Assembly (NCBI GenBank): GCA_902802265.1
Contig: CADCLN010000003.1
Coordinates: forward strand, 1 to 64,000
DNA length: 64,000 nt
Source: an uncultured Bacteroidales bacterium
GTDB lineage: Bacteria > Bacteroidota > Bacteroidia > Bacteroidales > Bacteroidaceae
Direction of reading: 5' to 3'
Position 1 is the first letter of the stretch. Each line of letters opens with the position of its first letter. Shown one piece after another: positions 1 through 64,000 of this stretch. Under the pieces are notes generated by a model. That model was not told where the DNA came from. It did not search any database and saw only the letters and a program-made list of their open reading frames with translations. Position numbers and translations under genes: made by a program.

Positions 1-24
1 ATTCTCCGCGGTAGAAATGCGTTG

Positions 25-32
25 CAAAGATA
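25..32 (-). promoter_or_regulatory. -7 promoter box for a gene left of the window
   Basis: On the minus strand this reads TATCTTTG, a full match to the Bacteroidetes -7 consensus TAnnTTTG. It points left, so the gene it serves would begin beyond the edge of the window. No coding region is supported between here and nspC: the small ORFs in 1-339 look like chance frames. Confidence 0.5.
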
Positions 33-262
33 AGCGGATTTTTGAGAACCACCAAAAAGCAAGTCCGAAGTGTTAAATTCTAAAAGTGGTTGATATACAG
101 AGATTTATCTCTATATGTTTTTCATTGTTTATAGTTGTTTAGAGGTCGCTAAATACAAAAAAGAAAAAAATCTTCTTATTAGTGAATGAATACGGAGGGA
201 ATGTTGTAATTTTTGAATGAAACCCCTCATTTTTTTCTCACTTTTATCTTTATATGACTCGC

Positions 263-303
263 GTGGGTGCCTGTCCGTGAGGATGGACACCCACATTTTT
301 TTT
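263..303 (+). terminator. Hairpin with T-run downstream of nspC
   Basis: A 14-pair stem (263-276 with 281-294, one mismatch and wobble pairs, loop GTGA) is followed on the + strand by eight T. The T-run is on the + side, but the neighbouring gene nspC runs on the minus strand and ends at 340, so the hairpin may act from either side. It is the only notable structure in the gene-free stretch 1-339. Confidence 0.5.
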
Positions 304-339
304 GCAGACGATAAAAGTGGATTCGTAAGGGAAAAGTGT

Positions 340-1503
340 TCAGCACATCCTGTCCCTATAGTCTTCGTAGCCGTATTGGCGGTAGAGCTCGAAGGTGCCA
401 TCCAGGTGAATCATTCCGATGGCGGGATGGCCGATGCCGTTGAACATATTGGTTTTCACGGTTGTATAGTGTATCATGTCCTCGAAGATGATTTCTTCGC
501 CTACCTGCAATTCGTGGTCGAACTGCCAGTAGCCCATGAAGTCGCCCGAGAGACAGGAATTGCCACCAAGGCGGTAGAGGTTCTGGGGATGTGAGGATGT
601 GAGGTCGTCTGGCTCAATAGTCTTTGCTCCGCGTACAGCAGGCCAGTAGGGCATTTCCAGGCAGTCGGGCATGTGGCAGGTGAAGCTCACGTTGAGGATG
701 GCGGTCTTGGTGCCATGGTTCTCCACGATGTCAACCACGCGGCTGCGAAGGGTGCCCGTTTGCCAGGCAAAGGCGCTACCTGGTTCCATGATGACCCGCA
801 GGTGGGGCCAGCGTTTGTGGAAGTCCTGGAGCGTCTGGATGAGCAGTTCCACGTCGTAGTCCTTGCGCGTCATCAGGTGCCCACCACCGAAGTTAATCCA
901 CTCTAACTGAGGGAACCAGCGCGAGAACTTCTGTTCGATATGCTCCAAAGTACGGGCAAAAGTGTCGGACCCATTCTCGCAGAGGCAATGGATGTGGAAA
1001 CCCTTGATGGCGGTTGAGCGGTTGTGCGGTTGTGCGGTTATGAAGTTTTCCAGGTCCTCGGCCAACACTCCGAAGCGACTGCCTGGAGCGCAGGGATTGT
1101 AAAGTTCCGTCTCTATCTCGGAGTATTCTGGGTTGACACGCAGGCCGCAGCTCACGCCGGCAGCTTCGGCTCGCTTGTGGAAACGCTCGAATTGGGAGAG
1201 GGAATTGAAGGTGATGTGCGACGAACAACGCACAATTTCGTCAAATTCCTCGTCCGTATAGGCGGGGCTGTAGGTATGTGCCTTCGACCCAAAATCCTCC
1301 CATGCCAACCGCGCTTCAAAGAGCGAACTGGCGGTGGTGTGCCCTATGTATTCGCGGAAGATGGGGAACGACTTCCACAGGGCAAAGGCTTTGAATGCCA
1401 GGATGATTTCTACATCTGCCCGCTCGCAGACCGACCTGATCAAGGCGAGATTTCGGCGGAGCAGGCTTTCTTCTATGATATAACAAGGATTGGGATAGTT
1501 CAT
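340..1503 (-). CDS. nspC: Carboxynorspermidine decarboxylase
   Basis: PLP-dependent decarboxylase of the alanine racemase-fold (group IV) family that converts carboxyspermidine or carboxynorspermidine to the triamine, the last step of the alternative spermidine pathway common in gut Bacteroidetes. The start MNYPNPCYIIEE and the lysine in ILAFKAFA (PLP lysine region near residue 37) fit NspC, as do the HIHCLCENG segment and the C-terminal GGNSCLSGDFMG with its catalytic cysteine. Its 387 residues match the family. The stop of uvrD-like helicase lies 10 bp upstream, so the two are probably co-transcribed. The partner carboxynorspermidine synthase is not in the window. An 8-nt tandem repeat at 1010-1041 lies inside the gene and is read through without breaking the frame. 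Confidence 0.9.
   Translation of the reverse strand: MNYPNPCYIIEESLLRRNLALIRSVCERADVEIILAFKAFALWKSFPIFREYIGHTTASSLFEARLAWEDFGSKAHTYSPAYTDEEFDEIVRCSSHITFNSLSQFERFHKRAEAAGVSCGLRVNPEYSEIETELYNPCAPGSRFGVLAEDLENFITAQPHNRSTAIKGFHIHCLCENGSDTFARTLEHIEQKFSRWFPQLEWINFGGGHLMTRKDYDVELLIQTLQDFHKRWPHLRVIMEPGSAFAWQTGTLRSRVVDIVENHGTKTAILNVSFTCHMPDCLEMPYWPAVRGAKTIEPDDLTSSHPQNLYRLGGNSCLSGDFMGYWQFDHELQVGEEIIFEDMIHYTTVKTNMFNGIGHPAIGMIHLDGTFELYRQYGYEDYRDRMC
1010..1041. repeat. Octamer tandem repeat inside nspC
   Basis: Four head-to-tail 8-nt units: GCGGTTGA, GCGGTTGT twice, then GCGGTTAT. The tract is 32 nt, not a multiple of three, yet nspC stays open through it. It encodes the segment ending AQPHNRSTAI. A related octamer tract is at 30744-30767. 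Confidence 0.8.
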
Positions 1504-1513
1504 GCGATCTTCT

Positions 1514-3844
1514 TTATAAAACTTGCAACTTGGCGAATTTCAGCAACAGCTGCTTGGTACCCGCATTTTCGAAGCGGACGGTAGCTTTCAGGTTGTCGCC
1601 CGTGCCCTCGATGCGCTCCACGATGCCTCGTCCGAAACGCTGGTGCAGCACTTGCTGGCCCGCAGAAAGGTTGCATGGGGCAGCATCTGCGGCCGTAGCA
1701 GGTGTCGGTTTGGATATGCGCGAAAGCCTGGTAAAGTTGGACATTCCGGATAATCCGGATAATCCGGACTTTCCGTACAATCCAGACGAATTGGACGGAG
1801 TAGGGGGCTGCTGCCTTTTCCAAGGCAGTTCCACTTCACCGAAAGAACTTCTGCGCGGGGCTGTGTTCAGTCCGCCACGTGTGCTGAGGAACTTTGAATC
1901 GATGTCGCGAAGGAAGCGGCTGGGACTGCTGAATTCCATCTTGCCGTAGCGGTAGCGGCTCTTGGCGTAGGACAGGAAACAATGGCGCTCGGCTCGGGTC
2001 AGAGCCACATAGAACAGGCGGCGTTCTTCCTCCATTTCGCGAGGCGAACCTGTACCCATCTGACTGGGAAACAGTCCTTCTTCCAGTCCTACGACAAAGA
2101 CGGTAGGGAACTCCAGGCCCTTGGCGGAGTGGATGGTCATCAGCGTCACCTTGTCTGTGTCTTCGCCCTTGTCGCTATCCACATCGCTCAGCAACGAGAC
2201 CTCGCTCAGGTAGTCGCTTACTTGCACATCGTGGTTGTCTTCTTCCAGCCGCATTTGCACGAAGTCTGTCATGCCGTTCACCATTTCTTCCAGGTTTTCC
2301 TGCCGAGAAAGATTTTCGGGCGAAGTGTCCTGATAGACGTCGGCGATGATGCCCGACCGCTTCATGATTTCTTGTCCGGCTACGGTCGCATCCACCTGGG
2401 CGGTCAGCTGGATGAACGACTGGATAAGGTCGTGGAACTCCGCCAGCCGTTTCATCGTACCGCTATTCAGGTTCAGCCCATGTTCCGTCGGGGCGGAAAG
2501 AACCGTCCAGAGGCTTACACCATGCAGATTGGCAGCCTCGATGATGCGTAGTACGGTGGTCTGTCCGATGCCACGCGCGGGATAGTTGATGATGCGCTTC
2601 AGCGCCTCCTCGTCGTTGGGGTTCACGGCCACACGCAGGTAGGCGATGACATCCTTGATTTCCTTGCGTTGATAGAACGACAGTCCGCCGTAGATCTTGT
2701 AGGGGATGGCATTCTTCCGGAGTTCCTCCTCGAAGATGCGGCTCTGGGCATTCGTGCGGTAAAGGATGGCGAAGTCGCTATAGTCTGCCTGCTCACGTTG
2801 GCGCAAGCCGCGCAGCTGGCGCACCACAATCTGCCCCTCCTCCACATCGCTATACGCCTCGGAGACGGTAAGGGGTTCGCCCAGGTCGTTTTCACTAAAA
2901 ATGTTCTTGTGAATCTGTCGCGCGTTCTTGTTAATAAGGCTGCTGGCAGCCTCCACAATTGTCTGGGTAGATCGGTAATTCTGCTCCAGCTTGAACAATC
3001 GGCTGCCTTTGTATATGTCTTGGAATGTGAGGATGTTGTCGATGTTTGCTCCACGAAAACTGTAAATGCTCTGAGCGTCGTCGCCCACCACGCAGACGTG
3101 CTGATGCTGGTGTGCCAGTTGCCACACAATACGATGCTGGGCAAAGTTCGTGTCTTGGTACTCATCCACCAGCACATATTGGAAGCGGTTGGCATACTTC
3201 TGGCGGATGTCCTCGTGCTGGTCGAAGAGCAGGTAGGTGTAAAGCAGGATGTCGTCGAAGTCCATGGCGTCGGCCTGTCGCAGTCGGGCTGCGTAGCGCA
3301 GGTACACCTGTCCCAGCTTGGGCATCTTTTGCTGGGCATCCACCTGCGCGTTGTTCAGGTTTCCGGCATAGTCCTCTGCCGTCACCAGCTGGTTCTTGGC
3401 GTTGGAAATGCGGCTGAGTACCGTTGCAGGCTTGTAGGTCTTGTCGTCCAGCTGCATCTCTTTGAGGATGGCCTTGACAAGGCTCTTGCTGTCCGACGCA
3501 TCGTAGATGGTGAAGTTCGACGAAAAGCCGATCACCTCGTGCTCATAGCGCAGGATGCGCAGGAAGATGCTGTGGAAGGTGCCCATCCATAGTTGTCGGG
3601 CCAGCTCCGTCCCCACGATGGTAGCCACACGTTGCTTCATCTCGCCTGCCGCCTTGTTGGTAAACGTCAGCGCCAGCAGTTGCCAGGGCATGTAGCCATG
3701 CTCCAGCAGGTAGGCAATCTTGTATGTCAGCACGCGCGTCTTGCCAGAACCGGCGCCGGCGATGACCAAAGAGGGGCCGTCGATATACTCCACAGCCGCC
3801 CGTTGTGCAGGGTTGAAACTCTGCAGAAAGTCGTTATTGTTCAT
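1514..3844 (-). CDS. UvrD/PcrA-type ATP-dependent DNA helicase
   Basis: Superfamily 1A 3'-5' DNA helicase for repair and replication restart. All SF1 motifs are visible in order: Walker A GAGSGKTR near residue 31, motif II VDEYQDTN, motif III VGDDAQSIYSFRGA, motif IV LEQNYRST, motif V TIHSAKGLEF, and motif VI VALTRAE. Its 776 residues are normal for PcrA. The C-terminal tail has a low-complexity GLSGLSGMS stretch coded by a 9-nt tandem repeat, then a GQQVLHQRFGRGIVERIEG segment resembling the PcrA C-terminal Tudor-like domain that contacts RNA polymerase. It lies directly upstream of nspC. Start chosen at MNNNDFLQSFNPAQ, which aligns with the usual LNxxQ N-terminus. Confidence 0.93.
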   Translation of the reverse strand: MNNNDFLQSFNPAQRAAVEYIDGPSLVIAGAGSGKTRVLTYKIAYLLEHGYMPWQLLALTFTNKAAGEMKQRVATIVGTELARQLWMGTFHSIFLRILRYEHEVIGFSSNFTIYDASDSKSLVKAILKEMQLDDKTYKPATVLSRISNAKNQLVTAEDYAGNLNNAQVDAQQKMPKLGQVYLRYAARLRQADAMDFDDILLYTYLLFDQHEDIRQKYANRFQYVLVDEYQDTNFAQHRIVWQLAHQHQHVCVVGDDAQSIYSFRGANIDNILTFQDIYKGSRLFKLEQNYRSTQTIVEAASSLINKNARQIHKNIFSENDLGEPLTVSEAYSDVEEGQIVVRQLRGLRQREQADYSDFAILYRTNAQSRIFEEELRKNAIPYKIYGGLSFYQRKEIKDVIAYLRVAVNPNDEEALKRIINYPARGIGQTTVLRIIEAANLHGVSLWTVLSAPTEHGLNLNSGTMKRLAEFHDLIQSFIQLTAQVDATVAGQEIMKRSGIIADVYQDTSPENLSRQENLEEMVNGMTDFVQMRLEEDNHDVQVSDYLSEVSLLSDVDSDKGEDTDKVTLMTIHSAKGLEFPTVFVVGLEEGLFPSQMGTGSPREMEEERRLFYVALTRAERHCFLSYAKSRYRYGKMEFSSPSRFLRDIDSKFLSTRGGLNTAPRRSSFGEVELPWKRQQPPTPSNSSGLYGKSGLSGLSGMSNFTRLSRISKPTPATAADAAPCNLSAGQQVLHQRFGRGIVERIEGTGDNLKATVRFENAGTKQLLLKFAKLQVL
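1741..1786. repeat. 9-nt tandem repeat coding GLSG linker in the helicase
   Basis: On the minus strand about five 9-nt units (TCCGGATTA and variants) encode the helicase segment SGLYGKSGLSGLSGMSN. The period is a multiple of three, so copy-number change would lengthen or shorten the linker before the C-terminal domain without a frameshift. Confidence 0.75.
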
Positions 3845-3906
3845 AAATCAAAGTCTTTTCCGTCATGCTCGGTATATTGCTGAAAATCCAGCAATAAGCA
3901 TAACGG

Positions 3907-4308
3907 TTATCGCGGCAGGAAGAGTGGCTTGGGCAGCTTCACATACTTGCGGCCTTCTACGCCCTTGATGTACGTTCCGCCGACTTGTTTCAGGCTCACG
4001 CCCTCTTCACTCATCCGCACCTCCAGGTCTTGTGCGTCGGCTCCGCGTTCACTTACGGCACGCACCACGGCCTTCTCTTTGTCCAGAGACTTCACACGCA
4101 TGATAATCCAGCTTCCGTTCAGGTTGCCCTGCAGATAGCCGTAGCAGCTGTCCAGCTCCAGTCCTGGCACGGGGATGTCCTTTGCCTCCAGGTGCAGCTT
4201 TGCATGGATGTTCAGCTCCTTGTTGTAAAACGTGCCCTTGTATTCGGTCTGCGCCCATGCTTTCAAGCCAGTCGCCATCGCCATGAGCAGGAATAAGGTC
4301 TTTTTCAT
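3907..4308 (-). CDS. Small secreted protein of unknown function
   Basis: A 133-residue protein starting at MKKTLFLLMAMATGLKAWA, a clear signal peptide with cleavage near AWAQ. A longer in-frame start at 4386 would put 26 extra residues before the signal peptide and would lie upstream of the promoter box at 4352-4359, so it is rejected. The mature part is mostly beta-like (YKGTFYNKELNIHAKLHLEAKD) and ends in KYVKLPKPLFLPR. It resembles small Bacteroidales periplasmic proteins, but I do not recognise a named family. It is followed at 3844 by the helicase, 62 bp away. Confidence 0.6.
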   Translation of the reverse strand: MKKTLFLLMAMATGLKAWAQTEYKGTFYNKELNIHAKLHLEAKDIPVPGLELDSCYGYLQGNLNGSWIIMRVKSLDKEKAVVRAVSERGADAQDLEVRMSEEGVSLKQVGGTYIKGVEGRKYVKLPKPLFLPR

Positions 4309-4351
4309 CGTTCTGTCTGGTTTTAGTGGTTGTTCATTCGTTGATGAGCCG

Positions 4352-4359
4352 CAAAGGTA
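4352..4359 (-). promoter_or_regulatory. -7 promoter box for the small secreted protein
   Basis: Minus strand TACCTTTG, an exact TAnnTTTG match, 44 bp upstream of the chosen start at 4308. It supports that start over the longer ORF. Confidence 0.7.
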
Positions 4360-4414
4360 CAAAGTTTCGTCCGTACAACCAAACAAAACGTCTTAAAAAT
4401 TCTTTTCAACCGCC

Positions 4415-4568
4415 GTCGGACTGCATTCCCGTTCCTGTGGGAGAACTTTGCTACTGCCGTGGGAGAACTTTGCTACTGCCGTGGGAGAACTTTGCTACTG
4501 CTGTGGGAGAACTTTGCTACTGTTGTGGGAGAACTTTGCTACGGCAATCAGAAAACTTTGTCGTCAAT
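4415..4568. repeat. 22-nt modular repeat array, locus 1
   Basis: Seven 22-nt units in register. Units at 4437, 4459, 4481, 4503 and 4525 are GTG, then core GGAGAACTTTGC, then a 7-nt spacer (TACTGCC or near variants). A degenerate unit follows at 4547. The unit before them (4415-4436) has a different core, GGACTGCATTCC. Both cores reappear in the array at 25234-25431, the first one there mainly in reverse orientation. The array is in the gene-free stretch 4360-4594 and ends about 27 bp before the promoter box of the TraX-like gene. Confidence 0.9.
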
Positions 4569-4594
4569 TTGTTGCTACATCCGTCGAGAATCGT

Positions 4595-4602
4595 TACCTT
4601 TG
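4595..4602 (+). promoter_or_regulatory. -7 promoter box for the TraX-like gene
   Basis: TACCTTTG, an exact consensus match, 19 bp before the ATG at 4622. The 22-nt array lies immediately upstream. Confidence 0.75.
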
Positions 4603-4621
4603 CAGCTGAAAACGTAAAAGG

Positions 4622-5344
4622 ATGAGAAGGATGGATTGGAAGAAATACCAATGTCTGTCGGGCAGTTGGCTGAAGCTGTTGGCCATTGTGACGATGCTGA
4701 TAGACCACGTGGCGGAGCACATTTTCTGTGGGATGCCGTGGGCTTTCTATCATATATTGGAGGTGGGCGACCGTGTGCTGACTCCCTACGTGTTGTTGCG
4801 CGGGGTGGGGCGAATGGCTTTCCCCCTTTTTGCGTTCCTCATAGTGGAGGGCTTTTTGCATACGCACGACCGGCGCAAGTATGGACGGAACTTGTTGCTG
4901 TTTGCGTTGATTTCTGAAATTCCGTGGAATCTGGTTCACAAAAATCTTCTGTTCTGGTCGCAGCAGAATGTGTTTTTCACGTTGTTCCTGGGCTATCTGG
5001 GCATCTGCGTGATACATTACTATAAAGACGACCTTGAGCGTAAGGTGCTGTATCTGTTGGCTTTGCTGGTTGCTTCCATTTTGTGTCGAGCCGACTACGG
5101 CTGTAGCGGCTTCGGGTTTATCCTGTTGCTGTATGTGTTGCGCAACCATAAGCTCTACATGTCGGTGATTGGCAGCTGCTTCCTGTCAAGCCATTGGCGG
5201 GCAGGCTTGGCTTTCATCCCCATCTGCATGTATAATGGGGAGCGGGGATTTGTGAAGGGGAACTGGCTGAAGTATGCTTTCTACGTGTTCTATCCCTTGC
5301 ATCTTTTTGTTCTTTATCTGATTAAACTGCATCTTTATACTTGA
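4622..5344 (+). CDS. TraX family integral membrane protein
   Basis: A 240-residue polytopic membrane protein of the TraX family (named for the F-plasmid protein that N-acetylates pilin; chromosomal homologues have no settled role). Family hallmarks are visible: LKLLAIVTMLIDHVA at the N-terminus, then GRMAFPLFAFLIVEGFLHT, and FALISEIPWNLVH. There are about seven to eight hydrophobic segments, and the end YPLHLFVLYLIKLHL is typical. An ATG at 4631 is a possible second start. The stop overlaps the upstream edge of the HAD gene, so the pair is an operon. There are no conjugation genes nearby, so a pilin role is unlikely here. Confidence 0.85.
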   Translation: MRRMDWKKYQCLSGSWLKLLAIVTMLIDHVAEHIFCGMPWAFYHILEVGDRVLTPYVLLRGVGRMAFPLFAFLIVEGFLHTHDRRKYGRNLLLFALISEIPWNLVHKNLLFWSQQNVFFTLFLGYLGICVIHYYKDDLERKVLYLLALLVASILCRADYGCSGFGFILLLYVLRNHKLYMSVIGSCFLSSHWRAGLAFIPICMYNGERGFVKGNWLKYAFYVFYPLHLFVLYLIKLHLYT

Positions 5345-5349
5345 CGGCA

Positions 5350-6171
5350 ATGGCGAACTACAAACTGATTGCACTCGATATTGACGGGACTTTGGCGCGG
5401 AACGACAGGTCGCTTTCTCGGCGGACTATTGACACGCTGGTGGAGGCACAGAGGCGTGGACTGCGCGTGGTGATTGCTTCGGGGCGTCCCACTTGGGGCA
5501 TTTCGCACGTGGCTGAAGCGTTGCAGATAGAACGGTTCGGCGGATTTGTCCTGGCGTTCAACGGGGGAGAAATCTGGAACTGGCAGAGGCGGGAGAGGAT
5601 TTATGCCCAGACTTTGCCCGACGAGGTGATTCCGCTGTTGTATCGTAGTGCTCAGTCGGCGGGATTTGACATCATGACCTACTGTGGTGCGTACATCATG
5701 ACGGAAACGCCAGAGAGTCAGTACATTCAGCTGTCTTCTGCGCGAAACAGGATGCAGGTGAAAAGGGTGGACAATTTTCTGAAGGAGGTGGAATATCCGC
5801 TTTCAAAGTGCATGATTGTGGGTGAGGCAGAGCGTTTGCAGGGCTTTGAACAGACCTTGAAAGAGGAGCTGCAGGGGCGTGCCAATGCTTATCGTAGCGA
5901 GCCGTTCTATCTGGAGATTGTGCCGACGGGTATTGACAAGGCTCGGTGTCTGGACTTCTTGCTGAAGCACTTGGGTCTGACGCGCATGGAACTGATGGCC
6001 TGTGGCGACGGCTATAATGACATCAGCATGATAGAGTTGGCTGGGCTGGGTGTGGCGATGGACAACGCCCAGGCGTGTGTAAAGCAAGCCGCCGACTACG
6101 TTACGTTGAGTAATGAAGCCGACGGCGTTGCCGATGTGGTTTGCAAGTTTTTTCTGGATGCAGAGCGATAA
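5350..6171 (+). CDS. Cof-type HAD-superfamily phosphatase
   Basis: Cytoplasmic haloacid dehalogenase-fold hydrolase of the Cof/YidA type (subclass IIB), acting on small phosphorylated metabolites. Motif I LDIDGTLARND is near residue 10, the GRP loop ASGRPTWG follows, and motif IV CGDGYNDISMIELAG with AMDNA is near the C-terminus. The 273 residues fit the family. A TTG at 5341 would extend it by three codons and overlap the previous stop. The ATG at 5350 is preferred because the sequence then begins MANYKLIALDIDG. The exact substrate cannot be read from sequence. Confidence 0.88.
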   Translation: MANYKLIALDIDGTLARNDRSLSRRTIDTLVEAQRRGLRVVIASGRPTWGISHVAEALQIERFGGFVLAFNGGEIWNWQRRERIYAQTLPDEVIPLLYRSAQSAGFDIMTYCGAYIMTETPESQYIQLSSARNRMQVKRVDNFLKEVEYPLSKCMIVGEAERLQGFEQTLKEELQGRANAYRSEPFYLEIVPTGIDKARCLDFLLKHLGLTRMELMACGDGYNDISMIELAGLGVAMDNAQACVKQAADYVTLSNEADGVADVVCKFFLDAER

Positions 6172-6173
6172 TC

Positions 6174-6656
6174 TTATTTGTTTCCTCTGTGCTTTCCGCC
6201 CTTCTGCCAGTTGGGACCTCCCTTGGGTTGGAAGTTGCGCAGGGCGTACATGTTGAACTTTGTGAGTGCCATGCGTACCTTGTAGATTTTTTCCCATGTC
6301 AGGACTTTGGCAAATTTCTTGTAGTACGTCTGCTCCGTCTTGCGGTTTGCCACCTGCAGTTCGGTTGTCTTCTTGACGATTTGTTCAAACTCCGCCTCAG
6401 TCTTGGCATTCATTCCCGATCTCATGATTTCCCTTTCCTGATCCATCAGCTTGCGCTGGGCCTGGAGCATTTCATTAAGCATCGGGAAAAATTTCTGCTG
6501 TTCGTTTGCTGTCAAACAAGCTTCTTTTGCGATAAAGCCTTCCATGTATTGGCGGAACTTCTCGGGAGAGAATTCCTCGCGACCGTGGTTGGGTCTCTGT
6601 GCCATCATGCCTATTGTCATCAACAGACAGGCCATTGTGAATACCAATCTTTTCAT
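6174..6656 (-). CDS. Spy/CpxP-like secreted helical protein
   Basis: A 160-residue protein with a signal peptide (MKRLVFTMACLLMTIGMMAQ) and an all-helical, charged mature part: FSPEKFRQYMEGFIAKEACLT, then EQQKFFPMLNEMLQAQRKLM. This layout resembles the periplasmic Spy/CpxP chaperone group often found with ECF sigma factors in Bacteroidetes. The tail GGPNWQKGGKHRGNK is basic. It is the third gene after the sigma factor and probable anti-sigma gene, on the same strand, which suggests envelope stress. The assignment is by pattern only. Confidence 0.6.
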   Translation of the reverse strand: MKRLVFTMACLLMTIGMMAQRPNHGREEFSPEKFRQYMEGFIAKEACLTANEQQKFFPMLNEMLQAQRKLMDQEREIMRSGMNAKTEAEFEQIVKKTTELQVANRKTEQTYYKKFAKVLTWEKIYKVRMALTKFNMYALRNFQPKGGPNWQKGGKHRGNK

Positions 6657-6715
6657 CTTGTTCTAATATGTTAAAGGTTAATAGTTAATGATTCGTTTTG
6701 GAGGGGGGCGGCGGT

Positions 6716-7144
6716 TCAATATTCGTCGCCCGAAAGATAGTTGTAAACGTCGGATTCGTCCATCATGGAGTAGCTCAACAGTTCTTCTGCGTACTCATCG
6801 TCAAAGTATTCGCTGTTGTCTGAGTTGATCTCGTTGTTGGCGAGCCGTGTGTCGTTGTCCTTGTCATACACCTGTATTCCGATAAAAACCAGAGCGATGC
6901 AAGCGGCTGCGGCTACCGTCCAGCGGATGAACTGACGTGAGAAGGTGTTTTGCTTGAAAAGGCTGACGATGCGAGTCTTTCCCGTTCCGGAGTCTTCCGT
7001 CTGCACTTCGTCCTCGTCAGGGATGTTCTCCATGATGCGCTGAGTCAGCGTGTCGAAATAACCCTCTGGGGTCTTGAATGGACTGGTGTTGTTGATGCCC
7101 AGTTCTTCAAGCATTTTGTTTTCTTCGTTCATTATCGTTTTCAT
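6716..7144 (-). CDS. Probable anti-sigma factor, single-pass membrane protein
   Basis: A 142-residue protein with a cytoplasmic N-terminal part (ELGINNTSPFKTPEGYFDTLTQRIM), one membrane segment near residues 75-95 (WTVAAAACIALVFIGIQVY) and a short acidic C-terminus rich in D, E and N. The PFKTPEGYFDTL motif is common in Bacteroidetes proteins encoded directly after ECF sigma genes. Its start overlaps the sigma factor stop (ATGA), a sign of translational coupling. A role in holding the sigma factor at the membrane is inferred from position and topology. Confidence 0.65.
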   Translation of the reverse strand: MKTIMNEENKMLEELGINNTSPFKTPEGYFDTLTQRIMENIPDEDEVQTEDSGTGKTRIVSLFKQNTFSRQFIRWTVAAAACIALVFIGIQVYDKDNDTRLANNEINSDNSEYFDDEYAEELLSYSMMDESDVYNYLSGDEY

Positions 7145-7707
7145 ATTGCGTGAAAGAATTTAGTTATTTTTTCTACTGCGAGGTGATAGGAGGCCTTGAG
7201 TGCTCCGACCGAGGTGCCTGTGACGTTGGCGATGTCTTCGTATTTCATGTCGTCGAAGTATTTCATGGTGAAAACAGCTTTCTGTTTGGCTGGCAGTTGT
7301 GCGATGGCCTGTTGCAGCAGCATTTGTGTCTTGTCTCCGTCGATGTACTCATCGCTTTCCAGCTGCATGGCGTAGTTGCTTGCGTTGTTTTCATCGTCAT
7401 CCTCACCTGTGGCGTCCAACGAGTAGGTTTCCCTTTGCTGATTCAGGAACGTGATGCTTTCGTTGTAGGCAATCCGGTAGAGCCAGGTGGAGATTTTTGA
7501 GTCTCCGGCAAAGGTGTCGATGCTTTTCCAAGCCTTCAGGAACGTGTTTTGCAGGATGTCGTCCGTGTCGTCGTGGTTCTGCACCATGTGTCGGATTTGC
7601 CAGTAAAGCGTTCTGCTGTAATGATTCACCACATCCTCGAAAGCTCGTCGCTTCTCTCTCGGCTCCTTCAGCCTCCGTATGATGTCGTCTTCGTCGAATT
7701 TGCTCAT
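7141..7707 (-). CDS. ECF-type RNA polymerase sigma factor
   Basis: A 188-residue sigma-70 family protein. Region 2 is visible as FEDVVNHYSRTLYWQIRHMV...DTDDILQNTFLKAWKSID, with STWLYRIAYNESITFLNQQ. Region 4 is AIAQLPAKQKAVFTMKYFDDMKYEDIANVTGTSVGALK with the helix-turn-helix. An acidic linker (ATGEDDDENNASN) joins them. It probably directs transcription of an envelope or stress regulon, with the next two genes as regulator and output. Co-translation with the downstream gene is suggested by the 4-nt overlap. Confidence 0.93.
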   Translation of the reverse strand: MSKFDEDDIIRRLKEPREKRRAFEDVVNHYSRTLYWQIRHMVQNHDDTDDILQNTFLKAWKSIDTFAGDSKISTWLYRIAYNESITFLNQQRETYSLDATGEDDDENNASNYAMQLESDEYIDGDKTQMLLQQAIAQLPAKQKAVFTMKYFDDMKYEDIANVTGTSVGALKASYHLAVEKITKFFHAI

Positions 7708-7786
7708 TGGGTAACGCTGTTGTTTGTCTATGTGACTATTGTTTTTCTGGAAGGTTTAAAATGGGGTGCAATTTTTTTCACAAAAA

Positions 7787-7823
7787 GCCCTCAAAAGCGC
7801 AGACTGCTTCCGAGGGCCATATT
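7787..7823 (-). terminator. Intrinsic terminator of the nuclease/TonB operon
   Basis: On the minus strand, GCCCTC pairs with GAGGGC, with an inner AAGC/GCTT helix, and five T follow. It is about 50 bp past the nuclease stop at 7876. The stretch 7708-7875 holds no gene. Confidence 0.7.
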
Positions 7824-7875
7824 GTTTTTATTGCTGCATAGAGGGGCTATGCTGCGATGATTAACATCGGATGTT

Positions 7876-8826
7876 CTACAGGTCGGGCCAGGCTGTGATG
7901 TCGTACTTGGATTCGAGAGCTTCTTCGACGATGTCGGGGAGGTTGCAGAAGAAGTCGATGCCTGTGCGCTGTTCGAGGTCGTCAACGGTGCAGACGGCGG
8001 AACGGCGGAAGTTTTGCATGACGACTGCATTGCTGGTGTTCAGGTTGTAGTCCTTGTGTTCCATCCAGAAGCCAATGGCTTTGGCTTCGCCCGAAGAGGA
8101 GACGAAGAGGCATGCCATGAAGAAGTAGCGAGGTACGGGCATCTGGACTGTCTGACCGAGGGTGTTCTTCACGTAGATGTATTCCAGGATGTTTTCTTCT
8201 TTGTCGATGGTGCCTCCCTTGACGATGTAGAGGGTGCCTTCGTAGAAGGAGGATTTCTGGTCAATCACACCACGTCCCCAGACATCACGGGCTTTGTCTT
8301 CAATTTCAGCCCAGTAGTCGTTGTTGAAGGCTGAGAGTTGGGGCGACATGTTGGTCATGAAGAAGGTCTGCTCGTTGGCTTCGCTGGAGAAGTAACGCTC
8401 TGCGCTGCCCACGAGGTGTCCACGGCTGTAGCCAGGGAAGGTCTGTGTGCTGAGTTGGTATTGCTTCTGACTGTCGTAGTATGGGTCTGGGCTCCAGGCT
8501 TCGGTACGGTTGGGGGCGTTTTTCTGGGCGTTCTTGACGTTGTAGGAGTAGGCTACCCAATGTGGATGGAGTTTTTCCTTGACATATTCAATACAATAGT
8601 TGATTTCGCCCTGTGGCAGGCGTTGGCAGATGTAGTCGTAGTCGGGATTTAGCTTGGGCACTTCGTATCCCAAGACTGATTCTTCGCCGGAACTGGGGGT
8701 ATTGGCGTTCTGGTTGTCGGCTGAGTATTGTCCGCCAGCAGCGTTGTCGTCGTCTTTGCTGCAAGAGATTAGGGTGGCAGCACTCAGGGCGAGTGCTACC
8801 ACGATATAGATTTTGTTATTTGCCAT
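7876..8826 (-). CDS. DNA/RNA non-specific endonuclease lipoprotein
   Basis: A 316-residue surface lipoprotein nuclease of the NucA/ββα-metal family. The N-terminus has a lipobox (ATLISC) followed by a DDDN-rich linker, common for surface-exposed Bacteroidetes lipoproteins. The catalytic region is YSRGHLVGSAERYFSSEANEQTFFMTNMSPQLSAFN near residues 135-170. The His of RGH is the general base and the Asn of NMSPQ the metal-site region. The usual DRGH is here SRGH. It would cut extracellular DNA or RNA to oligonucleotides. It overlaps the upstream lipoprotein gene by 11 bp and is the last gene of the TonB operon. Confidence 0.88.
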   Translation of the reverse strand: MANNKIYIVVALALSAATLISCSKDDDNAAGGQYSADNQNANTPSSGEESVLGYEVPKLNPDYDYICQRLPQGEINYCIEYVKEKLHPHWVAYSYNVKNAQKNAPNRTEAWSPDPYYDSQKQYQLSTQTFPGYSRGHLVGSAERYFSSEANEQTFFMTNMSPQLSAFNNDYWAEIEDKARDVWGRGVIDQKSSFYEGTLYIVKGGTIDKEENILEYIYVKNTLGQTVQMPVPRYFFMACLFVSSSGEAKAIGFWMEHKDYNLNTSNAVVMQNFRRSAVCTVDDLEQRTGIDFFCNLPDIVEEALESKYDITAWPDL

Positions 8827-11161
8827 AATATACTGAGATTGTTTGGATGCGAAGTTGTGTACCTGCGCTTGAGCTGGCGTTGCAGATGGTCAGCCTCCGG
8901 CCTTCGTCTTCGGTCTGGAATGTCATGGTTTCGTTGCCTGTGCATGGGCCTGAAGCGATGGAGCTGCAAGTCATCACAATCTTCTGAATGGGCTGTGAAG
9001 CCGTGATGTAAATGTTGTTGTTTGCATAGATGCGCACGTCTGTGGCGGTGTTGTTGGTGTAGTAGGTTGGTTCGCTTTTCGTGTTGGTTCCGCCATCAAA
9101 CGAAATGGTCAGATTATCGCCTATCGTGTAGGTTTCTGTGAGTTTTGTTTTGTCTGCCAGCTGCAGGTCTTTGAAGTCGTAGAACACTGGATTCGCAGAC
9201 ATTTCCGTCACGTCGTTGTTCACGATGGTCAGCGTAGCCATGCCCGCAGCATCTACTTCGGCAGTTCGTGTGAAGTTGCCTGTCGGGGTTGGTGGATTAG
9301 GGGTGTTGCCACCACCTCCGCTCTCGTCGTTGATGGAGATGAGGTAGCCCTTCTTGTCAACAGTTTCTGGCGTGTCACCTTTATAGTTCACAAATGGTCC
9401 ACGAACAACAACCTTGTCACCCTTCTTAATCTTGTTTTTGTCGGTGAATTGCTTGTTGTCAATGTCGTAGGCATGGTAGATTTTGAACTTGTTGGCATTT
9501 GTGCCGTCGTCAGAGATATCAAATGTGGCATTGCCATACTGACCTGTATCGATTGATGGGTCGTTGCAGATAATGCCTTCGACATAATATTCATCTTCAG
9601 TGCTTTTATCTGCTTCCAATGCACTTGTAAAGGCAATGGCTGCAGCTACATTGAATGGGTCGGTCTCAGTACCCGTACCCTTTGCTTCGGCGGGTTCTGG
9701 TGGAGTCGGTGCACCTTCACCATTGATGGAAATAATCTTGCTACCATAAGTAAATTCATGTGTACCGTTGTAAGTTGTAATTTTTCCACAGATGATGACT
9801 ACATCACCAACAGTAAGGTAGTCGGCAGAATTAATAGCTTCACCATTTAATCCGTAACCGTTGTACACATAGAATTGTCCATTAGTGCTACCATCGTCAG
9901 AAATATAATAGTTCAGTTCATGATATTGTGTATTTAAATCACCAATTTTAGATACTGTACCTTTTACATATACTTCTTCGGATGGACTGCTGTTTGAATA
10001 GTTGCCAGCTTTTGCAAAAGCATAAACAGCCGCCACGTTGTATGGATCAGTAGCCGTACCACTTCCAGATGGAGTTCCTACCGGTTCATCTGATGCATTT
10101 GGGTCTTTACCATAAGTTTGTCCGTCCATTTCAGCCCAAGACGTGTTCTTCATGCCAGGAACGCCGAAGTAGGTATCAAGTGAACCATAGAGTGTGACTT
10201 TCTTGCCGATGACAGAAGCTTGAGACGGGTTGAGTGCTGTACGGATTTCGCCAGCAGGAAGTTGTACGGGGAATACATTTGCCACTACGGTTTCATCTGG
10301 GCTGTCAGCCAGCAACACTTCTGTTTCTGAGTCTGGAGCAGGTCCGAATTTCGCGCCCTGATTTGGATCTTCGTCATTCTGCAGTTTTGTTCCGTCCACA
10401 TAACCTACGATGTAACCGGTTACATAGCCCTTCTTGCCGACTTTACTCATAGCTTCGGTCACGGAGAGTGGAGATTCCTTAGTGCCGACGGTCTCTGTTG
10501 TCTCGCCGCCCTCGCCGCTGTTGTCAGCAACGCCCTCTTCGATGAGGAAGTTCTCCAGCTCCCATGTGGTGGAGTTGGCTGCTGGTGCGTAGAAGTAGAA
10601 GGCAATGTAGATGGAGTCGTGGTTTACAAACTCTTCGGGCACCTGGATATATCCGCTGCTGTAGAGTGTCCAGTCGCTGTAAGTGGAGGCTTCGGGGGTG
10701 TAGTTGATGAGATGCCACGTAGCTCTTTCAAAGTTTCTTGAATTTCCGTCATAATTCTTGGAAATATAAATTTTGTGGTAATTCTGCCAACCGGAAACTC
10801 TGTCGGTATAACGCAAAGTGTGGTCGAAAGAGAGGCGCACCTTTCCGCTTTCGCAGTTGGTGTTGAGTGGGGGTGAAATGAGGTACGACTCTACTTCCTT
10901 GTTACTTTTCTGGGATGCGCCGGCCCAAGCCTGATAGCCTGTAGCCTGTGTGTAGCTGGAGCCTTGACTCCATGCAGCGTAGCCAGGTCTGAGGTCGTAG
11001 GTAGTGAAGGTGCCAAGGCTGGCATTCTTGTAGGGCATCACTTTGCCGAAAGATGATGATCTTCCGAAATTGATGTCGTAAGGCATGGGTACATCGGAAC
11101 ACGCTGTGAGCAGGCCGATGGTTGTTGCTGCTGTGAGCAGGATTGAATGTATTTTTTTCAT
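8816..11161 (-). CDS. Multidomain surface lipoprotein: anchor-J, OB repeats (DUF6359-like)
   Basis: A 781-residue lipoprotein (lipobox LLTAC, then SDVPMPYD). Domains read in order: a choice-of-anchor J jelly roll (about 45-215, with GYAAWSQGSSYTQATGYQAW and ESYLISPPLN); three repeats starting GT(E/A)(S/T)(D/P)P(L/Y/F)NVxxA (about 225-350, 365-480, 490-605) that look like DUF6359/OB-fold modules (YVKGTVSKIG, YYISDD, VGDVVIICGKI); and a C-terminal beta domain (about 620-781). OB folds often bind nucleic acid, which fits neighbours that degrade it. It probably captures substrate at the cell surface for the TonB receptor. The domain names are from pattern recognition. Confidence 0.72.
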   Translation of the reverse strand: MKKIHSILLTAATTIGLLTACSDVPMPYDINFGRSSSFGKVMPYKNASLGTFTTYDLRPGYAAWSQGSSYTQATGYQAWAGASQKSNKEVESYLISPPLNTNCESGKVRLSFDHTLRYTDRVSGWQNYHKIYISKNYDGNSRNFERATWHLINYTPEASTYSDWTLYSSGYIQVPEEFVNHDSIYIAFYFYAPAANSTTWELENFLIEEGVADNSGEGGETTETVGTKESPLSVTEAMSKVGKKGYVTGYIVGYVDGTKLQNDEDPNQGAKFGPAPDSETEVLLADSPDETVVANVFPVQLPAGEIRTALNPSQASVIGKKVTLYGSLDTYFGVPGMKNTSWAEMDGQTYGKDPNASDEPVGTPSGSGTATDPYNVAAVYAFAKAGNYSNSSPSEEVYVKGTVSKIGDLNTQYHELNYYISDDGSTNGQFYVYNGYGLNGEAINSADYLTVGDVVIICGKITTYNGTHEFTYGSKIISINGEGAPTPPEPAEAKGTGTETDPFNVAAAIAFTSALEADKSTEDEYYVEGIICNDPSIDTGQYGNATFDISDDGTNANKFKIYHAYDIDNKQFTDKNKIKKGDKVVVRGPFVNYKGDTPETVDKKGYLISINDESGGGGNTPNPPTPTGNFTRTAEVDAAGMATLTIVNNDVTEMSANPVFYDFKDLQLADKTKLTETYTIGDNLTISFDGGTNTKSEPTYYTNNTATDVRIYANNNIYITASQPIQKIVMTCSSIASGPCTGNETMTFQTEDEGRRLTICNASSSAGTQLRIQTISVYYGK

Positions 11162-11173
11162 AGTGATATGTTT

Positions 11174-12034
11174 TTATTTCAATTCAATAATGTCGTTGAG
11201 TGAACGTAGTGACAGCTGATAGCTGCTGCTGTAGCGGTTGAGCAGACCGTAGATGGTCTTTTTGCCAGGCTGAATCGTGTCGCCTGCAAATGTTGCCGAT
11301 GTGCTGGTGTAGAGCAGTTGCTTCATGACAGCACCATTGATGATGATGTCGTGATACTCGGAGTAAGTGTCGCCACCCACTTCCCAGTGTGCGTAGGGCC
11401 AGCCGGCATCCTTGATTTCTGCATTCTTTATCACCACGAGCATCGGAGTCATTTTCACGATGTTGTTGGCTGAGAGGTCGGCGCCTGTCACTTCGCGTGC
11501 CTCTACCAGTTCGGGCCGTGGCTTGCCTATTTTCTGTATGTGTGTCCTCATCATTTCAAACGTCATGGGGCCCAGACGCATGGCTCCGTTGGTGTTGATG
11601 TAAGGCATACCGATGCGTGGCGACTGTCCGTAGCCACCCACATAGAGTCCGTTGAGGTTGATGCGGACACGTTGTCCCACGGGGAAGAGTGAGTAGAGCG
11701 CAGCAATACCTTTGATGCCAACGCCGATGCCGCCTTCTGTGGTGTCGAGCGTGCCGTCGGTATTGAGGGGCTGGATGTAGATGAACTGATAGATGTTGCC
11801 AGAGATGTCGTTGGCTGTGACGATACCTTCAACGATTTGATTCGTTGTCACCGGTGTGTAACTGGAGTTGGCGATGGCAGCAGCATACTGCATTCGGATG
11901 TTTTGAATGGTGGTGGTGGGGTCGTCAATGTCCTGGGCAGAATAGAGATCGTTGTCCACGATTTCCTTGTCCCATTTGTTCATGCAAGATGCAGCGAGCA
12001 TTCCTGCAAATATCATAAATATAATCTGCTTCAT
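11174..12034 (-). CDS. DUF5689 surface lipoprotein
   Basis: A 286-residue lipoprotein (signal MKQIIFMIFAGMLAASC with lipobox). The body matches the DUF5689 pattern: an OB-like fold beginning TTNQIVEGIVTANDISGNIYQFIYIQ, followed by GIGVGIKG and RVRINLNGLYVGGYG. DUF5689 proteins in Bacteroidetes are usually encoded beside a TonB receptor and secreted nucleases, as here. It starts 9 bp after the receptor stop, so it is co-transcribed. It probably forms the lid or substrate-binding partner of the receptor, taking the place SusD has in glycan loci; this is inference from context. Confidence 0.75.
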   Translation of the reverse strand: MKQIIFMIFAGMLAASCMNKWDKEIVDNDLYSAQDIDDPTTTIQNIRMQYAAAIANSSYTPVTTNQIVEGIVTANDISGNIYQFIYIQPLNTDGTLDTTEGGIGVGIKGIAALYSLFPVGQRVRINLNGLYVGGYGQSPRIGMPYINTNGAMRLGPMTFEMMRTHIQKIGKPRPELVEAREVTGADLSANNIVKMTPMLVVIKNAEIKDAGWPYAHWEVGGDTYSEYHDIIINGAVMKQLLYTSTSATFAGDTIQPGKKTIYGLLNRYSSSYQLSLRSLNDIIELK

Positions 12035-12043
12035 AGTGTAATA

Positions 12044-14731
12044 TTAGAATCTGAGACCGATGTTGAGGAATACGTTAATGGCATTTGCATAATAGTAGAA
12101 ATTGTTGCGCGAGAAAATATAGTCATACGAGCGGTCGGCGCGGTTTTGTTCGTAGCCGCCCGTCTTCATGTTCGTATTGTTGGTGACGTTCTGCACTTGC
12201 AGGTTGATGTTCAGTCGGCTGCCCGAGAAGCGGATGCTCTTTCCGATGGAGAAGTCCAGCATGAACCCGCCCTTTGCTTTTTCCTGTTCAGGAGAATATC
12301 CTTCGATGACCTCTCCCGTCTGTGCGTCATAGACGTAGGCGGCGTGTCCTGTTGCAGCCATTGCCTTTGCTGCGCTGTGGGCATTTGCTACGGTGGCTGT
12401 ATAGACGTTGATTGATTCGTAGTCGCTGGCATAGCCTGTCACGCCGCACTCTACCGAATTGCTCAATCGGCGGTAGGGCGAAGCCGCGATGTAAAGGCGG
12501 TCGTAGTAGCTCAGGTTAATGTCGAAATACCAGTTGTCGATGTTGTAGCTCAGTCCTGCTGTGGCGCAAGTGAACGGAGTCGTTTCCACCTTCATGTTCT
12601 TCATGAACACCTGCAGGGGATTGTTTCCGCCCGTCACGTTGTTTTCAAAGGCATTGATGCTCTTCACGGTTTCTGCGTCCGAACCCTCGTAGGCAAGCGT
12701 TGCATTCGGATTGTTCAGATACTTTGCGTCGGAGAGTGTGCCGAAGAGGTTCAGCTTCAGGTTGCGAGCCAGATTCACGGTGAGTGCAGCCTCCAGACCC
12801 TTGTATTCCTTCTGAATGCCTGTCATGCTGATGTAGGTCAGGTAGGAAGCATCGTCGTTATAGAAAGCTGTCTGCTGTGTCACGTCGTTGAAACGGGTGT
12901 AGTAGGCGGCAATCTTACCGCTGACAGGTCCGAAGTACCATTGATAGCCAGCTTCGGCATTCCAGTACCATTCGTTCTTCAGGTTAGGCACAAAGTCGTT
13001 GGTTATACGCGGAGCCACAAAGGAATTGTATGCCAGCGGGGCTTGACTCTCGATGCTACCGCCCACGTAAAGTTCAGAGGTGGCAATCTTCTGCGACAAC
13101 ACCAGTTTGCCGCCGCCGCCGAGGAACTTCGCCAGGCCGCTCTTGCCCTTTGAGTTGTTAGCTGCACGTCCGTTGCGCATCAGACCTTCTCGTTCCATCC
13201 AGGTGCCTTCGATGTCGCCGCTGTACGACACGGTGAAACCGCCCGTCTTCCACGTATTGTTGAAGAATCCCCTTACCTTATTTACATATATATTATAGTC
13301 GTATCCAAACTTGTCGCCCTCCTTGATGATTCGGTTCGGGTTGTCAAGGTCGTTCTGATACTCTCGCGATTGCGAACCGTACTTGTTGAGCGAATAGTTG
13401 TCGTAGTCGTGGAAGGTACTGGCTCCCAGCAGGTCTGCCATGGTCTTGTAGTGCATACCCTTCGTGCTGCCCAGGTTTATGCCCAGTGTGTAGGCTCCAT
13501 GTGTGCCGAAGTAGCCGTTCAGGATGGAACTGAGATTAAATGCCAACTGGTTGTTGTGACGCTTTTCCAGATAGTAGAGCGCGTCTTTTCCTGTAGAGTT
13601 GTTAGCCTCGTTCTGGGCATACAGCTGGTCCCATTTCACCTGACGGTTGTACTTCGAACTGGTCCAGTATTGGTAAAGGCTCACGTATTGTTCCATCACA
13701 CCCTTGTTCTCGCTCAGCCACGTCCCGTCGTTGAACACATTACTATATACGTTGAACACAGATGAGGGCAGGTTCTTGTAGTAGTCGGGGCGTGGATTGT
13801 AGGCATTGTTGTAGGAAATGGCGGTACTTCCGTAGTTCATCCAGGTAACTGCTGCCGAGGTTGTCAGCTTGGTTCCCTCCTTGATGTTCCAGTCCCACGT
13901 CAGCAAGGCAGAGGGCGAAAACTCTGTCACCACGCGGCTGTTGCGCTTCTTGCCGTTCTGGTAACCCCAATAGGGATTGTAGTAGTGCGAACCAGCCAAC
14001 GCATACGCCTCTTCGGTCGAAGCACCCTGCTGTGCTCGCTCGGTGGGTGCGCCCCAGATGTTGAACGCAAGACTGTGGGCATCGTTCCACTTCTTCTCGG
14101 CACCCAGCATGAAGCTGAAGCTGTTGTAGAACGTTCCCTCAATGTTGCCCTCCTTCGCATAACGGTAGGCAAAGCTGCCAAACAGCGACCATCCATTGCT
14201 CATGGGGCCTGTGGCGTAAGTGTATTGAGCGCGCATCACATAGTTGCGGTTGGTCAAGGCCAAGCCCAACATGCTGCCTCCTGGTATGTGGCTGGCTCGA
14301 ATGTCGATGTCCGTGGCACCACCCAGCGGTGAATAGCCAAACTTGCATTGCTCCAGAAATCCACTGCCTGCCTTGTTGCGTGTGGCATAGTTCAGTCCGC
14401 CCGTGATACCAGAGAAGCTGAAGCGTCCGTTCTCCACATTGTTGAACTTGACGCCATTGATGTAGTTACCTACGTATGCATTGTCGAGAGAACGATACTT
14501 GAACCTCATGCTTGACCACAGGTAGCCAACTTCGCTCAGGTAGGGGTCTTTCGAGCTTTGCACCAGAGTAACCATGCTGGCAGCTTCTGCATCTTCATCC
14601 ATCTGACCCTCGGTCAAAGAAAAGTCAAAGCCTTCTTCATCGGCGATGGAGTCAGTCAGTACGGGCTCTTGAGCCATTCCATTCGCCACGACGCAGAGGG
14701 CTGCTGCAAGAATTTTTAAACCTTTACTCAT
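12044..14731 (-). CDS. TonB-dependent outer-membrane receptor
   Basis: An 895-residue beta-barrel protein with a signal peptide (MSKGLKILAAALCVVANGMAQ). There is no carboxypeptidase-regulatory-like domain. A plug-like region is near residues 50-130 (YINGVKFNNVENGRFSFSGITGGLNYATRN), then a long barrel of alternating aromatic and polar strands ending in FLNIGLRF with the terminal Phe for BAM recognition. A conventional TonB box was not located. First gene of a four-gene minus-strand operon with two surface lipoproteins and a nuclease, and divergent from a secreted phosphatase; the cargo is inferred to be oligonucleotides or nucleosides. Confidence 0.82.
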   Translation of the reverse strand: MSKGLKILAAALCVVANGMAQEPVLTDSIADEEGFDFSLTEGQMDEDAEAASMVTLVQSSKDPYLSEVGYLWSSMRFKYRSLDNAYVGNYINGVKFNNVENGRFSFSGITGGLNYATRNKAGSGFLEQCKFGYSPLGGATDIDIRASHIPGGSMLGLALTNRNYVMRAQYTYATGPMSNGWSLFGSFAYRYAKEGNIEGTFYNSFSFMLGAEKKWNDAHSLAFNIWGAPTERAQQGASTEEAYALAGSHYYNPYWGYQNGKKRNSRVVTEFSPSALLTWDWNIKEGTKLTTSAAVTWMNYGSTAISYNNAYNPRPDYYKNLPSSVFNVYSNVFNDGTWLSENKGVMEQYVSLYQYWTSSKYNRQVKWDQLYAQNEANNSTGKDALYYLEKRHNNQLAFNLSSILNGYFGTHGAYTLGINLGSTKGMHYKTMADLLGASTFHDYDNYSLNKYGSQSREYQNDLDNPNRIIKEGDKFGYDYNIYVNKVRGFFNNTWKTGGFTVSYSGDIEGTWMEREGLMRNGRAANNSKGKSGLAKFLGGGGKLVLSQKIATSELYVGGSIESQAPLAYNSFVAPRITNDFVPNLKNEWYWNAEAGYQWYFGPVSGKIAAYYTRFNDVTQQTAFYNDDASYLTYISMTGIQKEYKGLEAALTVNLARNLKLNLFGTLSDAKYLNNPNATLAYEGSDAETVKSINAFENNVTGGNNPLQVFMKNMKVETTPFTCATAGLSYNIDNWYFDINLSYYDRLYIAASPYRRLSNSVECGVTGYASDYESINVYTATVANAHSAAKAMAATGHAAYVYDAQTGEVIEGYSPEQEKAKGGFMLDFSIGKSIRFSGSRLNINLQVQNVTNNTNMKTGGYEQNRADRSYDYIFSRNNFYYYANAINVFLNIGLRF

Positions 14732-14766
14732 AGTGTTAGTTTTTGAAGATTTTGTTTATTTGGGCA

Positions 14767-14774
14767 CAAATTTA
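14767..14774 (-). promoter_or_regulatory. -7 promoter box for the TonB operon
   Basis: Minus strand TAAATTTG, matching TAnnTTTG, 36 bp before the receptor start. The stretch 14732-14900 is the shared divergent control region. Confidence 0.6.
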
Positions 14775-14860
14775 ATAAAAAAGTTGTGTAACTTTGATTA
14801 CTTTTTACAAAAAAGATGATTTTTGCCACTAAAAATAAGGTAAAAACCATTTTTTTTTTT

Positions 14861-14868
14861 GATATTTG
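14861..14868 (+). promoter_or_regulatory. Near-consensus -7 box for the EEP gene
   Basis: GATATTTG differs from TAnnTTTG at the first base. It is 32 bp before the ATG at 14901 and within a longer ORF that would start at 14859, so the shorter start is chosen. Confidence 0.4.
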
Positions 14869-14900
14869 CGCTATCAATAACTAAAAACATTCATTTACCC

Positions 14901-15950
14901 ATGAAAAAAACATTGCTTTCGATTTTGTTAGGATTCGTGCTGATGTCGTTCTTGCCCGAAGTACCAGGCCTGCCTCAGAAGCGTACCATTTATGCTGGCA
15001 TCGCTTTCTACAACCTTGAAAACCTCTTCGACACGCTGCACGATACAGGAAAGAACGACTATGAATATCTGCCCGACGGAGCCAACCGCTGGGACACTTA
15101 TAAATATAGTCGTAAACTGGACAAACTTGCACGCGTTCTCAGCGAACTTTGTACCGAGCGCGTGAAGGGTGGAGCCGCTTTCATTGGTGTTTCAGAAGTG
15201 GAAAACGCCCGTGCGCTGAGCGACCTCATAGCTCAACCTTTACTTGCAGAAAAAGGGTATAAGTTCCTTCATATTGAGGGAGATGACAAGCGCGGTGTGG
15301 ATGTTGCTTGCCTATACAACCCCAAGATGTTCAAACCACGCAAGAGTGAACTTATTTCCACTACCGAAGCTTACATGAAATTTACCAATGGACTCATTAC
15401 CCGTAGCATCTTCCACGTGGAGGGCAGTCTGTTGGGCGAACCTTTCCATTTCCTTGTCAACCACTGGCCCTCACGAGCAGCAGCCAGCGAAAACCGTGAG
15501 TTCATCGCTCGCATCCTCCGTCAGGCTGTCGATTCCATCCAGCGGATAGACCCCAACGCTCGCATCGTCATCATGGGTGACCTCAACGACGACCCCGACA
15601 ACAAGTCCGTGACAGAAGCCCTCGGCGCAAAACTCTCGAAGAAAAAAATCCAGCAGCCTACCGACCTCTATAATCCCTGGAACGATATGCTTCGCAAGAA
15701 AGGGCAGGGCACCTTGCTCTACGACAATATGTGGAACCTCTTCGACCAAATCATCTTCACTGCCAACCTCTTGGGCGACGACCGTTCCAGCTTCAAGTTC
15801 TTCAAGAACGAAATCTATATGCCTGCCTACATGACCACCACTGAAGGACGTTTCACCGGTGCGCCTCGCCGCACAGCCTCTGGTGGCGTTTGGCAAGATG
15901 GCTACAGCGACCACTTCCCCACACAGATTTACCTTGTGAAGGAGATGTAG
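14901..15950 (+). CDS. Secreted endonuclease/exonuclease/phosphatase family protein
   Basis: A 349-residue metal-dependent phosphodiesterase-fold protein with a signal peptide (MKKTLLSILLGFVLMSFLP). EEP motifs are visible: AFYNLENLFD (metal-binding Asn/Glu), GVSEVENARAL, RGVDVACLYN, NHWPSRAAASE, MGDLNDDPDN and the terminal SDHFPTQIYL with the catalytic Asp-His. It would release phosphate from nucleic-acid fragments or other phosphoesters in the periplasm or outside. Divergent from the TonB/nuclease operon, which suggests a shared task in nucleic-acid use. Start at 14901 rather than 14859 because the signal peptide begins there. Confidence 0.85.
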   Translation: MKKTLLSILLGFVLMSFLPEVPGLPQKRTIYAGIAFYNLENLFDTLHDTGKNDYEYLPDGANRWDTYKYSRKLDKLARVLSELCTERVKGGAAFIGVSEVENARALSDLIAQPLLAEKGYKFLHIEGDDKRGVDVACLYNPKMFKPRKSELISTTEAYMKFTNGLITRSIFHVEGSLLGEPFHFLVNHWPSRAAASENREFIARILRQAVDSIQRIDPNARIVIMGDLNDDPDNKSVTEALGAKLSKKKIQQPTDLYNPWNDMLRKKGQGTLLYDNMWNLFDQIIFTANLLGDDRSSFKFFKNEIYMPAYMTTTEGRFTGAPRRTASGGVWQDGYSDHFPTQIYLVKEM

Positions 15951-15971
15951 GGGGGTATAACAAATGTATAT

Positions 15972-16007
15972 TCAAAACACTGCACATGAAAAATCAAAAC
16001 ACTGCAC
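15972..16007. repeat. Two 14-nt direct repeats at 22-nt spacing
   Basis: TCAAAACACTGCAC occurs at 15972-15985 and 15994-16007, exactly 22 nt apart (about two helical turns). They lie in the 272-bp gap 15951-16223, about 170 bp before the promoter box of the next gene. The gap otherwise holds a terminator and a promoter. Confidence 0.7.
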
Positions 16008-16078
16008 TTGTCGTTTTGAAACTTAACTGCTGATAAAACGGGAAAAAGTAATTCCGAATCTCGGGCTATCCTGTAAAG

Positions 16079-16118
16079 ATAAATGTTGCAATGCTGCCAT
16101 GTTGCAACATTTATTTTT
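16079..16118 (+). terminator. Intrinsic terminator of the EEP gene
   Basis: A perfect 13-bp stem (ATAAATGTTGCAA at 16079-16091 with its complement at 16102-16114, 10-nt loop) followed by a T-run on the + strand. Confidence 0.8.
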
Positions 16119-16180
16119 GATTTATGGATATTTTTTTCATAATTTGTGGAAAGGTTCTTGTCAGTTTGGATTTTTCTTTC

Positions 16181-16188
16181 TATTTTTG
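16181..16188 (+). promoter_or_regulatory. -7 promoter box for the 1257-residue secreted protein
   Basis: TATTTTTG matches TAnnTTTG and is 35 bp before the ATG at 16224. Confidence 0.6.
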
Positions 16189-16223
16189 CGCACAAAACGA
16201 AAAACTAACTAATAGAAAAGACT

Positions 16224-19200
16224 ATGAAACAGAGACTTTTATTCATGGGTGCCATGCTGCTATCCGTGTGCGCATGGGCACAGGAGGATGTGACAGGACA
16301 GTACCTGAAGAATCCTTCGTTTGAGTTGGATGACATTTCTAAATTGCCGCTTGATGGCACACGTGCCGCTAACGGAAGTGGTGCCTACGGTGCTACATCG
16401 GTTGAAGGATGGACGCTGAGCGGTGTCTATATGGTCAGCGACATCATGACGGCTTCGGCTACGGCTACCGACAACAATTTTGGTGCACCAGGCCAGCCGT
16501 CAGATGGTAAGCAGATGTATTATGTCCGTAATGCTTGGAGTGCCTCGCAGGTCAGTCTGTTACAGACGGTGAAACTGCCCGCAGGCAAGTATCGCATTAC
16601 GTTAGATAACAAGTGTGTTACACAGTCATCCCATGAAGCCAGCCTTGTGGCAGGAACTGCGAGCCTAAGCCTCACGTTCCTGAATGCGATGCCAGCGCAG
16701 TGGACGACCAGTGTGCTTGACTTTGAACTGTCGGCAGAAACCTCCTTGGCTGTGGGACTGAAAGTGTCGTTTGGCAGTGGTAGCGGAGGTTCGATTCTGA
16801 TTGACAATTTCCGTCTGTACCTGTTGCCCAATGACTATGTGGAACCAGAAGATCCGACAGAAGAGACGGTTCCTTCCTATACCGAGGGCATCATCACTGG
16901 TGACTTTGTGGCTGAACCGCAGATGAAGTCCGACCTGCTGCAGATGTTGGCTGACTTCTCTCGCTATATGGTGAACGACTGGTTTCAGTGTGCTGCACCG
17001 AACAGCCTGGGCGAATCGTGCGGTTTCTTCAACGGCGAAAATTCGGGTAGCAGCGGTGAACAAGGTGTGCGTCCCAATGCAGACCTCAGCATGATTTGCG
17101 CTTTCCTTGTGAAATACGGAAAACCTGCGGGTGTCACTCTGCCATCGGGCGTGACTTGGAGCAAGATTGAAGAAATGGCGATGAAGTCGCTCATTTTTGC
17201 TTACTCCACACATAAGGCTAATAAGTTGAAAGTTTGTTCAGACAACAAATACTGGGGTAGTATCGCTAACAATGGAAGTGCTGTGTGGGAGTCCAGCCTA
17301 TGGGCAATGTCAGTGGCCTATTCAGCCTATTTCCAGTGGGAAAAATTGTCTGCCGAACAGAGAAATTATATCTACAAACTGCTGAAGGCTGAATGTAACT
17401 ACGAGCTGGAACGTGATATCCCGACAGGTTATGCGGGCGACACGAAGGCTGAAGAGAATGGTTGGGAGGCTGATATCCTGGCTGCCACACTGGGACTGTT
17501 CCCCAACGATGAGCTGGCACCGAAGTGGTTCGAGCGTCTGAGAGAATTTGCGGTGAACAGCTATTCGCACCCGATGGATGCGCAGGACACGACGGTCATT
17601 GACTCGTGGTATGACCAGAAGACGGTGGCTGACCTCTACAAGGGACAGAACCTCTATGACGACTATTCGTTGCAGAATCACAACCTGTTCCACACCAGTT
17701 ATCAGAACGTGGTGATGCAGGAGCTGGGTGAAGCAGCTTTAGCTCTGAAGATGTTCCAGCAGGGACTTTCGGGCGAAGAAAAATGGAAGACCAATGCGCT
17801 GATGCACAACAATCAGCTGGTGCAGGACAGCATTCTGAACTGGTTGGCGCTGGCCGACGGCGAATTGGCCATGCCGAATGGCAACGACTGGTCGCTCTTC
17901 CTCTACGACCAAATCACCAGCTACTCCACACAGGCTTGTTTCCAGCAGGATGTGAATGCGCTGCTCCTGGAGAATATGGCGTATAAGTATATCAAGGCAC
18001 GTCAGAAGACGACGACGGACGGTTCGTGGTTGCTGCGTCCCGATGTAGGTGCACGGCGCATGGGCGTGGAGGCTCACCGTGTGATGATGACCTATCTGAT
18101 GCACGAGGTGCTTTCTACGGCAGATCTGACGCCGAAGACATGGCAGGATTTCAATGCAGAGTTTTCGGAGGCAAAGATGATTCCGTGCCAGAACGTTGTG
18201 CGTGCTGCTACCGACAGCCGTTTCTCCTGCTTCTCGTGGTCAACAGGCCTGAAGAGCTATACGGGATATTTTGCCAGCAATTCGCCCGACAAGAACAAGA
18301 TTGTGGTGCCTTATCGAGCCAACAACACGGGCAACCTGCTGGGCTGGTATGAAGTATCGGGCAAGGGCAACAATGCTACGCCTGTGGTCAGCGGCATCTA
18401 TCAGTTGAAGGGCAACGGCTATGTGATGAATGGTGAAATCAACACGAATGACAACACGCTGAACAATCGCTTCGCCATTTATTCTACGCCACAGAATGCC
18501 ATCATCTATCTGGACTATGTGACAGCCAACACCGCAGCCACCATCACCGCAGAGAAGGGTGGTCTGTTGGCTATCTCTACCGACGAACTGATGAAGACTA
18601 CGCGTACATTATATTATAACAAGACCGACAGCACCTTTACGCACAAACAGCTGGACGGTTCTGTCTTTACCCGCATGGAGAGCGACTGGGTGAACATCGA
18701 CAACGAACTGGGTGTGATTGGCAGGAACGGCAAGCAGATAGCTTTCGGAGACCGTGGAGCCAACAATTCCATTTACACGTCGAAGCTGTACCCCATGTAT
18801 TCGAATGAAAGTCGCTCGGTGGCAAAGGATGCTGTGGTAGATGCTCGCCACCTGGTGTATTACAGTAAGACGGATGCTGCCGAAACGCAGGCGTTGGCTC
18901 AGTTTGTCGTACCGTTGCGACCGTTGTTGCCTGAAGGTTGGAACGGTGTGATTGCGACGGATTACGACCACTTCTATATGCTCATCAGCAACTTCCGTGG
19001 TGCAGAGAATACGGCTACCATTCGCGGCATTCAGTATCAGGGCTGGGCGCCTGTCTTTCCGCAGCAGACAACCCTCATCGACAACAATACTTCGACGGTG
19101 ACGCTGACGGTGAATCAGAACAATTCTGTGGCATACGGTCTTCGTCTGATGGTGAAAGGTAGCGATGTGGAAGCTTGGCTGGAGAACGACACCACGGTTT

Positions 19201-19997
19201 ATATCAAAGCCACAAAAGATGCCGTCGTTTCTGTAGGCATCTGTTTGAATGGAAAGGATGAGGTGGTTTATAAGAATGATTTTGAAATCAAGAAGGGAGA
19301 GACCGTAAAGGCCTATCTGGAAGGTAATGAGGTATGCATTCAGAATGCAGTTTCCTTTCCCGAAAACTCAAAAAGGGATTATACGGGCTACATCGTCAAC
19401 CCCTCGTTTGAAGGATCGACAAGCTATGGTTGGAAGGGCCAGCCAACGGTGAACTACGATTGTGCTGAAAAGTGGAATACCACGTTCAACATCTATCAGA
19501 CCATAGAGGGAGTGCCTGCTGGCCAGTATTTGCTGACTTGCCAGGGATTTTATCGTGACGGCAGTTCTGACACAGCAGCCCAGCATCGTTCTGCCGGCAA
19601 AGAGGCACTCAATGCCATCCTATATGCCAACGACTCGACGGTTGCCCTGCAGTCCATTTATGAAGAGGCAAACAAGAAGGGGGCCATCGGCATCAAGCAA
19701 TCAACTTATGGTTATGTGCCCAACACGATGGAACAGACTTCGGCTTATTTTCGTTCCGGACTGTACGTCAACTCATTGCTTTGCACCGTAGGAGAGGACG
19801 GCAAACTGACCATCGGTGTGAAGAAGACGGTGAGCAACAGCAACGACTGGGCTATCTTCGACAACTTCACCCTGACTCGCGTCATTGAGGAAGAACCTGA
19901 AGAACCCGAAGAGCCCAACCCCTACGACATTGATGAGGACGGACAGATTACTGTTGCCGACATCACCTTGTTAATTGAAATCTATTTGGGAGAGTAA
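16224..19997 (+). CDS. Large secreted probable polysaccharide-active protein with dockerin-like C-terminus
   Basis: A 1257-residue secreted protein (signal MKQRLLFMGAMLLSVCAWA). Apparent layout: N-terminal jelly-roll module (about 25-205, GQYLKNPSFELDD, ILIDNFRLYLL); a helical domain (about 230-640) with repeated W, N and H motifs (NGSAVWESSLWAMSVAYSAY, LQNHNLFHTSYQN) like an alpha/alpha toroid; a beta-sandwich region (about 660-1030), an order reminiscent of toroid polysaccharide lyases; a second jelly roll (about 1075-1230, GYIVNPSFEGSTSYGWKG); and a last ~25 residues, YDIDEDGQITVADITLLIE, resembling one dockerin or EF-hand half. No catalytic residues can be fixed by eye. It may be a new lyase or hydrolase family. 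It stands alone with no SusC/SusD pair nearby. Confidence 0.6.
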   Translation: MKQRLLFMGAMLLSVCAWAQEDVTGQYLKNPSFELDDISKLPLDGTRAANGSGAYGATSVEGWTLSGVYMVSDIMTASATATDNNFGAPGQPSDGKQMYYVRNAWSASQVSLLQTVKLPAGKYRITLDNKCVTQSSHEASLVAGTASLSLTFLNAMPAQWTTSVLDFELSAETSLAVGLKVSFGSGSGGSILIDNFRLYLLPNDYVEPEDPTEETVPSYTEGIITGDFVAEPQMKSDLLQMLADFSRYMVNDWFQCAAPNSLGESCGFFNGENSGSSGEQGVRPNADLSMICAFLVKYGKPAGVTLPSGVTWSKIEEMAMKSLIFAYSTHKANKLKVCSDNKYWGSIANNGSAVWESSLWAMSVAYSAYFQWEKLSAEQRNYIYKLLKAECNYELERDIPTGYAGDTKAEENGWEADILAATLGLFPNDELAPKWFERLREFAVNSYSHPMDAQDTTVIDSWYDQKTVADLYKGQNLYDDYSLQNHNLFHTSYQNVVMQELGEAALALKMFQQGLSGEEKWKTNALMHNNQLVQDSILNWLALADGELAMPNGNDWSLFLYDQITSYSTQACFQQDVNALLLENMAYKYIKARQKTTTDGSWLLRPDVGARRMGVEAHRVMMTYLMHEVLSTADLTPKTWQDFNAEFSEAKMIPCQNVVRAATDSRFSCFSWSTGLKSYTGYFASNSPDKNKIVVPYRANNTGNLLGWYEVSGKGNNATPVVSGIYQLKGNGYVMNGEINTNDNTLNNRFAIYSTPQNAIIYLDYVTANTAATITAEKGGLLAISTDELMKTTRTLYYNKTDSTFTHKQLDGSVFTRMESDWVNIDNELGVIGRNGKQIAFGDRGANNSIYTSKLYPMYSNESRSVAKDAVVDARHLVYYSKTDAAETQALAQFVVPLRPLLPEGWNGVIATDYDHFYMLISNFRGAENTATIRGIQYQGWAPVFPQQTTLIDNNTSTVTLTVNQNNSVAYGLRLMVKGSDVEAWLENDTTVYIKATKDAVVSVGICLNGKDEVVYKNDFEIKKGETVKAYLEGNEVCIQNAVSFPENSKRDYTGYIVNPSFEGSTSYGWKGQPTVNYDCAEKWNTTFNIYQTIEGVPAGQYLLTCQGFYRDGSSDTAAQHRSAGKEALNAILYANDSTVALQSIYEEANKKGAIGIKQSTYGYVPNTMEQTSAYFRSGLYVNSLLCTVGEDGKLTIGVKKTVSNSNDWAIFDNFTLTRVIEEEPEEPEEPNPYDIDEDGQITVADITLLIEIYLGE

Positions 19998-20048
19998 AAG
20001 TTAAAGAATAACTTGGTACACAATACGCCTGCGGCGGCTCCCAAAAAA

Positions 20049-20119
20049 ACAAAAGAAAACAAGAAAAAACAAAAGAAAACTTATGATACAATCAATTGTT
20101 TTTTCTTGTTTTCTTTTGT
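20049..20119. terminator. Long A/T hairpin between convergent genes
   Basis: A perfect 22-bp inverted repeat, ACAAAAGAAAACAAG... at 20049-20070 and its complement at 20098-20119, with a 27-nt loop and T or A runs on both sides. It lies between the ends of the convergent large secreted gene and panD, so it probably stops transcription from both directions. A small stem ACCGC/GCGGT lies at about 20139-20152. Confidence 0.7.
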
Positions 20120-20162
20120 CTTTTCTTGTTTTTTTAAGACCGCGACTGCGGTTAAGTGACCG

Positions 20163-20513
20163 TTAAAAAGATAATTTGTTTCTTTGGTCGGGGAATAGGA
20201 TGGTGGGGGTCCATTGCTTGGCTTCTTCAAAGTCCATCATGGCATACGACATGATGATGACAACATCGCCCACCTGCACTTTGCGGGCAGCAGCACCGTT
20301 CAGACAAATGCAGCCGCTGCCACGTTCACCTTTGATAATATACGTGTCGAAACGTTCTCCGTTGTTATTGTTGACGATATAGACCCTTTCGCCTGCAATC
20401 AGATTGGCAGCGTCCATCAGGTCCTCGTCAATCGTGATACTGCCCATGTAGTTCAGGTTTGCTTCTGTCACATGAGCACAGTGAATCTTCGACTTCAATA
20501 CTTCTATCTGCAT
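20163..20513 (-). CDS. panD: Aspartate 1-decarboxylase proenzyme
   Basis: Pyruvoyl enzyme that makes beta-alanine from aspartate for pantothenate. The self-cleavage site Gly24-Ser25 is visible in YMGSITID, with the downstream [25 protein letters not shown] and the conserved [19 protein letters not shown]. Its 116 residues are normal. It begins 2 bp after the panC stop, so the two genes form one transcript for coenzyme A supply. Confidence 0.96.
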
Positions 20514-20515
20514 TC

Positions 20516-21364
20516 CTATTTATACTTTATATTATCAATCAATCGGATGGGAGTGTGACCACAGAACACGGTGATACAGCCCTGTATGTGTTCCGCTTCT
20601 GTCCACTGGCTGACGCTTGCCAACGTCTCTGCATTCACGATTTCGTAATACTGCACTTCCAGTCCCTCCACACCGTTAATCTGATTGGTGACCATCGTCT
20701 TGGTTTCCTCCACGGTGTGCGTCTTGCTATAGTCCACACTTTCGCTCAACGCCTTGAAGATGGCAGGTGCAATCTGACGTTCCTCTGCCGTGAGCAGCGT
20801 GTTTCTGCTCGACAGCGCCAGGCCGTCCTCTTCGCGGACAATGGGGCAGGGCACAATCTGCAAGGGGAAACCCTGGTCTTTCACCATGGCCTTGATGACT
20901 GCGATTTGCTGGAAATCCTTTTCGCCCAAATAAGCCCTGTCGGGTTCTGTGAACATGAAAAGTTTGCTGACGATTTGGCAAACCCCGTTGAAGTGTCCAG
21001 GGCGGAATGCGCCTTCCATCACTGTGTCGGTAGGTGGATAGCTGAAGCTGCGTGTATCGGGTTCGGGATAGATTTCCTCGGCAGCCGGTGCAAACACCAC
21101 CGTTGCGTTCAGCGATTCCAGCAACTTGCAGTCGGCATCCAGCGTGCGTGGATAATTTGCCAAATCATTCTTGTCATTAAACTGAGTGGGATTGACAAAC
21201 ACGCTCACCACCGTCACATCGTTCTCACTGACAGAACGAATGACCAGCGAAGCGTGCCCTCTGTGGAGCGCACCCATCGTGGGCACCAGTCCAATCGTTT
21301 TCTTTTCTTTCTTGAAAGCCGCTATCCGTGCCTTCAAATCCGCTATTGTATGAACAATTTCCAT
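20516..21364 (-). CDS. panC: Pantoate--beta-alanine ligase
   Basis: ATP-dependent ligase that joins pantoate to beta-alanine. The HIGH-type motif is in [15 protein letters not shown] near residue 27, then [35 protein letters not shown] and a KMSKS-like LALSSRN. Its 282 residues match the family. First gene of panC-panD. A weak TTACTTTG promoter-like box at 21388-21395 precedes it on the minus strand. Confidence 0.96.
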
Positions 21365-21387
21365 AAACCAACGTTTAATAAATTGTG

Positions 21388-21395
21388 CAAAGTAA
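21388..21395 (-). promoter_or_regulatory. Near-consensus -7 box for panCD
   Basis: Minus strand TTACTTTG, one base off TAnnTTTG, 24 bp upstream of the panC start. Confidence 0.35.
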
Positions 21396-21808
21396 CGGAT
21401 AATAATTGATATATGAAAATTTTTGGTGGAAAAACACCTTTATAACGAAGAAAAGCGGAGAAAAATGAAAATTCTTAGTCCCACAAGCTTGTGTTAGAAA
21501 AAAGTAATAGTTACAAAATAAAAAGTTTTATGCAATTTGGCTTGATGGTGTGAATAAAATTTGTACCCCTGTAAAAGTAATAGCTATTACTGTAATGACG
21601 GATACAATTCTAAAAGATGAAATTCTACGATAGGAAAAACAAAAAAAGGCCTTGGTTTTTTGTCGCTTGAAGAAATGTAATGTCTATTTTAATCACCCAC
21701 GCATCTGATTAGCCCTAAATTTTTGACCACTCAATATGCGCACGCGACAACAGAAGATTGGCGGACTATAATAGTTAGAAATAGGATGAAAGGGTTCTGA
21801 AAAAATGA
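21396..21808. other. Gene-free AT-rich stretch with three palindromes
   Basis: No ORF is supported. Three symmetric sites are visible: CACAAGCTTGTG at 21482-21493 (12-bp perfect), GTAATAGTTAC at 21504-21514, and AGTAATAGCTATTACT at 21576-21591 (16-bp perfect). The last two share the sequence AAAGTAATAG. They could be operators for panCD or remnants at the edge of the AT-rich patch that follows. Confidence 0.55.
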
Positions 21809-21848
21809 AACCTCCCAAACGCAAAGTTTTTGATGCGTTTGGGAGGTT
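21809..21848 (-). terminator. Intrinsic terminator after the protease genes
   Basis: A perfect 15-bp stem (AACCTCCCAAACGCA at 21809-21823 with 21834-21848), 10-nt loop, followed on the minus strand by a T-rich run. It is 9 bp past the protease stop. Confidence 0.85.
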
Positions 21849-21857
21849 CACTTTATT

Positions 21858-22928
21858 TTACTTTGAACATTTTATCACATAGACAAAGTTTCTTGCTTTC
21901 TTTACTTGGTCTTTTAGTTGGAGTCCTGACATGGAATTATTGGTCGGAAGAATTGATAAATCGGCAACACTTTCAACAAGATTCTTTAGGTAAGAGGCTT
22001 TGATGGCATAGCTTGCATTTTCAGCTTCAGCATGTTTTGCACAGACCACTCCCACAAGATTCCCTTTCATGTCAAACATAGGACCACCACTGTTTCCTGG
22101 TTGCAGAGGTACAGATATTTGATAGTTAGCAATATTCCCATCAAATCCACTGCGTGAACTAATAATGCCATTGGTCAGTTTGATTTCTTCGCCCATAGTC
22201 TGTATGAGTGGGTATCCCAACACATATACATCTTCGCCTACATCTACCATTGCAGATTTGAAAGAATAGGGAATAGTGCCAAATCCTTTGAAGTCTTCAT
22301 CTTCAATTTTCAGCAAAGCCAAATCGCACACCTTATCCATTCCCACCACTTTTGCCTTATAGCTTTTTGTGAAGTCACCATTGATTCCGCTTACTTCAAT
22401 GTTTTTTGCTTCTTCTGCAACATGATGATTGGTTATAATATAGCTGTTTTTAAGCGCAAAGCCCGTGCCAGACCATAGTGAAGGTTTTGCACTTTCTGCT
22501 TTTTTATGTTCTTTTTCTTGTTTCTCTTTATAAGTGCGTAATTTTTCTATAACATTTTTATATATTTCTCCTTTATTACGGGTTGCATATGATATGGCAT
22601 CAGCATAACATTCTTGCTTATACATATCGTTAGCAGTCTCTATGATTTTTTTTGTATAATTAGTATACCAAGTAACTATTTCTTCCTCATCAGGGAGTTG
22701 TTCTAAATAATATGCTATAACATTGTATAATTCGCTGATTGCATTATCCGCAGATGCTTTGCGAGCTTCTTGCATCTGTAATACTGTGGCAGCCATTGAA
22801 ACGTAGTCTCTTGATATTGGCTGGTAAACTTTAGGTGTAAAAGTCGGTTGTGATGAACTTCCGGAAAGAAATTGTGCTGTTGATGTTAAACATGAACAGA
22901 AAAAAAAGAGAGAAATAATCTTTTTCAT
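21858..22928 (-). CDS. Secreted trypsin-like serine protease
   Basis: A 356-residue protein with a signal peptide (MKKIISLFFFCSCLTSTAQ). A charged helical region (about 60-150, DEEEIVTWYTNYTKK, TYKEKQEKEHKKAE) precedes an S1/DegP-like protease domain. The full triad is visible: His in YIITNHHVAEE, Asp in VCDLALLKI and Ser in LQPGNSGGPMFD. There is no PDZ domain. The end LQLKDQVKKARNFVYVIKCSK is closely copied in the next gene upstream. Lower GC than the flanking core genes suggests acquisition. It probably cleaves proteins in the periplasm or outside; the target is unknown. Confidence 0.85.
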   Translation of the reverse strand: MKKIISLFFFCSCLTSTAQFLSGSSSQPTFTPKVYQPISRDYVSMAATVLQMQEARKASADNAISELYNVIAYYLEQLPDEEEIVTWYTNYTKKIIETANDMYKQECYADAISYATRNKGEIYKNVIEKLRTYKEKQEKEHKKAESAKPSLWSGTGFALKNSYIITNHHVAEEAKNIEVSGINGDFTKSYKAKVVGMDKVCDLALLKIEDEDFKGFGTIPYSFKSAMVDVGEDVYVLGYPLIQTMGEEIKLTNGIISSRSGFDGNIANYQISVPLQPGNSGGPMFDMKGNLVGVVCAKHAEAENASYAIKASYLKNLVESVADLSILPTNNSMSGLQLKDQVKKARNFVYVIKCSK

Positions 22929-22962
22929 AATGATTTTTTTTTAATGTTAAAAAGTTATGGCG

Positions 22963-24078
22963 TCATTTTATACAATTAATTATATAGATAAAATTTTCAA
23001 ATGTTTTTATTTGATCTTTTATTTGTAATTTTGAAATGGATTTATTTTCTGATAAAATTAAAGTTCCTATTGAATTTTCAATAAAATTTTTCAAATAGGA
23101 TGCTTTCAAAACATAGATTGTATTTCCTGTCTCTGTATGTTTTGCACATGTAATACCAATAATGTTTCCTTTCATATCAAATACAGGTACACCTCTTTTT
23201 TCTGGTTGAATAGGCATGGATATCTGATAATATGTAACATCTCCATTAGAGTCACTTCGAGCATTTACTATTCCCTTAAAAAAATCGGCTTCTTTTTTTT
23301 GTGTTAAAGAATGACTAAGAGCATAAACTTCTTCACCGATATTAGCCATTGTTGACTTGATTGTATATGGAATCTTATCAAACAAGAGAGTGTCTTCTTC
23401 TATTTTCAATAGTACCCAATCACAGGTTTTATCTATTTTGACAATTTGGGCATTATAACTTTTTGTAAAATCTCCATTGATGCCATTTATGCTAATATGC
23501 TTAATGTTATCTTCAATATGTTGATTTGTGACAATATAGCCATTTTCAAGTGCAAATCCTATGCTTGTTATTTGTTGAGGAGTAGTTTTTGGAAGATTGG
23601 TCAAAGTTGTTATTGTAGTATTTTGAGCTTTAATGTAGTTTTCATTTTTTGAAAAATCAAAATGGTATGTCATTTTGTTAAATTCTTTGAGAGCCTTTTT
23701 GGTCGCTTTTTTAAAATCAGCAGATACGGACATTCCCATTCCTCGTCCTTCTAGGGTTTTAATATGTTTCCCATAAATATCTTTTATTGTGATGGTAACA
23801 TAATTATATCCAAAAACAACATTACTATGTGAAATTGAAACAAGTAGGACTAAAGTCTTTTCTGCATTAGACATAAAATTTATATTTCTATATTGAATAG
23901 GTTGGAATCCTTTATCTATAAAAGCTTTTGTAACCATTGCAGAAATACCCCAAATGTCATTTTCTCCGCCATTATATTTTAATTCTTCCACATAGACATA
24001 CTTATATGCATCAAAATTTTGTGCATAAGATGAAAATAAGTGCATTAAGAATATGAATAAAAGTGTAATCTTTTTCAT
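22963..24078 (-). CDS. Catalytically dead paralogue of the adjacent serine protease
   Basis: A 371-residue secreted protein (signal MKKITLLFIFLMHLFSSYA). The C-terminal 220 residues align with the neighbouring protease almost end to end: GINGDFTKSY, FDMKGNxxGxxCAKH, and the matching tail LQIKDQIKTFENFIYIINC. His (TNQHIED) and Asp (TCDWVLLKI) are kept, but GNSGGP is replaced by EKRGVP, so the catalytic serine is arginine. The N-terminal 150 residues differ: FDAYKYVYVEELKYNGGENDIWGISAMVTKAF looks like a beta/alpha accessory domain. Intact over its whole length, so it is likely a binding or regulatory pseudoprotease rather than a decayed gene. Confidence 0.82.
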   Translation of the reverse strand: MKKITLLFIFLMHLFSSYAQNFDAYKYVYVEELKYNGGENDIWGISAMVTKAFIDKGFQPIQYRNINFMSNAEKTLVLLVSISHSNVVFGYNYVTITIKDIYGKHIKTLEGRGMGMSVSADFKKATKKALKEFNKMTYHFDFSKNENYIKAQNTTITTLTNLPKTTPQQITSIGFALENGYIVTNQHIEDNIKHISINGINGDFTKSYNAQIVKIDKTCDWVLLKIEEDTLLFDKIPYTIKSTMANIGEEVYALSHSLTQKKEADFFKGIVNARSDSNGDVTYYQISMPIQPEKRGVPVFDMKGNIIGITCAKHTETGNTIYVLKASYLKNFIENSIGTLILSENKSISKLQIKDQIKTFENFIYIINCIK

Positions 24079-24106
24079 GTTATGTGAATAAAAATGATTT
24101 ATGAAA

Positions 24107-24847
24107 TTAGTTTACTGTTATTTTTGAAAGTTCATATGATAATTTATATGTTTCTTTGATTATATTTCCTATAGTTTCTGCTGCTTTTTCTTGTATAAAT
24201 GGAGAAAGAACAACCTTGTTAATGAGTTTTTTATAATCAACATTAAAAGTTTTCCCTTTTTTCTTGTCAACATTTTCTTTGTACATATTTGTTATACCGT
24301 CTTTAGGTCTGAAGTAGAAGCGAAATTCATTTTCGCTAGCGTAGTGAGAATCTTTTACAAACCAACTGTTTTCAACAATGGAAGGATAGTGAAAACCTTC
24401 ATAACAAATATTTCCACATACAATATCATAATCTGTTGTTTCTAACGCACAGACAAAGTTGTCAATAGTTGTTTCTATCCGTATCCCTATTTTCGTTGTG
24501 TATGATTTCCACATCAAATAATTTTCTTCTTTTGTGAGAGTCCAACATGATGCTAGTAATAGAGTAGATTCTTCAAATAGTTCAAACATTTTATTAATCA
24601 TTTCACTATCATGTTTTTTTTCATCCTCATTAAGTTCTTTTCCACTTAAATGTATTGGAAAAATGTGAGTTCCAAATCGTTTGTTATGTAAAAGTTTTTT
24701 TTCTTTGTTGTCAAGAAAATGCTTTTTAAAAGTTACAAAATATTGATTGCTTTCCACTATACTGAGAAAATAATCAAAATCCATATACTGGAATATAGGA
24801 GTATTTGGATTAAAATGATGAAAAATATAATACGTTTGATTTTGCAT
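24107..24847 (-). CDS. DUF2971-like cytoplasmic protein
   Basis: A 246-residue protein with no signal peptide. The features of DUF2971 are visible: a C/S-W-x(n)-MWKSYTTKIGIRIE core (residues about 125-145) and a later YASENEFRFYFRP segment. DUF2971 proteins are scattered in accessory regions and have no settled activity. It is the first gene on the strand followed by the two protease-like genes with 28- and 34-bp gaps, so the three are likely one transcript. Strongly AT-rich. The family call is moderate because only short motifs match. Confidence 0.6.
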   Translation of the reverse strand: MQNQTYYIFHHFNPNTPIFQYMDFDYFLSIVESNQYFVTFKKHFLDNKEKKLLHNKRFGTHIFPIHLSGKELNEDEKKHDSEMINKMFELFEESTLLLASCWTLTKEENYLMWKSYTTKIGIRIETTIDNFVCALETTDYDIVCGNICYEGFHYPSIVENSWFVKDSHYASENEFRFYFRPKDGITNMYKENVDKKKGKTFNVDYKKLINKVVLSPFIQEKAAETIGNIIKETYKLSYELSKITVN

Positions 24848-24888
24848 AGCTTCAAATCTTTATTGTTAATAAGCATACAGTGAGGGCT

Positions 24889-25160
24889 AAGCATTCATAA
24901 TTACACAAAAATGGCGTGACCATTCTTATGCGCTTAGCTGAGGGGTGGCCTCGGAATTGGAACCCCTGAATGTAGAAAAGAATGCGCCACGCCATAGGGC
25001 GTGTGCATAGCTAAAACTACATTCCGGGATTGCCATTCATGAATGGAGGCAACTCCCTTTACATATTATTCGAGCATATTCCAGAAGAGTTTCCGAGGCT
25101 CTTGGCTAAGCGCGAAATAATAGCTAATGCTTGTTGGTTTCGGGATTTCTCCCCCGAACC
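24889..25160 (-). ncRNA. Highly structured RNA, family not identified
   Basis: The region folds into nested, separate stems. Outer AAGCATT (25126-25132 with 24889-24895); GCGCTTAGC (24930-24938 with 25105-25113); GCCTCGGAA (24948-24956 with 25091-25099); GAATGTAG (24968-24975 with 25017-25024) capped by a strong hairpin at 24982-25008; a TTGCC/GGCAA hairpin at 25026-25057; and a 5' hairpin at 25136-25160. A TACCTTTG box on the minus strand sits just upstream (25165-25172), which sets the strand. It is a leader or separate RNA before the DUF2971 gene at 24847. It could be a 6S-like RNA, a cis-regulatory leader or a mobile-element RNA; tmRNA and RNase P signatures were not seen. Confidence 0.55.
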
Positions 25161-25164
25161 GCTG

Positions 25165-25172
25165 CAAAGGTA
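25165..25172 (-). promoter_or_regulatory. -7 promoter box for the structured RNA and DUF2971 operon
   Basis: Minus strand TACCTTTG, exact consensus, a few bases before the predicted 5' hairpin of the RNA. Confidence 0.7.
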
Positions 25173-25233
25173 GTGCTTTTTGAGGGAATGTACAAGAGTT
25201 TCGTGGATTTTTTATGATTTTAGTGTAATTTCA

Positions 25234-25431
25234 GTGGCTCTGCATTGCTGCTACCGTGACAAAGTTCTCTCGCTGCAGTGGCACTGCATTGCTGTTGCCG
25301 TGGCAAAGTTCTCTCGCTGCGGTGGCACTGCATTGCTGCTGCGGTGGCAAAGTTCTCCCATTGCGGTAGCAATGCAGTGCCAGTCGAGTGGCAAAGTTCT
25401 CCCACGGCAGCGGGAGAACTTTGCTTTTCCG
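25234..25431. repeat. 22-nt modular repeat array, locus 2
   Basis: Nine 22-nt units in perfect register. They alternate between core GCACTGCATTGC (units at 25234, 25278, 25322) and core GCAAAGTTCTC(T/C)C (25256, 25300, 25344, 25388). The unit at 25366 has the first core inverted (GCAATGCAGTGC) and the last unit, at 25410, has the second core inverted (GGAGAACTTTGC). Flanks GTG and a 7-nt spacer keep their orientation. The array ends 53 bp before the promoter box of the esterase gene. Confidence 0.9.
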
Positions 25432-25484
25432 GAGGTTTCGAAAGAAAAAAGGGATGTGATGTGTATGTTTCAAGAAAGTTTTTG

Positions 25485-25492
25485 TACCTTTG
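25485..25492 (+). promoter_or_regulatory. -7 promoter box for the esterase gene
   Basis: TACCTTTG, 36 bp before the ATG at 25529 and just downstream of the 22-nt array. Confidence 0.7.
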
Positions 25493-25528
25493 CCCCAGAA
25501 TCTTAAACTCTTTAAAACACTTCACAAC

Positions 25529-27007
25529 ATGAAAGCAAAAGACACGATTTTTGTTCTTGCCATGCTGCTATGTACTGCCATGGCCAAGGCGCAGTATCAA
25601 CAAGTGAACGACATCCCTTACACGGAGTCGGCAGACCCTTATGCACAGGAACGTTGCAAACTCGATGTGTATTATCCCACCAACCGCAAGGAGGCTCCGG
25701 TTGTGGTGTGGTTCCACGGTGGCGGTATCGAGAGCGGCAGCAAGCACATTGACCAGGAACTAAGAAACAGCGGACTTGTGGTCGTTGCTGCCAATTACCG
25801 GCTTTTGCCCAAAGCCAGCATTGACCAATGTCTGGACGACGCGGCAGCAGCCGTGGCCTGGACCTTCAGGAATGTTGAGAAATATGGTGGCAGCAAGCGG
25901 AAGATTTTTGTGGCGGGGCACTCGGCAGGCGGTTATTTGCTCGACCTCATTGGGCTGGATAAGAAGTGGCTTGCAAAATATGGTGTGGATGCCGATTCCA
26001 TTGCAGCCCTCATCCCCTTCAGCGGACAATGTATTACCCATTACAATCTGCGCAAGCAAAAGGGTATTGGTCCGCTGCAACCCACTATTGACCAGTATGC
26101 TCCCATCACCTACGTCCGCCCTGATGCTCCGCCTATTGTCATCATCTCGGGCGACAGAGGGTTGGAGGTGTATGGACGCTATGAGGAACAGGCGTATTTC
26201 TGGCGTATGCTGAAGCTCGTGGGACATCCCGACGTTTCGCTTTATGAAATGCAAGGTTACGACCATGGTGCCATGGCGCGTCCTGCTTACCATATTCTGA
26301 AAGAACAGATTAAGCGACTGACCAGGAAGATGACGTCGCCACTACCGAAACCCCTCGTCAAGCAGGAGCAACGGGCGGAATACTGTTTCGACTGGCAACC
26401 TTCTTATATCCGACATGATGCCAAGATTGACGACACGAATCCTGCCATTCTCCATTTAGGGACGAACAGTGGTTACTATGACCTTACGGCTGAGACGGGG
26501 TCTTTGATCAGGGGGCTGAGGGATTTCTCCGTTTCTGTCTTTTTCAAGGTCAGTTCCGAAAACAAACTGGATGGCTACGGACACTTCCTTTTTGCGTTCT
26601 CGCAACTGGCAGAGAATAGTGCCAACGAAGGTCCCTACATGGCTATGAGACTGAACGAACAGCGGTTTGAAATTTCTACGGGTGGGTATGAACACGAAGA
26701 AATCATCATGCAGGGCGGCGGGCCCAAGCGCGATGTGTGGGTACATGTGCTTTATCGTCAGCAGGGACACAAGGGCGAACTTTTTCTTGATGGAAAACGG
26801 ATTGGCAAGAATGACAATATGCCCATCCTTTCAGAAATTTTTAAAGAGGCACCGTCCCATTGTTGGATAGGACGTGCCCCTTTCCGAGGTGACAAATATC
26901 TGACACAAACCCAGGTGGCAGATTTCCGTATCTATAATTATGCCGTCAGCCATCAAGAGCTGAAACAGCTGCAGCGCAGCAATTTCCTTGCACCCAAGAC
27001 AAAATAG
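25529..27007 (+). CDS. Secreted esterase (alpha/beta hydrolase) fused to a LamG domain
   Basis: A 492-residue secreted protein (signal MKAKDTIFVLAMLLCTAMAKA). Residues about 30-285 form a carboxylesterase of the HSL/BD-FAE type: oxyanion loop VWFHGGGIESGS, nucleophile elbow AGHSAGG, and the late YDHGAM holding the likely catalytic His. Residues about 300-485 form a concanavalin-like LamG module (FSVSVFFKVSS, GELFLDGKRIGKND, VADFRIYNYAVS). It probably removes acyl or acetyl groups from glycans, with LamG as binding module. The longer start at 25490 is rejected because it overlaps the promoter box and precedes the signal peptide. No other glycan gene is adjacent. Confidence 0.83.
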   Translation: MKAKDTIFVLAMLLCTAMAKAQYQQVNDIPYTESADPYAQERCKLDVYYPTNRKEAPVVVWFHGGGIESGSKHIDQELRNSGLVVVAANYRLLPKASIDQCLDDAAAAVAWTFRNVEKYGGSKRKIFVAGHSAGGYLLDLIGLDKKWLAKYGVDADSIAALIPFSGQCITHYNLRKQKGIGPLQPTIDQYAPITYVRPDAPPIVIISGDRGLEVYGRYEEQAYFWRMLKLVGHPDVSLYEMQGYDHGAMARPAYHILKEQIKRLTRKMTSPLPKPLVKQEQRAEYCFDWQPSYIRHDAKIDDTNPAILHLGTNSGYYDLTAETGSLIRGLRDFSVSVFFKVSSENKLDGYGHFLFAFSQLAENSANEGPYMAMRLNEQRFEISTGGYEHEEIIMQGGGPKRDVWVHVLYRQQGHKGELFLDGKRIGKNDNMPILSEIFKEAPSHCWIGRAPFRGDKYLTQTQVADFRIYNYAVSHQELKQLQRSNFLAPKTK

Positions 27008-27018
27008 TTGGATTTGAA

Positions 27019-28569
27019 TCAGTAATTCTCCCTGCGATAGAAACGCATGAGGAAATCTATGTCGTGACGTTTCTCTTCTGTTGTGCTGAATTCTGAGAGC
27101 ACGTTGTCGTCGTAGATGTCTGGCAGGTAGTTATGCTCCAACAGGAAATTGATGGCGTGAGTGGTTACGGATTCAGCGTCCCAGAGTATATTGATGGCCT
27201 CTTTACGGGCTGTTTCCTTGTCGTAGAAGGGATTGCCGGGGTCAGCAATACAAGGAGAGTAGCCAAAGAAGATTTGCAGGCAGTCTTTGAGTTCCTCTTT
27301 GTCTATGAACACGGTGGGAAGGTCGCCGCCTTGCTCATCAACAAAGTTCAACATGTGGCGCGGGAAGCGTATCTTCTCTTCCAAGAAGTTCTTCATTTGT
27401 TCACGGTCGGCAAAATAGGTGATTTGCTGTCCGTTGGTACGTTCAAGCATCATGTCGGCAGTAAGTGTCATGGTGCCAGGCTTCAAATTTTCAGGGTCGT
27501 CTTCACACAGTTCCTTCCATTTCTGGGCTGTTTCTGAAATCGGGAACAGCAAACCGTTGAGATGCCATTCTCCTTGATAGAACACGAAAGAGGAGGCCAT
27601 GAAGCCATCATATTTCTTCAGCACTTTTTCTGGCAGATTCAGTTCACTGGCTTCTATTTCAAATTGTTTTCCATTTGTGCGGGTTACTTTCAGCCTGTTC
27701 TGGCTTGGTCTATGTCCTGATAGGTCGATGGTAGGATTGATACATTCATACTTATAGGTGCCCATCCCCAGCATTTCTATCTTGGCAACCTCTGCTGCCT
27801 GATGTTCCATGCCTTTTGTTCGCATCATTGCCGCAAGATAATCTTTCGAAAAGAGAGCCAGAGCCCCGATTCTGTAGTTGAAGATGCTTTGGGTGCCAGC
27901 ATAGAACAAAGCCATATCTAGTGACATGTCAGGGAAATCTTCATGTTCAGCCATGCTAAGTGCTTCTTCGATATGTTTGGTGAGCAATTTGTCGTTTTGC
28001 TCGCCAGCTGTGAGATAACATTCAGTAAAAAGCCACATCAGAACACTGCGCAGCTGATTGAAGCCTGCTGTAGCTAATTGCAACTTTGCTTCCACATCAT
28101 CAGCCAGCTGTTCATTGACGGGAGCATCCTCGAATGCTTCTTCAAGCATCGCGTGGGCGGTAATAGCCATCAGTTCCATGAATTTCGAGTCCGACAAGAC
28201 GAACTCTCCGCTGACATCGCTCGCTATGCACCACAGCAGGAAACGGACGGCATTCAGGCTGGGCTCGTCTGGGTAATACTCTTCCTCTTCGTGGAATAGG
28301 GGAACGGGATGGCCATAGAGTTCTTGGCACAGATTGGAGAATGTGCGCCATTGACCGCTGTCGGCCACAATGTCCTCCATATAGTTTGCCAACACGATGG
28401 CAGCACGATGCATCACCTCGGCAGAATGCTCTTCGACGATTTTGCCTAAAAAGCAGAAACCGTCTTGTAGGCGATTTGCCAACTGCTGGTAATACTGGTC
28501 TGTCTGATATGAATTCTGATTTGGATGACATTTCTTGATGTCATTGGCTACTATTTTCTTCAATTTCAT
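27019..28569 (-). CDS. Conserved cytoplasmic protein of unknown function
   Basis: A 516-residue soluble protein with no signal peptide or membrane segment. It is mostly helical in the N-terminal 260 residues (YYQQLANRLQDGFCFLGKIVEEH, LLWCIASDVSGEF) and mixed alpha/beta later (FVFYQGEWHLNGLLFPISET). Acidic overall. The NGQQITYFADREQMKNFLEEK and YDKETARKEAINILWDAESVTTHAINFLLEHNYLPD stretches are likely conserved motifs. I do not recognise the family with certainty; a Bacteroidetes-specific DUF such as DUF3843 is possible. It converges with the esterase gene, with an 11-bp gap. Confidence 0.6.
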   Translation of the reverse strand: MKLKKIVANDIKKCHPNQNSYQTDQYYQQLANRLQDGFCFLGKIVEEHSAEVMHRAAIVLANYMEDIVADSGQWRTFSNLCQELYGHPVPLFHEEEEYYPDEPSLNAVRFLLWCIASDVSGEFVLSDSKFMELMAITAHAMLEEAFEDAPVNEQLADDVEAKLQLATAGFNQLRSVLMWLFTECYLTAGEQNDKLLTKHIEEALSMAEHEDFPDMSLDMALFYAGTQSIFNYRIGALALFSKDYLAAMMRTKGMEHQAAEVAKIEMLGMGTYKYECINPTIDLSGHRPSQNRLKVTRTNGKQFEIEASELNLPEKVLKKYDGFMASSFVFYQGEWHLNGLLFPISETAQKWKELCEDDPENLKPGTMTLTADMMLERTNGQQITYFADREQMKNFLEEKIRFPRHMLNFVDEQGGDLPTVFIDKEELKDCLQIFFGYSPCIADPGNPFYDKETARKEAINILWDAESVTTHAINFLLEHNYLPDIYDDNVLSEFSTTEEKRHDIDFLMRFYRRENY

Positions 28570-28653
28570 CGTTATTTGGTTTGTTGGGGTAAACTATCTT
28601 TTTGTCAGCACAAATCTCTCTCTTACATCTACCATCGAATAATCTCTATAGCA

Positions 28654-28681
28654 CCTCAGCAGACCCTAAAGTCTGCTGAGG
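28654..28681 (-). terminator. Hairpin after the small peptide gene
   Basis: Perfect 11-bp stem CCTCAGCAGAC (28654-28664) with 28671-28681 and a 6-nt loop. No strong T-run follows, so it may be a weak terminator or an RNA 3' stabiliser. It is 19 bp past the stop of the 45-residue peptide. Confidence 0.5.
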
Positions 28682-28699
28682 AATCTATATCAAAGAATA

Positions 28700-28837
28700 T
28701 CAATGGATGTCTTCTGAATCTTCTATCCAATCGGAGTCTTTCTTGAGTGGCATGGTGGTGGGGGAACCGGTTAGTAACGTAGATGTGTGTTGCAGTTCCA
28801 CGACCGCCACATGGGGAGCTATATAATGCTTTTTCAT
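28700..28837 (-). CDS. 45-residue peptide of the MKKxYIxPxxxVVEL type
   Basis: A short ORF beginning MKKHYIAPHVAVVELQ and ending DWIEDSEDIH. A strong Shine-Dalgarno (AAGGAGGAAAG) lies 5-6 bp before the ATG, unusual for this phylum and good evidence that it is translated. Many Prevotella and Bacteroides genomes carry small peptides with the same opening (MKK-Y-x-P...V-x-x), then LL.GS and an acidic tail, with unknown function. It starts 16 bp past the stop of the phosphoesterase, so it is probably co-transcribed. It could be a precursor peptide or a regulatory peptide. Confidence 0.6.
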   Translation of the reverse strand: MKKHYIAPHVAVVELQHTSTLLTGSPTTMPLKKDSDWIEDSEDIH

Positions 28838-28853
28838 ATTCTTTCCTCCTTCA

Positions 28854-30728
28854 TTATTTAATCAGAACCTTTTTGCCATTTACTATATACATGCCCTTTG
28901 TGGGAGCCAGCACACGTTGACCTGCGAGGTTGTAGAATATACCGTCCAAAAGTCCCTTCTGTTGCTCCACATGGTGTATCTCTGTGGTTATACCATCAAA
29001 CAGTACGGCTTTGACTTCGGACGAACCTGGTATGGTCAGATATGCCTTGTGCGCAGGAATCGTCACACCAGCACGAACAGGATAGAAGCCTGTTATGTTA
29101 TTCTTGGTTGACAAAGCATACGTGTTCGCTGGAGCAGCTGTTGCTGTCAACGTACCATGCAATTGGTTCTCAGAAACATCATCAGCTACAGCTTCGGTTT
29201 TAAGCAATTCATACCATGCGCTTCCTGTACCATTTACAATAAATCCTGTCTCAGCAGGTATCACGCTGACGGTCTTCAGCACAACGGCAGATGCAGTTAT
29301 GTCGCTTACTATATAGGCTGTCAGCCCTGTTGTTTTCGATATATCCAGCCTGTTCTCTGAGCAATAAGTGGAGTAGCCGTCAGCCGCCAGCTTAATCATT
29401 TCTGGCAATTCAATATTGAGCGTCAGGTCGTTTGTCACATTCTCACGATCTGAATCACCATACTGGCTTATGTCTTGCAACATGCTGGTGGCCATATTTA
29501 TCATTGCCTGTGCCTTTTCAGGATATAACGCTGCGCCCATATTGGCTGTCGATACTAACGAACTCAATGTTGAGGCTGCTTCTGGGTTATCAGGTTCATT
29601 TCCCTCTGCGTGAATGATAAATGCCTTTGCAGCTGTTTCAGCTATCAATGAATATGGAAAGCCCTTTGCGGAAATCTTTTTTTTAACCGCAGTCGTTAGT
29701 CTTTCCTTGGCAGTTTCTGCAAAGTCTTTGTCGTTGGTCAGCTCGGAGATATGTCCTGTGGTGATAATCAGCTCCGACATGTCGTTGTTCAGCGTTACCA
29801 CGCGATAGTCACATGGATAGGAAACCAGCGAACCTGTGTTGACATCATAAATTTCGCGCGACAGGTCTGCGTTTTTGTCCATCGCTATATCCGACGTATG
29901 GAAATGACCCGTGAACACCACTCTGATACCTGCATCAGCCAGCCTATTACGTACAGGCCCGTAGCTTGCCACCACAGCCGTTTCCACAAAATTTTCCACA
30001 CCTGTGAAATGAGGTATCAGCGGGTGGTGCATCATGGCTATCACTTTCTTGCCGTTGGTTCTGGCGGCAATAGCTTTCTCTACCACCCAGCATAGCGTAG
30101 TTGTGGTAATAACGCCGTCTGTACCGCTGTCAATACCTATCACGACCAATCCTGGTATCGGTTCACAAGCGTATGTCAGAGTTCCATCAAGTCGCTCCGA
30201 ACCTTCTCCATAACCATAGTTGGCGTACTGCGTAGCAAACCAGTCGTTGTCAGCCACTTCAGCCGGAGTGGTACTTGCTCCATTATAATAAACCGCATCA
30301 CTATTGCTACCCCTGTCATGATTGCCTGGGACGACCAGGGTCTTAATACCCAGGGCGCGCAGGTCTTCCAGTTTACTGATAACGTACTGATGGCTCAACT
30401 TTTCACCATCCTTGGTCAAGTCGCCTGGTATCAGCACCAGCCCTGGGTGAAGGTCAACAATACGATTTATCATCTCGTCGAACAGCTGCTGGCTATAGTC
30501 CACCAGTTTGCGCTGGCCGTCCAAGTAGGTAGTCCAAGCTGAGCCTTCTTTCACCAGCAGCTCTGGTGCCATTACGTGCGGGTCTGCGAATACCACTATC
30601 TTCGAGTTATCAATAGGTATCGATTTGATAGCAGGATAACTGTTGGCATCATCGGGGTTCAAAGTCTTGGCACTTGAACCAAGATTCATCCCGCATAGCA
30701 GGAGTGTAAATAATAATAGTTTTTTCAT
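28854..30728 (-). CDS. Secreted calcineurin-like metallophosphoesterase
   Basis: A 624-residue secreted protein (signal MKKLLLFTLLLCGMNLGSSA). The phosphoesterase domain (about 40-330) has all metal motifs: FADPHVMAP, LIPGDLTKDGE, VVPGNHDRGS, AMMHHPLIPH and FTGHFHTSD. The rest is beta-rich. The C-terminus YNLAGQRVLAPTKGMYIVNGKKVLIK matches the short Prevotella exported-protein tag thought to serve type IX secretion. The substrate is unknown; phosphodiesters outside the cell are likely. It follows lysA by 47 bp on the same strand, and the gap holds an octamer repeat. Confidence 0.85.
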   Translation of the reverse strand: MKKLLLFTLLLCGMNLGSSAKTLNPDDANSYPAIKSIPIDNSKIVVFADPHVMAPELLVKEGSAWTTYLDGQRKLVDYSQQLFDEMINRIVDLHPGLVLIPGDLTKDGEKLSHQYVISKLEDLRALGIKTLVVPGNHDRGSNSDAVYYNGASTTPAEVADNDWFATQYANYGYGEGSERLDGTLTYACEPIPGLVVIGIDSGTDGVITTTTLCWVVEKAIAARTNGKKVIAMMHHPLIPHFTGVENFVETAVVASYGPVRNRLADAGIRVVFTGHFHTSDIAMDKNADLSREIYDVNTGSLVSYPCDYRVVTLNNDMSELIITTGHISELTNDKDFAETAKERLTTAVKKKISAKGFPYSLIAETAAKAFIIHAEGNEPDNPEAASTLSSLVSTANMGAALYPEKAQAMINMATSMLQDISQYGDSDRENVTNDLTLNIELPEMIKLAADGYSTYCSENRLDISKTTGLTAYIVSDITASAVVLKTVSVIPAETGFIVNGTGSAWYELLKTEAVADDVSENQLHGTLTATAAPANTYALSTKNNITGFYPVRAGVTIPAHKAYLTIPGSSEVKAVLFDGITTEIHHVEQQKGLLDGIFYNLAGQRVLAPTKGMYIVNGKKVLIK

Positions 30729-30743
30729 ACGCTTTGTTTTTTA

Positions 30744-30767
30744 TTTCGGTTTTACGGTTGTGCGGTT
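30744..30767. repeat. Octamer tandem repeat between phosphoesterase and lysA
   Basis: Three 8-nt units ending in CGGTT (TTTCGGTT, TTACGGTT, GTGCGGTT). They share GCGGTT with the tract inside nspC at 1010-1041. Confidence 0.65.
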
Positions 30768-30775
30768 ATAGATGC

Positions 30776-31933
30776 TCAGATTTCTTCCGACAGATAGCCG
30801 AGGGGGAATGGGCGGCAGTTGTACCGGGATGCCATGATTTCGCCGTAGGCTCCGGCGGAGAGAATGGCGAGAAGGTCGCCCCGCTGGGTGCGGTTAAGGG
30901 GAATGTCCTTGTCGAAGACGTCGGAAGATTCACAGATGGGACCCACTACGTCATAGATTTCTTCGGGCTGGTCGCTCGTGATGTTGTAAATCTTGTGATG
31001 CGCATCGTAGAGGGCTGGACGAATGAGGTCGGTCATGCCTGCATCGACGATGGCGAACTGTTTGACGGATCCCTGCTTGACGTAGTTGACGCGGGTGATG
31101 AGTGATCCGCATTGTCCCACAACAGCACGTCCCAATTCGAAGTGAACGGTCTGGTGTGGACGGATTTTCAGCAGACGGTGGTAGGTGGCAAAGTATTCGC
31201 TGAAATTGGGAATGGGGTGGGCAAGTGGGTCGGCATAGTCGATGCCCAGTCCGCCGCCTACGTTGATGATGTCGGTCTGTATTCCTTCAGCCTCCAGACG
31301 GTCTTGCAGCTGGTTGACACGAAGGGCAAGGGCGGCAAAGTCGTCCATTTGAAGAATCTGTGAACCGATGTGGAAGTGCAGTCCCTTGTAAACCACGTTG
31401 GGGAGCGACTGTGCCAGGCGGATGACGGTTTCCATGTCGTCCATGGCAATGCCGAACTTGTTTTCGGCCAGTCCTGTAGTGATGTTGGCATGGGTGTGTG
31501 CCCCTACGTCGGGATTGATGCGGAAGCAGACGGTTGCCACTTTGCCTTTGGCTGCTGCTATCTGGTTGATGACCTGCAGTTCAGGTATGCTTTCTACGTT
31601 GAAGCAAAAGATGTCGTTGTCCAGGCCAAGTTCTATTTCCCAGTCGCTTTTGCCCACGCCGGCGAAAACGATTTGGTCGGCAGGGAAGCCAGCCTGAAGC
31701 ACTTGCTGGATTTCACCGCCGCTGACACAATCAATGCCCAATCCGTACTCGCGGATGATGCTGAGCACTTTGGGGTTGGCATTGGCTTTGACGGCGTAAT
31801 GAACGTGATAACCAGCGTATTTTTGTGTCTCTGTGTTGATGGCGTCGAGCGTCTGACGCAGGATGTTTGTGTTGTAATAGTAGAATGGTGTGCGGATGTT
31901 CTGCAGCCGTTCTACAGGAAAGATTTGTGTCAT
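30776..31933 (-). CDS. lysA: Diaminopimelate decarboxylase
   Basis: PLP enzyme of the fold III family that makes lysine from meso-diaminopimelate, the last step of lysine synthesis. The PLP lysine is in VHYAVKANANP, with GIDCVSGGE, FHIGSQI, the glycine-rich NVGGGLGIDYADP, and the C-terminal catalytic CESSDVFDKD and GAYGEIMASRYN. Length 385 from MTQIFPVERL; the ATG nine codons earlier is less likely. Directly after lysC, so the two form the lysine end of a long operon. Confidence 0.95.
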   Translation of the reverse strand: MTQIFPVERLQNIRTPFYYYNTNILRQTLDAINTETQKYAGYHVHYAVKANANPKVLSIIREYGLGIDCVSGGEIQQVLQAGFPADQIVFAGVGKSDWEIELGLDNDIFCFNVESIPELQVINQIAAAKGKVATVCFRINPDVGAHTHANITTGLAENKFGIAMDDMETVIRLAQSLPNVVYKGLHFHIGSQILQMDDFAALALRVNQLQDRLEAEGIQTDIINVGGGLGIDYADPLAHPIPNFSEYFATYHRLLKIRPHQTVHFELGRAVVGQCGSLITRVNYVKQGSVKQFAIVDAGMTDLIRPALYDAHHKIYNITSDQPEEIYDVVGPICESSDVFDKDIPLNRTQRGDLLAILSAGAYGEIMASRYNCRPFPLGYLSEEI

Positions 31934-31947
31934 TTCGATGTGATTAA

Positions 31948-31983
31948 AGACCCTCTCCACCGCCCAACGGGGAGAGAGGGTCT
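31948..31983 (-). terminator. Hairpin between lysC and lysA
   Basis: A 10-bp stem (AGACCCTCTC at 31948-31957 with 31974-31983) and a T-rich minus-strand tail. It lies 6 bp past the lysC stop and would lower or regulate read-through into lysA. Confidence 0.6.
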
Positions 31984-31989
31984 GCTATT

Positions 31990-33306
31990 TTAGTTAAACA
32001 AGTGGTCGCTCAATGCCTGCAGCGCACGTTTCTTGTCTTCCTCGTGAATGAGGAAAGAGATGTTGTGGTTGCTGCCGCCGTAGCTAATCATGCGGATGGG
32101 GATGTCAGCCAAAGCATTGGTGGCCTTGGATTCGAAGCCAACGTTCTGGGATTCGAGGTCACCCACGACACAGATGATGCACATGTTCTGGTCCACTTCT
32201 ACGCGACCGAATTTCTTCAGTTCGTTGACAATGGCATCGAGATAGGTGGTGTTGTCGATGCTGACGCTTACGCCCACTTCGGCTGTGCAGACCATGTCGA
32301 TGCTGGTCTTGTACTGCTCGAAGATGTCGAACACTTTGCGCAGGAATCCGTATGCCAGCAACATTCGGCTGGAAGTGATGCGGATGGCTGTGATGTTGTC
32401 TTTGGCTGCTACAGCTTTGATTTTCTTCTTTTCAGTTTCGTTGCTGATGACGGTTCCCGCTGCTGATGGTTCCATGGTGTTGAGCAGTTTTACGGGTATG
32501 CCTGCGAACTTGGCTGGTTGCACACAGGTGGGGTGCAGAATCTTGGCTCCGAAGTAAGCCAGTTCGGCTGCTTCTTCAAAATGCAGGTGGCTCACGGGCG
32601 ATGTCTTATCGACAAAACGTGGGTCGTTGTTGTGCATTCCGTCGATGTCGGTCCAGATTTGTATTTCTGAAGCATGGACAGCCGCACCGATGAGTGAAGC
32701 CGTATAGTCGGAACCGCCGCGTTGCAAGTTGTCAATCTCGCCGTAAGCGTTGCGGCAGATGAATCCTTGTGTGATGTAGATTTCCTTGTCTGGGTTCTCA
32801 TCGAGTTTCACCTTGATTTTCTCGCTGATATATTCCAGGTCTGGCTCTCCATTCTTGTCTGTGCGCATGAAGTCGAGGGCAGGAATGAGGCAAGCGTTGT
32901 AGCCCTGTTCCAGCAGGTAGTTAGTCACCATGTTGGTAGAGATGATTTCGCCTTGTCCCACGATGATTTTCTCTTCAAACATGGTGAAAATGCTTTTCGC
33001 CGTGAATGAACGGAGGAAATTGAATTCCTCTTTCAGGAAGTCTGCTGTGGTCTTTTTCCATTCAGCCGTGGTGTAGAGTTCCTCGATGTGTTGTTTGTAT
33101 TTTCGTTCCAGGGCATTGATGAGTTCGAATGCTCCTTCCGGATTCTTCTTGTAGAGATAGTCGCAGATTTCCAGCAATGAGTTGGTTGTGCCGGACATGG
33201 CTGAGAGCACTACGATTTTCTGTTCGCCATCTGTAATCAATTTGACCACATCTTTCATTCTCTGTGATGTGCCAACGGATGTTCCTCCAAATTTTAGGAC
33301 TTTCAT
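31990..33306 (-). CDS. lysC: Aspartate kinase, monofunctional
   Basis: First enzyme of the aspartate family pathway (lysine, threonine, methionine, diaminopimelate). The N-terminal KFGGTSVG binds ATP; RGGSDYTASLIGAAV and IWTDIDGMHNNDPR follow. Two ACT domains form the C-terminal 150 residues (AIRITSSRMLLAYGFLRKVFDIFEQY, then CVVGDL...ALADIPIRMISYGGSNHNISFLI). 438 residues, no homoserine dehydrogenase part. An 8-nt repeat lies just upstream. Part of the minus-strand his-ftsE-lysCA series. Confidence 0.96.
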   Translation of the reverse strand: MKVLKFGGTSVGTSQRMKDVVKLITDGEQKIVVLSAMSGTTNSLLEICDYLYKKNPEGAFELINALERKYKQHIEELYTTAEWKKTTADFLKEEFNFLRSFTAKSIFTMFEEKIIVGQGEIISTNMVTNYLLEQGYNACLIPALDFMRTDKNGEPDLEYISEKIKVKLDENPDKEIYITQGFICRNAYGEIDNLQRGGSDYTASLIGAAVHASEIQIWTDIDGMHNNDPRFVDKTSPVSHLHFEEAAELAYFGAKILHPTCVQPAKFAGIPVKLLNTMEPSAAGTVISNETEKKKIKAVAAKDNITAIRITSSRMLLAYGFLRKVFDIFEQYKTSIDMVCTAEVGVSVSIDNTTYLDAIVNELKKFGRVEVDQNMCIICVVGDLESQNVGFESKATNALADIPIRMISYGGSNHNISFLIHEEDKKRALQALSDHLFN

Positions 33307-33324
33307 TGTTTTATTTAGTTTTTT

Positions 33325-33360
33325 GCGTTATTTCGTTATTACGTGATATCGTTGTTGCGA
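33325..33360. repeat. Octamer tandem repeat between ftsE and lysC
   Basis: CG recurs at 33326, 33334, 33342, 33350 and 33358, exactly 8 nt apart, in units such as GCGTTATT, TCGTTATT, ACGTGATA, TCGTTGTT. The tract fills most of the 55-bp gap before lysC and may set its spacing from the upstream gene. Confidence 0.65.
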
Positions 33361-33361
33361 T

Positions 33362-34159
33362 TTATTCTGTTTCCGATTCCAGGGCTTTCCATCCCTCATT
33401 GCCGTCATCATTTTCAGCCTCTTGGCGTTCCTCGGCAATGGCTTGGGAGTCGTCGGTGATTTCTGTGATGTGCTGGTCTTTGCAGTGGAACACTCGTCCA
33501 GGATATTCCTCCAGAAGCGAGAGATTGTGTGTAATCATCAGCACAGCCGACCCTCCCTGACAGATGTTTTTGAGCAATTCGGTAATTTTGCGGCTGGTTT
33601 CCGCATCCAGATTGCCCGTAGGTTCGTCTGCCAAGATGATTTGCGGCTTGTTCAGAATGGCTCGGGCAATGGCAATGCGTTGCTGTTCGCCGCCCGACAG
33701 TTCGTTGGGAAACTTCCTTGCCTTCTGCGCCATGTCCACCATGGTAAGCACATCGTCAATGCGCTGCTTGATTTCGCTTTTCCGCTTCCATCCGGTAGCT
33801 TTGAGCACAAAGCGCAGGTTGTCCTCCACCGTGCGGTCGGTGAGCAGTTGGAAGTCTTGGAAGATGACACCCAGCTTGCGGCGAAGGTCTGGCAGATGTT
33901 TGCGTTTCAGCTTCAGCATGTCGAAGTCCAGCACCTGTGCCGCAGTCAGTTTCTTTTCAGCCTCTTTGCGCTGTTTCTTATTGCCGTTGCAAGGCAGTTC
34001 GCCATAGAGCGTCTTGATGAACGAACTTTTGCCAGAGCCCACTTTGCCTGTGATATACACGAACTCTCCCTCGGAAATGTTCATGCAAACGTTTTCGAGA
34101 ATCAGCGCGTCTTCCTGATAGACGTTGATGTTTTCGTATTTGATCAGTGCTTGTGCCAT
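33362..34159 (-). CDS. ftsE: FtsE-like ABC transporter ATP-binding protein
   Basis: ATPase of the FtsE/LolD group; FtsEX signals to cell-wall hydrolases at division. Walker [12 protein letters not shown]-loop VIFQDFQLL, signature [14 protein letters not shown], Walker [13 protein letters not shown] and the H-loop ITHN are all present. An insert of charged residues (about 60-85, [12 protein letters not shown]) and an acidic C-terminal tail (about 240-265) make it slightly long at 265 residues. The partner ftsX is not adjacent. It overlaps hisIE by 16 bp, so it is translated with the histidine genes. Confidence 0.85.
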
Positions 34160-34755
34160 GTTGGGTCGTGACGTTCAGCCAATTCTGTTGCCAAGTCTTC
34201 TATCTTCAGTCCCTTGCTGGTCAGCAGTACGATGAGGTGGTAGAGCATATCGCTGGCTTCGTAAACCAGTCGCTCGTTGTTGTTAGCCACTGCTTCGATA
34301 ACAGCTTCAAGTGCTTCTTCGCCTACTTTTTGGGCCATGCGGTGGCAGCCATCCTTGAAGAGGCTGGTGGTGTAAGAGCCTTCAGGCATTTCCTCATGAC
34401 GCTTCTCGATGAAACGCTGCAGTTCCACCAGGAACATGATGGGATTTTCGTTCACTTCATTCCAGCAAGTGTCAGCTCCCGTGTGGCAAACAGGTCCTGC
34501 CGGATTCACTTTGATGAGCAGCGTGTCGTTGTCGCAATCGTTGGCGATGGAAACGACGTTCAGAAAGTTGCCGCTGGTTTCACCTTTTGTCCACAGAGCC
34601 TTGCGGGTGCGGCTGTAGAATGTCACCTTGCCCGTCTCGACGGTTTTGTTGTAAGCCTCCTCATTCATGAAGCCCAGCATGAGCACTTTCAGCGTTTTTG
34701 CGTCTTGAATGATTGCTGGAACTAAACCGTCCATCTTATTGAAATCTATAGTCAT
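34144..34755 (-). CDS. hisI: Bifunctional phosphoribosyl-AMP cyclohydrolase / phosphoribosyl-ATP pyrophosphatase
   Basis: Fused HisI-HisE enzyme for the second and third steps of histidine synthesis. N-terminal HisI: LVPAIIQDAKTLKVLMLGFMNEEAY and the metal motif DCDNDTLLIKVNPAGPVCHTGADTCW. C-terminal HisE (about 110-203): SYTTSLFKDGCHRMAQKVGEEALEAVIEA and YEASDMLYHLIVLL. The fused form is usual in Bacteroidetes. Overlaps ftsE downstream; hisF lies 36 bp upstream. Confidence 0.95.
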   Translation of the reverse strand: MTIDFNKMDGLVPAIIQDAKTLKVLMLGFMNEEAYNKTVETGKVTFYSRTRKALWTKGETSGNFLNVVSIANDCDNDTLLIKVNPAGPVCHTGADTCWNEVNENPIMFLVELQRFIEKRHEEMPEGSYTTSLFKDGCHRMAQKVGEEALEAVIEAVANNNERLVYEASDMLYHLIVLLTSKGLKIEDLATELAERHDPTWHKH

Positions 34756-34790
34756 TATTGTCGTTATATATATATTATCTTTAATTCTTT

Positions 34791-35546
34791 TTATATTCTT
34801 ACGCTAATACCTTCTGCCTTCAGATATTGTTTGAGTTCAGGGATGGGAATCTCTCCAAAGTGGAACACGCTGGCAGCCAATGCTGCATCGGAATGTCCGT
34901 TGATGAATGTGTCGCGGAAGTGCTCTTTCTTTCCTGCACCGCCGCTGGCAATGACGGGGATAGTAAGTGTGTCGGCCAATTGTCGCAAGGCATCGTCAGC
35001 AAAACCATTTTTCACTCCGTCGTGGTTCATGGAGGTAAACAAAATCTCTCCAGCTCCACGTTCATTTGCCTCTTTTGCCCACTCAAACAGGTTGCGGTCT
35101 GTCTCCACACGTCCTCCATTCAGGTAGCAGTACCAGCCCTTTTCCGTCTGCTTGGCATCGATGGCAACCACACAAACCTGCGAACCGAAGTGGCGGGCGA
35201 TTTCATCGATAAGCTGCGGATTGCGAATGGCAGCCGAATTGATGCTCACCTTGTCTGCACCTGCATTCAAGAGGCGTTCCACATCTTTCAGTTCGTTGAT
35301 GCCGCCACCCACGGTGAACGGAATGTTGATTTCCAAAGCAATCTTGCCCACCAGTTCTGTGAACGTCTTTCGTCCCTCGTGGCTCGCAGTAATGTCCAGA
35401 TAGACCAGTTCGTCAGCGCCCTGTTCCGAATAGCTTTTACCCAACTCGATAGGGTCGCCAGCATGGCGAAGGTTCACGAAGTTTGTGCCCTTCACGGTCT
35501 GTCCGTCTTTTATGTCAAGACAAGGTATGATTCTTTTTGCCAACAT
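34791..35546 (-). CDS. hisF: Imidazole glycerol phosphate synthase, cyclase subunit
   Basis: TIM-barrel cyclase that works with HisH to make imidazole glycerol phosphate and AICAR. The start [15 protein letters not shown] matches the family; an upstream in-frame MCEQ start at 35558 is rejected. Catalytic Asp residues are in CLDIKDG and, at the other end of the barrel, in [19 protein letters not shown] and [10 protein letters not shown] phosphate loops are visible. The 251 residues fit. In the order hisH-hisA-hisF-hisIE. Confidence 0.96.
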
Positions 35547-35566
35547 CTGTTCACACATTATTTATA

Positions 35567-36286
35567 TTATAAGAAACTTGCCAAATCCTCCATCGTGATT
35601 TTGCCTTCATAGAAAGCCTTTCCGAAGACTACGGCAGGGATGCCCGCTGCGTTCAGGGCTTGGATGTCCTCGATGCAGCTCACACCGCCGCTGGCTATCA
35701 GGTACATGTCGGGAAATTCTGCCATGATGTCTCGGTACAGTTCAATGGCAGGGCCTTCCAGCATTCCGTCCTTTGAAATGTCGGTGCAAAGCACATTCTC
35801 TATGCCTTTCTCCGTGTGTTTCTTCAGAAAGGGCATCAGTTTTTCGCTTGCCTCTTCCTTCCAGCCGCTGATGCTAATCAGTCCGTTCTTCACGTCAGCA
35901 CCCAGAATGACCTTCTGCGGACTGAAACGTTCCACCCATGCATCGAACAACGCGGGATTTTTCACGGCAATGCTGCCGATGGTGACCAGTGAAGCACCGC
36001 TGGCAAAGGCTATGTCCAGGTCTTCGTCCGTCTTGATGCCTCCGCCAAAGTCTATGACCAGCGACGTGTGGTCGGCAATTCGCTCTATCACACGGTAATT
36101 CACCACGTGCTGCGATTTGGCTCCGTCCAGGTCAACCACATGCAGCCGCCTGATACCGTTTGCCTCAAACTGCTTGGCTACCTCCACGGGGTCGTCGTCG
36201 TACACCTTCTTCGTGTCGTAGTCACCTTTGGTCAGTCTGACGCATTTGCCTTCTATGATATCTATGGCGGGGATTATCTCAATCAT
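35567..36286 (-). CDS. hisA: ProFAR isomerase (HisA)
   Basis: TIM-barrel isomerase for the fourth step of histidine synthesis. IPAIDIIEGKCVRLTKGDY at the start carries the catalytic Asp; GGGIKTDEDL, the central CTDISKDGMLEGP with the second catalytic Asp, and ASGGVSCIEDI follow. Normal at 239 residues. Starts next to the hisH stop with no gap. Confidence 0.96.
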   Translation of the reverse strand: MIEIIPAIDIIEGKCVRLTKGDYDTKKVYDDDPVEVAKQFEANGIRRLHVVDLDGAKSQHVVNYRVIERIADHTSLVIDFGGGIKTDEDLDIAFASGASLVTIGSIAVKNPALFDAWVERFSPQKVILGADVKNGLISISGWKEEASEKLMPFLKKHTEKGIENVLCTDISKDGMLEGPAIELYRDIMAEFPDMYLIASGGVSCIEDIQALNAAGIPAVVFGKAFYEGKITMEDLASFL

Positions 36287-36880
36287 TTACAGTTCTAAGA
36301 AGTTTTTTAAGATACGTTCTCCCACCTTGCCGCTCTTTTCCGGATGAAACTGAGTAGCATAGAAATTTCCCTTGTGCAGGGCGGCAGAGTAGGGGTGAAT
36401 GTAGTTTGTCGTAGCGATGGTGCAGTCTGGTGTCAGCGGCACATAGTAGCTGTGGATGAAATAGACGAATTCAGGCTTGTCAAACCCAGTGAAAAGCGGA
36501 GAGGAACATTGTTCGATGGTGTTCCAACCCATTTGCGGCACCTTGTCTTCGTGTCTCTGTGGCATAAAACGCTTCACCTCGGCATCAAAAATACCGAGGC
36601 AGTCTGTGTCGTATTCTTCAGAATGTTTGCACATCAGTTGCATACCGATGCAAATGCCCAGTACAGGCTGGGAAAGAGAGCAGATAACCTGGTCCAGATT
36701 ACGCTCGCGCAGATAGTTCATGGTGGTGTTGGCTTCTCCCTGCCCAGGGAAAATCACTTTGTCAGCACTGCGCAGCAATGCTGCATCGTCTGTCAGTATG
36801 GGTTCAATGCCCAATCTTTTTACCGCATTGATTACTGAGAAAATGTTGCCAGCGTTGTATTTTACTATCGCTACATTCAT
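36287..36880 (-). CDS. hisH: Imidazole glycerol phosphate synthase, glutaminase subunit
   Basis: Class I glutamine amidotransferase that supplies ammonia to HisF. The nucleophile is in LGICIGMQLM, and the His/Glu pair in ATQFHPEKSG. Start at MNVAIVKYNAGN (36880), five codons inside the longest frame. First protein gene of the his-ftsE-lysCA series; it begins 26 bp after a tRNA-Thr gene on the same strand and has no promoter box of its own in that gap. Confidence 0.95.
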   Translation of the reverse strand: MNVAIVKYNAGNIFSVINAVKRLGIEPILTDDAALLRSADKVIFPGQGEANTTMNYLRERNLDQVICSLSQPVLGICIGMQLMCKHSEEYDTDCLGIFDAEVKRFMPQRHEDKVPQMGWNTIEQCSSPLFTGFDKPEFVYFIHSYYVPLTPDCTIATTNYIHPYSAALHKGNFYATQFHPEKSGKVGERILKNFLEL

Positions 36881-36906
36881 TTTGTGTACACACAAGAAAA
36901 AAGTTG

Positions 36907-36979
<73 letters not shown>

Positions 36980-37012
36980 GTCAACAATATCCTTTTTTTG
37001 AAATTTCGGCTG

Positions 37013-37020
37013 CAAAGGTA
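37013..37020 (-). promoter_or_regulatory. -7 promoter box for tRNA-Thr and probably the his operon
   Basis: Minus strand TACCTTTG, 34 bp before the 5' end of tRNA-Thr(CGT). As no second box is seen before hisH, it may drive both. Confidence 0.7.
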
Positions 37021-37062
37021 AGTTTTTTTCTGAATAGTTGCAACAGTTTGACAAATGTTTTT

Positions 37063-37070
37063 TAATTTTG
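37063..37070 (+). promoter_or_regulatory. -7 promoter box for pyrK
   Basis: TAATTTTG matches TAnnTTTG, 31 bp before the pyrK ATG. The region 36980-37101 is a divergent promoter shared with tRNA-Thr. Confidence 0.6.
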
Positions 37071-37101
37071 CATCGTAAAAAATCGAACAAAGTTCTTTAT
37101 C

Positions 37102-37878
37102 ATGCAAAAATTCCTAAGGGATTTGACAGTTTCAGAGGTTTCTTTTCCTCACAAACGCTATGTCTTGATTAAGCTGACAGACACCCAGCCGCTGCCGCCG
37201 ATGCTTCCTGGACAATTTGTCGAAGTGAAAGTCGAGGGCAGCCCCAGCACTTTTCTCCGTCGCCCCATTTCTATCAATTATGTGGACACCGCAGCCAACC
37301 AGCTTTGGCTCCTCATTGCCATGGTGGGAGCTGGCACTCGCACCCTCGGCACACTCAAGGCTGGCGACCATCTGAACCTTCTCTTCCCCCTGGGCAACGG
37401 CTTTTCTCCCATGCAGCAACAGGGCGAAACCGTCCTCCTGGTGGGAGGCGGCGTCGGCGTGGCTCCACTCCTGCAGTACGGCAAAGTGCTCAAGCAGCAA
37501 GGCGCACAGCCCATCTTCCTGCTGGGATCACGCACCGCGGAAGACTTGCTCCAGCTGGACTTGTTCCAGGCCATAGCTCCTGTCTATACCACCACCGAAG
37601 ATGGTTCGGCGGGCGAAAAAGGCTTTGTCACCCAGCACAGCATCCTCAGCACCATGCACTTCGACCGCATCTCCTGTTGTGGCCCTAAACCCATGATGGT
37701 CAGTGTGGCACGCTATGCCAAGCAAACCAACACCCCCTGTGAAGTGAGCCTTGAAAACATGATGGCTTGTGGACTGGGAGCCTGCCTCTGCTGTGTGGAA
37801 AAGACCGTGAAGGGCAACGTCTGTGTGTGCACAGAGGGACCCGTATTTAATATCAACGACTTAACCTGGGAGATATAA
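37102..37878 (+). CDS. pyrK: Dihydroorotate dehydrogenase B, electron transfer subunit
   Basis: Flavin and iron-sulfur subunit that passes electrons from dihydroorotate oxidation to NAD. FAD-binding RRPISINY is near residue 53, the nucleotide loop [16 protein letters not shown] follows, and the C-terminal cysteine cluster [11 protein letters not shown]...VCVCTEGP would hold the 2Fe-2S cluster. 258 residues, family length. Four bases separate it from pyrD. Confidence 0.95.
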
Positions 37879-37882
37879 AACG

Positions 37883-38794
37883 ATGGCAGACATTCATGTA
37901 AACCTGGCAGGCATTTCGCTGAAGAATCCTGTGATGACCGCATCGGGCACTTTCGGCTATGGCACCGAATTTGCCGACCTCGTCAACCTCTCCGACATCG
38001 GAGCCATCATTGTGAAAGGCACCACACTCCATCCACGCCAGGGCAACGACTATCCGCGCATGGCCGAAACCGCATCGGGCATGCTCAACTGTGTGGGACT
38101 GCAAAACAAGGGCGTGGACTACTTCTGCACCCACATCTACCCCCAAATCAAAGACCTCGACACCCGCGTCCTGGTCAATGTCAGCGGTTCTGCTCCCGAA
38201 GACTATGCCGAATGTGCCGCCCGCATCAATGCGCTCGACGCCATTCCAGCCATCGAACTCAACATTTCCTGTCCCAACGTGAAGCAAGGCGGCATGGCTT
38301 TCGGCGTGACGGTGGAGGGAGCTCAGAGCGTGGTCAAAGCTGTTCGAAAGACCTACCACAAACCCATCATCGTGAAACTCTCGCCCAATGTCACCAACAT
38401 AGCCGACATAGCCCGTGCGGTCGAAGCTGCAGGGGCAGATGCCGTCTCCTGCATCAACACACTCATGGGCATGGCCATCGACATCGAGCGGCGCCGTCCC
38501 GTCCTCTCCATTGCCACAGGCGGACTGTCGGGTCCCTGCATCAAGCCCGTTGCCTTGCGCTGTGTGTGGCAAGTGGCACAGGCCGTCAGCATCCCCGTCG
38601 TGGGTCTGGGCGGCATCTCCACCGCTACCGACGCCATAGAATTTCTCCTTACCGGAGCCACAGCCATACAGATAGGCACAGCCAACTTCCTTGACCCAGC
38701 CGTCAGCGTAAAGGTTGCCCAGGGCATCAGCCACTGGCTCGACCAGCACGGCTGCCGTTCTGTGCAGGAAATCATCGGACAACTCGAATCATAG
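37883..38794 (+). CDS. pyrD: Dihydroorotate dehydrogenase B, catalytic subunit
   Basis: Class 1B FMN enzyme of pyrimidine synthesis. [11 protein letters not shown], the [11 protein letters not shown] loop, [13 protein letters not shown] with the catalytic cysteine, [10 protein letters not shown] and [12 protein letters not shown] (FMN phosphate) are visible. 303 residues. Paired with PyrK, as required for class 1B. Confidence 0.96.
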
Positions 38795-38797
38795 CAC

Positions 38798-38897
38798 AAT
38801 TCTTCATTCTTCATTCTACATTCTTCATTCCTCATGCGCAGATTTATATTTATATTCCTTATTCTACATTCTACATTCTTCATGCTTCATTCTTCCG
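38798..38897. repeat. Heptamer tandem repeats running into a signal peptide
   Basis: CATTC recurs at 7-nt intervals (38805, 38812, 38819, 38826), and again TTC at 7-nt steps from 38855 to about 38890. The second block is inside the DUF3256 gene and encodes its signal peptide (LILHSTFFMLHSS). Confidence 0.8.
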
Positions 38898-39409
38898 CCC
38901 AGACCATGCGAGAACTGCTCCGTCAGATGCCCGACACCATCCTGCCGCTGCTGACTCCTGGCAACATGCTCGACTTTCCCGACTTCCTCGACAGCGGAAT
39001 GAAAGCCGAACTCTCAAACAAGCTCGGCGGCATCAGCGAAATGCTCATCCTCACCGACGACTTCACCGCCATTCAGCTCACCAAGTCTTCGTCCGTACAG
39101 CTGAAACTGCTGCCACAAGGCAAGCAGAACATCCTCTGCCTGGTGCATACCTACACCCTCAACGACAGCATCAGCGACAGCCGCATACAGTTCTACACCA
39201 CCGACTGGAAACCCCTGAAGCCCTCGAAATACCTCAACCTGCCCCAGGAGGAAAACGCCTTCGTCCACGCATCCGTTTCAGCCCTCAACACCGACCTCAC
39301 GCTGAAATGGACCTATCCACTCGCCCTGCAATTTGAAGGCGAAACCCCACCACAGGCCGACAAACAGAAAGAGACCGTACTGAAATGGAACGGAAAGAAA
39401 TATAACTAA
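38834..39409 (+). CDS. DUF3256 family secreted protein
   Basis: A 191-residue periplasmic protein. Its signal peptide MRRFIFIFLILHSTFFMLHSSA is encoded by a 7-nt tandem repeat. The mature part matches DUF3256 by its opening QTMRELLRQMPDTILPLLTPGNMLDFPDF and CLVHTYTLNDSISDSRIQFYTTDW. The function is unknown; the family is restricted to Bacteroidales. It follows pyrD by 39 bp and precedes uxaB by 33 bp on the same strand. Confidence 0.75.
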   Translation: MRRFIFIFLILHSTFFMLHSSAQTMRELLRQMPDTILPLLTPGNMLDFPDFLDSGMKAELSNKLGGISEMLILTDDFTAIQLTKSSSVQLKLLPQGKQNILCLVHTYTLNDSISDSRIQFYTTDWKPLKPSKYLNLPQEENAFVHASVSALNTDLTLKWTYPLALQFEGETPPQADKQKETVLKWNGKKYN

Positions 39410-39442
39410 CAAACCGTTTAACCTCAAAAAACCATTAAAAAG

Positions 39443-40915
39443 ATGAAAGCATTAAATGCACGCACTGCTCCCAAAAGCAAGGCACCCGAAAGAATCATCC
39501 AGTTTGGCGAAGGCAACTTCCTTCGTGCATTTGTTGACTGGATTATCTACAACATGAACCAGCGCACCGACTTCAACAGCAGCGTAGTCGTTGTGCAGCC
39601 CATCGAGCGAGGCATGGTCGATTGGCTCAATGGCCAAGACTGTCTCTACCACGTCAATCTGCAAGGCCGGCAGGACGGAAAGCCCATCAACGAACTGACC
39701 CGCATCGACGTCATCAGCCGCGCACTCAATCCCTACACCCAGAACGCTGCCTTCATGGCACTGGCCGACCAGCCCGAAATCCGCTTTGTGATTTCCAACA
39801 CCACCGAAGCAGGCATCGCCTTCGACCCAGCCTGCAAATTCACCGATGCGCCCGCCAGCAGCTACCCAGGCAAACTGACCCAGCTGCTCTATCGCCGCTT
39901 TAAAACCTTCCGCGGAGACCCCAAGAAGGGACTCATCATTATGCCCTGCGAGCTGATTTTCCTCAACGGACACCACCTGAAAGAGTGCATCTTCCAGTAC
40001 ATCGAACTGTGGAAAGACGATTTCGGCAGCGATTACGCCCGTTTCAAAAGCTGGTTCACCAACTACTGCTACGTCTGCGCCACACTTGTTGACCGCATCG
40101 TGCCAGGATTCCCACGCAACGAAATCGCACAGATACAGAAGAAAATCTGCTACGCCGACAACCTCGTCGTGCAGGCAGAAATCTTCCACCTCTGGGTCAT
40201 CGAGCGTCCTGAGAATATGACCGTCACACAGCTCCGCAAAGAGTTCCCAGCCGAAAAAGCAAGACTCCACGTACTTATCGCCGAAAGCGAAAAGCCCTAC
40301 CACGAGCGCAAAGTGACCCTGCTCAACGGTCCGCACACCGTGCTCTCGCCTGTGGCATACCTCAGCGGCATCGACATCGTGCGCAACGCCCTCCATCACC
40401 CCATCATCAGCAAATACATCAAGAAGGTGCAGTACGACGAACTCATGCAGACACTCAACCTGCCCATGGCAGAACTTCAGAAGTTTGCCGCCGACGTGCT
40501 GGAACGATTCGACAATCCCTACGTTGACCACCAAGTCACCAGCATCATGCTGAACTCTTTCCCCAAGTACGAAACCCGCGACCTGCCAGGCGTGAAGACC
40601 TACCTGCAGCGCAAGGGCGAACTGCCCAAGGGACTTGTCCTCGGACTGGCTGCCATCATCACCTACTACAAGGGAGGAACCCGTGCAGACGGAGCACCCA
40701 TTGTGCCCAATGACGCACCCGAAATCATGCAGCTGCTCACCGACCTCTGGGCTACGGGCGACACCCAACGCATCGCCGAGGGCGTGCTGGCAGCCGAGAA
40801 CATCTGGAAGGAGAACCTTAACGAAACTGTCCCTGGCCTCACCGCCATGGTGAAGGAATACCTCGACCTCATCCAGCAGAAAGGTATGCTCGAAGCCGTC
40901 AAGTCCATTCTCTAA
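39443..40915 (+). CDS. uxaB: Tagaturonate reductase
   Basis: NADH-dependent mannitol-dehydrogenase-type enzyme that reduces tagaturonate to altronate in galacturonate (pectin) breakdown. The N-terminal IIQFGEGNFLRAFVDWIIY binds NAD, VISNTTEAGIAFD is a UxaB signature, and LIIMPCELIFLNGHHLKECI and HERKVTLLNGPHTVLSPVAYL hold the active-site Lys and His region. 490 residues is right. No other uronate gene (uxaC, uxaA) is in the window. Confidence 0.92.
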   Translation: MKALNARTAPKSKAPERIIQFGEGNFLRAFVDWIIYNMNQRTDFNSSVVVVQPIERGMVDWLNGQDCLYHVNLQGRQDGKPINELTRIDVISRALNPYTQNAAFMALADQPEIRFVISNTTEAGIAFDPACKFTDAPASSYPGKLTQLLYRRFKTFRGDPKKGLIIMPCELIFLNGHHLKECIFQYIELWKDDFGSDYARFKSWFTNYCYVCATLVDRIVPGFPRNEIAQIQKKICYADNLVVQAEIFHLWVIERPENMTVTQLRKEFPAEKARLHVLIAESEKPYHERKVTLLNGPHTVLSPVAYLSGIDIVRNALHHPIISKYIKKVQYDELMQTLNLPMAELQKFAADVLERFDNPYVDHQVTSIMLNSFPKYETRDLPGVKTYLQRKGELPKGLVLGLAAIITYYKGGTRADGAPIVPNDAPEIMQLLTDLWATGDTQRIAEGVLAAENIWKENLNETVPGLTAMVKEYLDLIQQKGMLEAVKSIL

Positions 40916-40925
40916 ATACCGACAC

Positions 40926-41040
40926 TTTACTGAAAACTTAAAACAACGCCGTCGTTTCTGAAAACAACGCCGTTGTTTATAGAAACATCGCCCTTGTTTT
41001 TAAAAACATCGACGATGTTTTAAGTTTTATGCCCAGTAAA
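40926..41040. repeat. Nested palindrome with four 21-nt palindromic units
   Basis: Four 21-nt units at 40940, 40961, 40982 and 41003. Unit 2 has AAACAACG-C-CGTTGTTT and unit 4 AAAACATCG-A-CGATGTTTT, each perfectly symmetric, with paired base changes between them. The tract is enclosed by a 12-bp inverted repeat (AAAACTTAAAAC at 40933-40944 with 41017-41028) and TTTACTG/CAGTAAA at 40926-40932 and 41034-41040. It lies in the gene-free stretch 40916-41211. Confidence 0.88.
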
Positions 41041-41119
41041 ACAAAGTTTGGATTTCAGAGAAAGAAGGTGATTACAAAATTTTTCTCCTTGTTTTATTGC
41101 ACAAATGAAACGGATTTTA

Positions 41120-41127
41120 TACCTTTG
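41120..41127 (+). promoter_or_regulatory. -7 promoter box with no intact downstream gene
   Basis: TACCTTTG, exact consensus, on the + strand 38 bp before the ATG of an eight-codon ORF at 41166. The following gene runs on the other strand. Confidence 0.6.
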
Positions 41128-41165
41128 CGCTGTAATTGTACATTTATTAACCTTTAAATAGATTG

Positions 41166-41192
41166 ATGAAAAAGTTTTTTGTTCTCGTTTAA
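41166..41192 (+). pseudogene. Eight-codon remnant of a secreted-protein gene
   Basis: ATG opens MKKFFVLV and then stops. Start, spacing from a good promoter box and a signal-peptide-like beginning suggest the front of a lost secreted-protein gene. The antiporter gene on the opposite strand ends 19 bp further on. It could also be a leader ORF. Confidence 0.35.
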
Positions 41193-41211
41193 AATGTGAT
41201 AATACTTTTCG

Positions 41212-43140
41212 TTACATGGGATTATCGGTCCGTGCCGTTTGTCCGTAGCCATTTGATTCTTTCAGCCTCTTGATGTTGTCCTTTTCGCCTGCCAGAATGA
41301 TGATGTCGCCCTCGGCAAAGGTGAGGTCGGGATTGGGATTCATGACAGCAGAGGCGTCGGGACGGATGACTGCCATGACGACGCACTGGGCTTCGTCGCG
41401 GATGTTGGACTGAATGATTGTTTTACCAATGAGCGGGCAACCTTTTTCTACAATGAGGTTGCCCAGTTCTATTTTCTGGGGAGAGAAGGTTTTTTCTTCT
41501 TCTTCGGTCAAACTGTTTTCCAGCTGTTTCTTGAAGGCGTCCATCTGTTCGTCGGTGCCTGCAATGACAAGGCGGTCGCCAGGGAAGATGCGGTTGTCGC
41601 CGCCTGGTATGTTGAGCGAAATGCCGCTGCGCAGGATGCTGACGATGTTGGCTCCGGTGGATCCACGCAGATTGAGCCGTTTCAGCGTGTGGCCGCAGTA
41701 GCTGGAGTTTGCGGGCACATCGAATTCGGAGATGTGTATATCGAGGCTGAGCAGGGATGACTGTACGCCTCGCATCAGGGTCTTCTTGGACTCTGCCAGT
41801 TGTTCGCGGGCATAGAGGTTTCTGCTGAAGAGACGGAGCAGGTGATTAATGCCTGGTGCCATGTAGGCGCGTATCAGCAGGTATGAACCGAGGTTTTTGA
41901 GAGCTTTCTTCCAGGTCTTGTCTTTACGGGGTGCGTTGCGGGTCTTGATGTAGTCCTCCATGAGCAGTTTGATGTTGCTGCCCATGTGGCGTTCACAGAA
42001 TGCGAGGGTGGGATAGGCCAGTCGCATGATGTAGGGCGTGAGGAAGGTGGTGATGACTGAGACGGCAACGACGATGGGGTAGAGAGTGGGGTCGGTCACA
42101 CCGAGCGATTCTCCCAAAGAGGCAATGATGAAGGCAAATTCACCGATTTGTACCAGGGAGAAACCTGTTTGCAGGGAGACGCGGAGCGTTTGTCCGCTGA
42201 GCAGGGTGCCGAGGGTGCCGAAGGTGATTTGACCCAGGATGACGATGGCTGTGATGATGAGTATCTGCGGCCAGTATTTCAGCAGCATTTCGGGGTTTAT
42301 CATCATGCCGACGGAGACGAAGAAGATGGCTCCGAAGATGTTCTTCATGGGTTGCACGAGGTGTTCGATGCGTTCTGCCTCTACGGTTTCGGCAAGGATG
42401 CTGCCCATGACGAATGCGCCGAGGGCGCTGCTGAAGCCTGCTCCGACGGCGAGCATGACCATGCCGAGGCAGAGTCCGATGGAGAAGATGGTGAGTGTCT
42501 CGTCGTTGAGATATTTCTTGAACTTTGCCAGGAAGGTTGGTATCAGCAGGATGCCGCTGATGAACCAGAAGCCGAGACAGATGAGCAGGGTGAGTATCTG
42601 GAAGACGAGGGCGCTGCCCTGAAATTCGTTTTTCACGGCAATGGATGACAGCAATACCATGAGTACAACGGCAAAGAGGTCTTCGACGATGAGGATGCCG
42701 AAGCAGACTTTTGTGAATTTGTGGGCGCTGAGTCCGGCTTCGTCAATGGCTTTGAAGACGATGGTGGTGGAGGACATGCAGAGCATTCCGCCGAGGAAGA
42801 GGGAGTTGATGAAGTTCCAGCCCATGAGTTGTCCGGCCAGGAATCCGAGGGTCATCATGCCTATGACGATGGTGGTGGCACCTGTGATGGCTGTGTTGCC
42901 CACTTTGATGAGTTTCTTGAAGCTGAATTCCAGTCCGAGGGAGAAGAGCAGGAAGAGTACGCCGATGTCGCCCCAGGTGTGTGCACTTTCTGCATCGCTA
43001 ATCCATGCTTCGCCCAGCATGTGGGGGCCGACCATCATGCCAGCGACGATGTAACCCAGCACGACGGGCTGCTTGAAGAGTTTGAAGAGCAAGCTGACGA
43101 TTCCTGCCGTCAGCATGATGATGCATAAATCTTGTACCAT
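41212..43140 (-). CDS. CPA2-family cation:proton antiporter with two TrkA-C domains
   Basis: A 642-residue inner-membrane protein. About twelve membrane segments cover residues 1-385 (LGYIVAGMMVGPH, LFSLGLEFSFKKL, GAFVMGSILAE). Two cytoplasmic TrkA-C (RCK-C) domains follow (about 470-545 and 560-635), ending TFAEGDIIILAGEKDNIKRLKE. There is no TrkA-N domain. It probably exchanges K+ or Na+ for protons under nucleotide control. It is the last gene of a five-gene minus-strand transcript, 28 bp after the AGCS symporter. Confidence 0.88.
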   Translation of the reverse strand: MVQDLCIIMLTAGIVSLLFKLFKQPVVLGYIVAGMMVGPHMLGEAWISDAESAHTWGDIGVLFLLFSLGLEFSFKKLIKVGNTAITGATTIVIGMMTLGFLAGQLMGWNFINSLFLGGMLCMSSTTIVFKAIDEAGLSAHKFTKVCFGILIVEDLFAVVLMVLLSSIAVKNEFQGSALVFQILTLLICLGFWFISGILLIPTFLAKFKKYLNDETLTIFSIGLCLGMVMLAVGAGFSSALGAFVMGSILAETVEAERIEHLVQPMKNIFGAIFFVSVGMMINPEMLLKYWPQILIITAIVILGQITFGTLGTLLSGQTLRVSLQTGFSLVQIGEFAFIIASLGESLGVTDPTLYPIVVAVSVITTFLTPYIMRLAYPTLAFCERHMGSNIKLLMEDYIKTRNAPRKDKTWKKALKNLGSYLLIRAYMAPGINHLLRLFSRNLYAREQLAESKKTLMRGVQSSLLSLDIHISEFDVPANSSYCGHTLKRLNLRGSTGANIVSILRSGISLNIPGGDNRIFPGDRLVIAGTDEQMDAFKKQLENSLTEEEEKTFSPQKIELGNLIVEKGCPLIGKTIIQSNIRDEAQCVVMAVIRPDASAVMNPNPDLTFAEGDIIILAGEKDNIKRLKESNGYGQTARTDNPM

Positions 43141-43168
43141 GGTTTATGTGGTTATGAGGATAGTGAGG

Positions 43169-44554
43169 TTATAGGGTTTGTTCGTCCTTCATGTTGGCGT
43201 CGAGGTTGCCGTTCCAGAGGTAGTATTGTGTTTCGTGGGCAATGACACCGGAGAGCAGCAGGAGGGAGATGAGATTGGGGATTGCCATGAGCGCATTGAA
43301 GATGTCGGCGAGGTTCCACACCAGCGAGAGGCTCATGGTGGAGCCTGCAAAGACTAAGAGTATGAAGATGATGCGGTAGAAGATGATGGATCGGCGACCA
43401 GCCAGATACTCCATGGCTCGCTCTCCGTAGTAGCTCCAACCCAGGATGGTAGAAAAGGAGAAAGTGATGATGCCAAAGGTGAGAATGGGTGTGCCGACGT
43501 AGGGTATCATGCCGAAGGCTTCTTTGGTCAGCATGCCTCCGTCTTCCTGATTGATTTCGGGGTAGGCGATGATGCTGGTGGTAATGACCAGTCCTGTGAT
43601 GGCACAGATGACGACGGTGTCCCAAAAGGTGCCTGTGCTGGAGACAAGTGCCTGGCGCACAGGGTTGCGAGTCTGGGCGGCGGCCGCCACGATGGGTGCG
43701 CTACCCATGCCCGACTCGTTGGAGAAGAGTCCGCGAGCTATGCCGTAGCGGGCTGCCATCATGATGACGGTGCCTGCTGTGCCTCCGCCGATGGCTTCGA
43801 GCTGGAAGGCAGAGCGGAAAATGAGTCGGAGTGCATCGCCGATATAGGCCGCATTGACAGCAAGGATGTAGAGACAGCCCACGACGTAGAGCAATGCCAT
43901 GAAGGGCACAAGTGCGGAGCACCAGCGAGAGATGCTTTTCACGCCGCCAATGATGACGAATCCGACAAGGGCTGCCATCACGAATCCGGATACCATCTTG
44001 GTGCGCTCGGGATTCATCAGTCCGTCGCAGACCAACGAGAGGTTTTCGCTGATGGCATTTGCCTGTACGGTGTTGCCAATGCCGAAGGTGGCAATGGCTG
44101 TGAAGAAGCAGAAGAGCATGGCCAGCCATTTCTGTCCCAGTCCCTTTTCAAGTGCGTACATGGGACCGCCCAGCATTCTGCCGTCGGGGGTCTTTTGTCT
44201 GTACTTGATGGCAAGCAGTCCTTCGCCGTATTTGGTGGCGATGCCGAAGACACCTGTCAGCCAGCACCAGAGCACAGCTCCTGGACCGCCGAGGCTGACG
44301 GCTGTAGCTACACCGATGATGTTGCCCGTGCCGATGGTGGCAGCAAGCGAGGTGGCAAGTGCGCCGAATTGACTGACGTCGCCATCGGACTCTGTGTCTT
44401 TTTTCAGCGAGAGCGCGATGGCTTTGAATATTTTACGTTGCGGAAATTTTAGTTTGACTGTCAGATAGATATGTGTACCCAACAGGAGGATAATCATAGG
44501 CCATCCCCACAGGTATCCACTGATGATTTCGGTTAAATGAAGTAGCAGTTCCAT
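43169..44554 (-). CDS. Alanine/glycine:cation symporter (AGCS family)
   Basis: A 461-residue sodium-coupled amino acid importer with about ten membrane segments. Family signatures are visible: GALATSLAATIGTGNIIGVATAVSLGGPGAVLWCWLTG near residues 63-100 and FSNESGMGSAPIVAAAAQTRNPVRQALVSSTGTFWDT near residue 275. It shares one base with the mazG stop upstream (TAATG), so it is translationally coupled. Confidence 0.93.
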   Translation of the reverse strand: MELLLHLTEIISGYLWGWPMIILLLGTHIYLTVKLKFPQRKIFKAIALSLKKDTESDGDVSQFGALATSLAATIGTGNIIGVATAVSLGGPGAVLWCWLTGVFGIATKYGEGLLAIKYRQKTPDGRMLGGPMYALEKGLGQKWLAMLFCFFTAIATFGIGNTVQANAISENLSLVCDGLMNPERTKMVSGFVMAALVGFVIIGGVKSISRWCSALVPFMALLYVVGCLYILAVNAAYIGDALRLIFRSAFQLEAIGGGTAGTVIMMAARYGIARGLFSNESGMGSAPIVAAAAQTRNPVRQALVSSTGTFWDTVVICAITGLVITTSIIAYPEINQEDGGMLTKEAFGMIPYVGTPILTFGIITFSFSTILGWSYYGERAMEYLAGRRSIIFYRIIFILLVFAGSTMSLSLVWNLADIFNALMAIPNLISLLLLSGVIAHETQYYLWNGNLDANMKDEQTL

Positions 44555-45333
44555 TATTTGTGTTTAGCTTCTTGCCAGTAGTGTTCCATTTCGTCCAGCG
44601 TGCTGTCTTTGAATGTCTTTCCCTTTTCTTTCAGCTTGGCTTCCACGTAGTTGAAACGCTGGATGAATTTCTGGTTGGTCATCTCCAGAGCATTGTCTGG
44701 GTTGATTTTGTAAAGACGGGCTGCGTTGATGAGCGAAAACATGACGTCGCCAAACTCTCGGGTGGCTGCGTCTTTGTCCATGTGGTCCAGTTCGGCTTCA
44801 AATTCGCTGATTTCTTCCTTGACTTTTTTCCACACGTCTTTGGGCTCGTCCCAGTCGAAGCCTACGTTGCGGGCTTTGTCCTGGATGCGATATGCCTTGA
44901 TGAGTGACGGCAGGGCTTCGGGCACTCCGCTGAGGACTGTCTTGTTGCCATCTTTCTCTTTCAGCTTGATTTGTTCCCACGACTGGAGCACTTCGGCTGC
45001 TGTGTTGGCTTTGGCTTCGCCGTAAACGTGGGGATGACGGAATATCAGTTTGTCGCAGAGCTTGTTGCAGACGTCGGCTGCATCGAACTCGCCTTTTTCT
45101 TCGCCTATCTTTGCATAGAAAACCACGTGCAGCAACACATCGCCCAATTCCTTGCAGATGTTGGGTTGGTCGTCTTTGATGAGTGCGTCGCAAAGTTCGT
45201 AGGTCTCTTCGATGGTGTTGGGGCGCAGACTTTCGTTGGTCTGTTTGCGGTCCCAGGGGCATTTCTCACGCAGGTCGTCCATGACGTCGAGCAATCTGCC
45301 GAATGCCGCCATTTTTTCTTCTCTTGTATGCAT
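44554..45333 (-). CDS. mazG: Nucleoside triphosphate pyrophosphohydrolase
   Basis: All-alpha house-cleaning enzyme that cleaves NTPs and dNTPs to monophosphates. Tandem MazG repeats: CPWDRKQTNESLRPNTIEETYELCDALIK with metal site KELGDVLLHVVFYAK, then a second KEEISEFEAELDHMDKDAATREFGDVMFSLINAARLY. 259 residues is normal. Coupled to the symporter downstream and 4 bp from the GNAT gene upstream. Confidence 0.94.
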   Translation of the reverse strand: MHTREEKMAAFGRLLDVMDDLREKCPWDRKQTNESLRPNTIEETYELCDALIKDDQPNICKELGDVLLHVVFYAKIGEEKGEFDAADVCNKLCDKLIFRHPHVYGEAKANTAAEVLQSWEQIKLKEKDGNKTVLSGVPEALPSLIKAYRIQDKARNVGFDWDEPKDVWKKVKEEISEFEAELDHMDKDAATREFGDVMFSLINAARLYKINPDNALEMTNQKFIQRFNYVEAKLKEKGKTFKDSTLDEMEHYWQEAKHK

Positions 45334-45337
45334 GTGT

Positions 45338-46282
45338 TTATAGTGTTAATTCGTATTGGTTGTAGCACACACCGCGTCCGCCAAATCCTTCTTTCTGGTA
45401 AATCAGCCCTTCGTTCAGCCTGTGGCCATGGTCTTCTGTGGAGATGCCGAAGTCCAGGTATTGGTGGGTAGGGGCATATCGGGTAATCAGGAAATCTACC
45501 AGCAAATCGAGGGCACCGGTGTGTCGCGATTCGTCGGTGGCTGTCATATATTGTGTGTGCACCACATTATTATATATATAGATGTATGTGCCGGCAATGA
45601 TGTGTCCGTCTTCGCCCTTGACGACGAACAGCTTGATGTTTTCGGGAAAACGATGGGCCAAGAGTTGCAATTCGGCAGCTGTGTGTACGGGAATCTGTCC
45701 GTGACGCTTTCCAAGCACTTCTTGCAGGATGGTCCAGTAATTGTCGTAATCTTCTGAAAGTGTTACCGCCAGTCCGTTCTTGGCAGCTTTTTTCAGGGCA
45801 TTGCGTCGGGAACGCTCGTAGGGAACGGGGGCTTTCAGATTGACACAGCTCGACAGTCCGCAAGCCACCAGCTTTGCGCCGTTCCTGTACAGGGCATATT
45901 CGTCTTCTGCACAGGCTTGCCGATGGTAGATGTAAGGAATGGATTTGTATAGCAGCGTGTTGGCCCTGTATTCTTTGCGGTAATATGCTTTCAGCTTGTC
46001 GAATGCATCCAGCACTCTTGCCGCATTGATCTCTGTACCCAGAATCAGTCCGCCATAGGTCAGTCCCTGATGGGATGCCACCACACCTGCGTCTTTCACC
46101 ACATTGGCTGGGAAAACGGCAAACACACGTTCCTTTTCTACAAACAAGAGGGAACAGTCTTCAAACCGGTCGCTATGGTAATCCATGTACTGACGGTCAA
46201 TCATGAATGTGCCGTTTTTCGATGCTGCCACAAACTGATTCCAGTCTGCTGCCCATGCTGGTGTGTATTTGATTAGTTGCAT
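45338..46282 (-). CDS. GNAT/FemAB-like acyltransferase
   Basis: A 314-residue cytoplasmic protein with a two-part GNAT layout: MQLIKYTPAWAADWNQFVAASKNGTFMIDRQYM opens it, and the C-terminal half has AGTYIYIYNNVVHTQYMTATDESRHTGALDLLVDFLI and YLDFGISTEDHG, typical of peptidoglycan-bridge and amino-sugar N-acyltransferases. It overlaps the FdtA-like gene by 10 bp, so it probably acts on the sugar made by that isomerase, for instance as an amino-sugar acyltransferase. The substrate is not readable from sequence. Confidence 0.72.
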   Translation of the reverse strand: MQLIKYTPAWAADWNQFVAASKNGTFMIDRQYMDYHSDRFEDCSLLFVEKERVFAVFPANVVKDAGVVASHQGLTYGGLILGTEINAARVLDAFDKLKAYYRKEYRANTLLYKSIPYIYHRQACAEDEYALYRNGAKLVACGLSSCVNLKAPVPYERSRRNALKKAAKNGLAVTLSEDYDNYWTILQEVLGKRHGQIPVHTAAELQLLAHRFPENIKLFVVKGEDGHIIAGTYIYIYNNVVHTQYMTATDESRHTGALDLLVDFLITRYAPTHQYLDFGISTEDHGHRLNEGLIYQKEGFGGRGVCYNQYELTL

Positions 46283-46695
46283 TTCTTTTTGAACTCTTCG
46301 TAATCGTTGATATACCCGTCACGCATGTATTTTACAGAGGCCACGACCACACAGACGGTGCCTGGCTGGAAATTTTTCAGTTCGCACCACACGTTTTTTC
46401 CGATGTAGATGCCCTCCGACGGGTCGCTGATGTGAAATGTTTCCTGGCTCGTACCATTGTCAACAAACATGTCGAACCCTCCTTTCACGGCAAAGACCAC
46501 TTCTTCACACGCGCTGTGGGCATGTTTTCCGCGACTCATGTCGGGCTTTACGTCAAAAATCCAGAACACCCGTTGCGGTTCAAAAGGCAGGTCTTCCCAT
46601 TCCGCAAAACACAGGCTGCCTCTGTCGTCATCATTTCTGCGAATTTTGACCAAACCGAAGCCGCGATTCACTGTTTTTTGATTGTCATCATTCAT
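46273..46695 (-). CDS. FdtA/QdtA-like nucleotide-sugar ketoisomerase (cupin)
   Basis: A 140-residue cupin like FdtA, QdtA and the WxcM C-terminal domain, which isomerise dTDP-4-keto-6-deoxyglucose to the 3-keto sugar. Key elements: DDRGSLCFAEWEDLPFEPQRVFWIFDV, the metal-type motif RGKHAHSACEEVVFAVKG and the YIGKNVWCELKNF strand. The aminotransferase that usually follows is absent; a GNAT gene is present instead. It heads the operon that runs to 41212. Confidence 0.8.
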   Translation of the reverse strand: MNDDNQKTVNRGFGLVKIRRNDDDRGSLCFAEWEDLPFEPQRVFWIFDVKPDMSRGKHAHSACEEVVFAVKGGFDMFVDNGTSQETFHISDPSEGIYIGKNVWCELKNFQPGTVCVVVASVKYMRDGYINDYEEFKKKCN

Positions 46696-46714
46696 AAACC
46701 TTCAAAATTTACGG

Positions 46715-46722
46715 CAAAGTTA
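46715..46722 (-). promoter_or_regulatory. -7 promoter box for the FdtA-GNAT-mazG-AGCS-CPA2 transcript
   Basis: Minus strand TAACTTTG matches TAnnTTTG, 20 bp before the first start codon at 46695. Confidence 0.6.
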
Positions 46723-46765
46723 CAACTTTTTTTTCAAAACGCTTGCAAGATTCAAAAAATACATA

Positions 46766-46773
46766 TACCTTTG
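46766..46773 (+). promoter_or_regulatory. -7 promoter box for tRNA-Ser and tRNA-Glu
   Basis: TACCTTTG on the + strand, 93 bp upstream of tRNA-Ser. The leader holds a small TCGGG/CCCGA stem. Confidence 0.6.
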
Positions 46774-46866
46774 CATCGCTTTTCACGGGAGTGCCCCTTA
46801 GAGCACCACCAAAAGCAGCTCATTCGGGGCATGAACATCCCGAGAGTAATTCAGCTAATTAGTTCC

Positions 46867-46953
46867 GGAAGGATGGGTGAGTGGCTGAAACCACCAGTTT
46901 GCTAAACTGACGTACGGGTTACCGTACCGGGGGTTCGAATCCCCCTCCTTCCG
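46867..46953 (+). tRNA. tRNA-Ser (anticodon GCT)
   Basis: Type II tRNA of 87 nt with a long variable arm (GTACGGGTTACCGTAC). Acceptor GGAAGGA/TCCTTCC, anticodon loop TTGCTAA, T-arm GGGGGTTCGAATCCCCC. Confidence 0.97.
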
Positions 46954-47041
46954 CAACGAAGTAAGGAAGTTTTGGGGATGAGAACCCCAAGGGTTCGTTA
47001 TCGCGAAGCGCTTTCAAAGAAAAAATCCCCCTCCTTCCGCA
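46938..47041 (+). repeat. Duplicated tRNA-Ser 3' end
   Basis: The last 16 bases of tRNA-Ser plus CA (18 nt, AATCCCCCTCCTTCCGCA) occur at 46938-46955 and again at 47024-47041. The 68-bp spacer also has a T-arm-like GGGTTCG at 46991. This looks like a direct-repeat scar of the kind left at tRNA attachment sites, or a partial tRNA duplication. Confidence 0.7.
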
Positions 47042-47051
47042 CTTTTATCAT

Positions 47052-47123
47052 GGCGCTTTCGTCTAGCGGCTAGGACACATGCCTCTCACGCATGGAACAC
47101 GGGTTCGATTCCCGTAGGCGCTA
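47052..47123 (+). tRNA. tRNA-Glu (anticodon CTC)
   Basis: Cloverleaf GGCGCTT/AGGCGCT with a G-U first pair, D-arm TCTAGCGGCTAGGA, anticodon loop CCTCTCA and T-arm CGGGTTCGATTCCCG. Second tRNA on the + strand transcript. Confidence 0.95.
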
Positions 47124-47130
47124 CAAAGAA

Positions 47131-47163
47131 AAAGCAGAAACATTTGACGATGTTTCTGCTTTT
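47131..47163. terminator. Terminator between tRNA-Glu and the fucosidase gene
   Basis: Perfect 13-bp stem AAAGCAGAAACAT (47131-47143) with 47150-47162. T-rich tails on both strands, so it can serve the tRNAs and the convergent fucosidase gene. Confidence 0.85.
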
Positions 47164-47182
47164 CTTTTCTGATATATGTCTT

Positions 47183-50100
47183 TTATTTTACGAGCATTTT
47201 TTTGTCGCCCACAATGTTGATGCCTTTCTCTAAGCGAGTGCGGCGGCGACCATTGAGGTCATAAATGGGTTTGGGGGCAGCGATGGCTTGCTGGGGCTTG
47301 TTGATAGATGTTTGCGTGGAATGGTCACCCAGGTATTCCAGCGTGAAATGGTCAAATTTGCAGTCGTTGCTTTGGTAGTTCGTTAGTTTGATACCAAACG
47401 TGAGGGTTCCGCTGGTGATGTCTGTGGTTACGCTGCCTGTATTGTTGGTTACTGTGTGGAGTGCTTCTTCGGATGTGTTGGCAAAGAGGAAGGCTCCGGC
47501 ATGAATGGTGCTGGGACTGGCCTTTACTGACAAACGATAGCGACCTGTGGGCAAACCTGTGAGTTGCTGGCTGATGGTGCGGTCGGACAGGTCAGGACTT
47601 CCTTGCCATTTGTTGAAATAGCTGTCGCCCACTTTGCAGGAAAGATAATTGGCGTATTCCACCTCGAAAGCATCATCGGAGGATAATGTCCAGCCGACAG
47701 GTTGTTTGCTGTGGAAATTGTTCATTCGTGTAGCGTCGGCATTGGTGATGAGGTAAGAAATGTCAATTGGGTTTTCCTCGGAAGCCTTCTCTATATTCTC
47801 TGCTACAGCGACATACTGGCCGCGCAGAATGGCATAGATGTCATACTGTCCTACGTTGTCGCCCGTGATGTTGCCGGCAATTTCGTCGCTGCCATCCCAA
47901 CGTCCCAAGTAGTTGCCGCCTTTGTTGTTTCTGAATGTCCATGCTCCTTCTGCCAAGTAAGCAGGTGTGATGTAGGCACGGTCGGTCCAACCTTCGCCGT
48001 TATTGTCTGTACGGTAGTTCCATGTATTGTTGTCGTAGGATTGCAGGCAATGGTCGGTGTCGCCCACACCTGTAATGACAATCCAGCTTGCAGCACTTCC
48101 TGTGACTCCAGAACGGTTGTTGCCACCGAAAGCGTCGAAGGTCCACAGCGCATTTTTGTTTGTTTCGGGATATACATTGGCTTGGTACCATATAGTTTGA
48201 TAGCTCGAACCTTGATGATTGCCTTTATCGAGCACCAGTCCAAGGTCGGTGTTGTGTTCATAAATGGCAAAGAAATACTGGCTGACATCATTGGGCAGTT
48301 CCGTCAATTTCTGCCAGCCGTTTGTTTCAGAGTGCATTTCCCCTCCTTCCTTGGGACTATAAAGCACCACGCGCTCAACACGGAATTCCTGAGTAGCCGA
48401 TCCATTCAGCAGATTTGCTTGGAAACCGATGTAAAGTTCAGTCTTTTCGTCCAGCGAGAAGTAAAGTCCCTGCAATTTCAGGTCGCCTGTGCAGTTTTCA
48501 ATACCATAGTACGCAATAGACTGAGCAGGGATGTCGGCAGTTTCGCACAGGGTTTTGCTGACAAACATATAAGCCTGTGGATTGATGCTATAGGTCGTGT
48601 TGTATGCAGCACCGAAGTAATACTTGCCAGCAGGCAAAGTGATTTTGCGGTAGATGCGGGCATTCTTGAGGCTTCCCTTGGTATTCTTGTCGGCATCATT
48701 CCATACGCCCAGCATCAGGGCTTCGTTTCCAGAATATTTGTCAAGTCCCTGTTTCGTGCCGTCATTGCCATTGGGTATGTTGAAATTTTCTACGGTCCAG
48801 TTGGCAGGACTGCCGAAACGTCTGCTGCCACCAGCCGAGCGTGTGAAATTGGACGTTTCCACCAGATATTCTGTGGTCAGGTTCGCCTCAATCATTCCAT
48901 TGAAAGCACCTCCAGGGTTCAGTCCGTTGTCACGGAAAGAGCGATAGGCGGTAATTAGTGCTTCGCGGGCAACGTTGATTTCTTCATCGCTTGCTGTGGA
49001 AGGAATTGTTTTTGCCAAAGCAATAGCTGTTTGAAGTTGTTCAAGTTTTTCAGCATTGACCTTTCCTGTGTTGTATGGATGTGCTTGAGCAGCGAACTCT
49101 TCGACAGCTGTTTCTGATTCATTGATGAGCATCTGTAGCAATTCATTCGCAGGGATGTCCGTCTTGAATGTGATGCAGAACACAGGAGCAATGCGGTTGG
49201 AACGCTTTGCGGGCACTTTCACGGTGAGTCCCTTGATGCCCTGCGAGAATTCCACTTCGCCGCTGCCAAGGAGTGTTACCTTATCTACTTCGCCGCTGTA
49301 TGTGTTTTCAACAATGGAGAATGCGTTGAAAGTGAAGTCGCCAGCTGCTGGCCAATCCATGATGGTGGCATAGACTGTATCGTTCTTCTCTACATAGCGC
49401 ACGTCCTGGTTCGAATAGGATTGACCTTCGTTGAATCCCTGAGCATTCATCGGGTTAGAGGCTTCTGCCAACGGACCTTCGCCAAAGGTTTTCCAAGGGC
49501 GCGTGTCATAGATGCTCTGGCTGTTAATATCCATCCAGGCTTTGATGTCAGCCAATACTGTACGTTCCTTGTCATCAATCGTACCGTTGCCTTTGACGGG
49601 AATGCTTAGCAGCAAGTTACCATTTTTCGATACCACATCAATGAGCATACGGACAACCGTAGCACCGCTCTTGTAACTATTATTATTATAGACGTTCTGG
49701 TTGTAGTGCCAGTCGCCGATGCAGGTGCAGGTTTGCCAGTAGAGCGATTGTGGACGGTCGGGAATGCCGCGTTCTACGTCCCACATCATATAACCTTTCT
49801 GCTCTTCGTTGAGTTGCTTGCCCGTGACCACCACTTCAGCCTTGCCGTCATGTTGCATGGCGCTGTGGTTGTAGTAGTGCTGCAGGATGTTCTTGCCGAT
49901 ACGGTCGTCGCAGCCATAGAAAGGCATGGCTGTGTCGTCGAAGTAAATCATGTCGGGGTTATAGTCGTTAATCAGCTGCAACACACGGTTCTGGAACTTC
50001 TGCTTGTAAGCTTTTGAAGGCAGACTGGCACCATTTCCCCAGTCCCACTGGCTGTGGATGGTTCCGCTATTTTCCCAGCCCGTCGAGTGAGTGTGCTTTT

Positions 50101-50743
50101 GAGCATAGAGTTCCTGTGGGTCCATGCCTTCCCACCACTTGCCTACGCCGTCGGCTTTGGTCAAATTGCCATCGTAGTTCTGCGAAGGTTCCAGCCATGT
50201 CCATGCATGGGAGGCGTGAATAGATACGCCCAACGGAAGGCCAGCCTCCTTGCAGGCTTCGCTCCAACCTTTTACCAAGTCCTTCTTCGGACCTACGTTC
50301 ACCGAGTTCCATTCCTGATAGGGCGAATCCCAGTTGTCGAAATTGTCGTGGTGATTGCCCAGTACCATGAAGTAGCGTGCACCCACACTCTTGTAGAGGT
50401 TCACCAATTCCTGCGGATTCCATTGGTCTGCTTTCCAAGCATTACACAGCTCCTTCAGTCCAAAATCTTTCGGATTGCCGAAATGGCTCACGTGATAGTT
50501 GTACTGTCCGCTGCCCGCATAGTACATGAAGCGGGCATACCAGTCGCCGTCTTCGGCTTGGCATTGTGGACCCCAGTGTGCCCAGATGCCGAACTTTGCA
50601 TTCTTGAACCATTCGGGACACTCCCATGCGCTAAGTGAATTCCAATCGTTGCCATACGTGCCAGTTTTCACATCCACGTCGGCCTTTTGTGCGCTGACCG
50701 TCATCGTCATGGCTGTCAGCAGTGATAAAAACATCTTTTTCAT
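47183..50743 (-). CDS. Secreted GH29 alpha-L-fucosidase, multidomain
   Basis: A 1186-residue secreted fucosidase (signal MKKMFLSLLTAMTMTVSA). The GH29 domain covers about 30-520: WFKNAKFGIWAHWGPQC, the GNHHDNFDNWDS segment near 129, and YNPDMIYFDDT (Asp269/270) with the likely nucleophile. After it come a helical linker and at least two beta-sandwich modules (about 640-800 and 1030-1150) that may bind glycan. The end YDLNGRRRTRLEKGINIVGDKKMLVK is the Prevotella-type export tag. It would free L-fucose from host glycans. Divergent from araC-fucI, completing a small fucose locus. Confidence 0.9.
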   Translation of the reverse strand: MKKMFLSLLTAMTMTVSAQKADVDVKTGTYGNDWNSLSAWECPEWFKNAKFGIWAHWGPQCQAEDGDWYARFMYYAGSGQYNYHVSHFGNPKDFGLKELCNAWKADQWNPQELVNLYKSVGARYFMVLGNHHDNFDNWDSPYQEWNSVNVGPKKDLVKGWSEACKEAGLPLGVSIHASHAWTWLEPSQNYDGNLTKADGVGKWWEGMDPQELYAQKHTHSTGWENSGTIHSQWDWGNGASLPSKAYKQKFQNRVLQLINDYNPDMIYFDDTAMPFYGCDDRIGKNILQHYYNHSAMQHDGKAEVVVTGKQLNEEQKGYMMWDVERGIPDRPQSLYWQTCTCIGDWHYNQNVYNNNSYKSGATVVRMLIDVVSKNGNLLLSIPVKGNGTIDDKERTVLADIKAWMDINSQSIYDTRPWKTFGEGPLAEASNPMNAQGFNEGQSYSNQDVRYVEKNDTVYATIMDWPAAGDFTFNAFSIVENTYSGEVDKVTLLGSGEVEFSQGIKGLTVKVPAKRSNRIAPVFCITFKTDIPANELLQMLINESETAVEEFAAQAHPYNTGKVNAEKLEQLQTAIALAKTIPSTASDEEINVAREALITAYRSFRDNGLNPGGAFNGMIEANLTTEYLVETSNFTRSAGGSRRFGSPANWTVENFNIPNGNDGTKQGLDKYSGNEALMLGVWNDADKNTKGSLKNARIYRKITLPAGKYYFGAAYNTTYSINPQAYMFVSKTLCETADIPAQSIAYYGIENCTGDLKLQGLYFSLDEKTELYIGFQANLLNGSATQEFRVERVVLYSPKEGGEMHSETNGWQKLTELPNDVSQYFFAIYEHNTDLGLVLDKGNHQGSSYQTIWYQANVYPETNKNALWTFDAFGGNNRSGVTGSAASWIVITGVGDTDHCLQSYDNNTWNYRTDNNGEGWTDRAYITPAYLAEGAWTFRNNKGGNYLGRWDGSDEIAGNITGDNVGQYDIYAILRGQYVAVAENIEKASEENPIDISYLITNADATRMNNFHSKQPVGWTLSSDDAFEVEYANYLSCKVGDSYFNKWQGSPDLSDRTISQQLTGLPTGRYRLSVKASPSTIHAGAFLFANTSEEALHTVTNNTGSVTTDITSGTLTFGIKLTNYQSNDCKFDHFTLEYLGDHSTQTSINKPQQAIAAPKPIYDLNGRRRTRLEKGINIVGDKKMLVK

Positions 50744-50845
50744 TTTTACTTAATATTTAATGTATGTGTTTGTTCTGTCTTAAACAACTGTAGCGGTTCT
50801 TGTGTCAATGCCACTCTTGTAATAGGTGTCAGTGTAATTGCGCTG

Positions 50846-50853
50846 CAAAGGTA
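50846..50853 (-). promoter_or_regulatory. -7 promoter box for the fucosidase gene
   Basis: Minus strand TACCTTTG, 103 bp before the fucosidase ATG. Start of the divergent region 50744-51009. Confidence 0.65.
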
Positions 50854-50894
50854 CTAATACTTTTGTTCCCTGCCCTTCATAAAATTGTTTAAGA

Positions 50895-50941
50895 ATAGCA
50901 CAAAATTAACATTGATGGCGGAAAAGACAATTTTGTGCTAT
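50895..50941. promoter_or_regulatory. Candidate operator of the fucose regulator
   Basis: A perfect 13-bp inverted repeat, ATAGCACAAAATT at 50895-50907 and its complement at 50929-50941, 34 bp centre to centre. It lies between the two divergent promoter boxes, where a regulator could act on both sides. Confidence 0.6.
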
Positions 50942-50982
50942 AAATGATTTATATTTTGACCTTTCGGAGTGGATTTTATTTG

Positions 50983-50990
50983 TACCTTTG
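50983..50990 (+). promoter_or_regulatory. -7 promoter box for araC-fucI
   Basis: TACCTTTG, 20 bp before the regulator ATG at 51010. It overlaps the longer frame from 50944, so that start is rejected. Confidence 0.7.
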
Positions 50991-51009
50991 CACCACAAAA
51001 GAAAACAAC

Positions 51010-51873
51010 ATGATACAGATTCCGATAGAATCAATGAACTTGATGCTGCTGAACGTAGGTTTGGCACGGCATGATGCAGACTGGAACTGGAAAGATGTCA
51101 GTTCGCCGTTCATCCGCATCTTTTATGTGGTGGAAGGGGAAGCCATGCTTCATTTGCAAGGAGAAGACGTGGTGCTCAAGCCTCGTTACTTGTATATCAT
51201 TCCAGCCTATACTATTCATTCGTATGAGTGCCACGGTTTGTTCGTACATTATTATCTTCACGTGTATGAGGGCTTCAAGCGAGAAGTGAATTTGCAGGAA
51301 GTCTATGAGCTGCCCACAGAAGTGGAGGGAGGAAAAGGCATGGAGCAACTGTTTGAGTATCTATGCAGCCAGCAGCCAGAAGCACGGTTACCACAAGCAG
51401 ATCCGCGAAGTTACGACACATCGGCACAGACGTCTGACTATGTGGCACGCTATCGCGACATGGCATTGTGGGAAAAGATGGAACTGCGTGGTGCCATGCT
51501 GATGATTATGTCGCGATTTATTCGTCAGGCTCAGCCCCGTGTGTGGACACACGACGAAAGGATGAAGCGGGTGTTGGAACATATCCACGCGCACATCGGC
51601 AGTAGTATCGACGTGGAGGATCTCTCCAAGGTGGCAAGCGTTACCAAGCCTTATCTCATCAAACTGTTTAAACGCGAGTTCGGTGCTTCGCCTGTACAAT
51701 ATATAAATAAAAAGAAAGTGGAGCGTGCCCAGTTGTTGCTTTTCACTACCAACAAGGCTGTGAAGGAGGTTGCCTATATGCTGGGCTTCAACGACCAGAA
51801 CTATTTTATCCGTACATTCCGCAAGGTGACAGGCATCACACCACAGGAATACCGCAGAAAACTACGACCCTGA
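51010..51873 (+). CDS. AraC-family transcriptional regulator of the fucose locus
   Basis: A 287-residue regulator: N-terminal cupin sensor (RIFYVVEGEAMLHLQGEDVVLKPRYLYIIPAYTIHSYE) and a C-terminal pair of helix-turn-helix motifs (DVEDLSKVASVTKPYLIKLFKREFGASPVQYI and EVAYMLGFNDQNYFIRTFRKVTGITPQEYRR). It lies 30 bp before fucI on the same strand and is divergent from the fucosidase. It likely activates these genes with fucose or a derivative as signal; the ligand is inferred from position. Confidence 0.88.
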   Translation: MIQIPIESMNLMLLNVGLARHDADWNWKDVSSPFIRIFYVVEGEAMLHLQGEDVVLKPRYLYIIPAYTIHSYECHGLFVHYYLHVYEGFKREVNLQEVYELPTEVEGGKGMEQLFEYLCSQQPEARLPQADPRSYDTSAQTSDYVARYRDMALWEKMELRGAMLMIMSRFIRQAQPRVWTHDERMKRVLEHIHAHIGSSIDVEDLSKVASVTKPYLIKLFKREFGASPVQYINKKKVERAQLLLFTTNKAVKEVAYMLGFNDQNYFIRTFRKVTGITPQEYRRKLRP

Positions 51874-51903
51874 AAATAACGAATAAAACAAATAGAACGA
51901 AAG

Positions 51904-53724
51904 ATGAGTATTTATCCTAAAATTGGAATACGCCCCACCATTGACGGTCGTCAAGGTGGTGTGCGTGAGAGTTTGGAAGAAAAGACCATGGCACTGGCTA
52001 AAGCTGTGGCAGAGTTAATAACCAACAATCTGCGCAATGGTGACGGTTCCCCTGTGGAGTGTGTTATAAGCGATACCACCATTGGTCGCGTAGCCGAGAG
52101 TGCGGCTTGTGCTGAGAAATTTGAATGTGCGGGCGTGGGCAGCACCATTACCGTCACCTCATGCTGGTGCTATGGTTCTGAAACAATGGACATGAACCCG
52201 CATTACCCCAAAGCTGTGTGGGGCTTCAACGGTACAGAACGCCCAGGTGCAGTGTATCTTGCCGCAGTCTTGGCAGCCCATGCCCAGAAGGGATTGCCCG
52301 CCTTTGGCATCTACGGCCATGATGTACAGGACTTGGACGACAACTCTATCCCTGACGATGTAGCTGAGAAAATTCTGCGCTTTGCTCGTGCAGCTCAGGC
52401 TGTGGCTACTATGCGTGGGAAGAGTTACCTGTCAATGGGTAATACCTGTATGGGCATCGCTGGCAGCATCGTCAATGCCGATTTTTTGCAGCACTATCTT
52501 GGTATGAGGACAGAATATGTATCGCTTGTCGAGATACTGCGTCGTGTTGATTTCGGTATTTATGATAAAGACGAATTTGCAAAAGCTATGCAGTGGGTTG
52601 AGCAGAATTGCAAGCCGCAGGAAGGTCACGACTACAACGAAGACCGTCCGCTGTTTCCTGGTACGCCGATGATCTCTTTCAACGGTAAGGGTAAAGGCAA
52701 GAACCGCGAGGAAAAGGATGCCGACTGGGAATTTACTGTGAAGACGATGATGATTATTCGCGACTTGATGCACGGCAATCCACGCCTTTTGGAGATGGGC
52801 TTCAAGGAAGAGGCTCTGGGGCATCATGCTCTCTTCGGTGGTGTACAAGGGCAACGCCAGTGGACAGACTATAAGCCCAACTTCGACTTTCCTGAATCCA
52901 TGATCTGCACTTCATTCGATTGGAACGGACCGCGTGAAGCTGATGTGCTGGCAACGGAAAACGACTTTCTCAACGGTTTGTCAATGCTCTTCGGCCATTT
53001 GCTTACCAATCGTGGCGTGATGTTTTCTGACATCCGCACCTATTGGAGCCCAGATGCCGTGGAGCGGGTTGCTGGTAAACGTCCAGAGGGGGCTGCGGCT
53101 GGCGGCTTCATACATCTGATAAATAGTGGAGCCACTACGCTCGATGCCACAGGCGCAATGACCGATGCCGACGGCCAACCTACAATGAAGGAGCATTGGA
53201 ACATTACTGATGCCGATATGAAAGCCTGTCTGAAAGCCACGAACTGGATGCCAGCCGACCGTGACTACTTCCGTGGCGGTGGCTACTCTTCGCACTTCCT
53301 TTCAAAGGGTGGTATGCCCATGACCATGCTGCGTGTAAACATGGTGGCAGGTCTTGGTCCCGTGTTGCAACTCGCTGAAGGTTGGACGGTAGAGCTCGAC
53401 CCCAAAACTCACGAGATTCTTGACCGCCGTACCGACCCCACTTGGCCCACGACATGGTTTGTGCCTCGTCTCGATGAAAAGAAGGATTGTTTTAAGGATG
53501 TCTATTCCGTGATGAACTGCTGGGGTGCTAACCACGGTGCCATTGCCTATGGCCACATTGGTGCCGACCTTATCACGCTCTGCAGCATTCTGCGCATTCC
53601 AGTCTCGATGCACAATGTGGCCGACAGCAATATCTTCCGTCCTGCTGCTTGGAATGCTTTTGGTATGGACAAGGAAGGTGCCGACTACCGTGCCTGTCAG
53701 AACTTTGGTCCTATCTATAAGTAA
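51904..53724 (+). CDS. fucI: L-fucose isomerase
   Basis: Mn-dependent isomerase that turns L-fucose into L-fuculose. Clear family features: [23 protein letters not shown] at the start, [81 protein letters not shown] and the closing NFGPIYK. 606 residues is right. The kinase, aldolase and fucose permease genes are not in the window. Confidence 0.95.
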
Positions 53725-53759
53725 ATCGACAGAACCTGCAATCCCTTATATAGCAAAGC

Positions 53760-53790
53760 AAAAGAGTATGCCGTTTCGACATACTCTTTT
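53760..53790. terminator. Terminator between fucI and tRNA-His
   Basis: Perfect 11-bp stem AAAAGAGTATG (53760-53770) with 53780-53790 and T/A runs on both strands. Suits the convergent fucI and tRNA-His transcripts. Confidence 0.8.
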
Positions 53791-53798
53791 GTTTGGAG

Positions 53799-53873
53799 GG
53801 TGGAGGGTGGGGCTCGAACCCACGACATTCAGAACCACAATCTGACGCTCTAACCAACTGAACTACATCCACC
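53799..53873 (-). tRNA. tRNA-His (anticodon GTG)
   Basis: Minus strand: acceptor GTGGATG with the extra 5' G at 53873 typical of tRNA-His, D-arm TTCAGTTGGTTAGA, anticodon loop TTGTGGT, T-arm GTGGGTTCGAGCCCCAC. One acceptor mismatch by hand pairing. Confidence 0.95.
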
Positions 53874-53901
53874 GTGTAACTCCTCGTTTGAAAAGCGAGT
53901 G

Positions 53902-53909
53902 CAAAGGTA
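53902..53909 (-). promoter_or_regulatory. -7 promoter box for tRNA-His
   Basis: Minus strand TACCTTTG, 29 bp before the tRNA-His 5' end and 40 bp after folD. Confidence 0.7.
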
Positions 53910-53948
53910 CGATGTTTTTTTTAACCTGCCAAATGTTTTGGGATTTTT

Positions 53949-54830
53949 TTATTGGTATATGGCTTTTTTCCCTGCCAACAATGTGTTCTTCATCAGAGAA
54001 CAGATGGTCATGGGGCCAACACCGCCTGGCACGGGGGTGATGAAGGAGCACTTGGAAGCCACCTCGTCGAACTTTACATCGCCACAGAGACGGAATCCCG
54101 ATTTGCGTGTGGAATCGGGGACGCGTGTGGTACCCACATCGATGATGACGGCTCCAGGCTTTACCATGTCTGCCGTTACGAAGTTGGGATGACCGAGGGC
54201 GGCAATGATGATATCGGCTTGCAGACATTCCTCCTTGATGTTCTTGGAATGGCTGTGCAACACCGTTACCGTGGCATCGCCAGGGTTGCGCTTCTGCATC
54301 ATCAGCTGAGCCATGGGTTTGCCCACAATGTTGGAGCGTCCCAGGACGACACACTTCTTGCCAGAGGTTTCAATGCCATAGCGAGCCAGCAAGTCTGTGA
54401 TGCCGAGCGGTGTGGCAGAAATGTAGCAAGGCAGGCCAATCGACATGCGGCCTACGTTGATGGGGTGAAATCCATCCACATCCTTGCGGTAGTCGATTGC
54501 CATCGTCACTTTCTGTTCGCTGATATGCTTCGGCAATGGCAGCTGCACAATGAATCCGTCGATGTCGGGGTCGTTGTTCAGCAGTTCCACTTGGCGCAAC
54601 AGGAAGTCCTCTGTGATGTCTTCCTCGAAGCGTAGCAGGGTCGATTTGAATCCGCAGGCTTCACAAGCCAGCACTTTATTTTTGACGTAAGTTTCAGAGC
54701 CTCCGTCGTGTCCCACCAGGATGGCTGCCAGGTGGGGACGTTTGCCTCCGTTCTTCACGATTTCTTCTACTTCGGCTGCAATTTCTTGTTTGATGGCAGC
54801 AGCTGTCGCCTTTCCGTCGATGAGTGTCAT
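53949..54830 (-). CDS. folD: Methylenetetrahydrofolate dehydrogenase / cyclohydrolase
   Basis: Bifunctional one-carbon enzyme. Folate-site residues are in [13 protein letters not shown] (catalytic Lys), VQLPLPKH and DGFHPINVG; the NADP loop is [18 protein letters not shown], and [16 protein letters not shown] ends the protein. 293 residues is normal. Last gene of dedA-ffh-folD with a 26-bp gap from ffh. Confidence 0.96.
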
Positions 54831-54856
54831 GTTTTTGGTGTTTACTGTTGAAAAGT

Positions 54857-56200
54857 TTAGAATTTGGGCAGTTTCGGCATACCCTTCATGCGTTGCATCT
54901 GCTTCATGGCAGCGGGGTTCGTAATCACGTGCATCATCTTGCGCATCTGGTCAAACTGCTTGGTGATGCGGTTGATTTCGTCGAGGCTTACGCCCGAACC
55001 CTTGGCTATGCGCTGCTTGCGCGACATATTGATGCAGTCGGGATGTTCACGCTCGTAGGGAGTCATCGAGTCAATCATGGCTTCCACCGACTTGAAGGCG
55101 TCGTCGTCGATGTCCACGTCCTTCAGGGCTTTGCCCACACCAGGAATCATGGCAGCCAGGTCCTTGATGTTGCCCATCTTCTTGATTTGTCCGATTTGTG
55201 TGCGGAAGTCGTTGTAGTCATACTTGTTTTTGGCAATCTTCTTCTCCAACCGTCGGGCTTCCTCTTCGTCAAACTGCTGCTGTGCACGTTCCACGAAGCT
55301 CACGATGTCGCCCATGCCCAGGATGCGGTCAGCCATGCGTTCAGGATGGAACACGTCGAGCGCTTCCATCTTTTCGCCAGTACCCACAAACTTGATGGGC
55401 TTGTCCACAACGGTGCGGATGCTGAGGGCAGCACCGCCGCGTGTGTCGCCGTCCAGCTTCGTGAGGATGACGCCGTCGATTTCCAGTCTTTCGTTGAACA
55501 CCTTGGCTGTGGTCACAGCTTCCTGACCAATCATGGCATCCACCACGAGCAAGGTCTCCTGCGGCTGAATGGCATCCTTGATGTTGCGGATTTGCACCAT
55601 CAGTTCCTCGTCAATGCTCTGACGGCCAGCCGTATCGACAATGACTACGTCCTGTCCGTTGGCTTTGGCAGCCTTGATGGCATTCAGTGCCACCTGCACG
55701 GGATCGGTCGCTCCCGTTTCCACGTAGCAAGGCACGTCCACCTGTTCAGCCAATACGCGCAACTGCTCCATGGCTGCCGGACGGAACGTGTCACAGGCGG
55801 CCAACAGCGGGCGCTTGTGCATCTGCTTCTTCAGATACAGCGCCAGTTTGCCCGACATTGTGGTCTTACCGGCACCGTTCAGACCGGCCATGAGGATGAT
55901 GGCTGGGTGTCCCTGCACATTCAGTTCTGTGCTCTGTCCGCCCATGAGTGCTGCCAGTTCGTCGTGCACAATCTTCACCATCAGCTGGCTGGGTTTCACG
56001 GCAGTCAGCACGTTCTGTCCCAGTGCCTTCTGCTTTACCGTGTCGGTAAAACTCTTGGCTACCTTGTAGTTTACGTCCGCCTCCAGCAGTGCCTTGCGCA
56101 CATCCTTCAGCGTCTCTGCAACGTTGATTTCGGTGATTTTTCCTTCACCCTTCAGGATTTTGAACGAGCGTTCAAGTCGCTCTGATAAGTTTTCAAACAT
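54857..56200 (-). CDS. ffh: Signal recognition particle protein Ffh (SRP54)
   Basis: GTPase that targets nascent membrane proteins with the 4.5S RNA. N domain, then G motifs [44 protein letters not shown] and [14 protein letters not shown]. The M domain has [11 protein letters not shown] and [20 protein letters not shown]. 447 residues. Three bases separate it from dedA upstream. Confidence 0.96.
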
Positions 56201-56203
56201 ATC

Positions 56204-56839
56204 TTATGATTTCTTTATTCCTTTATAAATAATGTATGCCAGTGCCAGAACGACCAGCGCGATAGCCACCGCACCAATGATGTGGCTGTAGTGCGAAATG
56301 GTTTGCACCAGCTGTTCCTTCGGCATCACCGAGTGGAAGGCGTAGCCAATGCCTGTCAGAATGCTGTTCCACAGCGCAGCTCCCAAGCAAGTGTATAACA
56401 CAAACGAACCCAGGTTCATGCGAGCCAGTCCTGCGGGAATGGAGATGAGCTGGCGGATAGCCGGAATCATGCGGCCAATCAGGGTTGATACGGCGCCGTG
56501 CTTGTCGAAATAGGCCTCGGCCTGCTGCACCTTTTCTGCGTCGATCAGGCACATGTGGCCCAGTCGGGAGTTGGCAAAAGCATAGACGATGGTACGTCCC
56601 AGCGTGAGCGAGAGCACATAGTTGACCAATGCACCGATGAGTGCACCGAGCGTTCCGAACAAAATAATCAGCGGGTACGACATCTCGCCCGTCTCGGCCG
56701 CCATATAGGCTGCGGGCACCATGACCACCTCGCTGGGGAAGGGGATGAAGCTCGATTCAATCGCCATGAAAAGCACAATCCATTCGTAGTTCAGATGGTC
56801 GAGCGCACCGCCCACAAGGTTTAAAATTAGTTCTTCCAC
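56204..56839 (-). CDS. DedA family membrane protein
   Basis: A 211-residue polytopic protein of the DedA/SNARE-associated family, which flips undecaprenyl phosphate or other phospholipids. Markers: the conserved FIPFPSEVVMVPAAYMA loop, then GRMIPAIRQLISIPAGLARM. GTG at 56839 is chosen as start. The longer ATG frame from 56944 would contain a TACCTTTG promoter box and an unlikely leader. Confidence 0.85.
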   Translation of the reverse strand: MEELILNLVGGALDHLNYEWIVLFMAIESSFIPFPSEVVMVPAAYMAAETGEMSYPLIILFGTLGALIGALVNYVLSLTLGRTIVYAFANSRLGHMCLIDAEKVQQAEAYFDKHGAVSTLIGRMIPAIRQLISIPAGLARMNLGSFVLYTCLGAALWNSILTGIGYAFHSVMPKEQLVQTISHYSHIIGAVAIALVVLALAYIIYKGIKKS

Positions 56840-56875
56840 GTAATATAAATACTGTATGTAATTGAAAATTTTCTG

Positions 56876-56883
56876 CAAAGGTA
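56876..56883 (-). promoter_or_regulatory. -7 promoter box for dedA-ffh-folD
   Basis: Minus strand TACCTTTG, 36 bp upstream of the GTG start at 56839, and inside the longer ORF frame. Confidence 0.7.
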
Positions 56884-56945
56884 CGCTTTTTTGCCCATGA
56901 GAGCAAAAAAACGCCGAAAACTTTTGCCATTTCGTTAAAAACACC

Positions 56946-56953
56946 TACCTTTG
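56946..56953 (+). promoter_or_regulatory. -7 promoter box for tRNA-Thr(TGT)
   Basis: TACCTTTG on the + strand with a leader of about 115 nt before the tRNA. Confidence 0.6.
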
Positions 56954-57072
56954 CAGCCGCAAAAGCAACATGGACAAGTCCTGTACGGCCAGCTCCTTGT
57001 GAATCCTCCAGGGCTTGACCGCAGCAAAGGCAACAGGTTGTAGCGGCGCGATGCAGTAAGCTTGTCCACCCC

Positions 57073-57146
57073 GCCTCTTTAGCTCAGTTGGCCAGAGCAC
57101 GTGATTTGTAATCTCGGGGTCGTTGGTTCGAATCCGACAAGAGGCT
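57073..57146 (+). tRNA. tRNA-Thr (anticodon TGT)
   Basis: Acceptor GCCTCTT/AAGAGGC, D-arm AGCTCAGTTGGCCAGAGC, anticodon loop TTTGTAA, T-arm GTTGGTTCGAATCCGAC. Confidence 0.97.
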
Positions 57147-57150
57147 CAAC

Positions 57151-57191
57151 GAAGAAGGTACACCGTTTCAAGCGAACAGTGTACCTTCTTC
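57151..57191. terminator. Terminator after tRNA-Thr
   Basis: Perfect 13-bp stem GAAGAAGGTACAC (57151-57163) with 57179-57191, followed by a T-rich stretch on the + strand. The ccsA-like gene converges from the other side. Confidence 0.85.
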
Positions 57192-57221
57192 ATTGTTTTT
57201 ATGGTGGTGCAACATGATTGC

Positions 57222-59414
57222 CTACGCATAACTGTGCATTCCGCCCAGCAAATAGTTCACACCGAAGTAGGTCATCAAGATGGTGAGGAAGGCAAGGAGC
57301 AAGTAGAGGTGATAGGGACGCGGACGGCGCAGCCCAGGGAAAGAACTGCTGTGGACAGGGATGGCATAGACCATCAATGTAATGAGTGCCCACACCTCCT
57401 TGGGGTCCCATCCCCAGTAGCGTCCCCACGACTGATTGGCCCAGATGGCTCCGATGAAGATGCCTGCGGAGAGCAGCGCAAGGGCGGGGTAGAGCAACAG
57501 CAGGGAGAGCAGGTGCATCTCTGCCGCTTTCTTCGGAACGGTCAAACCGTACAGCGCACAGGCGGCGGTGATGCTGAGCAAGGCAAATGCCATCATGATG
57601 GTGCTGACGTGGATGCTGAGCAAAGGCGAGGACAGCACGGGCATGACGTGACTAATCTGCGGATCCATTTGCCCTAAATGGCTCACCAACAGGAAAAAGC
57701 CGGCCAGCAGCAAGCCAAAGCTGAGTACCACAGGATAGCGGCGGTAGGTCAGCAGAGCCGTGAGCAGGATAATCCACGCCATCGTCAGCATGGTTTCGTA
57801 GCCGTTTGCCATCGGAATCGTACCGCTGATAAGCCAGCGCAGGACTAAGCACAGGGTGAGAGCCCCCAGCGACAATCCGAGGAACAAAACTGAGATAACG
57901 CGAATCCAACGGATGTTCACCCATGAAACAAATCCCATGGTCAAGCACAGCATAAAAAGTATCGTGGCAAAAGGCACGGCATTGTAAAGGCGTTCTGCCC
58001 AGAGTTGCATGGCAGACGGCAAGTCGGCAGCCCCATACCTTTGCTGGTACGCCAGCAGCTTGTCGAGCATTTCGCGGGCTGTGGCGTTATCTCCTTTCCG
58101 ATAATAATTGCCGAGCAGGGAAAGGGCTTCGCTGAAATATTGACTGCGTTCCGCCTCGATGTCGGCAGGCAGCGGGTCGGCAGGTGCATACCAGTTGCTT
58201 TTGTAGGGAAACACTTTCAACAGTCCGCCGTGGGTCAGCTGCATGATGAGCATGAGCTTGTCGTCGAGTGCTATCACGTCCTGATGCAGTTTGTCTCCAT
58301 GGCCCATGAGGTATTCCTGCACCGTGGGTCCCAGCAGATACTGGTGTGTGTCGGTCTTGAACAGTTGGGAGACCGAAACGTATTCTGTCAAACCGAACTG
58401 TTGCCGAATGGCTTTCGACTTGATGCGTATCACGGGTTCTTTGTTCCATTGTTCGGAATAGTAGAGGAAGCCCGCCAAGACTTGTTCAGCAGTATATTCC
58501 CCGTAGTGCGCCTTCCCATAGAGCTTGCGCGTGAAGTCCATTGCCAGTGTCTGCAGCGGGCAGATGCGGTCGCCATAGAGCACATGGAGCCGTCCCAACT
58601 GGTCAGCCTGATCTGCCGTAAGAGTTGTTGCGGCGGAAAGCTGTGTGGGGAAAGAAAGGAGCAGCAGGGCAATGATGACAGAAGATTTATTATAGTTCCT
58701 ATAGGAATTATAGTCACTATAGGAACTATAGTCCCTACCATCTCTACGAAGCAGCTTTCTAAACCTCCCCTTGGGGTCAATCAGCAGCCACAGCCAGCTG
58801 ATGAATAGCAGGGCATAGCCCAGGTAAGTGACGGGAATGCCCCATGGGTCGCAGTTTACGGAAAGGGTTGTGCCCTGCATGTCTTCGTCGTAGCTGTTCT
58901 GGTAGAGGCGCAGCTGTCCGGCGGTGAAGATGTGGTTCATCGAGACCATGCCCTTGCGGCTTTCCTTGCCATCGGTGATGGTGAAGTGCGAGGTGTAGTC
59001 GGCTGCTGCCTGGGTGCCGTTGTAATATCGGATGGAGAAGGTGTCGAGCTGAATGGTAAACGGCAGGTCGTGCATAGCGTGTGTGCCGTCGGCGTTTTCT
59101 TCCACGCATACCGACACCGGTTCACCCTTGCGCAGGTGGATGTAGCCTTGCCACGCGGTGAGGTGGGTGAGCAGTGCCCCTGAGAGAATGATGAGAAACG
59201 AGGCGTGCAATGCCCATGTACTGAAACGCTTCACTTTGCGGCGCACGATGTAGCAGGCGGCACATATTGCCATGAGCATCCACAACAGGGTGAACCACCA
59301 TGCGCCGTAGATGCTTTGTTGCACATAGCCCGTACCTTGATACTTTTCCACAAAGGTAGCCATAGCCATCACCAGGATGACTATGGCATAGAGTATGAAT
59401 GTGAAGCGCTTCAT
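57222..59414 (-). CDS. CcsBA-type cytochrome c biogenesis protein (ResB-like + CcsA)
   Basis: A 730-residue fusion that moves haem across the inner membrane and attaches it to periplasmic cytochromes c. N-terminal ResB-like part with membrane segments near 5-25, 38-58 and 68-88 and a periplasmic beta domain; C-terminal CcsA part with the haem-handling motif SWGRYWGWDPKEVWAL near residue 650 and flanking histidines. Between them, at about 220-242, is a 9-nt-repeat-coded stretch DYSSYSDYNSYRNYN. Directly downstream of a di-haem oxidoreductase gene that needs such maturation. Confidence 0.87.
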   Translation of the reverse strand: MKRFTFILYAIVILVMAMATFVEKYQGTGYVQQSIYGAWWFTLLWMLMAICAACYIVRRKVKRFSTWALHASFLIILSGALLTHLTAWQGYIHLRKGEPVSVCVEENADGTHAMHDLPFTIQLDTFSIRYYNGTQAAADYTSHFTITDGKESRKGMVSMNHIFTAGQLRLYQNSYDEDMQGTTLSVNCDPWGIPVTYLGYALLFISWLWLLIDPKGRFRKLLRRDGRDYSSYSDYNSYRNYNKSSVIIALLLLSFPTQLSAATTLTADQADQLGRLHVLYGDRICPLQTLAMDFTRKLYGKAHYGEYTAEQVLAGFLYYSEQWNKEPVIRIKSKAIRQQFGLTEYVSVSQLFKTDTHQYLLGPTVQEYLMGHGDKLHQDVIALDDKLMLIMQLTHGGLLKVFPYKSNWYAPADPLPADIEAERSQYFSEALSLLGNYYRKGDNATAREMLDKLLAYQQRYGAADLPSAMQLWAERLYNAVPFATILFMLCLTMGFVSWVNIRWIRVISVLFLGLSLGALTLCLVLRWLISGTIPMANGYETMLTMAWIILLTALLTYRRYPVVLSFGLLLAGFFLLVSHLGQMDPQISHVMPVLSSPLLSIHVSTIMMAFALLSITAACALYGLTVPKKAAEMHLLSLLLLYPALALLSAGIFIGAIWANQSWGRYWGWDPKEVWALITLMVYAIPVHSSSFPGLRRPRPYHLYLLLAFLTILMTYFGVNYLLGGMHSYA
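58689..58738. repeat. 9-nt tandem repeat coding a Tyr/Ser/Asn linker
   Basis: Five units of TATAG plus four variable bases (TATAGTTCC, TATAGGAAT, TATAGTCAC, TATAGGAAC, TATAGTCCC). Read on the minus strand in frame they give (D/S/N)Y(S/N/R) repeats in the CcsBA-type protein. CTATAG pairs make the tract partly self-complementary. Confidence 0.75.
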
Positions 59415-59431
59415 GAGGAATGGAGTTTATC

Positions 59432-61168
59432 TTAAATCGACTGCAGGAATTTCACCACGGCGTCGCGTTCTTCCTTCGTCAGATTGTAGAACTTCAGCGC
59501 ACTCTGGTAGGCGTCGGAGTCCTTGCTGTAGGCGTGCCACATGATGGCTTCCACCTCGTTGCGTGCACGGCAGTCGTGCAGACGATCCTGTGCGCCGGTG
59601 AGGCGAAGCGAGAGTCCGCGTCCCCACAGTGGAGTGGTGCGGCACCAACCCGTGCGGATGTCGTTCTCCATAAACAGTCGATGCTGTACCATGTCCGTGT
59701 ATGGGTAAATCGTCTGATAGGGGAAACGTGGCAGCAATTCGTTGGCGTTCTTTCCGATGCTGGCTGCATACGCCTTGATGCTGTTGTCCACCCAGTAGTT
59801 GTCTGCACCCGTCTTCCATGACGGACGGTGGCAAGCCTCGCAGCCAATCTGCTTGAAGAGGCGTTTGCCCTGCTTCACGGCTGCATCGTCCAGGTCGCGG
59901 GCAGCAGGAACTGCCAAACCGCGGTGCCATACCATAAAGTCGTAGTAGTCCTTGTCGCTCATTTCGGGCGCACCGAAAGCCGCTGTGTAGTTGTCGCCCC
60001 CTTTGGCCGCGTTGTTCATGCCCAGCAGTGTCTCCACTTTTGCGGCAATCTCTGCGTCGGTCTCTGCATAGTAAGGATGCAGCAGCGATGTGGCCTCGGC
60101 GCCGTTTTGCCTGATGTAGCTGATGACTTCAGGGTCTTCTGCCTGTGCCTTGGCCCATGCGGGCGTGGTGTAGAGATAGCGGCGGTCGGAGCGTGTCACA
60201 TTGGTGATGTTCCAGATGGCGTTGGCACCGGCACCGTCCTGCAGCGATGCGCGGGTCATGGCGTAAGTGAACTTTTTGATGGCTTTGGTGCCGTCGGCGA
60301 GTGTGTACCATGCGCCGGCAGCCCAGTCGTTGGCCTCCTTGTCCCACATATTGGGATTGAGCTGCACGTAAGGAGCTTCGGCGGCGTACTGAGCCTTCAT
60401 GTCGTCAGCGCTGATGGCATCGAGCAGTCCTGTGCCATAGACACCGATGGTGCTTTCAAGGCGCACTTCGTAGTTGGTAGGCTGCGGATTGGTGTTGAAA
60501 GCCATCTGGTCGATAGTGATGACTGGATAAATCAGTTCGTAGGGTTCGCCGTCGGAGAAGTGCAAAGGCAGTCCGCTGGGCATTTTCTCCACTTTCGGCC
60601 AGCTGATGTGTATGCCGTTCTCGTCGATGGGAGCCTTGAAGGGAGTCATTGCCTTGGTCTGTGGCATACCTGTCACTTCGCTGATGTAGGGCGAAGACAA
60701 GGTGGTGTAGCGCACGCCGTCGGATGTGAACGCCTCGGTGGGGTGATAAACCACGAGCAGATAGCCGTTGCCGATGGTGTTTGCCTTGTATTCATCCTGA
60801 CGTTTGCCGTGTCCGTAGGAAGGATGGCAGTGGATGCAGCTGGAGCGCACCCAGGCAGGACCCAGACCCTTGCGGGGTTCCTGTGAGTAAGTGTAGAGGT
60901 GTTCGAAGAAGTCCTCTCCATGCTTGAACAGGGCTGTGCCGTTTGTGAGCGTGTTCACTGCGGGCACGGGGTCGGAGTAGCTTTTGTTCGTCGTCGTGCC
61001 TAACTGGCCTCCTGGGTACCATTCGTCGGCGGTAAAGACGTCGTTGGCTACACCGAAGGCTGTTTCTCCATCGACCAGGGTGCCCAGTCCTTCGTCTGCG
61101 TCATCACTGCTACAGGATGTGAGGAACAGTGGCAGGCCAATGGCTGTAAGATAAAATATTTTCTTCAT
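59432..61168 (-). CDS. Di-haem oxidoreductase lipoprotein (DHOR family)
   Basis: A 578-residue lipoprotein (lipobox LFLTSC) of the DHOR (thiol oxidoreductase-like) family related to di-haem peroxidases. Two CxxCH motifs, CIHCH at residues 111-115 and CEACH near 445, bind c-type haems. Other conserved parts are KHGEDFFEHLYTYSQEPRKGLGPAWV and MVWHRGLAVPAARD. In other bacteria this family is often linked to imelysin and iron uptake, as here. It lies between the imelysin and CcsBA-type genes and is probably involved in iron or thiol redox at the envelope. Confidence 0.83.
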   Translation of the reverse strand: MKKIFYLTAIGLPLFLTSCSSDDADEGLGTLVDGETAFGVANDVFTADEWYPGGQLGTTTNKSYSDPVPAVNTLTNGTALFKHGEDFFEHLYTYSQEPRKGLGPAWVRSSCIHCHPSYGHGKRQDEYKANTIGNGYLLVVYHPTEAFTSDGVRYTTLSSPYISEVTGMPQTKAMTPFKAPIDENGIHISWPKVEKMPSGLPLHFSDGEPYELIYPVITIDQMAFNTNPQPTNYEVRLESTIGVYGTGLLDAISADDMKAQYAAEAPYVQLNPNMWDKEANDWAAGAWYTLADGTKAIKKFTYAMTRASLQDGAGANAIWNITNVTRSDRRYLYTTPAWAKAQAEDPEVISYIRQNGAEATSLLHPYYAETDAEIAAKVETLLGMNNAAKGGDNYTAAFGAPEMSDKDYYDFMVWHRGLAVPAARDLDDAAVKQGKRLFKQIGCEACHRPSWKTGADNYWVDNSIKAYAASIGKNANELLPRFPYQTIYPYTDMVQHRLFMENDIRTGWCRTTPLWGRGLSLRLTGAQDRLHDCRARNEVEAIMWHAYSKDSDAYQSALKFYNLTKEERDAVVKFLQSI

Positions 61169-61183
61169 GACGGGTGAACTTTA

Positions 61184-62560
61184 TTATTCAGGGATTTCAA
61201 CAATTTCGTCATCTTCAAACTTCTTGCCTGAGAGTGTCTCCACATACTTCACGAAGGGGTAGGGCATTCCAGCAATGCCGCTGACGGCATTCGCAATGGC
61301 TGTCTCTACACTTTTGGCAATGGTGGGTGCCACCTGTGTGTAGAAGTTGTGGAGGCTGTGTTCTGCTTGTCCCTTGGCTCCTTGCGGGTTGCCGTACCAA
61401 ATGTTCTCGATGGAATGGATGTTGTTGCGGAAATCCACGATGGAATTGTAGCTGTAGGGTGACTCTACATAGAAGATGTAGCCTTCAGCAAAGGGATGTC
61501 CGATTTTGCCCGATCCCACCTCGTCGGCAATGGCTAAACAGCTGCCTTCGGAATTGTTGAGCAACTGCTGGAGTGCATCGGTCAGGCTGCTGAATGTCGT
61601 TCCGCTGCCGCTGACACCGGCGTTAATCATGTTCCAGCTGAAGGAAAGCTTGTTCTTCGTCTGATAGTCCAGGCCGGCAGCCTTCACCACGGCGAGGCGG
61701 TTGGCTGTAGGCGTCAGTTCCCACGACACTTGCAGCTGGTAGCAACGCTTCACCAGTTCCTTGGCAACAGCCTGTGCATACTTCAGTTCTTCGGCTGCGG
61801 GCACGTTTTCAAAGCCCTTGTAAGTGTCGTTCACCTGGAAGTCGGCCACCTTGCGGTTCTGTCCGTTGCGGAAGAGCACGAACTCCAATGCGTGGAAGCC
61901 CAGGATGCTGGCGTCCTCCAGAGCCTCATCGCTGTATTTGCCGTCCTTGAAGTAGTCGAGCAGCAAGTCGCGGTTGAGAGGCCATGAGTCGATGGTGGGG
62001 TCAACGTCGAAGTCACTGGCGGCTCCGCCGAGGAAGGCTTCGCTCATTTCCCACCAAGCGCGGGCCGTCTTGAAAGCGGCACAGGCTTCGTCGATGTTGC
62101 TCTGCTTGATTTCCGTGGCAGAGAGGTCGCCCAGGGCCTGTTGCAGTTTCACGGCTGCATCGGCCAACTGTGTGTAGGTAGGAATGATGACGTGGCAGAC
62201 GGTGGCTGCAATCGTGGTCCTGAGTTCTTCCTCCTGGGCCGGCGTCAGCTTGCTTTTCAGCACGGCTTTCGTGGCTTCGTCCAGCTGGTTAATCAGTGCG
62301 TCGCAGCCGTTCATGGCTGTTTCGCCGAAAGCATGGTTCGAGTAGTCGGCAGCCGTCCAGGTCTTCGAGGAAATGTCCATGTCGTTGGTGATGCTGTAGG
62401 AAGCCGCAGAAGCTGTGCCAATCTTGGCCTTCAGGACTTCCTCGGCAGTCTGCGGCGTGGTTGACCCATTGTTGGTGTTCTGGTTGTTGTCATCATCACT
62501 CTTGCTGCAAGCCGTTGCCAGAAGGCTCGCAGCTGCAATCATTAGAAACGTCTTTTTCAT
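61184..62560 (-). CDS. Imelysin family lipoprotein
   Basis: A 458-residue lipoprotein (lipobox LLATAC, then SKSDDDNNQNTNNGS linker). The imelysin fold signature GFHALEFVLF (GxHxxE) is near residue 220, with ARAWWEMSEAFLGG and DVDPTIDSWPLN. Imelysins (EfeO/IrpA-like) take part in iron uptake; some were first called insulin-cleaving proteases. The gene sits between a porin and a di-haem oxidoreductase in one transcript. Confidence 0.87.
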   Translation of the reverse strand: MKKTFLMIAAASLLATACSKSDDDNNQNTNNGSTTPQTAEEVLKAKIGTASAASYSITNDMDISSKTWTAADYSNHAFGETAMNGCDALINQLDEATKAVLKSKLTPAQEEELRTTIAATVCHVIIPTYTQLADAAVKLQQALGDLSATEIKQSNIDEACAAFKTARAWWEMSEAFLGGAASDFDVDPTIDSWPLNRDLLLDYFKDGKYSDEALEDASILGFHALEFVLFRNGQNRKVADFQVNDTYKGFENVPAAEELKYAQAVAKELVKRCYQLQVSWELTPTANRLAVVKAAGLDYQTKNKLSFSWNMINAGVSGSGTTFSSLTDALQQLLNNSEGSCLAIADEVGSGKIGHPFAEGYIFYVESPYSYNSIVDFRNNIHSIENIWYGNPQGAKGQAEHSLHNFYTQVAPTIAKSVETAIANAVSGIAGMPYPFVKYVETLSGKKFEDDEIVEIPE

Positions 62561-62623
62561 TGTTAAAATTGTTTTTTTGTAGTTAATAATAATGTATAAT
62601 GTGTTGAATAGTCTCTGAAACAG

Positions 62624-63928
62624 TTACAGGAACCATCCTGCATAGGCTACGCCGATGTTGACGGAAGGCTCGTTGTTATACTTGCTCTTGAGGAATCGCT
62701 CGGAATATTCGGCTTTGACGCAGACCTGCGGCAGTGGGTAGTAGTTGACGCCCACGGCCATGCGCTTCACGTCGGTGTAGTCGTAGGAGGCGTTCAGCAC
62801 CTTCTCGGCGTAGGGATTGTACTGTTCGTAGCGGCCAAAGAGGTAGAGCTTCTGCTTTGAGTTGCGGGTCTTGTGTATCTGGGAGAAGATGTCGTAGCCG
62901 GCTTCAATGCCCACGGCGTAGGCTTTGCCACTGACGATGCGCGTGGTGTGGTGATAGGGCGACTGCTTGTTGATGCGGTTGTACATGTTGTTCAGCTGTT
63001 CGGCGTCGCTCAGATGGCCGTAGTCTGCCTGTCCGCGGACAATCCAGTTGTGGGCATTGTATGTGAAGTCAAACGAACCCACAAAGACTGCGCCCTTGTT
63101 CGTGGCCGTAATGCCCGTAGCCTCGCGTGGAGCGGAGTTGCCGATGCTGTGGCCGTAGTAGGCGCTCAGTCCCAGTCGCAGGCCGGAAATGCTGAAGTTA
63201 TCGACGCGCACGGCTGTACCGAACTTGTTGGCGATTTCGTATTCCAGCGGTGTGGCTGCGCCCTTGTGAATCCAGCCCACGTTGGTGAACTGGTCGGCGT
63301 TGAGACCTGCCAACAGCTGGGCTTCGTAGCGCCACTGACCGGCACGGCCCCAGAAGCTGATGCCCGTCTGATGCCAGGTGCTGGGCAGAATGGTGTTCTC
63401 GCCCTCTGGACGATACACGGTGAAGAAATTGATGGGCTCGTGGTGGGCATTGTTCAGTCCGACGGGCACGACGATATGGCCCGCACGCAGGTTGGCGTAG
63501 GGGGCAAAAGACTTCTGAATCCAAAACTGCTCCAGTTCCACTTCGCCACCTTTCTCCGTTTCATGCTCCCATTCACCAAACTCATCGTATTCCAGCTCGT
63601 AGGCAGAACCACTGCCGCTGTGTTCAAATTCAATCTCGGTGCCAAACGACCAGCCCTTTCCGAAGTTGTAACCAATGTTGATGACGGCGTGAGGAATGTC
63701 GAACCGTCCGTGACTGGGGTCATTCCTGTGTTCGTCTGCATTGACGTAGCGCTTGGAGTTATCACTATAGAAATTGCGCGAAAGCGCCACCTCGCCATAG
63801 CCACCGATGGAGAGGCGCGAGAGGACCCCTGCCAGCTTCGACACCTTGTCCTGTTCCGTGTCCTGTGCGGCAGCCGTAAGGGTGCAGAGTGCTGCGGCTA
63901 CGACTGCCATGCTTCTGAATGGTTTCAT
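62624..63928 (-). CDS. Outer-membrane porin-like beta-barrel protein
   Basis: A 434-residue protein, signal MKPFRSMAVVAAALCTLTAAA (start at 63928, three codons inside the longest frame). The mature part alternates aromatic and polar residues as in a porin barrel: SIGGYGEVALSRNF, KGWSFGTEIEFEH, NLRAGHIVVPVGLNN, LYLFGRYEQYNPY. It ends in VAYAGWFL. It may let iron or a chelate through the outer membrane for the imelysin encoded downstream. First gene of the operon. Confidence 0.8.
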   Translation of the reverse strand: MKPFRSMAVVAAALCTLTAAAQDTEQDKVSKLAGVLSRLSIGGYGEVALSRNFYSDNSKRYVNADEHRNDPSHGRFDIPHAVINIGYNFGKGWSFGTEIEFEHSGSGSAYELEYDEFGEWEHETEKGGEVELEQFWIQKSFAPYANLRAGHIVVPVGLNNAHHEPINFFTVYRPEGENTILPSTWHQTGISFWGRAGQWRYEAQLLAGLNADQFTNVGWIHKGAATPLEYEIANKFGTAVRVDNFSISGLRLGLSAYYGHSIGNSAPREATGITATNKGAVFVGSFDFTYNAHNWIVRGQADYGHLSDAEQLNNMYNRINKQSPYHHTTRIVSGKAYAVGIEAGYDIFSQIHKTRNSKQKLYLFGRYEQYNPYAEKVLNASYDYTDVKRMAVGVNYYPLPQVCVKAEYSERFLKSKYNNEPSVNIGVAYAGWFL

Positions 63929-63979
63929 TAGTTCCATGTTGTTTTTTGTGAATTTTTATATCATTTTAATTTTCGACTG

Positions 63980-63987
63980 CAAAATTA
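63980..63987 (-). promoter_or_regulatory. -7 promoter box for the porin-imelysin-DHOR-CcsBA operon
   Basis: Minus strand TAATTTTG matches TAnnTTTG, 51 bp before the porin start. Confidence 0.6.
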
Positions 63988-64000
63988 CGCCGAAAAGCCC

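Follow-up and report, generated by a model that had tools for sequence, protein, structure and literature searches.

Short repeats dispersed between genes have been described in several bacterial groups. In the accessible parts of the reports concerned, REP and BIME elements are extragenic quasi-palindromic modules, mosaic in structure, present in both orientations and regularly spaced, mostly at tandem or convergent gene junctions; the REPs themselves are hairpins of 20-40 bp with a GTAG or CGTC tag, and protein binding (IHF, gyrase) has been reported (PMC2817692, PMC3733652, PMC6006769). PINSR, according to the available sections of its description, is a 188-bp repeat of the Prevotella intermedia/nigrescens group, present in 177-184 copies, reported without terminal inverted repeats and found mostly at places conserved between strains (PMC4755523). 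BrickBuilt is presented, in the accessible portion of the article, as a minisatellite MITE of Porphyromonas gingivalis that consists of 23-nt repeats without spacers and has small inverted-repeat ends (PMC4596501). The accessible parts of the literature searched contained no description of the cores reported here, or of a 22-nt array in Bacteroidaceae. In this study, we characterized such an array and its relatives in the genome of a gut bacterium. They are nearly certainly a clade-specific, dispersed mosaic repeat, non-coding and intergenic. Our best overall reading, to which we give a probability of roughly 0.5, is that the units of this repeat are phased protein sites, for which we infer binding from the pattern of the sequences.

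The window, i.e., the whole analysed stretch of 64,000 nt (positions 1-64,000 of contig CADCLN010000003.1), belongs to the genome under study (G000, 2.88 Mb); the genome of a sister species, Bacteroidaceae bacterium RGIG3754, is denoted G014, and extracted loci carry L-numbers. Direct reading and TRF revealed nine 12-nt cores, spaced at a period of exactly 22 nt (Table 1), of the types A (GCACTGCATTGC) and B (GCAAAGTTCTCC), starting at 25237, 25259, 25281, 25303, 25325, 25347, 25369, 25391 and 25413. Six of the nine are exact (A at 25281, 25325 and 25369; B at 25347, 25391 and 25413), with one mismatch at 25237 and 25303 and two at 25259. The modular 22-nt array with 12-nt cores in both orientations, as given in a preliminary description of this DNA, is therefore real by direct reading, by TRF and by a register-free gap test. 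Its further details hold in part: the plan of GTG, core and spacer applies to most units, but GTA stands at 25366 and GCG at 25410, and the strict alternation of A and B extends over eight units, but the last two are both B. The 10-nt linkers approximate YRCNGCNGYR and are near-palindromic in composition, which gives dyad centres every 11 bp. The linker 4/7 pair is complementary at a frequency of 0.244 in comparison to 0.362 expected; the linkers are thus without pairwise compensation, and their symmetry is one of composition only. Because of this composition, the unchanged orientation of the flanks, which had been noted for the units with reversed cores, says little.

Table 1. Positions of the repeat features and of a promoter-box-like sequence in the window.
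Feature	Position	Strand	Remark
22-bp array, nine 12-nt cores and 10-nt linkers	25237-25424		A+ B+ A+ B+ A+ B+ A- B+ B-
Core A, exact (GCACTGCATTGC)	25281-25292	+	second exact A+ at 25325-25336
Core B, exact (GCAAAGTTCTCC)	25347-25358	+	second exact B+ at 25391-25402
Core A, minus orientation; first core described earlier as flipped	25369-25380	-	corresponding unit is A- in 11 of 12 related arrays
Core B, minus orientation, last unit	25413-25424	-	fits the convergent plan; B- also ends 12 of 12 related arrays
TACCTTTG, promoter-box-like	25484-25491	+	lies between array and hydrolase gene
Second family array: a single diverged A+ followed by six B- (last diverged)	4418-4561		TRF and core reading

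The ORFs on either side of the window array are divergent; one of them starts about 390 bp away, and a hydrolase-like gene has its annotated start at a distance of 65 bp. Between the array and this gene stands TACCTTTG, which resembles the Bacteroides -7 promoter box (consensus TAnnTTTG). Good matches to the hydrolase were found in seven genomes including G000; by eye, the 700 bases upstream of the gene contained no A/B array in the six other genomes, where the gene order differs.

In the genome as a whole, we counted at least 74 array loci, comprising 65 extracted arrays, two more that were read and seven represented by model matches only. The 65 arrays analysed below are 63 extracted elsewhere in the genome and the two in the window, of which the one at 4418-4561 was absent from the preliminary description. 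The genome has 65 copies of exact B (34 plus, 31 minus) and none of the reversed-pattern control; for A with at most one mismatch, the count is 155 against 11 in that control. Arrays contain 4-10 units, with seven units in 33 arrays, and a long frame (stop-to-stop, at least 200 aa) crosses 3 of the 65. The flanking ORFs, called with omission of those overlapping an array, are in tandem at 28 arrays, convergent at 21, divergent at nine and unassigned at seven; the 11 intergenic gaps of the window (4 divergent, 4 convergent, 3 tandem) are too few to serve as a baseline. Seven of the 74 arrays lie within 300 bp of a contig end, where about one would be expected; therefore, they probably break assemblies of these genomes. 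The genes beside L002, L008, L016, L018, L033, L042, L045 and L056 encode related, secreted-looking proteins with INGDLNHNGDLDVDDVTLLIDGYLTG-like segments.

The spacing of the cores is rigid. In a count that presupposed no register, exact cores following one another at 250 nt or less in the 65 loci had 103 gaps between them, every one a multiple of 22; with one mismatch allowed, this applied to 237 of 238 gaps. An earlier register-bound tally gave 396 of 397 steps equal to 22; this value, like the phase count of unfiltered units, is partly built in because the array finder advanced in steps of 22 nt, with shifts of 1-2 nt as a fallback. All 168 exact cores of the 65 loci (103 A, for which the genome listing covered 100 places, and 65 B, the genome total) lie inside arrays, and no cores with at most one mismatch were found within approximately 90 nt outside an array. 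DNA uptake sequences are found as isolated copies scattered over a genome; an uptake-like sequence was set aside, as the exact cores stand in arrays and are not isolated. CRISPR was set aside by reading, since the units are adjacent and have no unique spacers, and phage or plasmid cargo was set aside because no match was found and no viral contig carries the pattern.

The core classes A and B were defined from the same data, and with mismatch-filtered cores the information content was 21.7 bits for A and 18.6 bits for B over 12 positions, as opposed to 8.0 bits over 10 positions for the linkers. In a set of 120 internal units to which no mismatch filter was applied (82 B and 38 A), A3, A5, G6, T8 and T10 are invariant in the B units and T7 is present in 81 of them; C4 and T9 are kept in 35 of the A units. 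The general plan of the arrays has plus cores on the left and minus cores on the right. For B cores with at most two mismatches, B+ precedes B- in 271 ordered pairs and follows it in 12, with 43 arrays purely convergent, none purely divergent, seven mixed and 15 in a single orientation. A cores lean convergent too (49 ordered pairs A+...A- vs 10 A-...A+), and in arrays with a clean B switch their orientation is mixed, with 28 A+ and 17 A- on the left and 17 A+ and 10 A- on the right.

To follow the family in other genomes, we used a model (R1) built from 37 of 39 B+/B- junctions, which detected the family in two of 45 genomes of the genus. At E ≤0.001, and with stricter filters at which weak matches are lost, it gave at least 110 matches in G000 and at least 47 in G014, both strands counted; the 43 remaining genus genomes gave no match. 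G014 originates from roe deer abomasum, and the proposal that core-spacer units should be sought in related genomes was rewarded there, as this sister species has the same cores. It contains 30 exact A cores among the matches listed and 97 with at most one mismatch vs 6 in the control, counts that may be inflated because of 7% contamination and two contigs with the same A-core spacing. Comparison of 28 G014 stretches (8 + 20) with the extracted G000 loci revealed homologous flanks beside arrays in both species for eight stretches, at 76-88% flank identity: L094-L045, L096-L040, L097-L058, L100-L057, L165-L059, L167-L002, L169-L010 and L182-L053 (G014-G000). In all eight pairs the number and order of units differ between the species. 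Five of the G014 arrays have readable B in both orientations (L094, L096, L100, L167, L182), with B+ before B-, and the remaining three are too diverged or without clear B-. The other compared G014 stretches yielded no further pair with arrays of the family on both sides. The end of the window was matched by L170 of G014; at the corresponding place G000 has, in L183, a 22-nt array of unrelated sequence, so that this place is no clean empty site.

Exact B alone is more widespread, being present in 27 of the 45 genus genomes, mostly once. Twelve stretches read from 10 of the 18 relatives, other than G014, with one or two exact B matches contained no such array. A BB pattern, searched in 399 genomes of the taxonomic family (34 of the genus, G014 not among them), matched only in G000. 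The pattern scan of the named-species collection returned 21 stretches, six of them RGIG3754 contigs and 15 single matches in other organisms, which we take as chance.

The arrays adjoin differing repeated modules, or leaders, named g1, g2 and g3. The g1 leader measures approximately 240 nt and has a sharp outer edge, with a short conserved tail in most copies; no terminal inverted repeats were found in nine elements with full or partial g1, the best complementarity of leader and tail being 6-10 nt. The g2 leader is about 250 nt long and carries a short word in direct and inverted copies, which differs between g2 copies and agrees within each. These words, of the GGTTCC, GTGACA, TGTGCC or GGGTCA kind, occur in the leaders of L002, L011, L026, L029, L042, L045, L056 and L062; g2 modules stand after unrelated genes, and matching pieces number 20 in this genome and one, of 21 nt, in G005. 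Relative to L002, L026 and L056, a 16-bp segment of L042 that is flanked by short inverted repeats has the opposite orientation, so small inversions do occur in these elements. The Y1_Tnp cut-off was passed by 14 of the 45 genus genomes, although only two of the 45 carry the family; two matches were obtained in G000 and none in G014, which is 84% complete and has arrays. Stretches around six Y1 genes contained no cores. A Y1 transposase-like gene with inverted repeats of its own lies at L154:4742-5239 (G000 C23), about 330 bp from an eight-unit B array.

Based on these observations, we propose that each 22-bp unit, composed of a 12-bp quasi-palindromic core and half a linker on each side, would be the site of a putative dimeric DNA-binding protein. 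The sites of an array would then follow one another at two helical turns and be occupied cooperatively, and the occupied array may act as a platform that organises the chromosome or insulates transcription. Units would be gained and lost by slippage, and new loci would arise by the spread of a non-autonomous element or through recombination among copies; no mobilising enzyme was found. The rigid spacing, the diverse linkers, the block-conserved cores and the lack of covariation between facing cores (see below) suggest that single sites are recognised in duplex DNA, and we put the chance that the units are phased sites and the array a protein platform at about one half. Conservation of the cores could, however, come partly from recent copying, and the 22-bp spacing could be due to the copying of whole units.

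The strong folding of the arrays also counts against the protein-site reading, as it would be expected of a structural element in which a convergent array folds, as RNA or single-stranded DNA, into a long hairpin that acts as bidirectional terminator, mRNA 3' stabiliser or cruciform. In comparison to shuffles, the 65 arrays fold with a mean z of -6.9, and the window array with -7.2 as RNA and -6.4 as DNA; the excess of convergent over divergent flanking ORFs has a two-sided binomial value of 0.043, and in B+/B- hairpins 85.4% of cells are paired in register, vs 36.5-50.7% when slid by 1-3 columns. However, arrays with randomly flipped cores fold equally well (mean z +0.38; 49% of arrays beat their own flips); therefore, the convergence is not explained by folding. 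Pairing of the facing B cores is also unchanged by shuffling (85.3%): when the 3' letters were exchanged among sequences, 247 of 500 shuffles paired at least as well, the covariation score was reached in 74 of 500, and one pair is broken in 25 of 36 sequences. This lack of covariation makes the cores look conserved one by one, and the hairpin as the selected unit was set aside on both grounds. The window array, moreover, sits between divergent ORFs and has no Rfam family at gathering score. Overall, a structural element is a doubtful alternative. Rfam searches across the window returned only tRNAs and the small SRP RNA at gathering score; the Bacteroidales small SRP RNA lies at 56965-57071, with a tRNA-Thr gene directly after it. 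At E ≤0.1, nine loci gave one tRNA and otherwise microRNA models below gathering scores over or near arrays, which we take as chance hairpin similarity; known RNA families were set aside. The arrays might also be functionless minisatellites, in which quasi-palindromic units, prone to form hairpins, multiply through slippage and template switching and are carried to other places by recombination. The 44-nt differences in copy number between related arrays, the turnover of units at homologous loci of the two species, the 16-bp inversion in L042, the 15 single-orientation arrays and the presence of unrelated 21-23-nt arrays in other genus members are all in agreement with such neutral growth. It is nevertheless rather improbable in view of how invariant and variable positions are distributed within B, the far greater diversity of linkers than of cores and the near absence of out-of-phase steps.

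The preliminary description had ascribed the reversed cores in the units at 25366 and 25410 either to site-specific flipping or to selection for symmetric protein-binding sites, and the second branch fits better. A- and B- are indeed read in these units. For comparison, we grouped 12 arrays by their common g1 leader (diverged in some) and added the window array, which is without this leader, because its unit order and several linkers match. The usual plan of the twelve is A+B+(A+B+)n A- B+ B- (B-); A+B+ copies of 44 nt vary in number between related arrays, and the window array has one such pair more than most. The slot of the window's A- contains A- in 11 arrays (one with a mismatch) and A+ in L060, and the last core is B- in all 12, so that both window 'flips' look inherited. 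The near-fixed polarity of B over the 65 arrays (271 vs 12) is likewise not what free inversion would give. The orientation of A does vary between identical linkers (L005 vs L033 and L004 vs L009, each at unit 3), and it differs at a homologous locus, with four A+ in L059 of G000 vs three A- in L165 of the sister species. Yet, in the frame GCANTGCANTGC, only positions 4 and 9 distinguish A+ from A-, and in L004/L009 a derived terminal T keeps its place while the orientation of A differs. With this end base static, the difference would be explained by an inversion of no more than the inner hexamer CTGCAT/ATGCAG or by two base changes, and matching units also contain one-step palindromic forms (L022 unit 1, L004 unit 5, L036 unit 3). 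Judging from these alignments, inversion of a whole core is not needed, and the family does not look like a flipping DNA switch. Invertible sites and shufflons are characterized by mixed orientations within one population and by a recombinase. Ongoing inversion of single cores of that kind is very improbable: besides the A+/A- differences, the rarity of forms of intermediate symmetry (35 of 38 unfiltered A units keep C4/T9) would favour it, whereas the two-base difference, the static end base and one-step forms, the B cores that hardly ever oppose the convergent plan and the common occurrence of the window's own 'flips' in related arrays argue against it.

Arrays of similar geometry and unrelated sequence were also encountered. 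When 20 stretches, each of 20 kb and together representing 16 genus genomes, were scanned for lags, 17 non-coding short-period arrays were detected; after removal of six with 7-nt repeats, eight of 11 had a lag of 21-23 nt, and four of the seven of these eight that were tested were symmetric. In a reverse-complement self-match test of 21 regions, chosen by eye from the scans, 10 had P <0.02 (window 25234-25431 and 40936-41020, L183, L208 with 21 nt, L209, L214, L223, L107, L158 and L157) and 11 were not significant, including L205, L208 with 23 nt, L221 and window 4435-4560 (P 0.25), which is a single-orientation row. The array at window 40918-41038 has a 21-nt period and quasi-palindromic, AAACAACGCCGTTGTTTTTA-like units unrelated in sequence to A/B, with a self-match of 0.75 vs 0.52 in permuted units. 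Just past the window, L183:633-803 (G000 C3) is a 22-nt array on TGGTAA/TTACCA words, and its sister-species counterpart is an A-type 22-nt array at L170:1901-2144. Further unrelated 21-23-nt quasi-palindromic intergenic arrays in other genus genomes are located at L214:4323-4429, L223:11830-11928, L208:914-1008, L107:1648-1789 and L158:6127-6257. The arrays elsewhere in the genus are a lead, a pointer and no proof. It is a tentative and rather speculative possibility that intergenic arrays across the genus conserve geometry and diversify in sequence, between species and also at homologous places, such that the sequence of 21-23-bp quasi-palindromic units turns over, the period and dyad symmetry persist, and a co-evolving DNA-binding protein sets the spacing.

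With at least 74 arrays in one genome, homologous arrays in a sister species, rigid spacing and clear modules, the family constitutes a natural experiment. It lends itself to a search for a protein that binds the units, to the question of a role of such arrays in chromosome organisation or transcriptional insulation, and to work on the growth and reorientation of small quasi-palindromic sites. According to our best reading, it belongs, as a variant, to the known kind of clade-specific dispersed intergenic repeats and is broadly like BIMEs, PINSR or BrickBuilt. To judge by the accessible parts of the descriptions, it shares with REP/BIME elements the extragenic quasi-palindromic modules in mosaic arrangement, regular spacing and both orientations, with high-copy palindromic units in alternating or opposite orientation at 74 loci or more, and a location mostly at gene junctions of the tandem and convergent types; it differs in its 12-bp cores at fixed 22-bp steps, in the lack of facing-pair covariation and in that no array-specific RAYT was found. 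A RAYT-driven REP was accordingly set aside for want of such an enzyme, though a Y1 gene and one of the arrays are separated by only about 330 bp. As for the REP tags, GTAG or GTGG often precedes a core and CGTC is found in some linkers, neither being constant. The likeness to PINSR, which is one of description and not of consensus sequence, and which refers to the available sections of that report, is that both are clade-specific, intergenic, amplified and non-coding, with 177-184 copies of PINSR in comparison to at least 74 array loci here (PMC4755523). BrickBuilt, in the accessible portion of its description, is similar in being multi-copy, intergenic and restricted in host range within the Bacteroidales, and in combining tandem short units (23 nt in BrickBuilt, 22 here) with a leader and a tail (PMC4596501). 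Tandem short repeats with conserved leader and tail at multiple intergenic places were found here as well, although terminal inverted repeats were absent from the g1 subfamily, in which they were sought. What sets the present family apart from BrickBuilt, as far as that portion of the article goes, are its two alternating cores, their occurrence in both orientations, the convergent plan and the use of several leaders.
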